Below are positions 1 through 64,000 of a stretch of DNA of 64,000 nucleotides, one piece after another (position 1 is the stretch's first letter; every line of letters begins with the position of its first letter). This DNA comes from Crambe crambe (taxonomy: Eukaryota > Porifera > Demospongiae > Poecilosclerida > Crambeidae). The stretch covers positions 3,968,001-4,032,000 of the forward strand of contig OZ004588.1 of NCBI GenBank assembly GCA_963924555.1, in the 5' to 3' direction. Under the pieces are notes generated by a model. It saw nothing but the letters and a program-made list of their open reading frames with translations, had not been told where the DNA came from and did not search any database. A program made the translations under genes and the position numbers.

Positions 1-1531
1 TGTCCATTCCTCAAGACTCACTGACTTCTGCAGAGGAATCTCTCGCTCTACAGATCTACCCTTGCTTCAGTGGACCATTCGAACTACCAGAGGAGTGCGA
101 GTCAGCAAGTCCAGCTTATCTTATCAAACACAGCAGAAGAGTGGAATTTCAAATAGATGTAATAGTCAAGATCCATCACTACGCTTGTCTGGAGACTGAG
201 GAGGACTGTGATGACATAGTGTTCCTCTCAGCTAGCGCCACTCCAGAATTAAGGGAGACTGGTCCAGTGTATGTCTTCAAGGAAATAAAGGAGGCCAAGG
301 GGGTATTCAAACCTGAATACCAGATAGGAGAGATTGCCTTGAGACATTTTTGTTTATTGAAGGTTGGTATTAAGAGGAAAAGGACATCAAGGTCTCCCGA
401 GTCTTCTGAAACAAAGAAACCTAAAGGTATGCACATGTACATCTAAATTATTACATTGTGCTTATTCTTCAATGTTTCATAGGAAACTCTTTCTATTACT
501 CTGCAAGGCTGTACAGAAGTTTATCTCAAAACTTGGCAGTATTCTGCATGTGCTTGTACCATCAAGTATATACAAAGGTATGTATTAGTATGCACTATGA
601 TGTGTGGATATACATCATGAAATCCACACAGCATTGTGATAGAATAGTGACAAAGAAATGTGAGAAGTGGAATAAGAGTACAGTCACTGCTCGACTAACG
701 TCAGATGAAGTTTGTCTCTGTGTAGCAGATGGGAAAGGATGGAACATCATCTTTGACACAGAACCCACTAAGGTCAGTCCATAGTTGCAGCTCTATCTAA
801 GCTCTTTCCTTTCAAACTTTCTCAGCTATTATACTATGGACTAGGAAAAACTTACTGAACTTTGAATATAACTATGGATTTCATTCCTGCAGATTTTAAA
901 AAGAAATATTCATCTACCTGAAGAGTTGCATAGAGATATCTCTGATTGTCCTGATTATCCTCCAAAACTTTCAATTCAGTATGAGTCACTGGATTCTACA
1001 AATGAACGCTCCAACCCTATTAAGCTGACAGTGAAGGGACTAGACATGGAGTATACCTTTAATATCAAAGATCCAAGTAAGTCCACATAATCATGCTCCA
1101 ACCCCTTAGTGACCTATTCCATTGCAGGTCCTAAAAGTGCCAAGTCCAGCAATAGTCCTGAGAATCAGCCAAGAAGTTCAGTACATTCTCCTGTTATCAT
1201 TACCAATCAGTCATTTGCTTCTACCAAGGATTCTGCTGCTCTTGATCAGCTTTCTTCATGGAGTTTAGATGAACCTACACTCCGTGACATTTTTCGCATT
1301 CTGTACCCCATAGCACACAAGTGGGATGACATTGGCACCTTACTGGATATACCAGCAAATGAACTATCTGTTATCAAGCGGGACAGTGATGGGGTGCATG
1401 CCTGCCTGCGTGAGATGATTGTATTCTGGCTGAACAGTGAGACCCCTCCCACTTGGCAGTCACTTGCTGAGGCTGTGAGAGTCGTTGACCATAAAACAGC
1501 TTCAGAAATTACCAAGACTTACAAAAGATGA
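1..1531 (+). CDS. ZU5-Death domain protein (3' part)
   Basis: The gene enters from the left edge, so its N-terminus is missing. Exons read as 1-426, 483-772, 893-1076 and 1128-1531, all with GT-AG borders and matching phase. The first exon carries a ZU5-like domain: an LETEEDCDD segment, then VYVFKEIKEAKGVFKP and IALRHFCLLKVG, the usual pattern of ZU5 in UNC5/ankyrin-type proteins. The middle exons give a beta-rich stretch of about 150 residues. The last exon ends in a Death domain of about 90 residues (from LSSWSLDEPTLRDIF through the KWDDIGTLLDIP and TWQSLAEAV motifs to the stop). ZU5-Death proteins act as intracellular adaptors in death and immune signalling in other animals; that role here is inferred from domains. 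No membrane segment is visible in the part present. Confidence 0.85.
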
Positions 1532-2042
1532 GGCAAAAGATCTAAGATTACTAATTAGTTATTTAATTACATACCAAGTAGAAATATTGTACTCTTACAG
1601 GCACTCTAGCATGATAAACTACTTCCTTGGATACCTTTAAAATAGCAGTCCACCCCAGTTTATGTTTTGAGACACTTTCATTATAAACTTACTAAATATG
1701 ATGTTCTCTTCAAAAAGAAGCCAGCTGTCAATACCTTTAAGGCTGCAACTAAAGCCTCTGGTTGCAGGAGATATAGAACGTTTACAAACAACTGTAAAAT
1801 TTAAAGGATATTCCTTCACTTAGCTATTAATGTCAAATGAAACACAGACCACAAGCATAACACCATCATTGCAAGCATTCTTGGTCAATGTCACAACCTT
1901 TGCTATCTACCAAAGATAGATGATCTCGAAAGAACTTGAAAGGATGGTGAGTGTTTGTGGCCTACTGCTTCATTTGAAGATTACTCTCTTCACATACCTG
2001 TAGCTGTATTAACCTGACTGGTCATCTGCTCTTCAGCTGTAT

Positions 2043-2370
2043 GACCTGGCCTCGGAGGTTTTGACAAAATTTGCCGACAGTGCAGAATTAAATTCGTGCT
2101 CGCTAAAATTAAGAGTATTGCATTTGTAATGCCATTATACAGAGGTTTTCAGGTTGGTTGACACAAAATTTGCCAACGGTGCATAATTAAATTCGTGCTC
2201 GCTAAAATTAAGAATATTGCATTTGTATGACAGTATATCTTGCTCGCTTGAATTTATCTTGCACATGCGCAAATTCTACTGGTCAACCAACCTGAAAACC
2301 TCTGTATCTTGCTCGCTTAAATTTATCTTGCACATGCGCAAATTCTACCAACCTGAAAACCTGTGTACGT
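2043..2370. repeat. Fold-back repeat with duplicated arms
   Basis: Two direct copies of a roughly 80-bp unit (from about 2056 and 2142, both holding aaattcgtgctcgctaaaat) are followed by two copies of a roughly 65-bp unit (from 2232 and 2310, sharing atcttgcacatgcgcaaatt). The inner borders form a perfect inverted repeat of about 26 bp: 2137-2163 matches the reverse complement of 2281-2308 (ggtcaaccaacctgaaaacc). It looks like a MITE or fold-back element. It fills most of the gap between two convergent genes; the rest (1532-2040) shows no gene. Confidence 0.7.
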
Positions 2371-2474
2371 ACTGTAATGTGCAAAAACGTTGCAAAATCC
2401 AATATTTGTTGTTTGTTTTTCTTTTTAATAAAAATAGTCCACAATAAATGAAATGGGGCTTGGTAATATAAAAG

Positions 2475-3899
2475 TTACTGAAGCTTATTGACAGCATCAT
2501 GCAGAATATCCACTGAATACTTCAGGTCACTGATGACTTTCTGTACTGATGGCTTGTCATCAATCACTTCCATGCTCTGAGTGTACGGGTTGTAACGAAT
2601 CGAAAATGGACGAGGAATAGATCTGGCAAATTCCCTAGATATGCAAAATAGAAGAAAAATCTCACTAGATCTTTGGGATGGACCATTTGTAAATAGATCA
2701 TGGCCAGCTACTTGAAATGAAAATCAGGACAAATCCTAAAATAAAACACCTCTCAGAGTGGAATTTTCTTTCTTCCTAATTCCAAAAGTAGTTTGCAAGA
2801 AACTTCCCAATAATGGACACACTTGGGGGCTAGCATTTTGTCCTTTGTAGAGAAGTGTCCTCATTTAGGGGGGTATTTTGTGTAGAGTTTATTACATACA
2901 AAGGTACTTGTCCTCTGTATCCTCTCTTGGAGTGCCCTTCCTTATAAGTGGTTCCACTGTATTGCATTCTACTGCACTCACATGACTTTCTCTTTGGCAT
3001 CCTCAAAGCTGTTCGCAAGGAAGTAAACAGGCTGCATCTCTGTGATTGGATACTTCTGCACGCATGTCTTGGCAGGGTCAAGAGGTCGAACATCAGGCTT
3101 ATCCGAAAGACAATACTGCATTTAAAAAAACATTTAATTCAATGCAACTCTGCAACTCTTATGATCATGCAAGAATAATATTGGTCAGTTTACCTGCAGC
3201 TCTCCAAAGGAGGAGAGAAGTCCAGCTCCATAGGCTTTGGTCTTCCCTTCCTGTTTGCACAGCCCAAACTCAATGGTGAACCAGTACAACTGCAGCAAAA
3301 GTCATAAGTACATAAACTACATAGCATTATGTGATTCAGTACATAGATACCAAAATAATACAGAGGAACCTCACCTCTAGTCTCGCTAGCCAGCCGCACT
3401 TTTTTCTTTTCTTTTTTTTTTTGCGACCACTTCAAATGGGAATTTCCGATAAAGGACCCTCCAAGAAAAGGCCGCTCTTTTGGGCCCCTTTCCCATAGCA
3501 TTAAATACAATGTCATTTTAAACCTCCAAGAAAAGGATAATCTCTCTACACAGGACAAAATGGTTGATTCCAAATTACTTGGAGGTTCCCCATGCAACCG
3601 CTATAAAGTTCAAGCACTATGACAAACGTACTGTGGCCAGTTGCTGGACATAACTCTCAGGGGCTCCTAGGGAAGCCAGGCCAATTTCCTGGGAGAATTG
3701 GGCAAAGACTGGGTCACAAAACAAGGGGGCGTGGCCAAGGAGCTCGTGACAGACATCCGGTTCTGGAGTGTACATGGGACGGGAACTGTGACGGATGTAC
3801 TGAGTTGAGTGGAACACTCGGAAGGCCAAGCCAGCCAGAAAGTCACGAGATGACAAAAGACCTGTAAGATATTGAAAGCAGTTCTTTCTTAGACCACAC

Positions 3900-3958
<59 letters not shown>

Positions 3959-5985
3959 CCTCCTTGACCCTTTATATTGGTGTACCTGCTACTGGCCTCA
4001 GACGGAATCCAGTACAACTTTGTAAGTACTTGGAGACATCTTCCAGCTGAGGAAGATTATCTTCCCTAAAGAGAAAGAAAAAAGAAAGAGTTGTATTACA
4101 AATATTATAGTCTTGCAGCCTAGAATCCTCTTTTCCTGGCTACTTGACCTGTCCTACCTGTAACCACAGTTCTTGATGAGCAGAGGGAAAACATGGTTAT
4201 GCTCCCTTACAGCATGTGAGGGGTACAGCTTAGTCAGTTCTCTAAAGATAGTTCCCCTATTATAATAACATGGTAAAGGTCGTCATAATTAAAAACTCTA
4301 TTCATAGAGACAGCACGGCACACTCACCAAGTTTTAGTCTCTTCTTCAGTATACTCAATCCTAGGGATTACTTCACCACTGTAATCAGACAATAGTTATA
4401 CATGGATCACCAGACTCAGAGATGAACTTACTGCTTGTAATCATGGGCTATGTCAGCAAATTGCTTCCTCCGTGCCCTATACACTGGGTCAGTAAAACCC
4501 TGAGCAAATAAAGCACTGGTATAGAAGAAGTATACATTGACCATCACTATGGTCACCTTTGAACAACTAGTTCATCTATAACTGTATCTGTGCCCTCTAG
4601 CTGAAGCTATAGTATCTATTCCCCCCCAGAAGCATGACACACTAGGTGAATGGTGTCCAGTCATAAACATCAACTTCCTACCAGAACCATGACACTTTCT
4701 ATAGTGAGAGACTTACTGGATGGTCAGAGTCCAATTCAGCACCATAGGACAAAACTTGATTGGCAAATCGATCCAAGTCCTGAATCCGCCGAGGAAACCA
4801 AGGAACTGAAATTATATTAGTAGTTGGCATTACTTTTATGGTGACAACAACATTAGAGAGCATCTCTCCATACATACTTAAACTAACACTCTGTATACAA
4901 CATGAAAGGACATGGTATACTCCGGGCACTACAAATACAACCTTTGTGAAATTGATATGGTCATATGACCTGAACCTGCTTTTATTATAGCACATCTGAG
5001 CCTGTCCTTTTAGGACACACATACACCTACCTATGACACACCCTAGTTGGGTAACCCCAATATCACCCGAGAAATAGGTAACTCTGAACAGAGGAATGTC
5101 TGCATAATAAGCAGAACCCACTGAAGTTCAGCACTTCCTACTCAAAAAAACATATTGCTTCCCATTTTCCCCTCCCTTTGAAACTATTAGTTTTTTTTCT
5201 TCTCAATATCAGGTACTAAAATGAATTCTTTTTTTGCCAGAAGTAGTTGCCAAGGTGACCATCTCAATACACTCTACCACCTGTATAGTACATTGCACAA
5301 CATAGCAACATACATCTCAATTTGCGATGTGAGTTTTCAACTGATGACAACCAACTTGGATATATACACACCATGTACCAATACATTATTGGGAGAAACC
5401 TTTTATCTTTACCTATCATAGTACAAGAACTTCACCTTCATCATTGCTGGGAGCTCTTGAAAGAACATTAACAACTTTGCAGGATATGGGATTCAGCTTC
5501 TCCAGTAGCAGTTGCTTCTGTTCATCTGTACTCACACAGTCCACATAGAAGTCGTACTCAACCCCTGGGTTGGTCTTGGATGGACGTGACTCAATATGAG
5601 TCATGTTGATCCCCAATTCCTACAAATAACATTTAGATAGTTAATGTGTGAAAACAAACATTGAAAAACTATGACCTGATGAACCGAGAATACAGAATAA
5701 ATGAGAGGGCATGCAAATCCTATACACCCAAGTACTACTGGCTCATAAAATTGATCGGCCTACTCGATCCTTCTCTCTCTGCCCGCTCGCTAGCTAGCTA
5801 GCCAGCTGTACCTCGAAAGGCCTGAGCGCTTTGGCCAGAGTTCCTGGTTGTTCCTGGAGAGAGAAAATGAGGGAGAGAGTAGAAGTGCCGTCTCCATTCT
5901 CCTTCTCCTTAGGCAAGGGGATGTAGGCGTCCTTATCCCCGTTGTCCAACCTCGCCTTCTTCTCAGCAGGACCTTCTTGATCCAT
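2475..5985 (-). CDS. PAH: Phenylalanine-4-hydroxylase
   Basis: Aromatic amino acid hydroxylase, 11 exons on the minus strand: 5812-5985, 5436-5619, 4717-4805, 4432-4499, 4328-4378, 4158-4256, 3986-4065, 3632-3861, 3194-3289, 2982-3115 and 2475-2634. Phases agree and the product is 454 aa, close to the 452 aa of human PAH. Exons 1-2 encode an N-terminal ACT regulatory domain ([18 protein letters not shown], then [14 protein letters not shown]). The catalytic core has [19 protein letters not shown], the iron-ligand motif [14 protein letters not shown] and [17 protein letters not shown], then [13 protein letters not shown] with the glutamate ligand region. A short C-terminal tetramerisation helix ends the protein. 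The ACT domain and motifs fit PAH better than tyrosine or tryptophan hydroxylase, though a pre-split ancestral enzyme cannot be excluded. It would convert phenylalanine to tyrosine in the cytosol using tetrahydrobiopterin and iron. Confidence 0.95.
2795..2959. mobile_element. MITE of the CAGTGGAAC family (one clear end)
   Basis: Inside PAH intron 10. The right end is gtggttccactg followed by TA; the body (aataatggacacactt, tttgtcctttgtagag) matches the copy at 62267-62435. The left end is eroded. Confidence 0.5.
3903..3955. repeat. (TC)n microsatellite
   Basis: About 25 uninterrupted TC units inside PAH intron 7. Confidence 0.95.
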
Positions 5986-6269
5986 GACGGATGGCCGACA
6001 GATGCGTTAGGGTGTGTATTCACGTGACAAGTTTTAATAAATAATTGATTTTTAAGGAATAACGAGCCCCGCCCATCATCTTATGCAGCTAGCTTTGTTC
6101 GTGGGAAAAGGCCTAGCAGCCTCCCAAGATAACTAAAGATATAAGGTTGCACTGTATACAATATTTATGTAATAGAAAAAAATATCTCTTCTTCAGTGAT
6201 TATTGGAATCTATAAAGTTGATGAATCATAATGAATTTAGTGATCAGCATAAAGGTATACACTGTATGA

Positions 6270-7791
6270 TCAAGCAGGAGTCGACTCGCTAATGAGTGCA
6301 GGCGAATTGGACTGCATTGGGCTCAAAGAATCTCTAACCGAGCTTCCTCCATCACTTGGCTTACGCCCACGATTCCCCGTGGCAAGCGAGGGGGCTAGGG
6401 GGCATGTCAGCTCCTTTTCACTGGGGTTGATAGTGAGGGCATGGTAGTTCTTAATGGGTGTGGCCTGCAGAGGAATCAATTAACAACCATTAAGCTAAAT
6501 GTAATGGTGGTCCATAAAAGGATTACTGTGGTAATAGGTAATAACATTCAGCTGTGGATGCAACATTCCCCTTGCCCCGATAATGTTCGCCCACCCCCCC
6601 CCCCCCCCCCCCCCCAAATCCATCCTCCCCAACTCATAATTGGCCCTGGCTGTATGTATCGAGTAATGGATTAAGTGGCTCTGTACCTAGCCCTGTGTAC
6701 AGGCAGGGCCAGGCAGTGAGTCTGAGGTATGCCTTGGTACTTTGCTAATAATTAAAACAGCAAATGCATGTTCTAATCGGCCATTCAAGAGCAATTAGTG
6801 GTTATCCAAATGATGAATGGTATGCCACATGATAGGAAGCATTCACTTACATGCCATATAATGTACCCTCTAATCCCAGCTTACTTGACTACAGAACTGA
6901 TCCCTCTAGGGAGGAAGTGTTGGGTTGGCTAGCACTGACGTAGCAGATGGTCTCACTAGAGGGTGCTGGTGGTTTGACTAGACCACAGTATTAAGGGGAT
7001 TAACCAGACAATAGTCTTCAAGATGTAACCACATTCAAAAGGGATATCCATTTCGATTAGGATGATGATTATACCAAGGTACATATATTCGGATGTATAA
7101 CTCTAAAAACCAGGCTGCAGCTTGGTGCCTTTCTTTGATTTCTCTTTTTTTTTTTAATTAAATTTATATACTATTTTAATCAACACCTGCAGATATCAAC
7201 AATGCACTTCATGCGTTGACTCACCTTAAATACCAGTGACTTCCGATACTCCTTAAGTTCCTCTTTCTCCTCTTCCTCCCTCCTTTCCTTTGCCCGTGCC
7301 TCTCTTGCCTCCATCTCCTTCCTTCGCCTGTCCACTTCACCCTGGTACTGATGCCGCTCTTCAATCCGTCTGTTAATCCCCAAATTAAATGGTTTTGGAA
7401 CTGTCACAGGCAGCTAGACAGACACAAAGAAACTAAAATAGTCTCCAAAATTGATGTTATTATTTCCTGCATGCCAGGATAGACATAGTTCTATTAGCTA
7501 CTGTAATAACACTTTAAGGGATTATTGTCCTATAGTTTCTCATACACTAGGGACTTTTTTACTTTCCTAGTTTCTCGGAATTTGATACGGTGCAAGCGGA
7601 AATCATGGAGGCTATATAAGTTGTGGCTAGGGTCAGGGCTATAATTATAGATACACAGACGCTACACGTCTTACAGATTTTCTCTTGTTAGAAGCGGATT
7701 TCGTAGGCCGATTGCTCTTTTTCGGTATCTCTGCCTCCGAAGGAATAGCAGGTTCTGTCATCACCAGCTCTTTTCCCTCAACACCTGCCAT
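6270..7791 (-). CDS. Small TPX2 C-terminal-domain protein
   Basis: Three exons, 7675-7791, 7225-7413 and 6270-6464, all joined in phase 0, give 166 aa. After a basic N-terminus, residues about 40-105 match the TPX2/WVD2 C-terminal domain: TVPKPFNLGINRRIEERHQ, a highly charged helix rich in R/E/K, and EYRKSLVFKATPIKNY. Known TPX2-C proteins bind microtubules at the spindle; this one lacks the long N-terminal region of vertebrate TPX2, so a minor microtubule-associated role is the safest inference. The start chosen is the ATG giving MAGVEG; a longer in-frame start at 7866 is possible but would overlap the promoter shared with the divergent gene at 7945. The protein ends with a Ser/Pro-rich tail. 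Confidence 0.75.
6594..6615. repeat. Poly-C run
   Basis: Run of 22 C on the plus strand, inside intron 2 of the TPX2-like gene. Length may be unreliable in sequencing. Confidence 0.8.
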
Positions 7792-7944
7792 GCCATAGGA
7801 AAGATGATAGCTAGTTGTATTGCGGATAATTAGAACTTTTCTGTAGCATAAAATTGAAATAAACAACCGTAAATGAGAGAGCGGTGTGCTTGTATTTCAC
7901 AGTTTGTAAAAGCATACTAGTCTAAGTACTATACTCTACTGACT
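7792..7944. promoter_or_regulatory. Bidirectional promoter spacer
   Basis: Only 153 bp separate the start codons of the TPX2-like gene (-) and the Bcl-2-like gene (+), so both promoters must lie here or overlap the 5' exons. No clear TATA box was recognised. Confidence 0.6.
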
Positions 7945-10900
7945 ATGGAAGGCGAGACTACAGCAGTATTTTTAGGCGCAGGGCCTGAGGAAAGAGATGA
8001 ATTCTGTACAGTTGAACGCTTACTTGAGCAAAAGAGAGCCATGGAGAGAAGAGAAGAACTAAGAAGGATATCCATGATGAGAAGAGTGAGTTTCGGTGTT
8101 AGCAGGCTAGCTAGCTACGTGTACCAAGTGTGTCGTTCGTGTTTTGTATACAGAAATAACCGCCTCCTTATAGCTAGATTTCTCTGGAGATTGATATTAA
8201 AGCCTTGTAGATTCTGAACAGCATTACTATGGCTTTTGTCAGTCGAAGTAATGGGTATTTTATTGCAGGTTGAAACCATGAAAGAGAGACTTCTTGACAG
8301 TAAGCTGGGTAGAAATCTTGTTGATAAGCTTAAAACTGGGCCACTGCACAAGAAGAAAAAGAAGACGGCAAGATCTCATCGCTCTTACTCTCTCAGGGGA
8401 TTTCGGAAATCAGGTGGTGGCCTTCGCCATAACCATAGAAGAATTTCTAGCGATGAGGACTTAGGGAAGCAAATGACTCATCAAATTTCTGTTGAAAAGA
8501 AAAAACTTGAGCAAGAAAGAGAACTTAGAGACCTTGAAGAGATGCAGGTGGTGGGAAAGACTTCCATAGCCAAACTCCAACAGCATATTCATAATCATAT
8601 CACACGCATGTACAACCACCGCCTCACGATAAAGCCTGATGGACCACCACAAGCAAATCGTAAAAAGTCATCCGTGTTGGTGACCAGTATTAAGGACCAG
8701 GAAGAACAGGAAAAGCAGGCACGAGAGATTTATCGTCAGCAAAGTCGCTTCTTCATTGAGACGTTCTTCCAACTACCTTCTCATCGACAGAAGGTCCTGG
8801 ATAAGCTGAGCACAGAGGAGTTGCAAAAAATTAAGGATGTAGAGAGGGCTAAGATCAAGTCACAAAGTAGCATGAACAAAATGGACCAAGTAAATGGAAA
8901 AAGAAGTGTGAGTTAGAAATAACACACCTTGATAGCAGCTGGAAAAGGCCTTATTAGTATCATGTTTAAACCCATAGTCTACAGTTAAGAGCGGCAATGA
9001 GAAAACACATTATCACATGGTTTAGTTAAGGGAAGATATCAAGTTTAATTAAGAGTGGCATGAGAAAAAGTACATTGTTTTGTTAGGGGGAAAGTTAATC
9101 AGAGTGGCATGTGTTAGGGGGGAAAGTTAATTATCAGTACCCTTAAGAGTGACATGAAGAAGCACGTTGATATTAAGGTGTTTTCGTTAGGCCTATATAA
9201 TTTTATTTATTTTTTTGCTATGTGTCTCAGTAAAATTATTGCTACAAGGTGATGACTTATTGATGGTAACATCCCTAGAGCAAGGAAATTGTATTATCAC
9301 TGTCCCTAGTGAGACCACAGAACTGAGATTTGATAACATGCTTGCTAGTAATCATTCATTTCCCCCTCATTATTACATAGGAATCTCCCAGTACTGCAGA
9401 GAACCCACTGTCTGCATCACCTCCTCCCCCTCCACCACTACCCAAGTATTCGAGGTCCGTTCCACCCACAACTCTTCCCTCTTCGAGCAGAACCCCACTG
9501 CAAGCTAGTGCAACCACACCCCTATCCCCACCCTCTTCATTTACAAGTGGAGGCACACCAATGTCTTCTTTTTCAACGTATCCGACTTCAGGCGCATCAC
9601 TTTCTCCTTCGAGCTCAGGCACGCCACTTTCCCCACCCTCGAAATATCCGACCACAGACATGCTAACTTCCTCATCTTCAATGCCACTTTCCCCACCCTC
9701 AAGCTCAGACACACCACAGTCCCCTCCTACTTCACATTCCACCTCTGAGACACCCATGGCTGTCCACCCCATGTCACCATCTCCATCCCCACCACTCCTG
9801 GACCTCACTTCCCCAGTAGGAGTGAATTCAAAGCGAATGAGTGTAGACTCCGATGAGGATACTGACGGAGAAATGGCTGGACAAGGGAAAGAGGTGAAGT
9901 ACTACATGATGGCCAAGCCTATTCAAATGTCTTCAGAGCAGAAATGTTACAGTGAGCATGTTCAAGAGACTACTTCCTATTATTACAGCGAGGAGCGGGC
10001 TGCTCTAAATGAAGACACTGAACCAGTAGATGAAGCTGAAGAGGTTGAAGCACTTTTCCTTAGAGGAGAGTCTGATGATGTTGCTGTCTTGGAAGGTGAG
10101 GCTGAAAATATTTGCGAAGTTGTCAGAAGGAAAAAAGTCTCGATTGACCGCCATAGTGAACCTCAACTTCTACAAAGCCCGGCACAGTTTGATAACCCTG
10201 AAGTTTACCCTGAGAGTTTTCCTGACATTACTGCCCAAGAGGGATCTGATTCGGCCATGTATAGTCAACCCGGTCAAATTTCAATGGAGGGGGAGGGCGA
10301 GGATGACCGTGCCCCCCCTCGTCCTAGCTCCCTCTCGTTCCCTTCCCCTCAACTCTCCCTGAGCATGACCAGTGAGGATCTGGCTGCTCAAATGGCCTTT
10401 GCCTCCCACAGCACCTCTCATGGCTTTTATAGCTCATTGGAAGTTGACGTCGACCCATTTGCAAAAGAATTCCAAGCTGGTGTTAAAGAAGAAAAATCAG
10501 GACGATGTAGAGGTGACTCAACCACATCACCCATCAGTGTTTCCAGACAGATATCAGAGATGTTAATCACCCCTCACCCCTTAACCGTGAAGGATAGTAA
10601 GACTAAGATTCCAAGGAGAGCCTTTAGTGATCCAGAATTTATAAATTACATTAAAACTCTTGACCATGACCCTGAAGTCTCTGACTACATCACATACAGG
10701 ATGCGAGTGATTGGAGATATAGTGGAGAAAAGATATGCCGATAAGTTGAGTCAAGCAATGGACGAGATATTCTTTGAGGTGTTGAAGCAGAGTGTCTCGT
10801 GGTCTATGTTCAGCTCTATCTCCAGAAGGTTATTGCTGGAAGGAGCACGGATACAAGATGGGATACTTCTGATCCCGTGTTTTGCCAGACAGCTGATCAA

Positions 10901-13727
10901 TTACGTGCCACACCTGGGCGACACTATTGGACATTACACCGAGTCCATTTTGGATAAGTATGCAGCAGACAGCATTCTGGGTATGGGAGGATGGGTGAGT
11001 CAGCAAATTAGAGGGGCTGAAAATTTTTGGGATATTGTTATAATTTATCACAAGATCTGTCCCACGAACCTGAATTCCTTGACCAAAGTATGTGCTTAAG
11101 TGTTGAGATAGACTGTGAGTGGGGGGTTCAAAGGTCTTTAGCCTCGGTTCAAAGGTGATGAAATGACTGTATGGATTGATGATATTTATAGCATGTGTAA
11201 GGTCTCTGGTCCTCAATGAAGTACCAACTCAGCTCAGAAGTGAAGAAATTCATTACCATTAGAAATAGTGTTTACAGTATCTGGACTGCTGTGCACAACA
11301 ATTTTTAAAGGGTGTGAGGGCTGTCCCATGCATGTACACTATCCATGTGCATGCTGTCATGACACTTGCTCTCATGACCTTTAACCTGTGCATATTTACA
11401 GAGTTCACTAATGGAAAGTTACATGGAGAATGGAGGATATGAAGATGGGGTCATGATTGATCGGGAGAGTGGAACAGTCCTTGCTGCTACTGTTGGGGAC
11501 ACTTATGATCCTCCACTAGGAAGGCATCGGGCATCACAGGTATGAATCTCACAGAGTCTAATCAAAACTATCTCCCCCCCCCCCCCCCCCCCCCCCAAGT
11601 CCCCATTAGTTATAGTACAATTGCAATGCAGTGGAACCAATCACATAATATTACACAGCATGTCTGTATATATAACATCAGTGCTTGTGATAAAAAATTG
11701 ATATTAATCCCACAACGTATAGTTTGTCACTGGACATTGCATTAGTGTGTATACTTTTGTCCTGAAAAACGAATAATGACCTGATATTGGCCAGAAAATG
11801 TCAGGTGTCAGGCTGTCATCATAAGCTCTGTAACATAATATTACACAGCAAGGGGTCATTGAATGTCCAATATTACGCAGCAAGGGGAAGCAATCATCCT
11901 GGATGTCTAATATTACGTAGCAAGGGGATAAGCAATCATACTGGATGTCTATAATATTACACAGCAATGGATTAAGCAATCATCCTGGGTGTCTATATAT
12001 ATATTTGTATGACTCTATGTCTATGTTTTTTAACAGACAAGATATATTTTTCACTGTTTGAACAGCTGCAACAATAGCTCTTGAGCAGTAGACTAGCGAG
12101 CCTATATTACATGCAGCACAAAATCTAAGATTCCAAACTGTGCACAAAGAGGCTGCACCTATTCACCTTCACCTTATATTTTTGTTTCCAAAACCATGGA
12201 AGCCACAAAAATTACACACATTTCCTGCTCTGTAGTAGTACAAGGCAATGCAATACTGCTGCTAATTCCCAAATGTGTTATTATTATGACTACAGTGCAA
12301 ATTCACTGGTATGGAAGTATTCCCCTTGATATTCCTGGCTTCTTGCTGGTCTGGCTTATGTGCTAGCACTTGTTCCCACACTTTATATGACTGATACTAC
12401 TTAGCTGTGGGTGTCTAACGGGTTGTTCTCACTCTATTGCTCACATTGTTTCATGTTCTGTTCAAACCTGGACATCATGAGTTATAGAATGACTCAGTCA
12501 AGGGCACTATTCTGTCCACCAAAAAAGCAACAAACGACAATGTTTAACTCTAAAGAACATTTGTCCCTATAATTATATCTGTTATTAAGCTCCGGGTACA
12601 ATTATCGTTTTTGTTGTTTATTTTTGTTTTTTGTTATTTTTGTTGTTGTTTTTGGTTTGTTTGTTTGGAACATTTTCTGGTTAATTTTTTTCATCACTTC
12701 CTGCCCTTTATTACTATCAGAGCTATGCTGCTCTCATATCGTTATTGCATGCTACATTGGGATTATCATGTTCTGCTTTCTTCTACACATGTAGGTATAT
12801 CCCCCAACTGACTGCTCCCAGGCTTCAAATCCTTTCGGGCCTGGATCATCAGCAACCCTTCCCAAAAGATTCTCTCCAGGAGCTCACCATCAGTCACAGC
12901 ACACTATATATCCAGTATCCAATGATGACAAGAGTGCATCTATCCCCAGGGAACCACACACTCTGCGGCTGGGACGTTGGAATAGCGTCGAAGTTCTTTT
13001 TGAAGAGCCTGTAGATGACAAAGAGGATGCAGAATCACTTAAAGAAACTCACACACCTCATTTGGGAGCACAGGCTTTGCATTACTCTTATTCTCGAAGC
13101 ATTTCCACCAACTCCCTTGACTTAGCCACACCCACAAGTCTCTCTCTTGTTCAGAGTCGTTCGTGCTATGTATGTGACTCATCCTCTCCTGTAGTAAACA
13201 TTCCTTCTAATGTAGCTCTAGCAAAAGAAGGCTCTTTCCTACCAACGCTCCTAGAAGAAATTCCATTTTCTGCTCATGGACCAGAAGATGGCATTGCTAA
13301 TGGATTTGGGGTAATTGGGAGAAATTCTGCAATGTCAGAAGCTCGAGTATCTCACCTCCAGTCATCAGAATCAGTATCGTCCGGAGAATACATGCAAAAC
13401 CTTTACTCCAACAGCAACACGTTAGATCATTCACATGACCAAACTCATCCCTCACAAGGTGGTAGCTCCTCCTCTTCTGTAGACGATGTGGATCAGGGCA
13501 ATCATATGCATAACGAACAGGGACATGTTAAGAAAGGGAGAAGTGTGTCTGAGGGAGCTGCAGTAAATGGCCAGAGGAGAAAAAGTGAACCAACAAGCCG
13601 GGAAAGGACACAAAGTGAACCACGACCCGAACGCAGGAGGAGTTTAGTTGCTGATGTAATCCTGCCTGTGTCTACCACCGTTATTCACATTGTGGCTGTG
13701 GGATTCATGTACTTTAGCAGAGAATAG
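7945..13727 (+). CDS. Giant Bcl-2 family protein, Bak-like, tail-anchored
   Basis: Five exons, 7945-8085, 8269-8907, 9381-10994, 11402-11539 and 12795-13727, all phase 0, give about 1154 aa. Residues about 670-830 form a Bcl-2 domain: BH3 at YRMRVIGDIVEKRY (compare Bak RQLAIIGDDINRRY), BH1 at LLLEGARIQDGILLI, BH2 at SILGMGGW then SSLMESY. An intron falls directly after the BH2 tryptophan codon, near the intron position known from other Bcl-2 genes. The C-terminus ends with a hydrophobic segment (LPVSTTVIHIVAVGFMYF) flanked by RRR and SRE, typical of a tail anchor for mitochondria or ER. The N-terminal 260 residues are basic and coiled-coil-like; then come a Pro/Ser/Thr-rich stretch and, after BH2, about 310 low-complexity Ser-rich residues, recalling the long linker of Bcl-rambo (BCL2L13). 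Whether exons 1-2 belong to the same transcript rests on frame and phase only. Confidence 0.8.
11574..11596. repeat. Poly-C run
   Basis: Run of about 23 C in intron 4 of the Bcl-2-like gene. Confidence 0.8.
11836..11990. repeat. Tandem repeat, about 40 bp x 4
   Basis: Four imperfect copies of a unit holding taatattacacagcaagggg and aagcaatcatcctggatgtc, in intron 4 of the Bcl-2-like gene. The rest of this 1.25-kb intron shows no gene. Confidence 0.75.
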
Positions 13728-13805
13728 TATGATTTTTTATTTCTATCTGTGCACTGCCCAATAAGTTTTCTTTTAATTATTATAATAATAATTGGAAATA
13801 ATACT

Positions 13806-16800
13806 TCATAAAGTGTTTTCAATACTTTGACTAAGAGAATTAACTTTACAGCAATAAGGGAAGGGATAACATCCAGGGTCTCCACACAGCTGCACCCACT
13901 TGTCCCGACCGATCTGTGTTTGAGAGGTCCCCCAATCCAGGCCATACAGTAGACTCCGGCGGATCTGCATAGATTGTTCCATAAGTGCTCATGAAGATTG
14001 ATGGATTCATATTCTTGGGTTGGGTCATTGAGTTTGTATAATAATTTTAAGGATTTAGCTAGTTAGTCTGAACCAACCCTTGGACCTAACAGCAACTGCA
14101 ATGTCACTGTCCAGCCAGTGAATGAGCAAATGAAAAGCAATGTGTCTGTAAAATCACATCTTCTTTGTCTGTCCTGATAGTGAAATGGTTGATCCTTACC
14201 AATCCAATCTTTTCTAGTACAAGGGAATATTTCCTTGGGTTGAGTGGGAAGATCTCGCCGGGGTCTGTGTGCAGGTTGAAGAGGAGTGGAGGGTTATGGT
14301 GCTGCAGAGTGGCATTGGAACGACAGGCTGAATCAAAGTAGTCTTCAGGACAGTAACCTCTGTATGTGTAAACAGGCAGGATAAGACCAGACTCTGGTTG
14401 TCAATACTCAAGGTGAAGGACCTATTTACTCACCCAATAATTCAAGAGCTGACCTGTACTCAAACTAATTAAGAGCCACAAGCAAGTATTAAATTTTAGT
14501 GATGTCAGGTAAGAACCTCACAAATATGGGTGTGAGAAGCTTGTGTGTGCACATGTGTATGTACTAATTAGAAGTATGATAGTAATAGGATTGCTAGGTT
14601 GACTAGTAATCAACCTTGTCCTCGGACCAGCAGGCTTGTGGACTAAGATGGCCTCTTCATACACTCTATTCAGACTCACCCTCTGGTGTAGTAGTGGGCC
14701 TTGTATTCACGCCAGCGGATAGCATGGGGACCTTCTGTCCTATTGATGTATTCAGGATAGTAGGGCACCCAATCTCGCTGGTTCTACAACAAGAAAAGAG
14801 GATAATAATGTTCTGAATGATGTACAGTGGAACCTCTCCATGTAGACATTGCCATTATTGTCCTGGTGAATGAATGGAAAATATCAAGAATGAGATGTTC
14901 TGAATAGTTGATATGTAAATGGAATCTTTTAATTCCAATAAGAGTGTCCTGATTAATAGAGGTATCAGTTTAAGGGTGTCCTAGTTAACATACTGGTAGT
15001 CCTAAATTTATTAATGATGTCCTGATTATTATTTTAAAAGTGTATCTATTGCAGGGGACACCATTTGTTTATCTGCTTAGCGAACTTGGAGAGCCCATAT
15101 CAAAAGTTCCACTGTACGTATTCTTTTACATTTCTTTTGTTCTTGAGGAGCACTGAACTTAAGTCCACACCGTCGATCTTGTTATCGGTGGTAGACTTCA
15201 CTCCAACCATCTTCAGGATAGTCGGAAACAAGTCCAGACTGGAACCAAGCTGGTGGGTGTGGTTATGACCGATCTTTCCTGACCACCACGCAATGGCTGG
15301 CACCCTCATGCCTCCTTCCCAAGTGGACCCTTTACCGCATCTCAAATGCCCAGCACTGCCCCCATCGTTCTTCAGATTCAAGTCAGGGCTATAAAACGTT
15401 ATCAAGAAACAAACAATTACTAAAGAAATGCAAACCACTGTGGCGAGCGAAGCTTTGGCTGATGATGCCACCATTATTGCAAAGAACTCGATGGAACCGG
15501 AATAATGTATGCACATACAGTGACATGATATACCGTATAGTGCGATATTTTCGTGGGTAAAATTTTTCGTGGATTCGTGGCTTTGAAAAATTAATAAGGG
15601 AATTTATATGGTTCACACATAAAACCACAAAAATTTTGACCCACGAAAAATTTGCGTTATATACAGTATAACAGCACCCTTTCCCTAGTGGCTCGCTTCG
15701 CAATATAACTACAGCATATTAACCCTGCTAGTTGAGTGTCCTGGTGCACCGGTGTTGATCACCAAGTATTATTGTTTACACAACCACAACATCAACAACA
15801 ACAACAACAAAGTAACAATAAGGTACCCACTGGGCTTACCCATTAGCTGATGTAAGGAAGATAAAAGTGTTCGAGTAAAGATTGTTTTTCATCAGAGTTT
15901 GCATGATTTGCCCTACTCCATGATCAACTTCACTCTGTGTGGAGGAAAGAAAAATGACCTCAACTCACCAGTTATTACAGGAAACATGTGTGCATTGAAG
16001 AGAATCTCATGGGAGATCAATAAATTGTATGGGAGAAGGGAACCTCCCTGCACAGGTTGCATGCATGACAGAAAGTGCATATTACACAGGAGAAAGTGCA
16101 GGGTTGCATGGGAGGTGAGTACAGTAAAAAGATAATCTCCCTCCAGAGGTTGCATGCATGGGGTCATGGGAGGTGAGTGAGTTGGCTATGTGGAATTAAT
16201 AACTTACCAGGAGAAAGTGCAGGTTGCATGGGAGGTGAGTACAGTAAAAAGATAATCTCCCTCCAGAGGTTGCATGCATGGGGTCATGGGAGGTGAGTGA
16301 GTTGGCTATGTGGAATTAATAACTTACCAGGGAGTCCCCAAAGGGTCCACGAATGCTGGAGTTGCGGAACTGTTTCCCACTGAAGTGTGGGGCATGAGTG
16401 TGGTGGAAGGAGTACAGCAGAAAGAAAGGAGTCCTTTTAACTGGAAAAATAGAGAAGGTGCAGTTATAACAATGTTATCCCATAGGTATAGCTAGGCACT
16501 GTCTTAATAATATTCGATTTCCATTCAGTAATCGAACTAGTATAGCTAGCTAGATCTAGATAGCACTGCATACAAATAGCTACTGTATTTAGCATAGATC
16601 TGATTGACCTGTGCTCCTTTTTATGAAGGAAACTGCATAATTGAGAAGGTTGTTAGAGAGGTTAGTTAGATCGACAGGCTGCTGGAGTATCTTCTGCCTA
16701 TACCTGGTGTAATATATCAGCGGGCATTGCACATATCCTATAAGATGTCATATGACATATCACATGCTTATGACAAACAGAGAGCAGTTCATGAATTTTA

Positions 16801-19159
16801 ACTCACGTGGATCACATGTTTGGTGGCATAACTGGTTTGGGTAGAAACAAATGTTGCAAGGACAGTCACTATGAGAATTGGGAACCCCCTATAGCAAAAC
16901 AATAATAGTCCAACTCTACCCTAGCTTGTTTTCTGCTCCTATAGCAGCATAGATTACTCCAAGCTGAGATGTTACACTCAGGGATCCTACACAGTAAAGG
17001 AACTGAACACATTAATGACTGGATAACACGTATTCTGTACACTGCAGGGACCAAATACTACACTCCATTACCTATTGTAGCATGACAGGATAACAGGTAT
17101 TGCTGCACACCCTGTTAGATGTTACTCTACCAGGTATTTTACATAGCCAAGACACCACAGAGACCGAATACTAAACACTCTGTCACCCATTATAATATGA
17201 CAGAATAGCAGGTATTCTGCGCAAACTGTTATACCAGGTATTTCACATACACACTACAGGGACCAAAATAATAGTACACTCTAATAGCTACAGGATAGCA
17301 AGTATCCTGAATTACTCTAAAACAATACGAATGACGTGTCACTGTACACAGAGGTTCAATCACCATTATAACCATTATGCACCATTCATAAGTGTCCCCA
17401 ATAGGCTAGCTAAATGACGAGTTGTTTTCACTGTACATCACAGCAATTGATTTTAAGTGTGTAGCTGCAGTACTTCATAGAGTGTTGCTTGAACTTACCA
17501 TGTAGTAATCAAAGCCATGATTGTGCGGTAAATGTTTTCCTCTGTCTCCAATGCCCTACAATTTGTAATGAATATCTTTATCATAATCTCTTTTATTTCA
17601 CTGCATTTTCTCTAACACAAATACACAGTTTTACATCTGAACTGTTTACAAGGTGAGTTATTCGTGTATAGAAAGAAATAGTGTAGAAAGTTCAAAAGGA
17701 TAGAAGTCCTCAGTTATCTATTGAGTACAATTTATTTGGTATGAAGTACAGTGTTGATTGTTAACAGTACTATCTGTTGCTGGCTAGATGGTTGACGAAC
17801 TCACCAGTTGCCATTTACCAACTGTGCCTGTCCTGTAGCCTAGTTTCTTCAAAACCTCAGCTAAAGTGATCTCATTTGAGGGCAGGCCTGCAAGAAATAA
17901 ATAAATGAACAGTTGAACAGTCATTTCTATACGCAAAAAAAACAAAACAAAACAAAAAAAAAACAACAAAAAAACTGAACCATGCAAGGATGTGGCAACT
18001 CTTCAATGCAAATATCAAAGTTAAAATGTTAACTTGTGAGACTATACAACGAAACTAATATGAAAGACATTATTATTATTATTATTATTATAACTATTGA
18101 AGGCTCCCTGTGCCCATTAGCGATTACAAAGTTGTAGATAATGTACCTCCAAGATCATCTGGAGTGAACTCCCCAGGATAAATTCCAGATCTTATTGGAT
18201 AACGACCAGTCAGTAGTGCAGCACGGGTGGGACTTCCCACAGGACTGGCTGCATAAAATTGAGTGAAGATGAGCCCCTGATCGGCTAGCTTTTGGATGTG
18301 AGGAGTTGAGGAAGTCGGGTGTCCATAAGGGGAGAGGTCTCCATACCCTAACTGCATGCCCCGATGAATAATAATTATACCAATTAGTTAAGCCACTATA
18401 GCTATAGAGTTTAAAAGTAACTTGCAAATTGCTGCATTGAAAGCACCTGTGAGGTTAAAATCGGTGCATGCAATTGCTGAGCTAATTTTGTATTCATCCT
18501 ACACATACATCACACACATAGCTACTGTACGTGTTATGAGTTCTGAGTTCTGCACACTCTAGCCAGACAGTCGGCAGTCGCTTTGCTTCTTAGGTTTACC
18601 AATTTAGTTACATTCGGCTATCCTGCCATCAACTAGAATTTAAGCTGTCTGCCACTTCATTTGTGTACACACAGATATGCACAGAGCAAGAAGTAACTCT
18701 TAATGAAGTGTTTAAAATCAAAAGCATGATGTTTGAAACACTGATTTTGCAAGCCACCTGCACAGATGATAGAGCACTGGCAAACAGACAGATGGACAGA
18801 CAGATACACCATAAGTTTTGCTGCACATGTATGCACATGACCAATGCTTAATAAGCAGCTAAACTGAGTCTGGCATAGATACGTAGCAGGCCCAATCAGG
18901 TATTTTTGTGACCACTATTAGATTATCCACTCATTTAGTGACTTGTAATTAGCATTACGTACCTAGCCAGCTACTATAGCTAGCTACTCCAGCTCACGTC
19001 ATCCACTAAGAAGATTATGATATTTGGCTTCCTGTATTTGTCCACCTCCTCCTTACTGGTTGCAACAGGAACCATCAAAAAAATTCCAATGCAGACGGCA
19101 AGCGAGTACCACACTGTATTCATCTGGCTCATCTCTGGCTTTCCAGCGAGAGTTGGCAT
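13806..19159 (-). CDS. Arylsulfatase-A-like protein, probably catalytically dead
   Basis: Eleven exons: 18998-19159, 18147-18351, 17805-17887, 17499-17555, 16807-16888, 16328-16440, 15840-15934, 15130-15388, 14680-14777, 14200-14359 and 13964-13806, in consistent phase, give 490 aa (human ARSA 507). A hydrophobic N-terminal segment ([15 protein letters not shown]) suggests a signal peptide. ARSA-like motifs run in order: [99 protein letters not shown]. Three catalytic positions differ: the formylglycine cysteine of CxPSR is Gly93 (VGSPTRAA, codon 18235-18237), the histidine of GKWHLG is Gln (codon 17808-17810) and the metal aspartate of TADNG is Ala (TSANG, codon 15845-15847). Other active-site residues (first DD, R, K, HH, N) remain. 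The frame is fully open, so a non-catalytic lumenal role is more likely than a pseudogene. The 3' end lies 79 bp from the convergent Bcl-2-like gene. Confidence 0.88.
14825..15114. mobile_element. MITE with CAGTGGAACCTC ends
   Basis: Begins cagtggaacctctcc and ends agttccactg, with TA on both sides, so it fits a Tc1/mariner-type non-autonomous element. It sits in sulfatase intron 8, a few bases from the exon 8 donor. Confidence 0.65.
15529..15670. mobile_element. Short MITE, 142 bp, long inverted ends
   Basis: The ends tataccgtata and tatacagtata are inverted copies, and the similarity continues inward (cgtgggtaaaattttt versus aaaattttgacccacg). It lies in sulfatase intron 7. Confidence 0.7.
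16092..16330. repeat. Tandem duplication of about 119 bp including an exon-6 splice donor
   Basis: Two nearly identical copies (about 16092-16211 and 16211-16330). Both hold aggttgcatgcatggggtca and end in taataacttaccagg, which on the minus strand is the donor of sulfatase exon 6. Only the copy at 16326 adjoins the coding exon. Confidence 0.85.
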
Positions 19160-19384
19160 TTTATGTCCATCCCATGCCCATGGTACGCATGCTCAGTTAG
19201 TTTCCTATAGCCCCGCCCCCTAGCTAGCCGTAGGCATGTTTATGACGTCACATCTTGGGCTTCATGCAAGCATAGATACTATATACTGCGCACCCTGGAT
19301 AGGAAATTGGAATTTTTTCAGTGGTCACATCCGCTTTTCGGGGGGCGTGGGCGTGCAGCTGCTTTATTAGTATCTGATAGCTAG

Positions 19385-20365
19385 ATGGATCCTGACGCTA
19401 TCCTGCGTTTTAATAACATATTGGAGGAAGTTACAAAACAAGAAGAGTTCAGTCTTGACACTCCAGTAAACAAAAGTATCTTGAAAGATATAGAGGACAT
19501 TAAAAGCAGGGCAGAGAAGCCCCTTTTGCTATTTACAACCTTAGAAAGGGAATGTTCGGAAATTATCAGCAAAGGAGGCAGTCTACATTCAGTTGAACTA
19601 TTAAAGAAAAGAAGTATTCCTAGGTTTCATAGGTTTAGGACATACAAGCTTCCAGAAATCTTGAGAAAGTTTCCATCCTTACCAACAGGTCTTTTCCTTT
19701 GGCAAATTGTTGCAGAAAAGATATTTTTGTCATTTTTCAAGGCTCCTGCTCGAACACAAAGTATGCAGCGACAAAGGTGTCTAGATGACATCGAAAAGAA
19801 TGCCATTCGATATGCATCTGGGTATGTATTGAGGAAGCTTATGAAGAAATATAGCAAGGATGATTCAGCAAAGATTAAGGAATGTATTAACTCATTAATT
19901 CATGATCCAACAGACTTAGACCATCTTGAAGATGTGGATGCGGATGATTTTGAGGAATACACAAGGGTTTGGTTGACCAAAACTGACAGAGGTGGTCTGC
20001 TACATGTGACAGATGAAGCATTTTGGCTGTTTTGTGAGATTGAAATTGTGATTTATGACAAGTTGATGGAGTGCTTTGCAGGAGAAGAACGTTCTGTGGC
20101 TAGTCTGACTGCAACAGCAACTACAGACTCTGATATACAGTTTATTTGGTCTGAAATAAACAACATAGAAGATGAGTATCACCACCTTGCTCAGTGCCTC
20201 TTAACATCTATTGTGCAGGAATGGATTATCTTGCGAGGGCATTCTCTCCGCAACAGATTCATGGAAAATTACAAGGTATTGAGTATGACTAAAGCCAAAC
20301 AAGGGAAGAAAAGCCTACGAAAAGAACTCAAGCGGAATGAGTCTTCTTCAAAAGAAGAGAAGTGA
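19385..20365 (+). CDS. Accessory ORF of the P element, 326 aa
   Basis: A single open frame without introns, starting 79 bp inside the left inverted end and running toward the transposase, whose stop is about 56 bp away. It shows IRYASGYVLRKLMKKY, an acidic linker, and TKTDRGGLLHVTDEAFWLF, then a Lys-rich C-terminus. The segment resembles the region that follows the DPLE..FG..R block in many P/THAP9-type transposases (AGYV.RKL ... RGGL), so it may be the C-terminal domain split off as its own gene. This is an inference; a captured host gene is the alternative. Confidence 0.7.
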   Translation: MDPDAILRFNNILEEVTKQEEFSLDTPVNKSILKDIEDIKSRAEKPLLLFTTLERECSEIISKGGSLHSVELLKKRSIPRFHRFRTYKLPEILRKFPSLPTGLFLWQIVAEKIFLSFFKAPARTQSMQRQRCLDDIEKNAIRYASGYVLRKLMKKYSKDDSAKIKECINSLIHDPTDLDHLEDVDADDFEEYTRVWLTKTDRGGLLHVTDEAFWLFCEIEIVIYDKLMECFAGEERSVASLTATATTDSDIQFIWSEINNIEDEYHHLAQCLLTSIVQEWIILRGHSLRNRFMENYKVLSMTKAKQGKKSLRKELKRNESSSKEEK

Positions 20366-20420
20366 TATATGGTACAGGCCATGTTAGCTACTATCAATAT
20401 TATTATCATAATAATAATTA

Positions 20421-23338
20421 TTATGTATTCTTTTTCTTCTTTTTGTGTAATGGTTGGAACAGTTCTTCAATATCATTAGAGTCAAAATCAAGCATTCGCT
20501 TCACACTGCTACTCCCTCCAAGGGCCATTGAACGACCAACCCTTATTGCCTGAGTATTCTCAATAAACCTCTTGGCAGTAGGGTTATCACTTCTTCCTCC
20601 TCTCATCCTCTGTTTGCCAAAGAAGGCTTCAAGAGGGTCCTGATTAAATCTCTCACTGAGTATGAAGCATCCTTTGCTACCACTGCTCAGAAGAGACTCG
20701 GCTAGTTCAGTGAAGGAATAAACTGCAAGCATAGGTTACAGCTCATATAGTTAGCTATTATAATTATTTAGAAATAAGTACCTGTCATACGTACACCATA
20801 AAGTGTCTCATCTGGAAGGAGCATACAGTTCTTTTCTTTGTCGGATAATTCAGGTAGTGCTTTCACTGATTCATCCCATTCCTTCAAGTATTCCAAAAAG
20901 GTCGTCTTTAGCCACTATAATTATGATGCATGGTTTGACATAATAATTGTACATATTACTATTTACCACATCACACCTTAAGCCTGGAATCCTTTGGGCT
21001 AAAATATCCCCTGAGATCAGGTTTTCTCTTCTCCTTGGCCTCCTTCAAATTACGTGTATTCATACAGTCAAAAAACTTGTCAAATGTTTGACAGAATCTC
21101 TCTGTTTCCACTGTCATTTTCCACACATAATTTTCTGGCTCAAGCTCCCTCATTGAAGCAAATGAATCCACTACAGATTTGCTGAGAACCTATAAAACAA
21201 GTGAATAATGTAATTAAAAAGGTGATACATTAGCTAGTACCTGAGCTGCGAGTCGCACATTCATCTTCGAGTAGGATGTCAACTTCAGATGCTCTAATTT
21301 GAGTCTCTTGCCAATGTACAATCCTGTCTCACTTTGTGTTCTTTCATATAGTTTAACAAGATGGTACCACATTATCTTTTGTCCATTAATCTAAAGACTT
21401 AAAATATTAATATTAATAGCTATGTAGATATCATTGCATTACCATCAGATTCCGAGTTCCTTTCTCTGTAGAATTTGCCCATGCATTTCTTGTTGTTTTT
21501 ATAAGATGCGGGACATCAGAAAAAAAGTAGATGAATTTTCCAGATCTATTATTTGGGGTTTTATAAACTACTCCTTCCTTCATGTATGTCTTGTGCCTGT
21601 GATCTCGGAAAAATTTTCTGTTGGGTTTCGCACCATCACACACAAAAGCAACGACGTGAAGTCCAATTTGCTCAATGCGTCGTGTTGCTTCCCAAATGAT
21701 AGCATTTAAATCAATTCCCACAACACCTGTGTTATAGCTAGATGGATTAAAGTATGACTACATTTTAGCTAAGTGTTATTACCTGATGTAGGAAACTGTG
21801 CATAGGGAAAATTCAACCTGATAAATATTCCTCGAATCATCAGTGTCAACATTATTATGGGTTGCAATTTCATTATTATTGCTGTTTTTACACCGCTGCT
21901 CAAACGACCTTATCTTGTTATTAAAATCGCCAACATCAACAAATCCAATAATTTTCCATTTCTATCAAACACTAAATCTTCATGTATTTTCATCTTATCA
22001 AATACAATGCTAACACTTCTATGGAATAATTTAATAAATAATAATTACATATTATGATAATCATAATACCTCTTCCAATCATGCTCCAATTCTTTAATAT
22101 TTGCTTCCTCCATTAAAAAAGCATCAACTTCTATTTGAAATCCAGGTTGTGATTTGAAGAAATGTGTATAATCACGCAATGTCCGTTTAGATGGAAGAGT
22201 AATAAAACCGGAGTCACGCATTATATCATAGGTTTTAGATGATGTAAGTGCAATATTTAAACACCATCGAATAAACAATGGATGCCATCTTCGTCCTGTA
22301 TTCCCTTTCACACTCATTGCAGAAACCTAATTACATGTAAATTCCATAATATGTAAGAGTCTGTTAAAACAGCTATTAACTAACTTGTTGATCCCAAAAT
22401 ACTCTTTTGAAATTCTGCACAGGTAATTTCTTCATTTCACCATCATGACTCTTTATTATACTTTTAAAATCATCCTCAAGCTCTTTTGTGACTTCAACAC
22501 CATGCTTCTCAGTTAGATTCTTAAACCTTTTTTTCCATCTTTGTATCTGCCTTTCCTTATTATGCAATACTTCCTTCATCCTTAATATTCTTGCTCTCTT
22601 TTGTGGTGAACGCATGTAGTGTAGGTTGGTTGTACTGGTCAACACTGAATTTTTCTTCCTGGTGTAACTGGAATGCATAGCCCTCAAATTACAACGGTAC
22701 TTGTGGCACTCTGCACATGACACCTCTTTGACCAACAATTCACATTTTGTATGTCTGACAGTGCAAGGGTAAAGATTGCCATCCATAGTTACACAATGGT
22801 TATCCAGATAACACACGAGTTCTTTATTGGGGGACAAAATTTTTCCTGTACGCGATTCTGCCATCTTAACAAAATTGGCATCAGGATTCCCTGCACACAC
22901 ATTATGACTCATTATGAGGGAGAGCAACACCTTGAATGTATCAAATGTCAGTGTGCTAGGGATGTCAAAGAGGGCTGAACACTGTAATATGGACCATCCA
23001 TGTTAAGTCCAAATGCACAATCAATGACTTTGTTATAACTATAGGCTTAGTAGAAGGATGCTTTTGACGATGCAATCTAATAATCCTCAGTTCTGTCAAA
23101 CTCTCATTCATTTGAAATACCCAATCAGGTGAAAAAGATTATGATTGTAAGTGAAGAAGAAAACCTTGAAGGGTATCAGAAGTACACTAAAATAGAACAG
23201 TGACAAGATATCAAGTAAAACAAGTCTGATATGCTGTCATAATACCTTAACAGCATAAGTTTCTTTCCTCTTCTTTGGGGGGGCTAAACGTGACTTGCTT
23301 CTTGATCCATGCCCCTTCTTTCCTTGTTTACCAGGCAT
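20421..23338 (-). CDS. P-element-type transposase
   Basis: Probable start at 23338 (MPGKQGKKGHGSRSK). Recognisable blocks downstream: LIVHLDLTWMV (about 23010-23030), a Cys-rich segment with SCAECHKYRC (22690-22730), a THAP9/P-type block RRWHPLFIRWCLNIAL ... LPSKRTLRDY (22170-22290), DKMKIHEDLVFDRNGKIIGF (21950-22000), AFVCDGAKPNRKFF and FSDVPHLIKTTRNAW (21490-21650), LTSYSKMNVRLAAQ (21240-21290), and FNQDPLEAFFGKQRMRGG (20600-20670), the standard P-transposase signature. No N-terminal THAP finger was seen. Exons are separated by short introns. In the N-terminal third the frame appears to contain one stop (near 23144) and one frame change (near 22985), unless an unrecognised intron removes them, so present activity is doubtful. 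Confidence 0.82.
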
Positions 23339-24007
23339 TATAGCCACAGGTGTAATATTTTTTGTTTATTTTTATGCCCCTATTTTCTAAGCACTTCTGA
23401 GACACCTGCTATTCTTACCCCCCTAACTTTATTATGTCATAACTGGATCTCAATTTATGATTATGTTCAATACAGCAGCTCAAAGTACTTGTTGGATTAT
23501 GTGTGCAATTTGCTATGTCCTAATTGGAACAAGTTTGTAAAAAATATACCTACAATAAATAGAAGAAAGAATAATGACTAGATTACTCCATGCATACATA
23601 AATGAAAAAGAAGCTGTAAAGTTACTTGGCTAAAATATGCAAGCAGTCTGGAGTTTATGTGCTCACAAATTCCATGCAACCTATTCTTCCTACTAAACTC
23701 TAGTTAAAGTTGCGTAAGCAGGCAATACTTAAACTATATTTTGTTTAAGTAAGTGGTTAGTAATGAGGCTACTACAAACTTACCACTTTGGACGAAAGAA
23801 ATCGCTAAACTTGATGCAGTCAGCCTGTAACTAAGGCCATCCCAACGTGGAAATAATTATTTTCGCGAAAAGCGCATGCGGCAAACGTGCCAATTAATTG
23901 AGAGGTGGAGTTTCCTATCCAGGGTGCGCAGTATATAGTATCTATGATGCAAGCTTTTATTTTGTAGTAGTAGTTAGGTATAGTCGGACCCAGTGTCCTT
24001 GAGCGTA

Positions 24008-27000
24008 ATGAGTGTGGCCGGTCTATCAAGGCTCAGGGATCTCTCCAGACTCAGCTGGAAAAGGTGAGATGATACTGTATAACACTAACAGTATAAAGGA
24101 ACTCTGTCTAAGCCAGTGTGTCATATATGCATAGATTCCTCCGCCCATTTTCTAGCTCTCCCTCCTTGTTGAAGGAGGTGGGGCTGGGTAGTGGGGTGGA
24201 CCCAGTGGAGGAGGGGCTGTACACAAGTGAGCACATGGAAATGCGATCATCCCTCAACAAACTCATCGAGAAGGAGATCAACCCTTATGTCGACCAATGG
24301 GAAGAGAAGCAGATGTTCCCTGCCCATGAGGTGGGTATATTAATTAAGTCCCAGATCTGAGAAAAATACTAAGTATTAGCTTCTATGGCTGATTATGTTC
24401 ATGGATGTTGCATTAGAAGTACAGCTTAGATTTGAGACACAGCCTTTTGTAGAGAGGTTATCCTCTTTAGGAGGTATAGAGTGTCTTTTCGGAGTCTGCT
24501 TTATTGTAGTCTTAGAAGAAAATTTGCTTATTCATAAGAAATAATCAGACACATTTTTCCATATAGTAAAAATCGTCCTAATGTGTAAGGTTGTCCTGAT
24601 TGCTATAATATTGTCCTGGTTACAAGTCTTAGTAATTATGTGTGTGCATAGTTTAGCTCAATGTATCAATGTTCATATGGTAGGTACACAGTTCTTTTTC
24701 TGGTCCAACTAGTGGTACGGGCAGTAGCATGTGTTGTGGTAAGAGTTGAACCTGCAAGATGTAAATCAGGATAAGACACGCAGTGGGAGTGAATCCAAAA
24801 GTACAGTATCAGGGCAGTATTCTAAGATTCCTAATGCTCAACTCAAGCCACGCCCACCTGCAGGATTGGTTGTTTGGTCCGCAGGAGGTCTTGTGACACC
24901 ATTCTTCCTCGTGCTGATCTTGGCATGCGGGGCAGCGACATTGCCTGCGGCTATAGTCATAGACGCAGTGGGGCTTGCTTGGTTGTGTCAGGCAACTGCA
25001 ATAGAATAACACAATGGCTGAATGTTGACTTCCAAGTGGTATGCATTGTGGAATAGAGTATACCGTGACAAAACCAATATGGCAAAGCTGTTAGCTAAAC
25101 ACTAGTCCCCTCCCACTAGTTCATGCAAACTCCCAATGGAGTGTGTGCATATGCCATTTTGCTGTGTTGGGATGGATATAAGGGCTCTGTAACATATTCA
25201 CCACTTCAGTTTTCACCTACTTTTTTTAACCGAGATCCTGGGGGTATGCATGCATCTTATCATCCTACACCACTGGACCATACCCATTCCTTTGAATTGG
25301 CCATGAGATAAGCAGGGTTTTATTCACAGTGGCTCAGTAATTTTGGCACTAGTTTGTCAACTTTTAGTTTACCAAAGAGACCTTTGTGTACTGCATCATA
25401 TCAATGGGTGTGGCCAAAATGGGTGTGGTTAAAGCAACCACCACTCATATCCAGTTGTTATGACTTACTCTGTCCTTGTGCATGTTGAAGCATTGGTGAT
25501 ACTGTCGCAGGAGGGACAGAAGCACTTTTGGGTGGTTTGGTTCACCTGACAGAGGAGGTGTTGGTTATCTCTGCAGTGTGTGAACCTGCAATGCCTCAGG
25601 CCAACAGCTCCACAGCTGAAATAAATAGTACAATAAATGCATTGGTTCTTGTATTATATTGCCTTTTGCTTCTCTGGAAGCTACAGTGACACTGTTTAGC
25701 TATACAGCAGAGAGTATTTGCAATATCATTCATGACCAGTTACGAAGGTGGGAGGACCTCATTTCTGAGGTTGTTGCATCAGTTTTTCTCTCTGCCTGTA
25801 CTTTTCAAATTCCCAGTATGTGGAACTTTTCATTCTCCTATTTTAATTTTTGGTACTTACTTTCCGATGCACTTTGAACCGGACAAGTAGCTTCCTGGGG
25901 GACAGTCACATTGGCAGGTCTTAGGGTTGAAGATTCGTCCAGGGGGACAGCGAATCAAGGGGCACCGACAGGAACAGGTGGCGTTATCAAAAAACTTAGG
26001 ATAGGGACATGAGAATGGAACACAACAGCTGCATCGTCCGTGTGGTACTGGAATTGGAATTGGAACTGGGAGTATTGAAACTGGGGCGACCTCCTCGGCT
26101 TGTCGTTTTCCTATTGGAGTGGGACCATACGTCCAGTAGCAGAAAGAGTTAGGCTTATTGTTGTTAGGGCATGGTTTCGTCCTGATGCAGTCATTACGTG
26201 TCCTGATATCGCTACACTGTTTGCAACCACAGGAGAGATGATCGAGGTACCATATGGTGCGGTAGCCTATCCTTCGCCAGCATCCGTTGAGAAGCTTGTA
26301 GACAAGAACGCAGCGTCTCCTCCACACTGTCCTGCGTGGAAAGCACGGAGGGTTCTTGCAGTGGAGGTTGTCACAAGAGCCTTTATAAATGGGAGGCCAA
26401 TGAAATTGGTTTGGTATGGAGTGGATTTTCTATAAAAGAGAGTCAAATTTGTAGCTAGCAGTGGAGAATTTTAAAAAGTGAATGAGTCAATGAAGAATAC
26501 AAGAATAAATATACGTATACAGCCATGATATCTGACATGATTTTTGCAAGTAATTGTAGTATTTTCCTTACCTTCACTGGGCCTTGTTCACATTGTTGTA
26601 CTGGAGGGACAATGGTGAGTGACTCGGCTGCATCCCCAGCATCTTCAGACGTGTCTGCTGAGGTCTCGGCCAGGAGCTTTGTGTCAGCAAGACATACCGG
26701 AGGAGAAACAGAGGGAGGTGGTGGACCGAGAGTGATGGGGGAAGCAGTGGGAGGGCCAGGGGGTGGTAGAGTCTTCAAGACATCTTGTGCTGAAATCTGA
26801 ATAATATTTAAGAAAATGCTTAAATGATATTTCGTATCATGCAAATCTTTAAGAAATCATTCCTCACGATTTTAGCAGTGGCTACTAGTAGTAACAGAAC
26901 TGCACTCTTCATTCTTGAGACCAGCTGGAGAAGAATTTGAGGGCACAAATGCTGTTTTGGCAGTTGATCAATATGCAAGGATGGAGCTTTTGCTCCTTTT

Positions 27001-30000
27001 ATAGCAAACGTTCAAGAATTTGAAAATGATGTGCGTGCAAATTACAATTCCTCATTAAGAGTGTGAGGTATCCTGTTAAAGATGAAAGTGTAGCAATTAT
27101 GTCTTGGCGATGATTATAGTTTGGTCTTTTCGAAAAAAGGATGCATCTGCGATTGGTCAGGGCTGAAATACCTTGGCTGTTTTTTACTTGAAGATATGTG
27201 CAAATAGATATTAACAAGTTGATTGTGTGGAGGAGGTGATGGTTTATGATTGTGTGTTCATATTGTAAGGTTGTGTAGACTGTCACCTGCACTGTGAATT
27301 AGTTGTAAATTGTGCACTTCAATGAGGGAGGACAATGGGGCACGGTCTGCATGGGAGAACAGAAATAGAAAGTAAAGACTGTCCAGTCAAAATCTGAGTG
27401 TAATTACAGTCACTCGTTTGTTGGTTGGAAACTGTGTTGGCACAAATTACCTTCAAAGTACCTACCACTAAGCCTTTAGAAAACAGAGCTTTCTCTTGCA
27501 GCTGTTGGAGCAGCCCCTTTTGTTTATCAACAAATGCATATGCAGCTAATCCTGCAACCACTTTTAAGACCACTTGAAAAACTGTCTATAGACCTCATAA
27601 AAATTAGCTTTATGAAACAAACACACCGACGTTTCAACCAGAATACTCTAGCCTTCATCCGGTCCATTTTCGTTTCACGTACCCTGATGAAGGCTAGAGT
27701 ATTCTGGTTGAAACGTCGGTGGTTTGTTTCATAAAGCTAATTTTTTATGAGAACCATGTTAGCTGAGAGAAATGAGAAGCACTTGTAAACTGTGTATTAT
27801 ATTATCCAGCCACGTACTTCCTCTAATAGGAGTGCACCATAATGTAATAATAAAGCCATGGCTAACTCCATCTACTCTCAGGTTTTCAAGAAACTTGGCG
27901 ATGGTGGCTTCCTCGGGCCAACCAGAGACCCCAAGTATGGAGGTTTGGGGCTGGATTTCACTTACTCTATGGCCATCGCAGAGGAGCTGGGCAACATCAG
28001 AGCTGCTGGAATTGGTATGGCCATTGGAGTGCACACAGGTCAGCACATATTTCATTTGCGGCAGTTTCAGGAGAAACCAAACACTTAGTTAAATTACCCA
28101 TTGAATATGCATTGATAACTTCTGCCATGTGTCCTACCTCCAACCTCAAAGCCACTAGAAGTTATGGTAACCAAAATGAATGTGTCTCTATTTACCTGGG
28201 GGCCAATAATAATTTGATGTAAGTGCTCACTTTCAATTCTAATTGTGGGGTGCTATAAAGAGACGCATGCTTCTATCTGTTGATAAAGTGATTAAGTTGG
28301 GCATAATGTCCTTGACAGTTAACTCTTATTGTATGCTGTAGATATGGCTACACCAGCTTTGTCAAGATTTGGGAGCCACGAACTAAAGACCGAGTTTCTG
28401 GCCCCCTCGATCGCTGGAGATGTGGTGGCCTGTTTGGGGGTCAGTGAAGCTGGAAGTGGCTCTGATGTATCCAGCATCAAGACTACAGCTCTCCCCAAAA
28501 GAGGTCCATTAAAAAATACTCTACCATGGCTACATAAATCAATTTCTCAGATGTAAAGTCCCAAACTTTCATACACTACAGATCATTATCATAGAGGAAC
28601 CTCCGAGTAAAGGATACTTTGGGATCAGCCACTTTGTCCTTTGTAGAGAAGTTATCCTTTTTCTCGTTGGTTAAAAATGTATTAATGCTATGGGGAAAGG
28701 AGCCCAAAAGAGCGTCCTTTGTTTGGAGGTTATCCTTTTATTGGAGGTTCCACTGCATCATCCACACAAACTTGGCTACTTAGAAATGGCTGAAATATCC
28801 TAATCTTTCTGGAAAGGTCATAATTGTGTGAAATATTTTACTTGCAGGTTCTGATGATCTGGTGATAAATGGAGGGAAGATGTGGACTACAACTGGATTG
28901 CAGGCGGATTGGATGTGCCTGCTGGCCAACACCAGAGAAGGAGACCCTCACAGGAACAAATCTCTCATTTGCCTACCCATGAAAACCAAGGGAATCAGCA
29001 CCAAGAAGATACACAAAATTGGCAACCATTCCTCTGATACCGCCATGGTGTTCTTTGAAGATGTCATTGTTCCTCGCAAGAATATTATCGGAGAGGAAGG
29101 GAAGGGATTCACTTACCAGATGCTCCAGTTCCAGGAAGAGAGAATGTGGGGCACTGCTTCAAGTAAGAGGGGGGGGGGGGGGGGAAACCCTGCTAAGTTG
29201 CTCTTTAATTGGTTGCTGTATCAGATGGTTTGTTCCTTCTCATTATGAGTCAAAGCAAAACTGAGTCAGTTTAGCCGGCCCATTTTGTGGGTTTAAATGC
29301 CAACATCAAGATGACAGCTCCAAATTAGGAAACCAAAGGGCACTCCATATTAGGAAACCAAAGGGCACTCCATATTAGGAAACCAAAGGGCACTCCGTAT
29401 TAGGAAACATCTCAACAAAGGACAATCTGAGTACCTTAATATACAACACAACCTCCAAAAGAGGACAACCTCTCTACAATGGATAAAAGGCTGGGTCCCC
29501 ATCGTGTTCCACTTGATAAAACCCCCTGTCTTTTAAAGAGTCAATCAAAAGTCGAGCTTCTTTATTGGACACGGCTGCATTCTCTTCAAAGATGCTCATA
29601 AGGGCTTGCATGCCTCAGAAGAAAGGATACAATACATAGCTGGTTGATATGTTAGTTCTTGTCCCTCTCCTGCAGTTATGGTGCCATTGCAGAGATGTCT
29701 CCAGCAGACCATCGACTACACTCGTGAGAGGAAGGCCTTTGGACGGAGCATCCTTGATAACCAAGTGGTCCACTTCAGACTAGCAGAGCTGGAGACAGAA
29801 TTGGAGCTCCTCAGATCTTTACTCCACAGAACCATCAGTATGTTGCTAGGTAGTGGGTATGGCTAGGTAGCAGTATTTTCCCCACACAATCAGTGAGAAA
29901 TAATCCTGTAGTGTCACAGTGTGCACTATAATGCAGTTTATACCTACACTATCGACTATAATGTAAGCTAGGAGATGAAAGGCAGGGAGCACTCTGGTAG

Positions 30001-30587
30001 CCCTCTTTGGGGGAAACACTGATGCTGCATGCCGTGACACTAACAGGCTTGTATTTGTTCAGTCTAGTAGAACCCCTCACCTTCAATATGGATCCATGAA
30101 CTCTCCACATGATGTATACATCACCCTTCACTGTACCTTTTTTAGTTTAGTCTTGTATCCAGGCCTTTTCTTTTCCCTCTGCAAAAGAAAGGGCCTGGAT
30201 ACATTTTTCATGGCATGACCAACAGATACAGGATGTCCAGCCTATAAAATAGCCACAAGCCTATATCTATTAGTATATTCATGACCCATAACAACCCAAA
30301 TATTAAATCTCGGTTGAATTATAATGGGTGTGCACTTCTTTTATACAGAACTGTATGTTAAGGGCCATGACACTACCAAGCTTGCGTCAATGAGCAAGCT
30401 AAAGGGAGGACGTCTTTGTAGGGAGCTTGTGGACTGTTGCCTGCAGTTCTGGGGAGGAATGGGATACACTTCTGAGGTGGAGGTCAGTCGGCTGTACAGA
30501 GATACTCGCCTCCTCTCCATCGGAGCTGGAGCTGACGAGGTCATGCTCTCCATCATTTGCAAGCATATGGGCACACTACCAAAATAA
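24008..30587 (+). CDS. Mitochondrial acyl-CoA dehydrogenase
   Basis: Exons 24008-24063, 24135-24330, 27882-28038, 28342-28503, 28848-29162, 29676-29837 and 30349-30587 give 428 aa. The Arg/Ser-rich, acid-free N-terminus (SRLRDLSRLSWKRFLRPFSS) looks like a mitochondrial targeting peptide. Acyl-CoA dehydrogenase blocks follow: FKKLGDGGFLGP, GGLGLDFTYSMAIAEELG, CLGVSEAGSGSDVSSIKTTA, WTTTGLQADWMCLLANT, YTRERKAFGRSI and FWGGMGYTSEVEVSRLYRD. The late MCAD-type glutamate site reads SIGAGADEV, without Glu, while LQFQEERMW carries a Glu at the LCAD/IVD position, so the enzyme belongs to that subgroup (compare C. elegans acdh-6-like proteins). It would oxidise acyl-CoA with FAD in the mitochondrial matrix. 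The donor of exon 4 (gtccat) is weak. Intron 2 (3.5 kb) hosts a gene on the other strand. Confidence 0.92.
24809..26912 (-). CDS. Secreted cysteine-rich protein (possible PDGF/VEGF-like), nested gene
   Basis: Five exons, 26868-26912, 26572-26796, 25861-26429, 25469-25615 and 24809-24995, give 390 aa with consistent phases. It starts with a signal peptide (MKSAVLLLLVATAKI). A Pro-rich segment follows, then CVLVYKLLNGCWRRIG and DHLSCGCKQC, which recall the PDGF/VEGF cystine knot (PxCV...GC ... H..C.C). After a dibasic GKRQ site and a Pro-rich linker come CSCRCPLIRCPPGRIF and CQCDCPPG, like the Balbiani-ring/silk-type repeat of VEGF-C/D. The C-terminal part repeats a module of the form C-x4-C-x7/8-C-x8-C-x-C-x2-C (CRFTHC ... 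CFCPSC and CTRTDC ... CRCPAC), with a partial third copy. The growth-factor identity is tentative; a secreted disulfide-rich protein is well supported. The whole gene lies in intron 2 of the acyl-CoA dehydrogenase, opposite strand. Confidence 0.7.
27593..27750. repeat. Near-perfect hairpin repeat, arms about 65 bp
   Basis: 27593-27660 and 27681-27750 are inverted copies (gacgtttcaaccagaatact against agtattctggttgaaacgtc) with a spacer of about 20 bp (tccattttcgtttcacgtac). It is a fold-back MITE in intron 2 of the acyl-CoA dehydrogenase. Confidence 0.9.
28592..28755. mobile_element. MITE of the CAGTGGAAC family
   Basis: Left end aggaacctccgag, right end ggaggttccactg, with internal inverted segments (gtcctttgtagagaagttatc / gcgtcctttgtttggaggtta region). 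It lies in intron 4 of the acyl-CoA dehydrogenase. Confidence 0.6.
29322..29405. repeat. Short tandem repeat, about 25 bp x 3
   Basis: Unit attaggaaaccaaagggcac repeated three times with a fourth partial copy, in intron 5 of the acyl-CoA dehydrogenase, next to MITE-like sequence (to about 29490). Confidence 0.8.
30154..30203. repeat. Hairpin, 20-bp arms
   Basis: tgtatccaggccttttcttt is mirrored by aaagaaagggcctggataca with an 8-10 bp loop. The arms resemble the ends of the element at 58703-59338, so this may be a collapsed copy. Confidence 0.6.
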
Positions 30588-30836
30588 CCTTAATTAAAAT
30601 TTGCAATAGTAGTATTGGTAAAGGATCATTACATATTATATTTTCGCGCGTGCCTCCTGCGCGCGCGAACTGATATCTCGATCACGAGATAATCACATGG
30701 TAGTTAAAAGAGTCATATGATCTAATTTTGGGAGCAGGTTACAGGTAGCTAGAGCGAATAACTTACTGCAGCTTGACGTTGCAGTCTTACTAGTGAAGTA
30801 TATACATTCTAACTCTTGATCTCCATAAAGCTCAAG

Positions 30837-33188
30837 ATGGCTTTATCAGATGAACAAGTTGAGAAACAGGTGAGCTAATTAGCTAGCTATTATATATTTA
30901 CCTGTAACTTAGTCTAGTGGTTATTCCTTCCATGCTTATTGTATCTATGAGTGCATATCGTTAGTATCCATTTCAGAACTTGTTAGCTCTCTTTGCAAGG
31001 ATGGGAGGGGCTTGACAGGGACCTAAGAGAGGGCAAGCCACATTCAAGGGGGATTTGCCCCCGTTATCCAGCATTACTAGTAGAAATACTTAATGTGCAA
31101 AGATTAAGATATTTTGGGGGGACTCATCATCATCAGTGGTCTATTACATTCTGTAGATCAATCACATGAAGCGCTTCATTGAGCAAGAGGCTCAGGAGAA
31201 AGCGGAGGAGATCATGATAAAGGTTAGTGTTGGGTTCGTCGTGGCGCGCTCAAGAGAGTCAACACAAAGATGCTTATTCTTAGACAACTGCACAATGACT
31301 GAATCATATGGGGTTACCTTTTGGCTTTTTAGTAGCCTATCTATGAGGTGACTAACATTTAGTGTTGATGAGGTGTAAATGATGTATGAATCAAAGTGTT
31401 TATGCATAAAGTATTTATAGGTCCAGGAATGTCATTATGCTGGAGCAGTGGCTACTGCTCCAACAGTTAGACAAGCTGCTATTCAGGCATTTAAGTGCTC
31501 GGCATTGACAAGAGTTGTAGCAACAAGACAGCTCATTGTTTCCATTCACATGCATCAATACAGACTTACGCTTGTTGATGTATACACTTAACACTTTATT
31601 CAATGTCTAGAGCATGCATAGGCCAGACCCATGTTTATTGCCTTGTCATGTGATCCATGATCATGTGACTGGTCTGGTCATGTGACCCACCATTGTGTGT
31701 CTGTTCATTGATACAGTAGTGCTGACATTGGCTCTATTCAGTATCATGTGACAGTTCATGTGACCATGTGTGCTAAGCTAACTAACAGTAGGATGTTCTC
31801 GTCAAATTTAGTCTATCAGGACAAAATGACTGGCCATGGTCAGAATGTGATGTCCTGGTGGAGATGCAGGCCGGACTCCACCCCTTAGCCCACCTGCAAA
31901 TAGGTGCTAGGTGCTGATAATGGGTAATTCAACTGCATGCTTGGGTTGGAGGCCATATCACTTGGCACTGTGAACTCCCCATCAGGACACTTGTCCTGTA
32001 TAATGTGACCCATTACAACTGCCCTAGTTAGTAGGTGGACCAGTCTGATGATCTATAAGTTGTCATGTGACTGATCATGTGACCCACCATGATATCTTTT
32101 TACTACAGGCAGAGGAGGAGTTCAACATTGAGAAGGGTCGCCTCTTACAGAATGAGAAAAGAAAAGTCACCAATTTCTTTGAGAGGAAAGAGAAGCAACT
32201 GGAACTGCAAAGAAAGATGTGAGTGATGTAATTTCCTGTCTTAAACATGGCAGAGGTATGGAGAGCATGTCCCATGCAGCTGCACATCCCTGCAGCTGCT
32301 CCGATGTTATTTTTGTTTCCATACAGCCAACACTCCAACTTGCTGAACCAGGCCAGGTTGACAGTCCTGAAGGCACGCGATGACCATGTCAAGACTATTG
32401 TAGAGGAGACCAAAGGGCGCCTTGGTTACATCACAAGGGACTCTGCTAAGTATAAGAAGATGTTGGAGGATCTGATAGCACAGGTGTGTTGCCTCGCTCG
32501 AATGTAGGAGAAGTGGGTGGGGAGGTAGGGGAAATCTGTTAGCTCTGCTGGAAGAGGTATCACTGGTAGATAAATTCTTTGTTATTCTGTTATTAGGGAT
32601 TATTTCAGCTACTAGAAAAGGAAGTTACAATACAATGTCGTCAGCAAGACCTTAGTATGGTCAAGGTGAGTCTGGGATATACCAGCTCTGTGTGCACAGC
32701 TGAGGAAATTCTTATTATTGTAGTCTGTGGTACCAGCTGCTGTAAGAAGTCTGGAAATAGCTAGCAGGATCAAGTGCAAACTCTCTGTGGATGAAAAAGA
32801 ATTCCTACCACCAGATTGGTAAGAAGAAGAGAGGGGAAAAAAAAAAAAAAAAAAGAAGGCCCTGACCGGATTCGAACCGGTGATCTCCTGTTTACTAGAC
32901 AGGCGCTTTAACCAACTAAGCCACAGAGCCAGCTGAACTAGGTGTACTGAATTTATGATTTTATTGTGTAACACTGCAGCTCTGGTGGCGTAATATTGTT
33001 GGCCATGGATGGCAAAATCAAAGTAGTCAACACATTGGAAACAAGATTAGAACTCTTAGCAGCACAGGTAAAATGAATAAAAAACAGAAATAGTATACAT
33101 GATGTATTCATCTACCCTTTACCAGATGATGCCTGAAATTCGATCCATTCTATTTGGAGTCAACCCTTCTCGTCATTTCGTGGACTAA
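30837..33188 (+). CDS. ATP6V1E: V-type H+-ATPase subunit E
   Basis: Eight exons, 30837-30869, 31157-31222, 32109-32218, 32327-32483, 32597-32665, 32724-32818, 32980-33067 and 33126-33188, give 226 aa, exactly the human length. The N-terminus [11 protein letters not shown], the long helix [34 protein letters not shown], the C-terminal [20 protein letters not shown] and [20 protein letters not shown] are all diagnostic. Subunit E forms, with G, the peripheral stalk of the V1 sector that couples ATP hydrolysis to proton pumping at endomembranes. Exon 7's intron-side neighbour carries an antisense tRNA gene. Confidence 0.97.
32857..32930 (-). tRNA. tRNA-Thr (anticodon AGT)
   Basis: On the minus strand the sequence starts GGCTCTGTGGCTTAGTTGGT, has the anticodon arm CCTGT-CTAGTAA-ACAGG with anticodon AGT, and the T arm CCGGTTCGAATCCGG. 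The acceptor stem pairs with one G-U. Box A and box B are intact and a T-run (the plus-strand A-run at 32837-32854) gives a Pol III terminator. No intron. It closely resembles animal tRNA-Thr-AGT. It sits antisense in intron 6 of the V-ATPase E gene. Confidence 0.95.
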
Positions 33189-33838
33189 ATGAGATAGTTC
33201 ATAAATTGGAATGGGTACTAGTATACCTTGTATATGTTACTGTGTACTTATTTAAGAGACATATGTGTTATTTCTATTTCATGCATAATTGTTGGAGTTT
33301 TGGTGTTAGGGATGAAATCACTTGTAATCTCTAGTAGTTATGTAGCAAGAGAGTGTAGTATACCTTTCTGTTGGTCTTTGAAAGTTTCCATTAGTCTTAA
33401 GTGAAGAGTATATAGTTCTTTGTGAGAAGACCCCATTGGTGTTAAATGAACTTGGTTGGATTACTGTTCGGTGACTTGATGTGTCTCATAACACTCTTAT
33501 TATTGTATAACAGTATTTTTTAAAACCTTCATTTTCACCTTATAGAGGTACCAGTCTCTATAAACATCCTTTTTTGTATGTACTTTCCCAAAGTTCTTGG
33601 AATCAAGTAAACTGGCCAAGATTAAGCACACTCTTCCTTCCTTTAGCTTGAAATGTTTTGCTACTCTTCCTTCCCTTAGTTTCAAATGTTTCGCTAGTTA
33701 ACTAAAATCATCTGTGAAGTGCAACATCCTGAGTATATAAAAATGCTCAACCATTAGCTAAATTGACAATAAGATTGTGTAAGTTTCTGTACTGTAAGTC
33801 ATTGCTAACTACTAGCAAGGAACTCTGCAAGACATCTT

Positions 33839-33878
<40 letters not shown>

Positions 33879-34226
33879 ATTATTGTTTGACTGCAAGTGC
33901 TGCCCTTCCTCTCCAATCAACTTTATGATAGAATCTTTGGAAAAGTGACTCCGAGCTCCAGTCTGCTGCTTTCAAGATATCATTTGTTGTGATTCCCATG
34001 TTTTTCAGCCACGAATTTCCTATTACTCTCAGGTAGTGAACATGGCTATATTAGCAGCTACAGGGTAAAACTGTTACTATCTTAGCAGCTGCTGGGTAAA
34101 ACCATTGATACTGAACATGCACAGCTGCGTGTTAAATGTTGCATTAAATATTCAAAATACCAACTCTATGTCCAGATTAGACTCGTGTATCTAGCCAAAG
34201 CCATAGAGTGAACAGCTTCCACAATC
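33189..34226. other. Intergenic, no gene recognised
   Basis: AT-rich spacer after the V-ATPase E gene. It holds a (TC)n run at 33843-33875 and a near-duplicate pair cttccttccctta / cttccttccttta at 33630-33680. No convincing ORF. Confidence 0.6.
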
Positions 34227-34794
34227 ATGTTCTTTCTGAGTCATTGGAAGACTGTACTGGCATTTCCAGCAGTCGTGGCATCAGGTTTGAAATGAAGCTA
34301 GTTGATCCTAGATACTTAGCTTGCTATGACATAGCTAGTGAGTCGATGGTCAGGCATGCAGAGAAATGAGGTTACATTTTTAAGCATAAGATTAATTGGG
34401 AATGGCCAGTGTGATGCAGAGAAGTTAAAAATGTAGGTTACATGAGCAGAAAAGTTCAGACAAGGGATGGAAAGGGGAGGGAATGGATAGTAAAAGAGCT
34501 AGGCTAATTGAATTGGTATGTATTGTGATAGTAAAAACACTTCAAGAAGGGGGTTTACACAGCTAATCATCTACTTGTTATTTACAATGTTATTACATTG
34601 CAGTGTATTACTATGGTTGGACATCAGGAAATCTCCCCAAAGTGCAGTACATCAGGAGTCCTGAACCAGACCTCCAGTTGCACTACCCTTGCAAGTGGAG
34701 AGAGGGATCAGCAGAAGAGACAGACAGAAGCAAATATAAAAAGATCCACATCATCAGAAGGAAACCCCTCAAGAGAAAGAAAATTCAATTTTAA
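34227..34794 (+). CDS. Probable small single-pass membrane protein, 82 aa
   Basis: Two exons (34227-34284 and 34604-34794) join in phase 1. The product begins MFFLSHWKTVLAFPAVVASV, with a hydrophobic stretch suitable for one membrane helix, followed by YYYGWTSGNLPKVQYIR and a very basic C-terminus (KKIHIIRRKPLKRKKIQF). The size and layout recall small mitochondrial inner-membrane proteins, but I do not recognise the family. The donor (gtttga) is weak, so exon 1 is tentative; exon 2 has coding-like composition and a good acceptor. Confidence 0.45.
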
Positions 34795-35015
34795 GAACAG
34801 CTACAGTATTCTTATTATAACCAAGCAATTATTTCCCTAGAAGTCATTACATAATTACAATTACAAAAAAAAAAAAAAAAAAAAAAATAGCCTCAGCAAT
34901 TTCATTTTCAGCTTTATTGTTGATGAAAAGAGAAAAAAATTATAATTTACCTAACAATAACTAGTACTTGCAAAATCATTAGTTTTTTTCTTTCTGCGTT
35001 GCATATTGCACCACG

Positions 35016-38000
35016 TCACTCTGAGTCTACATCCATGCTGTTGCCATGCATGTGGAACTTGGGATAGGCCGTGACGGGGGGAACAGTGAAGAGTGCATCC
35101 GACCACATCTTGATGGTGTAGTACTTGTGATTCATCTCGAAGATGAAGTGCTTGGATTTGATGACGGGCAACTCGCAGCCCTTGGCCGGGAAGTGGCAAA
35201 TGATCCCCCAGGGTGCACTGCAGTTGGAACAGAACATTCTCTTCTGACGATTAACACGTTTGATGGTTTTGTGCTTGGAACGATACGGCTTTGTGGTAAA
35301 GCGAGTGCTAAAATCCCGATGAGGAACTACACAGTGCCGCCCTCCATCCACAAAGAGAGAATACACCTCCATCCCATGGCAAGCAAAGACCTTACACTTC
35401 TTGCATCTGAGTTGGATCATCTCGATAGTTGGATCTTTCGGTTTCTTCTTTCTTCTTTTGGAGAGTGGGACGATATAGCGGGCTTGGAAGTTATACATGA
35501 CATCTTCAAGGGCTCTGGTCAACTTCTTCTTCAAGTCTTCTCCAGTGGGCAGGCTCTTTAGTCCTGCTTCCACGCGACACATATCAAAATCTCTGCGAAG
35601 ATCGGCAAACGATTTAGTCTCCTTGGATCGGACAAGTGCCAACACGTATTCCATTTCCATCGTGTCTGGTGGCTTGGATGTCAGGTGAAGGCGTGCTATG
35701 AAGTCAAATTCAGACCGGATACCTTCGACCTTGACTGTATCACTCTCCAAAGCATACGGGATCAAAAGAAGGCGAGATTCACCCCTGGCAAAGGCATCAA
35801 GACCTTCCCTCCCTTTCTCCAAAAACTCTTCTGGAGTCACCTCCTCTTTCTCAACCTCGGAACACGTGTCGGTGGAGTAGTTGGCCACCAGGAAACGAGG
35901 GATAGCAAATGGCCGACTCAGAAAATGAGATTTGGAGATTTCTTCACATAGAAACTGTGCATCACGAAACGAGTCCACAAACAGAACACCACGAGATTTC
36001 ACCCTGGAGTTATTGAACTGCTTGCACACGATATCGTTAACAGCTTCAAGGATGGGGTTCTTCATAGTCATAAGTGTCTCAAGCTCTTCCCTCATGTTCT
36101 TTAGAGAGTTGTACTGGGAAGGTGTGAGGACGGCCTCGTCTCCCCCCGCAAGGATCGAGCTCTTCCCCCCTCCCTGCAAAATGTCAAGGGCACTCTCGAA
36201 TCCAAACTCCAGAAAGGTCCGCAGTGCTTTAGCATAGCAGAGCAACAACTCCAACACGCGAAGACGATTGGTTACCACAGCAGCGGACGTGGTTTGATCC
36301 AAGGTTCCAAGCAAAGAAAGGTTGACTTGCAATTGGGATTGCACGAATTCACCATATTCAAACGACCATTTGGGATCAGCACAAACGAAACTAATGGTTT
36401 GTTCCCACTTTGTCATTTCGACTTCAATACGCATAACGAAATCCTTCTTTGGGTCACGGTAGTTGAATTTCCGTGTTATTATTTCTGGTTTCGGACGAGG
36501 TTTTGAGCTTGGGAGCTGGATGTACGTATCAGAAGTCACATCTTCAGTGAAAACGATACCGGCAGTAGAATCCACACCCCCTGCTACTTTCAGGAGATGT
36601 GTCTGCATCGTTTCTTCATCCAGAGCAGTGGATCGCTCACCAGGGTCACTTGTGATGCCCACCATGAAGGGGCTGGGAGGTTTGAGGGTCCTGTAGACCT
36701 TGTCCTGGAGGTACTTGTGCACGGCAGCTTCCAGAGGAGTCTGGAACATGGCAAGATGGCAATCATCGATCAAAAGAAGAGAAATTGAACTGAATTTAAC
36801 CACTTCTGCTTCCAGTTCACTACATAATTTCCCTGTTGTGCAGATAATCACACTATCCTGAGAGAGACACAATTTTGTGGTCATCGAATTTTCTTCTGTC
36901 CCGGTAAACAGCGCAACATCCAAATTAGGAAGGATTCTCTTCATCTCCTCTAATATCTCAACTGCTCGTGGTTTCGTGTTGGCCAATATTATGCACTTTA
37001 CAAACTTGTCTTCTTTTTTCCTCTCTGCAGCATGCTGACACAGCACCATGGCAGCGTAGATGCTCTTGCTGGAGGCGTGGGGGATGAGGGCAACGTAGTT
37101 AGTGCCGTGGGGACAACGTTCCTGCAGCCGCTCCAGTTTGGAGGGGATATAGACCTTATCCACGTCAATCCTGAAGAGGGAATCAGGAGGTAGGGAGGCA
37201 TAGAGAGGGGACTTAGGTTTCAATGTAGGTGAAGAGGGTGGAGTCTCGTAATTGTCTGTCTCAACTTCCATTTTGTTTGCTTCTAAAGTTAAAAGAAAAT
37301 TTTTTTAAAATAAATACGAGTAATATGGACACTGTAGACATGAATCAATGTGGATAACATATACCGGAGCAGTACTACTAACTTCTTCAGTGTATTTGTT
37401 ATAACAGCAACTAAGTTCTGAATGGTAGATAGCTGATCATGTGATGATCATGCTGATGGTGAGGCTTTATTAGTGACTGCTAGCACTGATTTCAAAACAT
37501 CTGATTGAATGTCAGACTACTATAATAGCCCAGGGCTGCAACACAAACACACACTAGAGCGTTTTTGTTTCTACATCCCAAATCAAATTGTAGCCCAGCT
37601 GTAACCAGTGGATCAATGCTCCATCTAACATGAAAGCAGGAGATTTGCCATTTTTTGTGAGGCAAAAGGAAGGCTGATATAGGATACACAGACTGTTCCA
37701 GTGACATTTTGTGTATGTCTGTATGACAGTCCCAAGTTGAAACTTTGGCTCACCATGACTCATGACTACTAGTGGCCATGGTCTGGAAGTTTGGTGTGGA
37801 GATAGTCTAACCATTATAGAACACATGACTGAAGTTTGGGAGAAATTCATCAAAGCACACTTGAGAAATAGCAACTTCGAATATTCTATTTCTATCCTGA
37901 TACTATACTCGGGTGGAACACTTTAGTCATGCCTTGAGAAAATTAAGCCATTCTGTCCAAAAAACATACCTTCCTCAATCTCATCTGGACGAGCAGGTGC

Positions 38001-40451
38001 CAGCACGTTGCGAATGTCACGCTCATCATTAGGATCAGGTTCCTGTGAGGAAAGGGGAAAGTGTGAGAAAGGGAAGTGGGAGGAGGAAGGGAGAGTGGGA
38101 GGAGGAAGGGAGAGGGAGGTGGGAGAAAAGCTTTAATTTTGATGCAAATTAAATTTTTATTAATTTAAAAAAAAATTTTTTTTTAAAAGCAACAAAAAAA
38201 CATTAAAGCTTGCGATAGCATACAGGGTTTTGCCTTTTAGCCACGTTATAAAGTAGTGGTCAAGGCTATTATGCTCAACTACTCACTCTTCCTTATAAGG
38301 AATACTTTGAGCTCTTGTAAAAACCCTATTAGCCAAATACCAATTCTGCCAACTTACTGGTATTACAAGTTTGAAGCAGCAACAGTTCACAGTGTGCACC
38401 TTCTCAATCTTCAGGTCGTCCAGCTGGGTATGATTCAGGGGAAAGGCCATGTTCCGTGCAAAACTTGGGATTTGGAACGTGTATGTTACCAAGCCAGTAA
38501 TCTCACTGGGGACGACCGAGACAAGCTTGAGGACATACTTGGAGAGATGCAACGTGTACGCCAAACGACTGCGAAAAGACTCCACATCCTGCAGTCTGAT
38601 CGACTGAAAATTCTTCTCAAGGGTCAGATCAATCAGACAAAAATTGGATTTCACAGGGAGACAGAAAGGTTGTGGACACTCAGCAACCTTACGGCTGGTG
38701 TAGGCATTTATCTTGTCTCGGTATCTATCCACTTGACGTCGATCACGAGCACTCCCTCCCAAATTTAGTAGCATATCAATCATCACGTGATAGTTGAATG
38801 CAGAGAAGTAATCGAAAATGTTCGGCAAAATCTCGTTTATGGATTCAGCTGCTTTGAACTGAGGCAGAAAAGGGGTGCAAATGCTAGTAAGAGGACAGGT
38901 AAAGGTTGGAGTGATTTGAAATGTGTCGACAGTCCTCAGGTAATTTGCCAGCTCTGCAACTGTCACGTTTTTTCTATTTAGAGCACGCCATACATATGTG
39001 ATAAAAACGTTGAACTCCACGATGAGTTCTTCATAGTCAATCTGCAGCTTCCTCCTCCTGCTCTGCCCACCATCAGTCTCTGATTCGTCAGGTACGAGGT
39101 AGGGGAACTGAACGGAAATGGTACTTTTATCGAGAATGGAGGATACTAGCTGTTCACAGCGACAGTTCTCAATACTACACCCAATAGGAGCCAAAGGATC
39201 ATTGGTGCTTTCTGCAGAGAGAAAGTGATGATTATGTAAGTGAAGCCAAAGCTTGACCAGTTTTTCTAATGATCCAACCAGTCTTTGTTTTGCTATGTCA
39301 AAATGTAGCCCCCTTTTAACTTAGGTAAAGTATAATCATACATCACTAATCCTAACCCCTTTAATTCGAACCTTCACAAATCTGAATAGCTACTTTAATC
39401 TTTTGAGGTGCATTAAATGGAAACTAGAATCAAACTGTATGCATTCACTAATCCAAATCTTTCACAGATCCAAATGGGCTTTGGTCCCAAGCTATTTGGA
39501 TTAGTGAGGGACCACTGTATAATCACGTGAAGAAAGCTGAACACCTAGTGAAGAGCTAGCTCTGATTAAGGTCACAGTCTTTAGTTTATGAAGATATCAT
39601 AAAACTAACTGTAGAATTTGTTTAATTGCAAATCTTGACTACATGCAGTTTCAGTCCTTGCCGGATGGTCCAATGGTGCTATTGACAGTATACGCTCATC
39701 CAGGGATTACTACACTTTACTGTTGCCAACTGAAAGTAGGGAACCTCTCTCTCTCTCTCTCGCTGATCAGCTGAGACCAACGGAGAACTTCCCCTCCCTT
39801 TGAGAGTTTCACTTCCTCTGAGTCTCCCCTTTACAACTAACTTTGCTGTACACCATACATACCTGATTCTGCCAAGTTCCCAGGGTATTTCTTCTCCAGT
39901 TTATCGGCCAGTTCTTCTTCGTTCACTCTGTCATGCTTGAGCATGTTGACCACAGTACCCCATGTGGGGCAAGGACACATCCACTCCAACCATTCCTTCA
40001 CCAGAAAGTGGAGTTTCTCTTGCTCTGTGGTATCTTCCTTCTTCATCTTCTCGAGCACTTTTTTGGAAAATTTGAGTATCGAGCCGATTTCAAACCACTT
40101 GCTGGCAAGGTCTTTCAACTCATTTTCCACATTTTCCAAATCATTAAGTGTCAGAGGTCGAACTATAAAGATAAAATGGGAGGTCCATAGCTACTAGGAA
40201 ATTGTCTGTATCCAATACCTAGCTAGATCTAATAGCACCCCATGGTTGAAACCACACCCGTAATAGGCGATCTTACTTTTTTCAGGGCCTGGATTGAGTT
40301 CAATGTCACCACACAGCAACAAGAGGAGCTGGCTCAGGTTAGGATTGGCAGACAGCCCGTTCATCGCGTGGTCCAGCAAGTAGATCCCTAGAGACAGTGC
40401 GCACCAATTAGAATTAACTGATTGTGGATGGAAAACGCGGTTCTCAATCAT
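35016..40451 (-). CDS. RIG-I-like receptor with 2A-like N-terminus and Death domain
   Basis: Exons 40277-40451, 39863-40162, 38358-39211, 37970-38042 and 35016-37282, phases consistent, give 1222 aa from the ATG at 40451 or 1193 aa from the ATG at 40364. In order (1193-aa form): a 2A-like peptide (CGDIELNPGP, residues 18-27), a Death domain (about 37-120, DLASKWFEIGSILKFSKK ... WLEWMCPCPTWGTVVNML), an unrecognised domain of about 285 aa (YEELIVEFNVFITYVW, FDYFSAFNYHVMIDMLLNLG), then a RIG-I-type DExD/H helicase and the C-terminal regulatory domain. The last has the zinc cysteines CKKCKVFACHG and CSNCSAPWGI, and LPVIKSKHFIFE, close to RIG-I. ATPase motifs are degraded: Walker A reads PHASSKS and the DECH box reads DDCH; the QTRGRGRAR motif is not visible. 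RIG-I-like receptors sense viral RNA in the cytosol; here RNA binding by the C-terminal domain is plausible and ATP hydrolysis doubtful. Confidence 0.92.
40284..40364 (-). other. 2A-like ribosome-skipping peptide at the N-terminus
   Basis: The 27 residues from the ATG at 40364 (MNGL) to the proline codon at 40284-40286 form a leucine-rich segment SQLLLLLCGDIELNPGP. The end matches the 2A consensus D-[VI]-E-x-N-P-G-P; the skip would fall between Gly (40287-40289) and Pro. The hydrophobic run just before it could act as a signal sequence, as described for 2A-like N-termini of sea urchin NLR proteins. A good acceptor (ctctag, minus strand) lies just upstream of this ATG, so the short start may be the real one. 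Confidence 0.88.
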
Positions 40452-40813
40452 TCAGCAACCGGTAAATAGCTAGTAACAGTATCATAAAACAACTTACACT
40501 CCTTTTAACGCACCAATCCAGTTACAAGACTAGCAAGTGTTCACGAGGCCTCTCGAGAGGCGTAAAACCTCAAAAGTAATCTTTGCTAAAATTTATTGCG
40601 CGTGCGCGAAAGCATTCCCTCCAAATAAAAGAATGCACATAATAGACTATCATGATTGTATAATATAAAACCAATGTTTCACTATGCTACTCTATGATTC
40701 TGTGGACATAATACAATAGTTGTATGCTACTATTAAGTGTATGCAAGAGAGCTATAACAATATACTCCTAATGGCAGTGAACAGCCAGCCATACTACACA
40801 CCAATCAGGTCAG

Positions 40814-43800
40814 TTAACTCATATCCAATTTCACTCGTTTCGAACTACTATCCTCAAGAACTGGACGGCATTGTTCAGAGAAAACTGGTTTCAAAGCTAA
40901 AGAGGAAGCTTGGGTTGTCTTGACTCCATTGGCTGCCGAAGTAGCAGGAGAGAGGGGGAAGGAGTAGCAAGAGAGAGGCAGGAAGGCGGAGTTAGGGGAA
41001 CCACCAGGAAAGAAAGGATAGGCAGCAGATGTTGTGGCTAGAAGGGAATTAGGGTTGAACGAATTACCCCCGTCCACTGCATAAGGGAAGATTGGTCCCG
41101 TTTGGTTCTGCCGCATACTGTTAAGGAGATGGGCGTGGTTTGTATTTATAAGCATGCTCTCCACACTTGCAAACTTCTTGAGTTTGGATTGTGGTGACAA
41201 AGTGCCATGGGTCACAGGAGTCGTGGGGGTGGTGGTCGATTCAGAGGGAGTGGCAATGCCAGCACTTGGTGGGGACACCATTCCAGCAGCAGCTGCACTC
41301 GTTGGGCTGTCATTAGGTGGGCACGAGACAGCTAACGGAAGAGGGTTAGGCTGTGGAGAGGTTAGGAAAGTGTTTGCCAGTTCCTGTGGGCTGACGAGGG
41401 AAGCGGGACTGGTGTTAGGAGTGGGCATAGATTCAGCCTTAGGTAGGATGGAACGACCACTTGCTGCTGCTTGCTCCAGTGTGTTCTGAAATTTGAGCAC
41501 AAACTCGTGAAATACTGGTGCCAGTTCAAGGCAGTCAAGAAAAATATACTACCATAGTTTTACATATTAATATAATAATATTCCTGCATGTGCTAGAGCA
41601 CAGGAAATGATGAAAGGATATCATGTGGAAACTTGTGAGAATGCTTCTGAATTTCAGCCTCAAACTCCTTCACTTCTTGCAAGTAGTCAATCTGCCTATA
41701 GGTCACTAGAAATAACAGATACATAATATGATCATGAGTCAGCATAATATAATATAACCTACACTGTCTGGCCAACACACACTTTCCATTCGATGCAGTT
41801 GCCTGAGAGGAAGTGGTGGGAGGGGAACGCGTGCTTGGGACCGGCTCCTCCCTATTTTTGGCTAGCATCTGCTGAAGGGGTACTGGAGATGGCTGAGCAT
41901 TGTGTCGTGCTCTAGCTCCCGCCCCAAATGACAGGCTCCTCTTGAAACCAGAGTCCTTTGATTTGATGGGCGAGGAAGGGGCAGAGCTTGGCTGTGAGGA
42001 CGCAGCTCTTGGGTGGTTTTTGACTTCATACTGATGAAGGAATGGACGCACGCTCCCAAAAGATGGCTTTCTCGTAAGAGATGTCCCCCCTGCTCCTCCT
42101 CCATTTCCTCCTTTCCTCTTGGAGTAGAACGGGTAGAGATTGAACTCACTTTTACGAAATACAGCTGCATAGTGTGTAAAGGGGAAATATTTCATTGCCC
42201 CTTTATTAAGAGAATCATTGAGCACTCACGTATAGTTTGTATCTGATCCAGAGTAGGCCCTGCCCATGAGTAGCCAGGCATTTTACGATGGTTAGGTGCC
42301 AGGAAAGTTTTCTTACGAATAAGTCCCAGTGTGGTCAGCACATTGGCTATATCATAGAGCCTGCGCACTTTAGCTAAAGGAAGGGAAAAAGCAGTAGTGC
42401 ATACAGGATTGATCAACAGGGACTTACTCTTTGGATTGGTAGGCTGCAATGAAAAAGAGCCGTCATCTGGCATCAAAATATTCCCAGCAAAATCCAGAGT
42501 GACTTCATTTTCCTGTCATAAACAGAATGTTATTTTGATCGTAAATTGAGTTCGGTTCTTTACTTACTGGAGTGACCAGAAAGAGCATGATAAACTTTTG
42601 ACAGAGAACACCTAAACTTTTATCCCAACGTCCTCCACCAGCTGAAGAGCTTTCTTCAGCTCCTGGAGGATCCTCCATCTTGTAAGAAGCCTCCAGTTGT
42701 ACCTCACTCCTAGTTGTTGTAGGAGGTGGAGTTGGATTATCCTTGGCTGCCTGAGATGAATCCAGTCCATTTTCCTTATTAAGAAGATTTCTGAAGTCGG
42801 CATCATCTTCTGCCATAGCCTGGATATTATAAATCAGTAAAATTGGTCTGTAATGCACTGAAACTCAAAATATATCTCTCTTTCTGACATGCATATTACT
42901 CCTAAACATTTAAGTTTCTCCTTCCAGTTAACTGATTGCACTCACTCTCATCTTGGCAAGGGTGACCAGCAGGTTGTCCTGGCCGAGCCACGTATACCAG
43001 TTTTTTGACTGCTTGACAATCATCTCCAAGGCTTCTAGGACATTAATAATGTCATAAATACGACGACGATTGGTTCCAAGTTTCTTGGACATTGTCTCCA
43101 AACTGAAGTCAGTACCAACACCTATCTCACTCTCAGCAATTGATAGAAATCTGACAAGAAAATAATATTATAAGATAGGATATACCTTTAATATACAATA
43201 ATACCTCTTGCATAGAATAGCTAGCGACTTCATTTTCCGGCCTCCTCCTTCCTCCCCACCTTCCTTGGTGCCAGAAACCTTTCCTTCCTCACTCACAGGA
43301 GCGTCCTTTCTGGGTGCCTCCCTCCTTTCAGACACCATCTCCAGTGTGACCTGTGGTTTATCTTCTTCCTCCAGGGCATGTGCTGTACTGGCTGCCTGTA
43401 TTAGCACCTTCAAGTTGGCCAGGGGTGTAAGTGGTGGGGTCCCTATAAAAGGTTAAAGTTGCTCAACTCCATATATAAAAAAAGATCTACTTCTATAGTG
43501 AGTTGTAAAACATGCCATTGGGATCACTACATCTCTTCCTTTGAGTAGCTAGTATAAAGAGAGGAGATAAGGAAGGATTGCTAACCAGTTGACTCACCAC
43601 TGGAGGATAGAAAGTAGTAAATGTGGTCTGTTTAAACACAACATAGTCTGATTTCCCATATTGGGGTTAGCATTGACCCACTAGCTGAATCAAGCTTGAC
43701 CTAAACTGGTTTGACCTAATAAGTGGGTCAAGCTTGACCTTAATTTTGATCTGACCTGGTTTGGATGCCTGTCCTGATATCTTTAATGGGGTCTTAGGAG

Positions 43801-44035
43801 CAGCTGGTATTGTTGTGGTGTTAGTGCCAACACAATGAGTGTCCTTTGCATCACCCTTTCTATAGCCAACACTGAGAATGTCCAGCTGAGATGTAACTTT
43901 AGAAGGAGCAGGCTCCATAGGGACATCAGAAAACTCTACTGTTTTAGAAAGGCATTTAGCTGGATTCATTTGGTGCTTGAAGTGAGCACTGTTTGATAAA
44001 TTTCCAAGTTCTTTAAGAGGACTGCGCTTCATCAT
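40814..44035 (-). CDS. Atypical E2F transcription factor (E2F7/8 type)
   Basis: Exons 43756-44035, 43205-43442, 42946-43150, 42568-42819, 42428-42512, 42230-42373, 41765-42164, 41602-41695 and 40814-41548 give about 810 aa. Two E2F winged-helix domains are present, the hallmark of E2F7/8: the first spans KSLAILCKRFLSIAESEIGV, NRRRIYDIINVLEALEMI and KNWYTWLG; the second KSLGVLCQKFIMLFLV and KVRRLYDIANVLTTLGLIRK, ending PGYSWAGP. No dimerisation or transactivation domain is seen, as expected. The C-terminal half is Ser/Pro-rich and ends SSSKRVKLDMS. Such proteins repress cell-cycle genes without DP partners. The joint between exons 8 and 9 uses a poor donor (gtgctc) and a 53-bp intron; without it the protein would stop at 41593. 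Confidence 0.9.
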
Positions 44036-44321
44036 GCTGGCTTTTTTTACTAGAGAACAAAGCAGGAAATTACTAGTAATGTATGAAATAGTAACACAAC
44101 AAATTCACTTATCAAGTAGCTAGGGCTGCCTAGTCACAGCTAGGGCTACTTCTTAAACTGTTGCTCACTGATAACATTTATCCAGGGTAATGGAAGCTGT
44201 AAGAACCTATTGAGAGCGGATAGACAGATGGAATTCTATCACCAGAGCGCTGCAGCCAAAGAAAATAGGGAAATAGCAGCGTCTCTTTTCATTTTCTTCT
44301 GAACCTGTTTGAAGAAAAAAA

Positions 44322-44349
44322 TTCCCGCTCAATTTTAGAACGCGCCAAA
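44322..44349. promoter_or_regulatory. Two E2F-type sites in the E2F7/8-NUP205 divergent promoter
   Basis: ttcccgc at 44322-44328 and gcgccaaa at 44342-44349 (reverse TTTGGCGC) both fit the E2F consensus TTSSCGC. They lie about 290-315 bp upstream of the E2F7/8 start in the 754-bp spacer that also serves NUP205, which fits feedback control known for E2F7/8 genes. The remainder of the spacer shows no gene. Confidence 0.65.
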
Positions 44350-44789
44350 TTCAATCTAGCTACCGACCAATCACATCCCTCAAATAATATGGCGGCACCT
44401 GCGCGGATACCACGTGGTCTAAGGGTGGCGGCGGTTTATTCAAACCACAAAGCTGAAATTTGCTGCTCTGATTTACTCTACAACTAAGAATTTGAGCTGT
44501 AGTACAAAGTCGAAGTGAGTTTGGTGACTATATATAAGTAATCGAATGGGTATAGCACTTTTTGGTGGGCCTAACCTTATGATGGGCTTTATTTAGAATA
44601 TAAGACCAACCATTCGGTTATGCAGCTGAGCTGTATGAAATTGAAATTATGATCCTTGTACAACATTGACAGATACACTATATTCGTTGAATGTGCTTGT
44701 TCTAGATGTTTTTAGTGGTATTTAGTATGTATGTGGTGTGCCATATTTAGAATTAAATAACCATCCAATTTATCCAGCTTTGAAAAACA

Positions 44790-47700
44790 ATGGCTGGTGG
44801 GTTATGGGCACCATTCAAGGAGCTGGTTAGAGTGGTGAATGCTGCCATACTGAGGAAGGAACCGGATGCTTACTACAGCCTTGAAGCCGAGTTGAAGAAA
44901 CGAAAGCCCGATTTCTTTTCTTTGCTGAAGAATCCAGTCAGTGAAATCATAAAATATGAGCTACTTATAAATACTTTTAAGTAGTCTTAATGTACTGATA
45001 GATATACCAGTGTATTATCTAAAGCATAGCACTGTGGGAAGAGTTGAAATTTGATTCCACTGATTATGTGCTATTGTTCGTACCCTGTAAATAAAATCCC
45101 TTTCCCTCCCTCCCTCCCTCCCTGTACCAGCCTAAGAATGCTTCCCATCGAGCTAAACTGGTGAAGGCTGTGAAGGAAGGGCTGGACCTCCCCAATTTGC
45201 CACACCTTCATTCCTTGCCTCAGGACTTCATTGATGAGGCTCTGGTACTTAGTGACATTCTCAATATCAATGAGATGTCTGCTGTGGAGTTGCTACTGGC
45301 TGGAGAGCAGCAGCTGCCTCGGTCAGTTGGTAAAGGGTTTCATATGTACGTAATGCTAAAATCCAAATGGAGCCCCCTGTCTTATCATTAATACTTAGGT
45401 AATCATTCTTCATTCCTCAAATATGGTTTAATAGCACTATCTCAAACGTTTGTCATCTAATTTCAGCCTAGTAGAGCTGCCAAAAATCTGGTACAGTGAA
45501 ACCTTCCCACAGAATAGATTGATTTTGACCTCTGTTTCCATTTAGAGACAGCCCAGAGGTTTCACTGTAATAGCACATTAATGTAAATTGGATCATGCCT
45601 CTTTCAAATCAAATTATAGCTTTCCATTGTACACACGGGGTCTTGTGGCTGTCCTCCTTTACTACGATGGGAGACGAAGCATCGTCTCTGCCCTCCGCAC
45701 CTTGATCCAAGCCAGGGAGGGTGTGTCATGGACCCTTGGACTCAGTCCTGCCACTCTCAACCTCGTGACTAATTTTACCAACCAGCTGTTCGAAGATGGC
45801 CTTGTGGACAAGATCCTTGCACTGTTGACTAGCATTAACGTGGATGAGGAGTTGACCAGACTTGGCAAGGGCAAGGGGGTGGGTGGGCCACAGCACCGGC
45901 AGGAGATCATTGACTTTGTGACTGAACAGAGAACTGGATTGGCTGAGTGTTTGCTCTACTGGGCATGTCAGAATCCATTCCCTGAGAAAGAGACGTTGAA
46001 GGTTTTGCAGTACTTGCAGAAAGTGAAGGTGGAGGAGACGTCTGGTGGTTTTACACATTTGGATTCCACCTCCCTCTCTCTCTTCCACACTCTTTTGGCA
46101 TGCTTTAACATAGGAGATCACACTGCAGGTTAATGATACCAATCTAAAGCTGAAGTTATTCAGTACAATTCCTTTACCTTTACTGTTTATCTTTTTTCCA
46201 CTGAATAGAGAATGCTTTTGATGAGTCTCTTATAGATGAGCAGTATCCTCTGGTGGCTAAACCAACTTTTGTGTCTGCTTTCCATGCTGAAGTTGTCAAG
46301 GATACCACCAGCTGGGCCAGCTCTAAACTCCATGCAGCTGTCTGTTTTGCCTGGGGTGTATTGTTGAGAGAGTGTGCCAGTAGGACTGTATTCGCAGGTA
46401 TCCAAATATATAGACTGTCATGTTTACAAAGGCTATGAAATGTTGTTAGTCATGGCTGAAATATCTACTGCTACTAGGGGGTTTCTAATAATACAATAGC
46501 TTGCTCTATAAGAGCAGGGATCTGTGAAGAGAAAAAGAAAAAAAAAAGAACGTTAATTGTGGCTAAAGGATGTATTGTGACACATACCCTGGCCATATAG
46601 TGTGTGGAATAAATTATGATATTCAAGGTTTCCAATCGGAAATTAATCAGTGTATGGGATGGGTATGGGATATCTACGGATGAAGGGTATGCAGATGATG
46701 TCTATAGGGTAGAGAATATCTATAGGATATCTATAGGGTAGGGGTGTCTAATGTCTATAAAGTAGGGATGTCAAATATGAGATGTCTATGGGACATGGTG
46801 ATATCTTACCTTATGATCAATGTAATTATTTTTGCCGAGGCACAGTGCTGAAGGCGACTATGGTGGTACGTTATTAGTAGCACACGCAAATAGTTCTACG
46901 CATGCGCATGACCTTGACTTTACAAGCCATATGTATGTATAACAGCAGGCTGGGAAAGTTAACAACTGTCTGAGAGCAAACAGCGAGAGCAGAGCGTACA
47001 ACCTCAAGATTTTATGAATGTCTGAACAGCAAGAGTGAGCCTTAAATAGCGAATAACAGAAGCTACAAAGTCGAGTTAAGACTCCAAGTTGTGAGAAAGC
47101 AGATGCAGAAAGAGAGCCAAGCTGAAGACCAGGATGTTATAACACAAAGTAAGCAAGAAAACCAACATGAAAGCCATAAATAGCGAGACCAGAGGGTACA
47201 AAGCTCAAGATCATCTAGCAGAGCCTACAAGAAAGCCTTAATAGCAAGAACAGAAGCTACAAAGTCACAAGTAGGCTGAGAAAGCTGAAAGATAGCCAAG
47301 CTATAGCTATGACCACCATAAAAGCTTGCTCACTTAAAAAAATAACTATAATAGCAATAACAAAAAACAGAACAAAAAAACAGCAACAACATAATAATGA
47401 CAGTGCATGCAAAAAGTAAGATCTTCAGTCTTCAGTATAACTCCTATAATTATTTATATACCTGCAAAAATAAATCAGTGATAACCAAATGATAATAAGT
47501 TTACTACCCGAGGCATCCAGTCTTTTAAAAGACTAACTTGTTAGAGAGGTCTTGTTATCAGAATGAACCTCTATTATTCATGAGACATAACAATATTCAT
47601 GACATTCCATAAGCCCTACAAAGTAGTACACAATGATAGTTCCCACCCAAGGGGTTTAGGTCTTGCATTATTTTTTACTATAACACTTAAAACTGGCTAT

Positions 47701-50700
47701 GTAATAGTTAGAACATGGTAGTCTGGTGATTATGGCCAATAAACAACCGAATCCGAGGGCGCAATTCTAGCTGTTATATATCCCCAGGGCGCACGATTTC
47801 ATTGGTCGGTCTGTAGCTAGAGCGTAGCTACCCCTTAGTTACGAAACAAAACAAAAACTGCCATGGCTTGTCCCTGTCCTGTGATGTGCCGTTGTTCAGA
47901 CACCAACTCTAGCCTCGTGCTCTCAAGCAAGACTACGAACTACGAGGCTCCTCCCATGCCCACCACACCCAGCTATTAACGAGTTCCTCCACCCATGTTT
48001 TGTGTTTGCTAGCGACAGCGAAGCTAGCGGAAGGTATGACGATCGTTAACTTCATAATCATCTTCTTCCAACAGTCAGCTATAAACTACCAACATAATAC
48101 AGAGACAGAAATAAACTCTTTAGTAATAGCTAGGTAATGACAATGTTATCTGATCATTATCTCATAAATTATCTTCATTATCATCTTCTTCCAACAGTCA
48201 GCTTCAGAAAACCTAAAACTGTTGTTATTCATAGCCTGGGGAACAGTGCGTTTATGAGTCATAACACACTTTACCCTAAGGGAGGGAATTTATGACAGTA
48301 AGAGCACTTTTCTCTATGGGAGTAAATGTATTAGGTGGGATATATTTATTACATAAACTGGAATAAGCTGAATGATAATGATAAAACCTTGGGAAATATA
48401 TCAGTTTAAACACTGCCTTATGTCTTGCCACTATGCCTTCAGGTCTCCCCCCTATGCTATATCTTGCCACTATGCCTTCAGGTCTCCCCCCTATGCTATA
48501 TCTTGCCACTATGCCTTCAGTTCTCCCCCCTATGCTATATCTTGCCACTATGCCTTCAGTTCTCCCCCCTATGCCCTATGTCTTGTCACTATGCCTTCAG
48601 TTCTCCCCCCTATGCCCTATGTCTTGCCACTATGCCTTCAGTTCTCCCCCCTATGCCCTATGTCTTGCCACTATGCCTTCAGTTCTTCCCCCTATGCCTT
48701 ATGTCTTGCCACTATGCCTTCAGTTCTCCCCCTATGCTATATCTTGCCACTATATGCCTTCAGTTCTTCCCCCATGCCATTACTGGTGGCTGGCTTCTAC
48801 ACCAGGAGCCATCTCAGAACACTCATAATCATTGGGTCCCTCTCCTTCATGATGATCGTATGGTCTTGCCCCTATGCCTTCAATAAATCCTGGGGAGAAC
48901 CCTGTGAAGTGTCTAATACAAATGGTGGTTCCCACTATATTTTCCAACAGACAAATCTGAGCTTGAGGATGATGAGAAGTTGGTGGATCAAGGGATCAAG
49001 TCTGAAGCTCTCCACTTTCTGCGTCAGAGTGTGGTTGCTTCCCCCCAATTCCATCAGGAGGTAGGTGGGGCATGTGGGTGTGGTAGCACATCAAATTTGT
49101 ATACAAGAAATTACTTGTAATAATAATAATGTAGGAGTTTTATGTGAGAAGAATGCACTGGCTTGTGACAAGTTTCATCGTCAACATGCATCTTAAGGTA
49201 CTGTACTGCTACCTTCTCATGACTGGTCATACAGCAATAGTCCAAGCTTTTTCCCCCCAAGCTTATTTCAATGGCTCATAGCCCAACCTCTGAAAGATAT
49301 TAAGCAGCCTTGGTTTTTATAATATTATTGTCTGGACATAGTACCTTGTGATAGATGCATAGCTGTTAGTATGAATTAGACAGACCAGATGAAATCAGTA
49401 AATTGTCTGGACATACGTACAATATCATGATCTATATTTAATCAGACAAAAATAATGGAGAAATTGCACTTACCTGATGGTCCTAAATCCGTTGGAGATG
49501 ATCCCATAGGCATATCGACCTTACAAATGGACCAGACAAATGGAGAATTGGCTGGAAATGCCCTATATCATGCTGTTATTAAGCACTGTAGACTGTACTT
49601 GAGCAATACTCACACACCCTCCCTTCAATTATAAGAGGAGTGCATGGATGGAGAGCTAAGTAGGAGGAAATACCCACTAATTGGTGCAGCCTCCAAATAA
49701 GGACACTCCGACTAAAGGACTAGCTTCATTCCCAGGGTCATGAATATGCTGTGGTTTACACAAACTCTGTAGTCCTTGTAGGCCATACATACCTAATATG
49801 CCATCTTTACCAGTAAACACAGACAGCTATATATCGTGATGCCATTTTTAGCTTGATGTGGTATAATTGAAATATCGACAACCCTTACCAAATGTGTATT
49901 GCAATGGTGATGACCCTTACCAATATATGCCAACTGCATAACTAGGATTCATACAGAAGGGGAGCCCTGGGATACGATCAGAGGGTTGTCCTCAGAGTGT
50001 GCTAGCGCGGCGGAGCACCACGCTATTCTGTTTAAATCAAAACAAACGAAATTCTGACAGTTTCAGAGCTTAAAGCTAGCTAGAAAGCTTCATACACATT
50101 ATTTATCAGAACTAAGGTAGGCTTTCCAGCTTACATGCTTGGAATTATGAACTAAGCTATCTATGCTACCTTTGGTGCCTTGTTTCTCTTCTCTAGGCTT
50201 TAATTAATTGGCACTTCATAGCACCAGGAGGAGCTTCTCACTGACTCTAATTTGAAACTCCACCCACTGACATGTTGCTTATTCAGCATAATTTTGTGCA
50301 CGTGCATTAAGCTGTTAGTATATTTACCGCTCTACTTTTACAACCCTGGTAACTGAATTAAATGCTATGAAGGAGCATTAGAGTCTTAATGATCATCAAT
50401 GATGACAGCTCTGATGAGCAGAGGCACATGGATTTTAGCCACAGCAGTAGAAACAAAAGTCCACGCTCTTGCATTTGAAAAGATTATAGCGGTTTGCACC
50501 ACAACCAATTCTGCATGAGTAAAGTTAAACTTGACCCCTTACCAAACGATTTTTTTTTTTTTTTTTTAATAACTCACTGTGCAGTAGAATAATAATAATA
50601 TACCCTCCAAGCTAACAGGTATCTGAACATCATGCATGCAGCAGTATGTACCTATTGGCAACCAATTAATGTCTGTCATAGTTATCAGAGAGTGCGGTAG

Positions 50701-53700
50701 CACTCTCTAAGTAGGGATGGCAGGTCAAAGTCCATAGGACAGTATAAACTAAAAACTCTTCTTTCTCTTCTACCCTTACTCTACAGGTTCTCAGAAGGCT
50801 ACAGTGAATTATTATATCTACAAAGAAGAGAGGAGAATGTTCAAAAGCCAAAAATTCATTCGCCAACATAAGAAAAAAACGAGTTCTAAAATTGACTTTT
50901 CGTTCTTTTTCTTTATAATAATAATAATAATAATAAGGATAATAATAATAATAATAAGATCGACGTACCGACTTACTGGCTATAGTCATCAAAATTCTGC
51001 TTTGGCCATCTGTTAGAGCGGCACCTAGAGGCTGATCTTTTGCTATTAGTTTTGACTAAGGCTCTACTTCACTATTCGATAGCACTCGGAACACAGCTGC
51101 TAATCTTTCTACGCCATTTTGAAGGGGGCGGGGCTTATGGGCGGAGCCACGTAAGCTTAAGTTTAGCTATAGCCAAGGTCTTCATTCATTATCTGATGAT
51201 GTTCCAGTCACTCCTTGCTGAATTACACTACAGATGCTCATCCTATATATATAGTAGCATTATAGCCAGTACTTGCCTGTAGTGTAGTCAGCTCACTTCA
51301 CCATGCCGTGTACATGTCATTTACATTGCTGTTGCTGTAAAGTTTTATATCAACAAAACTTAAATAGCTAAACAAATTCTTCAACCAGAGACACTGTATG
51401 TACCTACAAAAGAGGTTTATGTAGAGCTGGCTTTGTATAGTACTGTACTGTAGCCTCCCTCATTCAACTTCAAGCACTAAGAAAAAGGATAGAAACAAGT
51501 GAGCGTAAAAAATTTCTTCAAATAAAAAGGTTAAGTAGGGATAGCCTAAAATCTAGCTGGGCTATCTATAATGTGCTGCAGCCTCGTATGAAAAAAATCT
51601 TCGCGATATTACCCCATAAAAGGGGTGGGGCAATTAATAGCAGTTCTCCTCATATAACACCTGCACAGGATGTGGCCATTTGATGGCATCCACTATTATG
51701 ATCACTACACCAAATGCATAAACTCCCCATACTCCTCCCTCAAGCAAGACATACGTACCATCTCAATAATTATTTCAGTGATCACATATGTAACAATTAG
51801 CTAATGCTGTTCACTTTTTAAAATGTTCACTCCTTTCAGTACTCCATTACACTGCAGATGATCATCCTTCAAACTCTCCTCCCTGAACAGAATGAAATAC
51901 TGATCATTAAATAAATTTAGTTCAATCAAGGAAGCCTTTAGTGTCTATCAATTTTCATAATCACAAAGAAAAAGAATGCAAACAAGTGAATGCAAAAAAT
52001 TTCTTCGAAATAAAAATGTGAAGTAGGGATGCTATTATAACTGCAGCTTCATTATGAAAACCAAGTACTGCAGCATCGAAGCAGTATGGCCCAAAAATCT
52101 AGCTGGAATATGTATTATAACTGCATGCAAGAGAGTGAATTTAGTGAAGTGACCCTTACCCATCATCAAGTACGAGATACTATTCCTACTTCACTCCCAT
52201 GATCAAGGGCCAAGGGAGTGAAGTAGGAATAGTATCTCGTACTTGATGATGGGTAAGGGTCACTTCACTAAATTCACTCTCTTGCATGCAGTTATAATAC
52301 ATATTCCAGCTAGATTTTTGGGCCATACTGCTTCGATGCTGCAGTACTTGGTTTTCATAATGAAGCTGCAGTTATAATAGCATCCCTACTTTACATTTTT
52401 ATTTCGAAGAAATTTTTTGCATTCACTTGTGATAATAGTATTACTCAACAATTAACTCACGCCCATTAAGTAAGATCTTTGGAAGGAAGGTCCTGGTCTG
52501 GTGCCCACGTGTTAATTGGTGATAACAATAGTACTAAGTGTTCCTAACCCTCACACTTAGCTTTTATTCCCAGTTATCACCTATTAATGATCATTAAGGT
52601 CATGCAATACTCCTGTTTTGGGGAGATAATAGGCTCAAATTGGAGCCTATCCATCCAGGACCCAGATCACATCTGCCGCAGTGTCTGTGACAGATGGAGT
52701 AGAGCAGAAAACATCTAACATACATATCCCTGGTCCTTGCTCCTGGGGAGACACCAAACTGTATCATCAAATAAAGATAGTTTAATCAGGGTGGGTGGGT
52801 GGGTGGGAGAAATTCTGGCTCTTGCTTGTCTGCTTGCACGTGCAACTTTGAGTGGCTTGAGCATGCGCACTAGGTTCTTTTTATATCTCCCACCCCGCCC
52901 TCTCTTATACGCATGCGCTACTTTGCAATACTGATACTGACATTGTGGCCTGCATCATCCTTCTTCCTGCCTTCTGTTGGGATGGGCATCCAGCCATTGA
53001 CCTTCCTTCCATTAACTCCGTTTAATGCCTGGGCATTAACCTCCATTATGAGCCAGGGAGCAGATTCGACCTACAGGTTGTGTACTGTGTATTTGCTATT
53101 AAATTGGGAAAAGTTTCATTGTTTTTGTTATCACTTTACACTTTATAGGAAATACATAGTGTAAAAGCTAACAGTAACCACAAGTAGAAGGGTGACTGAC
53201 TAACATACCAAATATACACCTTATAAATAGTGTAAAAGCTAACAGTCTTTTATCTTAACCACGTGACTGACTAACATTACCAAGGAGCCATTGTGGCTAC
53301 TTTTGATGGTGGTAAGGCAATGAAATTTTCGTGGGGTAAGATTTCACAAAGTGTAAAGTCTAAGATCATACATGAAATGAAATTGCCCTCTGAGACTGGA
53401 CTGTTTTTTTTTTTTAGTTTTGTTTTTATTGTCAGAGGTCCCATGAGCCATTTGTTCTTGGGAGCCTTAGTTAACAATTTCAAATTTCATAACCTTAAAT
53501 GTATGAACATATATACTGTATAGGAAGCATAAGATTCAAATTTCGCATGGGTATATGTGCTGAACTTTACCTTAGGACAAGTTTAATGGTGGCCTCAAGC
53601 ATTATTTTTTAGACAGTACTAAACTTGGCTAAATTGTTGGCAGCCCACCCGTGACCCTATGCATCATCTAATTAATTGCATAATTAATCTGAAGAGTGAA

Positions 53701-54029
53701 GATTAAATTACTCAAATAAGCCTGCCCTAAATGCTATGGTACTTCAAAAATTTACCCAACATTTTCACTGTAGTCAGACTGAAGGATTTCTGTATGTATT
53801 CAACTTTTGGGTAAACTACTCACCCCACAATGCTCGCATTTCCCTAGTAACTCGATCTGCATTGGTCATTGTGTGGAGTCTGTGGCCATTATACTCCCTT
53901 TATTTATTATTGAAGATTAAAGAGCTCCGTAATCAAGGTGATGAGAATGCTAAGAAGGTTGGCGCAAGAGGTGGGGACATAAGCGTGGTGCCCAGTGGGG
54001 ATCGTGGCTTTGAGGAGCTCATGCTTTTG
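44790..54029 (+). CDS. NUP205: Nuclear pore protein Nup205, 5' part
   Basis: Exons 44790-44936, 45131-45321, 45620-46128, 46209-46397, 48951-49060, 49135-49197 and 53916-54029 give the first 441 residues with consistent phases. Matches to human NUP205 run in order: LWAPFKELVRVVNAAI, KRKPDFFSLLKNPPKN, EALVLSDILNINEMSAVELL, YTRGLVAVLLYYDGRR, WTLGLSPATLNLVTNF, EFYVRRMHWLVTSF and IKELRNQGDENAKK ... FEELMLL. Nup205 is a large (about 2000 aa) alpha-solenoid scaffold of the inner ring of the nuclear pore. The last exon ends in a good donor (gtgagt), but I find no further Nup205 exon before the right edge of the window. Introns 4 and 6 (2.6 and 4.7 kb) are unusually long for this locus and consist mostly of repeats. 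Confidence 0.93.
45494..45567. mobile_element. Mini MITE, 74 bp
   Basis: Begins cagtgaaaccttccc, ends agaggtttcactg, with TA on both sides; a short member of the CAGTGGAAC family in NUP205 intron 2. Confidence 0.7.
46640..47330. repeat. Degenerate internal repeats
   Basis: 46640-46800 holds many copies of gatatctatagggta / atgtctata words. 46970-47290 repeats three blurred units built around agccttaaatagcga, aacagaagctacaaagtc and gctcaagat. No ORF. In NUP205 intron 4. Confidence 0.55.
47331..48420. other. Intronic stretch, no gene recognised
   Basis: Part of NUP205 intron 4. It holds A-rich sequence, and the words atcatcttcttccaacagtc twice (about 48057 and 48182). No coding signal was seen. 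Confidence 0.5.
48422..48780. repeat. Minisatellite, about 40 bp x 9
   Basis: Nine copies of a unit cttgccactatgccttcagt + tctcccccctatgctatat with few changes. Because the unit lacks stops, all three plus frames stay open, but the predicted peptides are pure repeat and not credible genes. It ends 170 bp before NUP205 exon 5. Confidence 0.92.
49198..51981. other. Repeat-rich intron, no gene recognised
   Basis: First part of NUP205 intron 6. It has a T-run at 50552-50568, an (ATA)n microsatellite at 50919-50960, and at 51486-51560 a diverged copy of the palindrome arm that follows (acaagtgagcgtaaaaaatt). No coding signal. Confidence 0.5.
51982..52430. repeat. Large palindrome, arms 217 bp, spacer 15 bp
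   Basis: 51982-52198 and 52214-52430 are inverted copies that are nearly identical over their whole length (for example gatactattcctacttcact against agtgaagtaggaatagtatc at the centre). The outer ends are acaagtgaatgcaaaaaatt and its reverse. Located in NUP205 intron 6. Confidence 0.93.
52431..53915. other. Repeat-containing intron, no gene recognised
   Basis: Second part of NUP205 intron 6. Includes (GGGT)n at 52791-52807 and a roughly 70-bp tandem duplication at 53160-53290 (tgtaaaagctaacagt twice). No coding signal. Confidence 0.5.
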
Positions 54030-56594
54030 GTGAGTAGGACAGTACTCAAGTCATGCATCATGGTATAACAGAGTTTGACAATATGCATTCAATGATTCAA
54101 AGTATCAGGGTTGTCCCCAAAGGGTATTAGAGAGGTGCAATACCACTCTGATGGGTCCATTTTTCTTTCATGTGGTTAAAACTATGTATTTTAATAGCCA
54201 CAAGAATATCAAAATCCTTTAACATGGTATTCAAGCATCGCTCTGATCAGTTTCACTGGGGAGAACTCTGAATATACCAAGGATATCCTTATAGGGACAC
54301 AATGTTACCTTCCATAAAGGAAGTTAGTAGATGTGATGTGTTTAAGTTATTGTATGTGCGCATGCGTGATAACCTGTTTATGCATGGAAGAAAAAGTGTT
54401 TTTATTTGCGTGCATATGCTGCAATACATGCTGCCATGCATATACAAGTAAGTATAGTGCTGGTTGGATACAGATCTATGGAGGTAAGTGAGATTATGGA
54501 TCCAGATTTGAGACCTTCTTTTTGGTCTAGACTCACTTATTAACTAAGCTTATGTTATGTAACAGGTAAGGCAAAACATCAATTATGTATATCTTTTAAC
54601 AGGAAAATTTTGTGGGTGAAATTATTTTAAAATTAAGGTATTACACGATATAATTACCAATCAAATTAAGTGCCTTATTTCTAGCTCTGCATCAAGATAT
54701 CCATTAAGGGTGCAGGCACACTCCGCCCACGTATGGTTGCTAGGGAAAATTAACTTAAAAACTATTCATGATAGAAATTTCTAACTTGCACCATGTTATT
54801 GAGTATCAGAATAGTACTACATACACAAAAAATAAAGGAGGACCAATCAAAATGACTGATGTTATGACTGATTCCATTCTCAAGGTACACTGCGTTACAT
54901 CTCAATGAACACTTGGAATCAATGGTTGATTTTTGATATACAGCTTCTTATACTTATTGCCATAAAAATTACATTTAGTTTTTGTCAATTCACATTCTAC
55001 TTTTCAATTTATCCATATAGGATCTTGTGTCCTGCACATTCTGTACTAGCTATAAACTAAAGCAAAATGTAACTTTTTAGACCTTATCAAGTAGTTGCCA
55101 TATGCAAAATATTGGCCCATTCCCATGCATAGTTTCTGAGTTGCAATGACTTGTTCATTATTCATGCCAGCATGGATTTTACATGTGCCAAAGCAGCAGC
55201 TGCTATTGTGTTTACTATCTGTTATTTTAGCGAGGTAGTGTTTGTGGTTAATTAGTGCTTGTACTAGTGCTTGTACTAGCGCATGCCTTGGTTACTATGT
55301 GCCTGCACCCTTAAGGTTAGTGCAAGAGACCGCCCTAGCTCCTCATGAATCGATAAATCAACTTATTTTGATGAGCCAGCATGAAAATGATGCTTGTACA
55401 AGTTAACTACCGGAATGTGACCAATGACCAGCAGTTATTGGTTGCATTAACCTTTTAAAGAGATTCATAATATTTATCTTACATATAAGTCATCAACCTC
55501 AGTATAGCTAACCAGTACACAATACATCCCATGCCTATATTTTCATAATGTAGTTTTAAAGTAAGTATTCACATCTGTATATATTTGACAGCTGTGATAT
55601 GTATTACCAATGTAGTGATGATTACACTTCCATAACTTCAATCAATGCACTTCCATAACTTCAACATGCATTATTTCTGGAACTGGCTTCATAGTGTGGC
55701 TTGAATATTATGTAAGGGCTTCTGTAAAGGCCCCTATGTGAGGACTCTTATCAGGGTTGGCCATGCCCACTTTTCCTAACCACACCCTTTTTGGATATCA
55801 AACCATGCCCACTTGATGTTTTGCAAAAAGTAATACAAACAATGACTTTTAGCTACGAGCACACAGCTGAAAAGTTATTGATTTTAAAAAGTGAAATCCT
55901 TCAATTCCGTGCTGTCTTTGAAAAAAGTGTGCATTCCTATTAATACTATATGGCCTATACTCCATATAATGCACACTCCAGACTGCCGACCATTATCTAC
56001 TCTATCTGAAATATTTCAGGCTGTGTAAGACTACAAGCGCATCTGTTTAGTGGTGTAGAGCAACAGCATGAATATTAATAATTAGCTGGAGTGTGTTTAG
56101 TGACAAGTCTACGACAGTGTTGCCATGACAAGATTTATGTAGCCATTAGCTACCTCAGAGTTCTCCAAGCATGTGGACTCTGTAGTAGAAACATACTAGC
56201 TAGCTCAACTGCTTGATAAATGATTGGAAATGAACAATACTTTTAAATACCTCCTGCTCATCAGTTATCTGCTCAATATCTGTAATAATTATCGATACTT
56301 GCTGTAACTAAGCATTTTCAGTGTGCGCTGAGGGTTAGCACTTCAGTGTTTTTCATTATAATATTAGCTGTATTCCTGAGTACCATCACCATTATGTGAC
56401 GGAATTTCTGCAGCTGGTATTTATATGAGCTTTCACGCTACCTATGTGGCAGAATTATTCTTTTATATGAGCTTTCATCAAACATATTGCTTACTATGAT
56501 AAAGTGCTTTATGAATGTGTTCATGTATTTTACGAAGGAACAAAGTAACTGACTTTCATATCTTTCATAGCTACAACAAAGGAAATGGGTGGAG
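54030..56594. other. Non-coding spacer (NUP205 intron or intergenic)
   Basis: No exon recognised on either strand. From 56180 to 56362 it carries one arm of an inverted repeat whose partner is at 58505-58680, and from about 56368 it begins a segment repeated directly at 59370. Confidence 0.55.
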
Positions 56595-57816
56595 TCACTG
56601 GTGCTGTAGTACTGAGTAGTCCTCTGTAGAGGGAGTGGCTGTTGTTCTCTGGAAGGGGACATCATAAGTCTCTCCCTCCCTCTTCTCCCTCTCTCCCCTA
56701 ACTACTTGATAGTTCCCTTCTCCAATCAACTCTGCAGGTGGACCGTCAATCTTGATGATGTCATATGTAGGGGCAGTCCCTTCAACTGTGTGATCAGCAG
56801 GCATGCCTCGAGGGCCAAGGGAGCTATATTGGACAGTGAAGTGTGGCTGGGAGGATAAAGCTGAGGAGTAGGTGGGGTTATCAAGTGGCATTTTAGCAGT
56901 AGCATCAGAGGCTTTGATTCTGTATGTACATGTAATATCTCACATGAATATCTTCTATGTGGCTATTAGTTTCAGTGCTAACCCATTTGGGGTGGAGGAC
57001 TTTACTCTTCTCTGTCGGCACCACACCCACACTACAACCACACCCACCAACCCTAAGGCCATGAGAGCTGCCAACGCCCCCAGACCTCCAGCCAATGCTC
57101 TGCAGTCCTTTTGTTGTTGTTGATTTCGCCCTGTCCTTTGGGCATTCTCAGTAATTGGAGGTGGTGTCACAGTGCAGGGGGACTGGCTAGGCACCACCTC
57201 AGTACACTGCTCCCTCAGTATCACTGTTTGGGTCAGTTCGTGTGTGACAGTTTCAGTAACAGTTTCAGTAACAACAGTCCCTGCATGTCAAAATGAAATG
57301 TGTTATGTATGTGCATGGAGCATTGCTTACTGCATGCCACTCCTGCAATAAGACATCCATAACCAATATTTGTGGTTTGATGCATGCAGTCAATAAGTTT
57401 CGTCTCATTCCCTAAACATCCAAAGTTAGTGAGTCCTCCTTTCCCTTCCCAGCCAAAGTGGAAATATTCTTCTCCTATATACGGTATTAACTTGTGATGC
57501 ATGTATATGCTGAATATGAACTTACCTCCCTCAGGGAATCCTAACTGCCTGCACACCACCTTGGCATCCATCCCATCCCATTTAGAATGGCACACTGTCC
57601 TCCAGTGAGTCCCATTACATATTTCTATGCGACCACCTATAAGATTCTGTCCATCTCTCCCTTTCAGTCTAAGGTCACCTTCCTGGCACATATCAAGAGC
57701 ATCTGATACTGTGGAGTATAGAGTTAGTACAAGATAGAGTAGAGGTGAAGACAAAGGCAGTGCCTACTTAGTGGATGTAGCAGTAGTAGCCACAGCAGCA
57801 AGACCCAGACCTTCAT
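56595..57816 (-). CDS. SRCR transmembrane receptor with tyrosine-motif tail (copy A)
   Basis: Five exons, 57768-57816, 57526-57708, 57331-57474, 56983-57280 and 56595-56919, give 332 aa. Signal peptide MKVWVLLLWLLLLHPL; one SRCR domain over exons 2-3 (GDLRLKGRDGQ ... RTVCHSKWDGMDAKVVCRQL, then YFHFGWEGKGGLTNFGC ... GVACS) with the usual cysteines; a Thr/Gln-rich stalk; a membrane helix containing GLVGVVVVWVW followed by CRQRR. The cytoplasmic tail of about 120 residues has NPTY, VQYSSL (an exact ITIM pattern V-x-Y-x-x-L), TYDII, NYQVV, TYDVPF and DYSVL. Such a tail suggests phosphotyrosine signalling through SH2 proteins, inhibitory or dual. SRCR domains bind pathogen or self ligands in many animals; the ligand here is unknown. 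First of three tandem paralogues. Confidence 0.87.
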
Positions 57817-58374
57817 AGCACTTAGTCTTTGTCTACTATCACAGTGTTGTGGCCACAAATTAACACAGGAAGTGGAAATGGATATCTATCCTGCTGCTAA
57901 ATATACTGTTTAATATTATGAAAATGAAGCTGTATTGCTGTTCAGAAAGTGTGAGATGGAGAACTCTTCATCAGTGAGAGTAAGCAGGGATTGATACAGG
58001 ATTTTTTGCTTGGAGGGGGAAATTACAATTGTATGGACCATGTGTATTCTAGTGTCAAATGTGTGTTGGAGCATAGTATGCATAGTGTGCGGTAGTATGA
58101 TACATATTGAAGGCCCTGAACTTACTAAGTGAAATTTTAATGAAAATAGACGCATTGGTAAGCAAGGCTTCTTTGCTAGCATTTCTGAGCATGTGAACTT
58201 CAAAAGAAGCTATAGAGCGTTTGCAATTATGGAGATTGTGCACCAAAATGGCCGCCGTTGGCATGCAAACGCTCTATTATGGATAAAGTGTTTCTATAGT
58301 AGCACTACAAATGTATGTGACTATATCCTCTTGCTGGCAATTAGTCATTCATGATAAATATAACGACTGCTATG

Positions 58375-58500
58375 GACCACCTCCTCTCCCCAAAGTAGTC
58401 AACAGTTCCCTTCCCCCATTAACTCTGATGATGTTGTATGTTGGATGTGGGACAGTGGGGTGTAGCTGGGAGGTGGAAATTAATGAGACCTTCGTGGCAC
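58375..58500 (-). pseudogene. Relic of an SRCR receptor tail exon
   Basis: ggaccacctcctctccccaa, gatgatgttgtatgttggat and gacagtggggtgtagctggg match the tail exon of copies A and B, but most of the exon is gone. Confidence 0.6.
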
Positions 58501-58504
58501 CATG

Positions 58505-58680
58505 GCACATATAATGAAAAGCACTGAAGTGCTAACCCTCAGCGAACACTGAAAATGCTTATAGCAAGTATCGATGATTATTAGATATTTTGAGCAGATA
58601 ATAGATGAGCAGGAAGTATTTAAAAGTATCATTCATTTATAAAGGAGTTGAGCTAGCTAGCATGTTTCTACTAATGTGTG
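58505..58680. repeat. Arm of a long inverted repeat around SRCR copy A
   Basis: The reverse complement matches 56180-56362 with scattered changes (for example gcgaacactgaaaatgctta against agcattttcagtgtgcgctg). The two arms enclose copy A and a relic exon, about 2.1 kb apart. Confidence 0.8.
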
Positions 58681-58702
58681 CACTTTCAGATCTTGCATGG
58701 AT

Positions 58703-59338
58703 GCTAGCCTTGTACTAAGGCCTGCTTTTTTTGCGGGGGTGGTGGAAAAGCAAAAGGCCTGGTATAAGTTGCATGTGCATGCGCTCCATCCCCCCAATTA
58801 AGGGGGATTCACTATACTTTCGGGCACGTCCGTTACACAAATCGTAATAAACATTACATCATCGTAATTTTGAGAGTTGAGTCAGCAGCTCTAGAGACTG
58901 TTCTGTCTTTCTGTGCTAGATTCAACTCACCTCACTCCCAGAAGCGTTCCGTGCAAGCTGTTTATGAAAGAAGTTGTTTGTTTGTGTCGCTACTAACTGG
59001 TTAGACGAGAAGAGTCGCTGCTATCAAAGTATCATGTCTTACCTTCTGTTTTTGACCATAAGCTTGGCTTGAGAGGGATAGTTCTGTTCTTGTCTTGTCT
59101 TAGTTTATTTCACTGATGTGGATAAGGTCTGGAGCCAGATCTAGCTAGCTAGCTAGCTTAAAGCTGCACTGATTGAATGTGTGCGTGCTACATACATTTT
59201 TATGATTACATCATTCATCATGCACGAAATTTTACATATCATTTCGTGTCTAATCAAGCGCATGCGCATGCAACTTATACCAGGCCCTTCACTTTTCCAC
59301 CGCCCCACGAAAAAAGTGGGCCTGGGTACAAGGCTAGC
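58703..59338. mobile_element. Non-autonomous DNA element, 636 bp, ends about 80 bp
   Basis: Left end gctagccttgtactaaggcc and right end ggcccacttttttcgtgggg region (reverse) are inverted copies over about 80 bp, through to gtataagttgcatgtgcatg. Flanked by the 6-bp direct repeat atggat (58697-58702 and 59339-59344). No ORF of note inside. It sits between SRCR copies A and B. Confidence 0.8.
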
Positions 59339-59605
59339 ATGGATACATGCAGTGATTAAGCCTCCATAGTAGCTGTATTCCTGAGTACCATCACCATTAT
59401 GTGACGGAATTTCTACAGCTGGTATTTATATAAGCTTTCATGTAACATGTGGCAGAATTATTCTTTTATATGAGCTTTCATCAAACATATTGCTTACTAT
59501 TCAGCTACGATATAGTGCTTTATGAATGTGTTCATGTATATTACGAAGGAACAAAGTAACTGACTTTCATATCTTTCATAGCTACAACAAAGGAAATGGG
59601 TGGAG

Positions 59606-60832
59606 TCACTGGTGCTGTAGTACTGAGTAGTCCTCTGTAGAGGGAGTGGCTGTTGTTCTCTGGAAGGGGACATCATAAGTCTCTCCCTCCCTCTCTCCCC
59701 TAACTACTTGATAGTTCCCTTCCCCCATCAACTCTGCAGGTGGACCGTCATTCTTGATGATGTCATATGTAGGGGCAGTCCCTTCAATTGTGTTATCAGT
59801 AGGCATGCCTCGAGGGCCAAGGGAGCTATATTGGACAGTGGGGTGTGGCTGGGAGGTTAAAGTTGAGGAGTAGGTGGGGTTATCAAGCAGCATTTTAGCA
59901 GTAGTATCAGATGCTTTGATTCTGCATGTACATATAATAACATGAATATCTTCTATGTAGCTATTAGATTCAGTGCTAACCCATTTGGGGCAGAGGACTT
60001 TACTCTTCTCTGTTGGCATGACCACACCCATACTACAACCACACCCACCAACCCTAAGGCCATGAAAGCTGCCAATGCCCCAAGACCTCCAGCTAATGCT
60101 GTGCAGTCCTTTTGTTGCTGGTTTTTCCCTGTCTCTCGGGCATTCCCAGTAGCTGCAGGTGGTATGGCAGTGCAGGGGGACTGCTGTGTCATGCTAGGTA
60201 CCACCTCAGTACACTGCTCCCTCTGTATCACTGTTTGGGTCAGTTCACGTGTGACAGTTTCAGTAAAGGTTTCAATAACAATAGTCCCTGTATGTCAGTA
60301 TTTTACATGTGTATGGACATTATGAATGGCATTTACTTACTGCATGCCACTCCTCCAAAAGTACATCCATTGTTATCTAGTTCATATGTGCAATTAAAGA
60401 GTTTCGTCTCATTCCCTGAGCATTTAAAGTTAGTGAGTCCTCCTTCCCTATCCCAACCATAGTGAAAGTATTCTTCTCCTGTACACAGTAACAATGTGAT
60501 GCATGTATATGCTGAATATATAGAACTATGAACTTACCTCCCTCAGGGAATCCTAACTGCCTGCATACCACCTTGGCATTCATCCTATTCCAATTGGTAT
60601 TGCATACTGCCCTCCAGTGAGTGCCATTACATATATTTATGTGACCTGCTGTAAGATTCTGTCCATTTCTCCCTCTCAGTCTAAGGTCACCTTGTTCCTG
60701 GCAATCATCAAGAGCATCTGAGTATAGAGTTAGTATCAACTATGACAAGATAGAGTAGAGGTGAAGACAAAAGCAGTGCCTACTTAGTGGATGTAGCAGT
60801 AGTAGCCACAGCAGCAAGACCCAGACCTTCAT
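59606..60832 (-). CDS. SRCR transmembrane receptor with tyrosine-motif tail (copy B)
   Basis: Exons 60784-60832, 60538-60717, 60341-60478, 59981-60287 and 59606-59921 give 329 aa. Same architecture as copy A: signal peptide, one SRCR domain (GDLRLRGRNGQNLTAGHINI ... VVCRQLGFPEG, YFHYGWDREGGLTNFKC ... GGVACS), stalk, one membrane helix and a tail with VQYSSL, TYDII, NYQVV, TYDVPF and DYSVL. Exon 2 has lost about 9 bp around its acceptor relative to copies A and C, so splicing uses a nearby CAG. The ectodomain and membrane exons are almost identical to copy C, while the tail is shared with copy A. Confidence 0.87.
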
Positions 60833-61437
60833 GGCACTTAGTCTTCATATGCTATCATACACTAATTAACACAGGAAGTGGAAATGGATATCTATCCTGC
60901 TGCTAAATAGACTATTTTAGTATTATGGAAGTGAAGCTTATCAAACATGTATTGCTGCTCAGGAAGTGCAATGAGAGTAAGGCTTCTTTGCTAATATTCC
61001 TGAGTAACTTAACTTGAAAAGAAGCTATAGAGCGTTTGCAATTATGGAGATTGTACACCAAAATGGCCGCTGTTGGCATGGTAAAAGGATGCATGCAAAT
61101 GCTCTATTATGCACTACAAATGTATGTGAATATGTAATTAATCATTCATGATAAATAAAATGACTGCTATGGACCACACACAGAATTCTAAATGGTATGC
61201 CCATCCTGAAGAGCAGAATGCAAGTTTGATCAGAGTGTATTTTTGTAGCAAAAGAGAAAAGGCAGAAAGGGTTATGAAAAGCTCAAGTCTATAATAACTG
61301 CGTTGCTTACATAGCAGCTGTTCTGCGTGAATAGTATACTCTTTTGAAGCCCTTCATAACTACATTCTAAACAATTCCAAGGGAAGAAATCCTGTTCACT
61401 TAAAATGTTAAGTGACATAATACAGGATTTACGTATA

Positions 61438-61640
61438 TCATTTGACTTTTTAGCACTGGTAGTACAGAATAGTCTTCTGTGGAGATAGTGGCTGTGGTCT
61501 TCTGGAAGGGGACGTCACCTTCCCTCTCCTCTTCTCCCCAAAGTAGTTGATAGTTCCCAACTTTGTAATTCTTGATGATGTCGTATGTGGATGTGGGACA
61601 GTGGGGTGTAGCTGGGAGATGGAAATTAAGGAGACCTTTG
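61438..61640 (-). pseudogene. Relic of an SRCR receptor tail exon
   Basis: Minus-strand translation still reads STYDIIKNYKVGNYQLLWG, then DVPFQKTTAT and STEDYSVL, the tail of copies A/B, but shortened and without the membrane or SRCR exons next to it. It occupies the same place relative to copy B as the relic at 58375 does to copy A. Confidence 0.7.
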
Positions 61641-62266
61641 TGGCACCGTGGCACTAAGCTATGGAGGTGCATTATAAAGTTTTGTTATTTACTATGAAAG
61701 TCATGAACCATTTACAGCTATTGAGGAAGACTATAGCAATAGAGTGATGCATGGTCATTTTGTCATTACTATAAATGCATTTATGTATGTAAGGAAAAGA
61801 TACTTAATGGACAGCATGTAGTTATGTACCCTTAGCATAGCTACATACAATATCCACTTCTGATTAACTTCCGTAGTTAACTGTTTCGAATCAGTTCCAT
61901 GCCTAGTGTGCACATATGCATATCGTATGTATCCATGCAAGATCTGAAAGTGTGGACATATGCAAGTAGTAGAGGTCAACAGTATCGGTTGTGCTGTAAG
62001 GTTATCAGAAGGGCCAAAGCATTACTTGAACGTCAAGACATCAGGGAGAGATTGAAAGGAACATGAAAGTGACACATGAAAGAAAAGGTGCACAAGCTAT
62101 GTGTAAATTATACAAGGTCTAGTTATATATTGTGAAAGTACATGGTACTGTGCCTCTGCACAGACCACCTGTGTATATGTGTTCATGACCTCTAGAAAAT
62201 AACACTGTAACAAAAATTGCACTATACTTGAACATAAATTTCAAGAGTGGATTTTTTATTCTAATA
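61641..62266. other. Intergenic, no gene recognised
   Basis: AT-rich. Around 61930-61960 (ccatgcaagatctgaaagtg) it holds the reverse complement of 58680-58700, another trace of inverted duplication in this cluster. Confidence 0.5.
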
Positions 62267-62435
62267 CAGTGGAACTTCAGAATAATGGACGTACTTAGGA
62301 CCCAGCCTTTTGTCCTTTGTACAGTAAAGAGGTTATCCTTTTTGGATGTTGTTTGTATAGAATAGAACGCTTAAGATTGTCCTTTGTTGAGAGGTTTATC
62401 CTCTTTCGGAGTGTCCTTTATTGGAGGTTCCACTG
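62267..62435. mobile_element. MITE of the CAGTGGAAC family, 169 bp
   Basis: Starts cagtggaacttcag, ends ggaggttccactg, TA on both sides, internal inverted words around gtcctttgt. The best-bounded copy in the window. Confidence 0.75.
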
Positions 62436-62827
62436 TACTTCAAATGCATGCATCTACACGGCTACTATTTGATTGCCTTCAAAATATTCACGACTTATCA
62501 AGTTGTTTTTTGTTTTATTTTTGTTTTTCATTTTTTCCTTATCTCCCCTCCCCCCCAAAGGGCAACCTCATAGGACCTAACAATATTTTGGTGAGGATCT
62601 TCACTGTTGCTGGTACTCAGTAGATACATACATTAGATATGGGTCAAATTGCACTAAGCAATACTGTGCATTTCAGAACCTTATTTCATGATTTGAGACA
62701 TATAGTTTTAAATACTATATATTACACAATTTGTACCAGACCACCCATAATGATGTTAAATGTAATCCGGGGACATATCCTTAAGGTGAAAGTCGTCGTG
62801 AGGTGCTCGTGTGTTGAAGGGGGTGGT

Positions 62828-62866
62828 AATAGCATAGCTGAGATTTTCATCCATTTTAGTTTCACT
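62828..62866 (-). pseudogene. Duplicate piece of the copy-C tail exon
   Basis: Minus strand reads KWMKISAML in one frame and MDENLSYAI in the frame of the copy-C tail (compare VDENPSYATI), so this is a second, decayed copy lying about 120 bp downstream of the used exon. Confidence 0.5.
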
Positions 62867-62922
62867 GTATATTGAATAATATATTATAGCAACAGAAATA
62901 ATCATTGTAAAGGTGATAGCCC

Positions 62923-63901
62923 TCACCTTTGCTCTCCTGTGGAGTGTGTTTTGTGGGGGGTGATAGTAGCATAGCTGGGATTTTCATCCACTTTGATGTC
63001 ATCCTTAGTCCTGTAATGTAAAGATCAGGCTTAACTCTTTTTCTAATGTCATTGTACACATGACCTCTCCTTGAGTGAAGATGTCCCTCTCCTCCTGTGG
63101 TATGACCACACCCACACTACAACCACACCCACCAACCCTAAGGCCATGAAAGCTGCCAATGCCCCAAGACCTCCAGCTAATGCTGTGCAGTCCTTTTGTT
63201 GCTGGTTTTTCCCTGTCTCTCGGGCATTCCCAGTAGCTGCAGGTGGTATGGCAGTGCAGGGGGACTGCTGTGTCATGCTAGGTACCACCTCAGTACACTG
63301 CTCCCTCTGTATCACTGTTTGGGTCAGTTCACGTGTGACAGTTTCAGTAAAGGTTTCAATAACAATAGTCCCTGTATGTCAGTATTTTACATGTGTATGG
63401 ACATTATGAATGGCATTTACTTACTGCATGCCACTCCTCCAAAAATACATCCATTGTTATCTAGTTCATATGTGCAATCAAAGAGTTTCGTCTCATTCCC
63501 TGAGCATTTAAAGTTAGTGAGTCCTCCTTCCATATCCCAACCATAGTGAAAGTATTCTTCTCCTGTACACAGTAACAATGTGATGCATGTATATAATATA
63601 TAGAACTATGAACTTACCTCCCTCAGGGAATCCTAACTGCCTGCATACCACCTTGGCATTCATCCTATTCCAATTGGTATTGCATACTGCCCTCCAGTGA
63701 GTGCCATTACATATATTTATGTGACCTGCTGTAAGATTCTGTCCATTTCTCCCTCTCAGTCTAAGGTCACCTTGTTCCTGGCAATCTTCAAGAGCATTTG
63801 ATACTGTGGAGTATAGAGTTAGTATCAACTATGACAAGATAGAGTAGCCTACTTAGTGGATGTAGCAGTAGTAGCCACAGCAGCAAGACCCAGACCTTCA
63901 T
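62923..63901 (-). CDS. SRCR transmembrane receptor with a different short tail (copy C)
   Basis: Exons 63853-63901, 63618-63803, 63425-63562, 63065-63371 and 62923-63010 give 255 aa. Signal peptide, SRCR domain, stalk and membrane helix are nearly identical to copy B, but the exon after the membrane helix runs into SYHRRRGTSSLKER and the last exon encodes only about 29 residues (RTKDDIKVDENPSYATITP, then a basic end). It keeps a single tyrosine motif, SYATI, instead of the six of copies A/B. Exon phases remain correct, so this looks like an exchanged cytoplasmic module rather than decay. Confidence 0.82.
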
Positions 63902-64000
63902 AGCTGGCCACAAATTAACACAGGAAGTGGAAATGGTGAGATGACAAACTCTTTGCTAGCATACAATCACCTTCCTGAGCAGGTGTAATAGCTTTACTTC

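Follow-up and report, generated by a model that had tools for sequence, protein, structure and literature searches.

A candidate 2A-like (StopGo) leader encoded by the first coding exon of a gene derived from RIG-I-like receptors in the sponge Crambe crambe

Introduction

Can a sponge gene with homology to a cytosolic RNA sensor begin with a ribosome-skipping signal? Such signals are known from viruses, mobile elements and immune receptors of sea urchins. The question is raised by a locus on contig OZ004588.1 of Crambe crambe, where a short open frame encoding a 2A-like motif lies upstream of exons related to RIG-I. The stretch analyzed here, referred to as the window, comprises 64,000 nucleotides. 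Use of 2A sequences by cells is described as rare in the available part of PMC12846837 (Li et al. 2026), and the cellular examples named in the accessible portions of that article and of PMC4981915 are, besides retrotransposons, the NLR proteins of sea urchins. We asked what the motif is, whether it belongs to the gene, what protein follows it, and which explanation best accounts for these observations.

Results

A single 2A core that fits a published StopGo class. The motif is carried by the minus strand (40451..40284), within an open frame that covers 40194..40451 and that, read from 40451 to 40194, translates as MIENRVFHPQSVNSNWCALSLGIYLLDHAMNGLSANPNLSQLLLLLCGDIELNPGPEKSK...; frame 1 of the plus strand of 40284-40451 contains two stops. 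The full 2A core predicted for this segment is present, though on the minus strand, as D-I-E-L-N-P-G-P at 40307..40284, and it conforms to the pattern (D/G/C/N)(V/I)ExNPGP. NPGP, and with it the core, occurs only once across all six frames of the whole window. The chance expectation for D[VI]ExNPGP is 5.1e-5 per window (both strands, first-order Markov); since many windows were presumably scanned for the original prediction, this figure is no corrected P value. The leucine-rich run said to precede the core is likewise there: the preceding hexapeptide, LLLLCG, fits, by eye and not by the motif matrices of the paper, the L-rich class that ends in (A/S/C)G before p12 and that is represented by upstream motifs 2 and 6 in the available part of PMC12846837. 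As far as that text goes, one example of motif 6 is active in vitro, and more than 14 residues matter for StopGo. The coordinates of all features are given in Table 1.

Table 1. Features of the leader gene and of its immediate upstream flank (positions within the window)
Feature	Position	Strand	Basis or remark
AATAAA, likely end signal of upstream same-strand gene (presumed assignment)	40592..40597	-	sequence
First in-frame ATG (Met1)	40449..40451	-	directly 3' of in-frame TGA; weak context, T at -3
Second in-frame ATG (Met30), context gcgATGA, G at -3	40362..40364	-	sequence; codon-usage log-odds higher after than before
Exon 1: MIENRVFHPQSVNSNWCALSLGIYLLDHAMNGLSANPNLSQLLLLLCGDIELNPGPEK and one further base; donor GTAAGA, phase 1	40277..40451	-	gene model; only ATG plus GTRAG phase-1 candidate in 40900..40163
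2A-like (StopGo) sequence LLLLLCGDIELNPGP	40284..40328	-	sequence; upstream class per PMC12846837 section 10
Predicted skip site	between Gly 40289..40287 and Pro 40286..40284	-	sequence
Intron 1, 114 bases, phase 1	40163..40276	-	gene model
Exon 2, symmetric 1-1, helical domain of ~100 aa, Death-like only in its position and its helices	39863..40162	-	gene model; five-helix structure model
Exon 3, 284 full codons, without Pfam family	38358..39211	-	gene model
Exon 4, acidic linker	37970..38042	-	gene model
Exon 5: SF2 helicase region with degenerate motifs, RIG-I C-terminal domain and stop codon	35016..37282	-	Pfam, gene model, PDB alignments
DEAD domain match	36747..37109	-	E 1.4e-8, 35.1 bits
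RIG-I_C-RD match	35070..35414	-	PF11648 E 1.4e-17, 64.4 bits vs cut-off 25.6

A five-exon gene model. The five exons join as a product of 1,222 aa and a stop codon, with GT-AG borders in all four introns and phases of 1, 1, 0 and 1 as calculated from the exon lengths. The motif-bearing exon, predicted to be the first exon of a receptor gene, would hold that place in this model, which splices in frame throughout. Its product runs ...LSQLLLLLCGDIELNPGPEK and is followed by a canonical phase-1 donor, AAAAAA/GTAAGA at 40277/40276. The exon was also said to end with the motif, which is right in that the motif lies near its end, but E, K and one base still separate NPGP from the donor. Candidate first exons were scanned over 40900..40163 with GTRAG donors, rarer donors being listed separately as loose. 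The only ATG-started frames that have such a donor in the phase needed by exon 2 begin at the two ATGs of exon 1 (2 of 2 rows), and two ATGs within intron 1 (40243, 40188), by arithmetic, do not share the frame of exon 2. Looser GT donors are present elsewhere in the exon 1 frame and in the frames from three ATGs further upstream, so that the five-exon model is the best but not the sole one. Given the phases of the introns on either side, exon 2 is a symmetric 1-1 exon, a type that is easily shuffled.

The gene lies downstream of another gene on the same strand, which is presumably of the E2F type (E2F_TDP match, E 7.7e-8, in frame 42192-42515) and the last open frame of which seems to end at 40814. 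Matches to E2F_TDP, Nup192/205 and SRCR were found in 3 of the 10 open frames scanned; they are in keeping with an animal, and the RLR layout makes a sponge plausible. Elsewhere in the window there is a tRNA-Thr (AGT) gene at 32857-32930 on the minus strand, and the repetitive open frames on both strands of 48276-48890, with ATMPSVLPPM-like units, suggest a minisatellite.

Codon usage and the start codon. As a whole, the codon usage of exon 1 is unremarkable, with a log-odds score of 0.09 bits per codon: of the 1,642 overlapping open stretches of 58 codons that the window contains, 27% reach at least this value, and frame 3 of exon 1, despite its seven stops, outscores the coding frame (0.17 vs 0.09). 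The score is uneven along the exon, at -0.10 per codon for codons 1 to 29 (non-coding-like) and +0.28 for codons 30 to 58 (coding-like). Codon usage lends weak support to Met30 as the start and none to exon 1 as a whole. By the Kozak preferences, the first ATG, with T at -3, has a weak context, and the second has G at -3 (Table 1). With a start at Met30, the stretch up to Gly55 of NPG corresponds to a leader of 26 aa.

The protein downstream of the leader. The best PDB sequence matches are MDA5, RIG-I and LGP2 (best E 6.1e-19), and no separate Helicase_C match was obtained by Pfam. The motifs considered below are designated by the helicase nomenclature, and the residues discussed are those that we take to be needed for ATP hydrolysis. 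Three PDB alignments show PHASSKS in motif I in place of PTGSGKT, DDCH in motif II where RIG-I has DECH and the MDA5 entry has Q at that place, and TSD in motif III in place of TAS. The arginines of motif VI have no counterpart in these alignments, in which that stretch is aligned with low confidence. The C-terminal domain keeps both CxxC pairs, that is, its zinc cysteines. Since several ATPase motifs are lost, the gene is termed RLR-derived (from RIG-I-like receptors, RLRs) rather than considered a bona fide RLR motor. The product of exon 5 is likely a pseudo-helicase, which may yet bind RNA via its C-terminal domain. Of the predicted receptor identity, the homology to RIG-I stands, as seen in the PF11648 and DEAD matches, and its reading as an RNA sensor is weakened by the loss of several motifs for ATP hydrolysis.

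The Death exon that had been proposed was not recovered by Pfam or by fold search. Exon 2 has no Pfam match to a Death domain at E up to 1 or up to 10, where most matches above about 0.1 are removed by the filters, and its output consists of sub-cut-off matches only, such as Sec20. A single-sequence structure model of this exon has five helices at a mean pLDDT of 66.2, and Foldseek against the PDB gave no match at E <= 0.001 and 82 at E <= 10. Death domains have a characteristic helix pattern, and we consider exon 2 Death-like from its position and helix content; its place agrees with the layout of Amphimedon RLRs. Exon 3 matches no Pfam family, and its structure model is unusable (mean pLDDT 41.6; Foldseek against the PDB, no match at E <= 0.001 and 518 at E <= 10).

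Relatives of the leader in retroelements. A 257-Gb collection of prokaryote genome contigs was scanned with the pattern YTN YTN DSN GGN GAY RTN GAR NNN AAY CCN GGN CC, which as protein reads [LF][LF]-x-G-D-[VIM]-E-any-N-P-G-P, where x (DSN) is A, C, G, R, S, T, W or stop. It matched five stretches (L001 to L005), and all five lie in long open frames of reverse transcriptase elements, which indicates that it picks out users of 2A specifically. L002 to L005 are of the LINE type, with RVT_1 matches at E 7.1e-30 or better and an endonuclease domain in three of the four. L001, L003 and L004 have their 2A in the reverse transcriptase frame itself, and L002 and L005 have it in a frame of its own, immediately upstream of that frame. 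The contig of L005 belongs to a Poribacteria MAG and carries LLLLLLCGDVEVNPGP, which is identical to LLLLLCGDIELNPGP at 13 of 15 positions. Poribacteria are mainly sponge symbionts. All five contigs are evidently eukaryotic DNA in prokaryote bins; the four with LINE-type elements stand in the collection under MAG or symbiont genomes of prokaryotes, as contamination. L001 is an LTR-type element with two 2A cores: in 2-7387 (minus strand) of this Planctomycetota MAG contig, a 2,462-aa frame has GDVEPNPGP before and after the reverse transcriptase.

No homologue of the leader gene was found in the prokaryote and viral contig collections searched, and therefore selection on NPGP is without support. 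The 2A pattern had no match in the viral contig collection, in which the search with the helicase/C-RD frame returned two pattern stretches and no relatives. PF11648 was registered in none of the four genomes behind L002 to L005; because it was registered in none of 14 controls either, this zero does not argue for its absence. In the 84 genomes of the phylum of the Poribacteria MAG, scanned without positive control, the helicase frame had no match.

Hydropathy of the leader. Hydropathy was assessed with the values of the Kyte-Doolittle and Hessa scales. The best 8-residue Kyte-Doolittle mean of the leader is 2.31, as compared to 3.50, 3.31, 3.06 and 3.72 for L002 to L005 when each frame is read up to the end of the core, and its 12-residue maximum is 1.80 versus 2.49 to 3.44. 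These LINE frames, at 92 to 110 aa, are longer than exon 1 and offer more chances of a high value, so that the comparison favors them; in L002 the maximum sits far upstream of the 2A.

Discussion

Taken together, these data make it probable, if only moderately so, that the first coding exon of this RLR-derived gene encodes a StopGo/2A leader that works in the mature mRNA. If the gene is transcribed and spliced as modeled, ribosomes would initiate most likely at Met30, or else at Met1, and a skip at the Gly-Pro bond would release a short peptide ending in ...DIELNPG, of 26 aa if counted from Met30. Translation would then continue to yield a cytosolic protein of 1,167 aa that starts with Pro-Glu-Lys and comprises the Death-like exon, the degenerate helicase and the RIG-I C-terminal domain, whereas a minority of ribosomes would fail to skip and make a product that retains the leader. 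Alternatively, the leader could act as an upstream control of rate, with drop-off at the skip site reducing output.

Other explanations need to be weighed against a working leader. The unremarkable codon usage of exon 1 would be expected if the exon lay outside the mRNA and the motif were a chance open stretch next to the true start. However, the low chance expectation applies to the core alone, even before the hexapeptide, the N-terminal position and a donor in phase two residues further on are considered. Because of these motif statistics, the phase-matched donor and the lack of a rival first exon with ATG and GTRAG donor in 40900..40163, a chance open frame is disfavored, and we regard it as quite improbable. 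Since all five pattern matches fall in retroelements, four of them LINE-type, exon 1 possibly derives from the N-terminus of a LINE retrotransposon, as a remnant or by exaptation, with a 2A that perhaps still acts and perhaps does not. Near-identical sequences close to the start of LINE-type frames in four contigs, the one in L005 with 13 of the 15 residues of the leader motif, speak for this origin. Yet the likeness ends at the 2A core: the six LINE-type frames of L002 to L005, compared with the window by tblastn, hit the core at E 0.099 and a second place at E 0.45. This search gave nothing credible beyond the core and thus no reverse transcriptase or endonuclease downstream of the leader. 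A 15-residue match may also be convergent. With no further likeness between leader and LINE detected outside the core, descent and convergence both fit, and we consider the LINE origin rather unlikely.

A further reading concerns what a leader would do rather than where it came from. By analogy with sea urchin NLRs, unskipped product might enter the secretory route and skipped product stay in the cytosol, as the original prediction had it, and the place, the length and the similar motif of the leader are those of its sea urchin counterparts. Nevertheless, the hydrophobic core (LLLLLC) is short, and with only six contiguous residues it renders a role as signal peptide doubtful; the Met30 form has no positive residue before this core and acidic residues immediately after it, the hydropathy maximum lies below that of all four LINE-type frames in a comparison that favors those longer frames, and an RNA-binding domain outside the cytosol would make little sense. 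Judged by hydropathy, the signal-peptide half of the prediction fared poorly: secretory targeting of the unskipped form is only possible, and the dual routing as a whole appears quite improbable.

A broader idea is that a family of cytosolic RNA sensors in an early-branching animal independently gained a 2A leader, by which one mRNA would give rise to a cytosolic receptor that starts with Pro and to a second form that keeps the leader and resides elsewhere. The ratio would depend on how efficiently ribosomes skip, and viral infection or translational stress could alter that efficiency. This idea is speculative, and we consider it distinctly unlikely. If it were true, 2A leaders would be a general device of invertebrate innate receptors and not an oddity of sea urchins, and a second receptor family with 2A would suggest that innate immunity has recruited StopGo more than once. 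Such a family would also allow a direct test of whether skipping signals disturbed translation to the receptor. Equally, the locus may show that LINE 5' ends supply leader exons to host genes.

The original prediction knew of no 2A report for the RLR family. Among the literature matches listed there is indeed none for a RIG-I homologue. The terms 2A-like, NPGP, ribosome skipping, signal peptide and 2A peptide are all absent from the main text of PMC8998645 on RLRs, 2A-like and NPGP are absent from PMC12909245 on sponge NLRs, and the same 2A terms are absent from PMC12723187 on an Antarctic sponge. However, according to the available part of PMC12846837, Rao et al. scanned cellular proteomes for 2A, and the lists of Rao et al. 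2025 may already include this gene family, for which reason absence from print is not claimed. Since 2A leaders on innate receptors are already known from sea urchin NLRs, a RIG-I homologue as a new host is believable but unproven.

Three known systems resemble the present one. Odon and colleagues reportedly described, in 2013, the 2A sequences of APE-type non-LTR retrotransposons. The likeness to such elements, here L002 to L005, consists in LLL[SC]GDVExNPGP close to the start of the frame; the difference is that the leader in C. crambe is an exon of its own, which the model joins to a host-type gene. According to the accessible part of PMC8998645, the layout of both Amphimedon RLRs is Death, helicase and RD, and with these poriferan A1-type RLRs the protein shares an N-terminal Death region (here a presumptive one), a helicase region and a RIG-I C-terminal domain, but it has degenerate helicase motifs and, in between, a 284-codon exon without known family. 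The sea urchin leaders (SpNLR2A) differ in that they precede NACHT-LRR receptors, whereas a RIG-I homologue with a presumptive Death-like exon follows here. In the available text of PMC4981915 (Roulston et al. 2016), 12 of 14 of these leaders are predicted as signal sequences, in contrast to the short hydrophobic core seen here, and one that was tested recodes at about 80%, a qualitative estimate. In that same text the N-terminal 2A leaders of sea urchin NLRs are 26 aa long, a count that is given without specifying whether the last Pro is included and that equals the length of the present leader from Met30; both share the core D[VI]ExNPGP ahead of an innate receptor, which in the sea urchin has an N-terminal Death domain.
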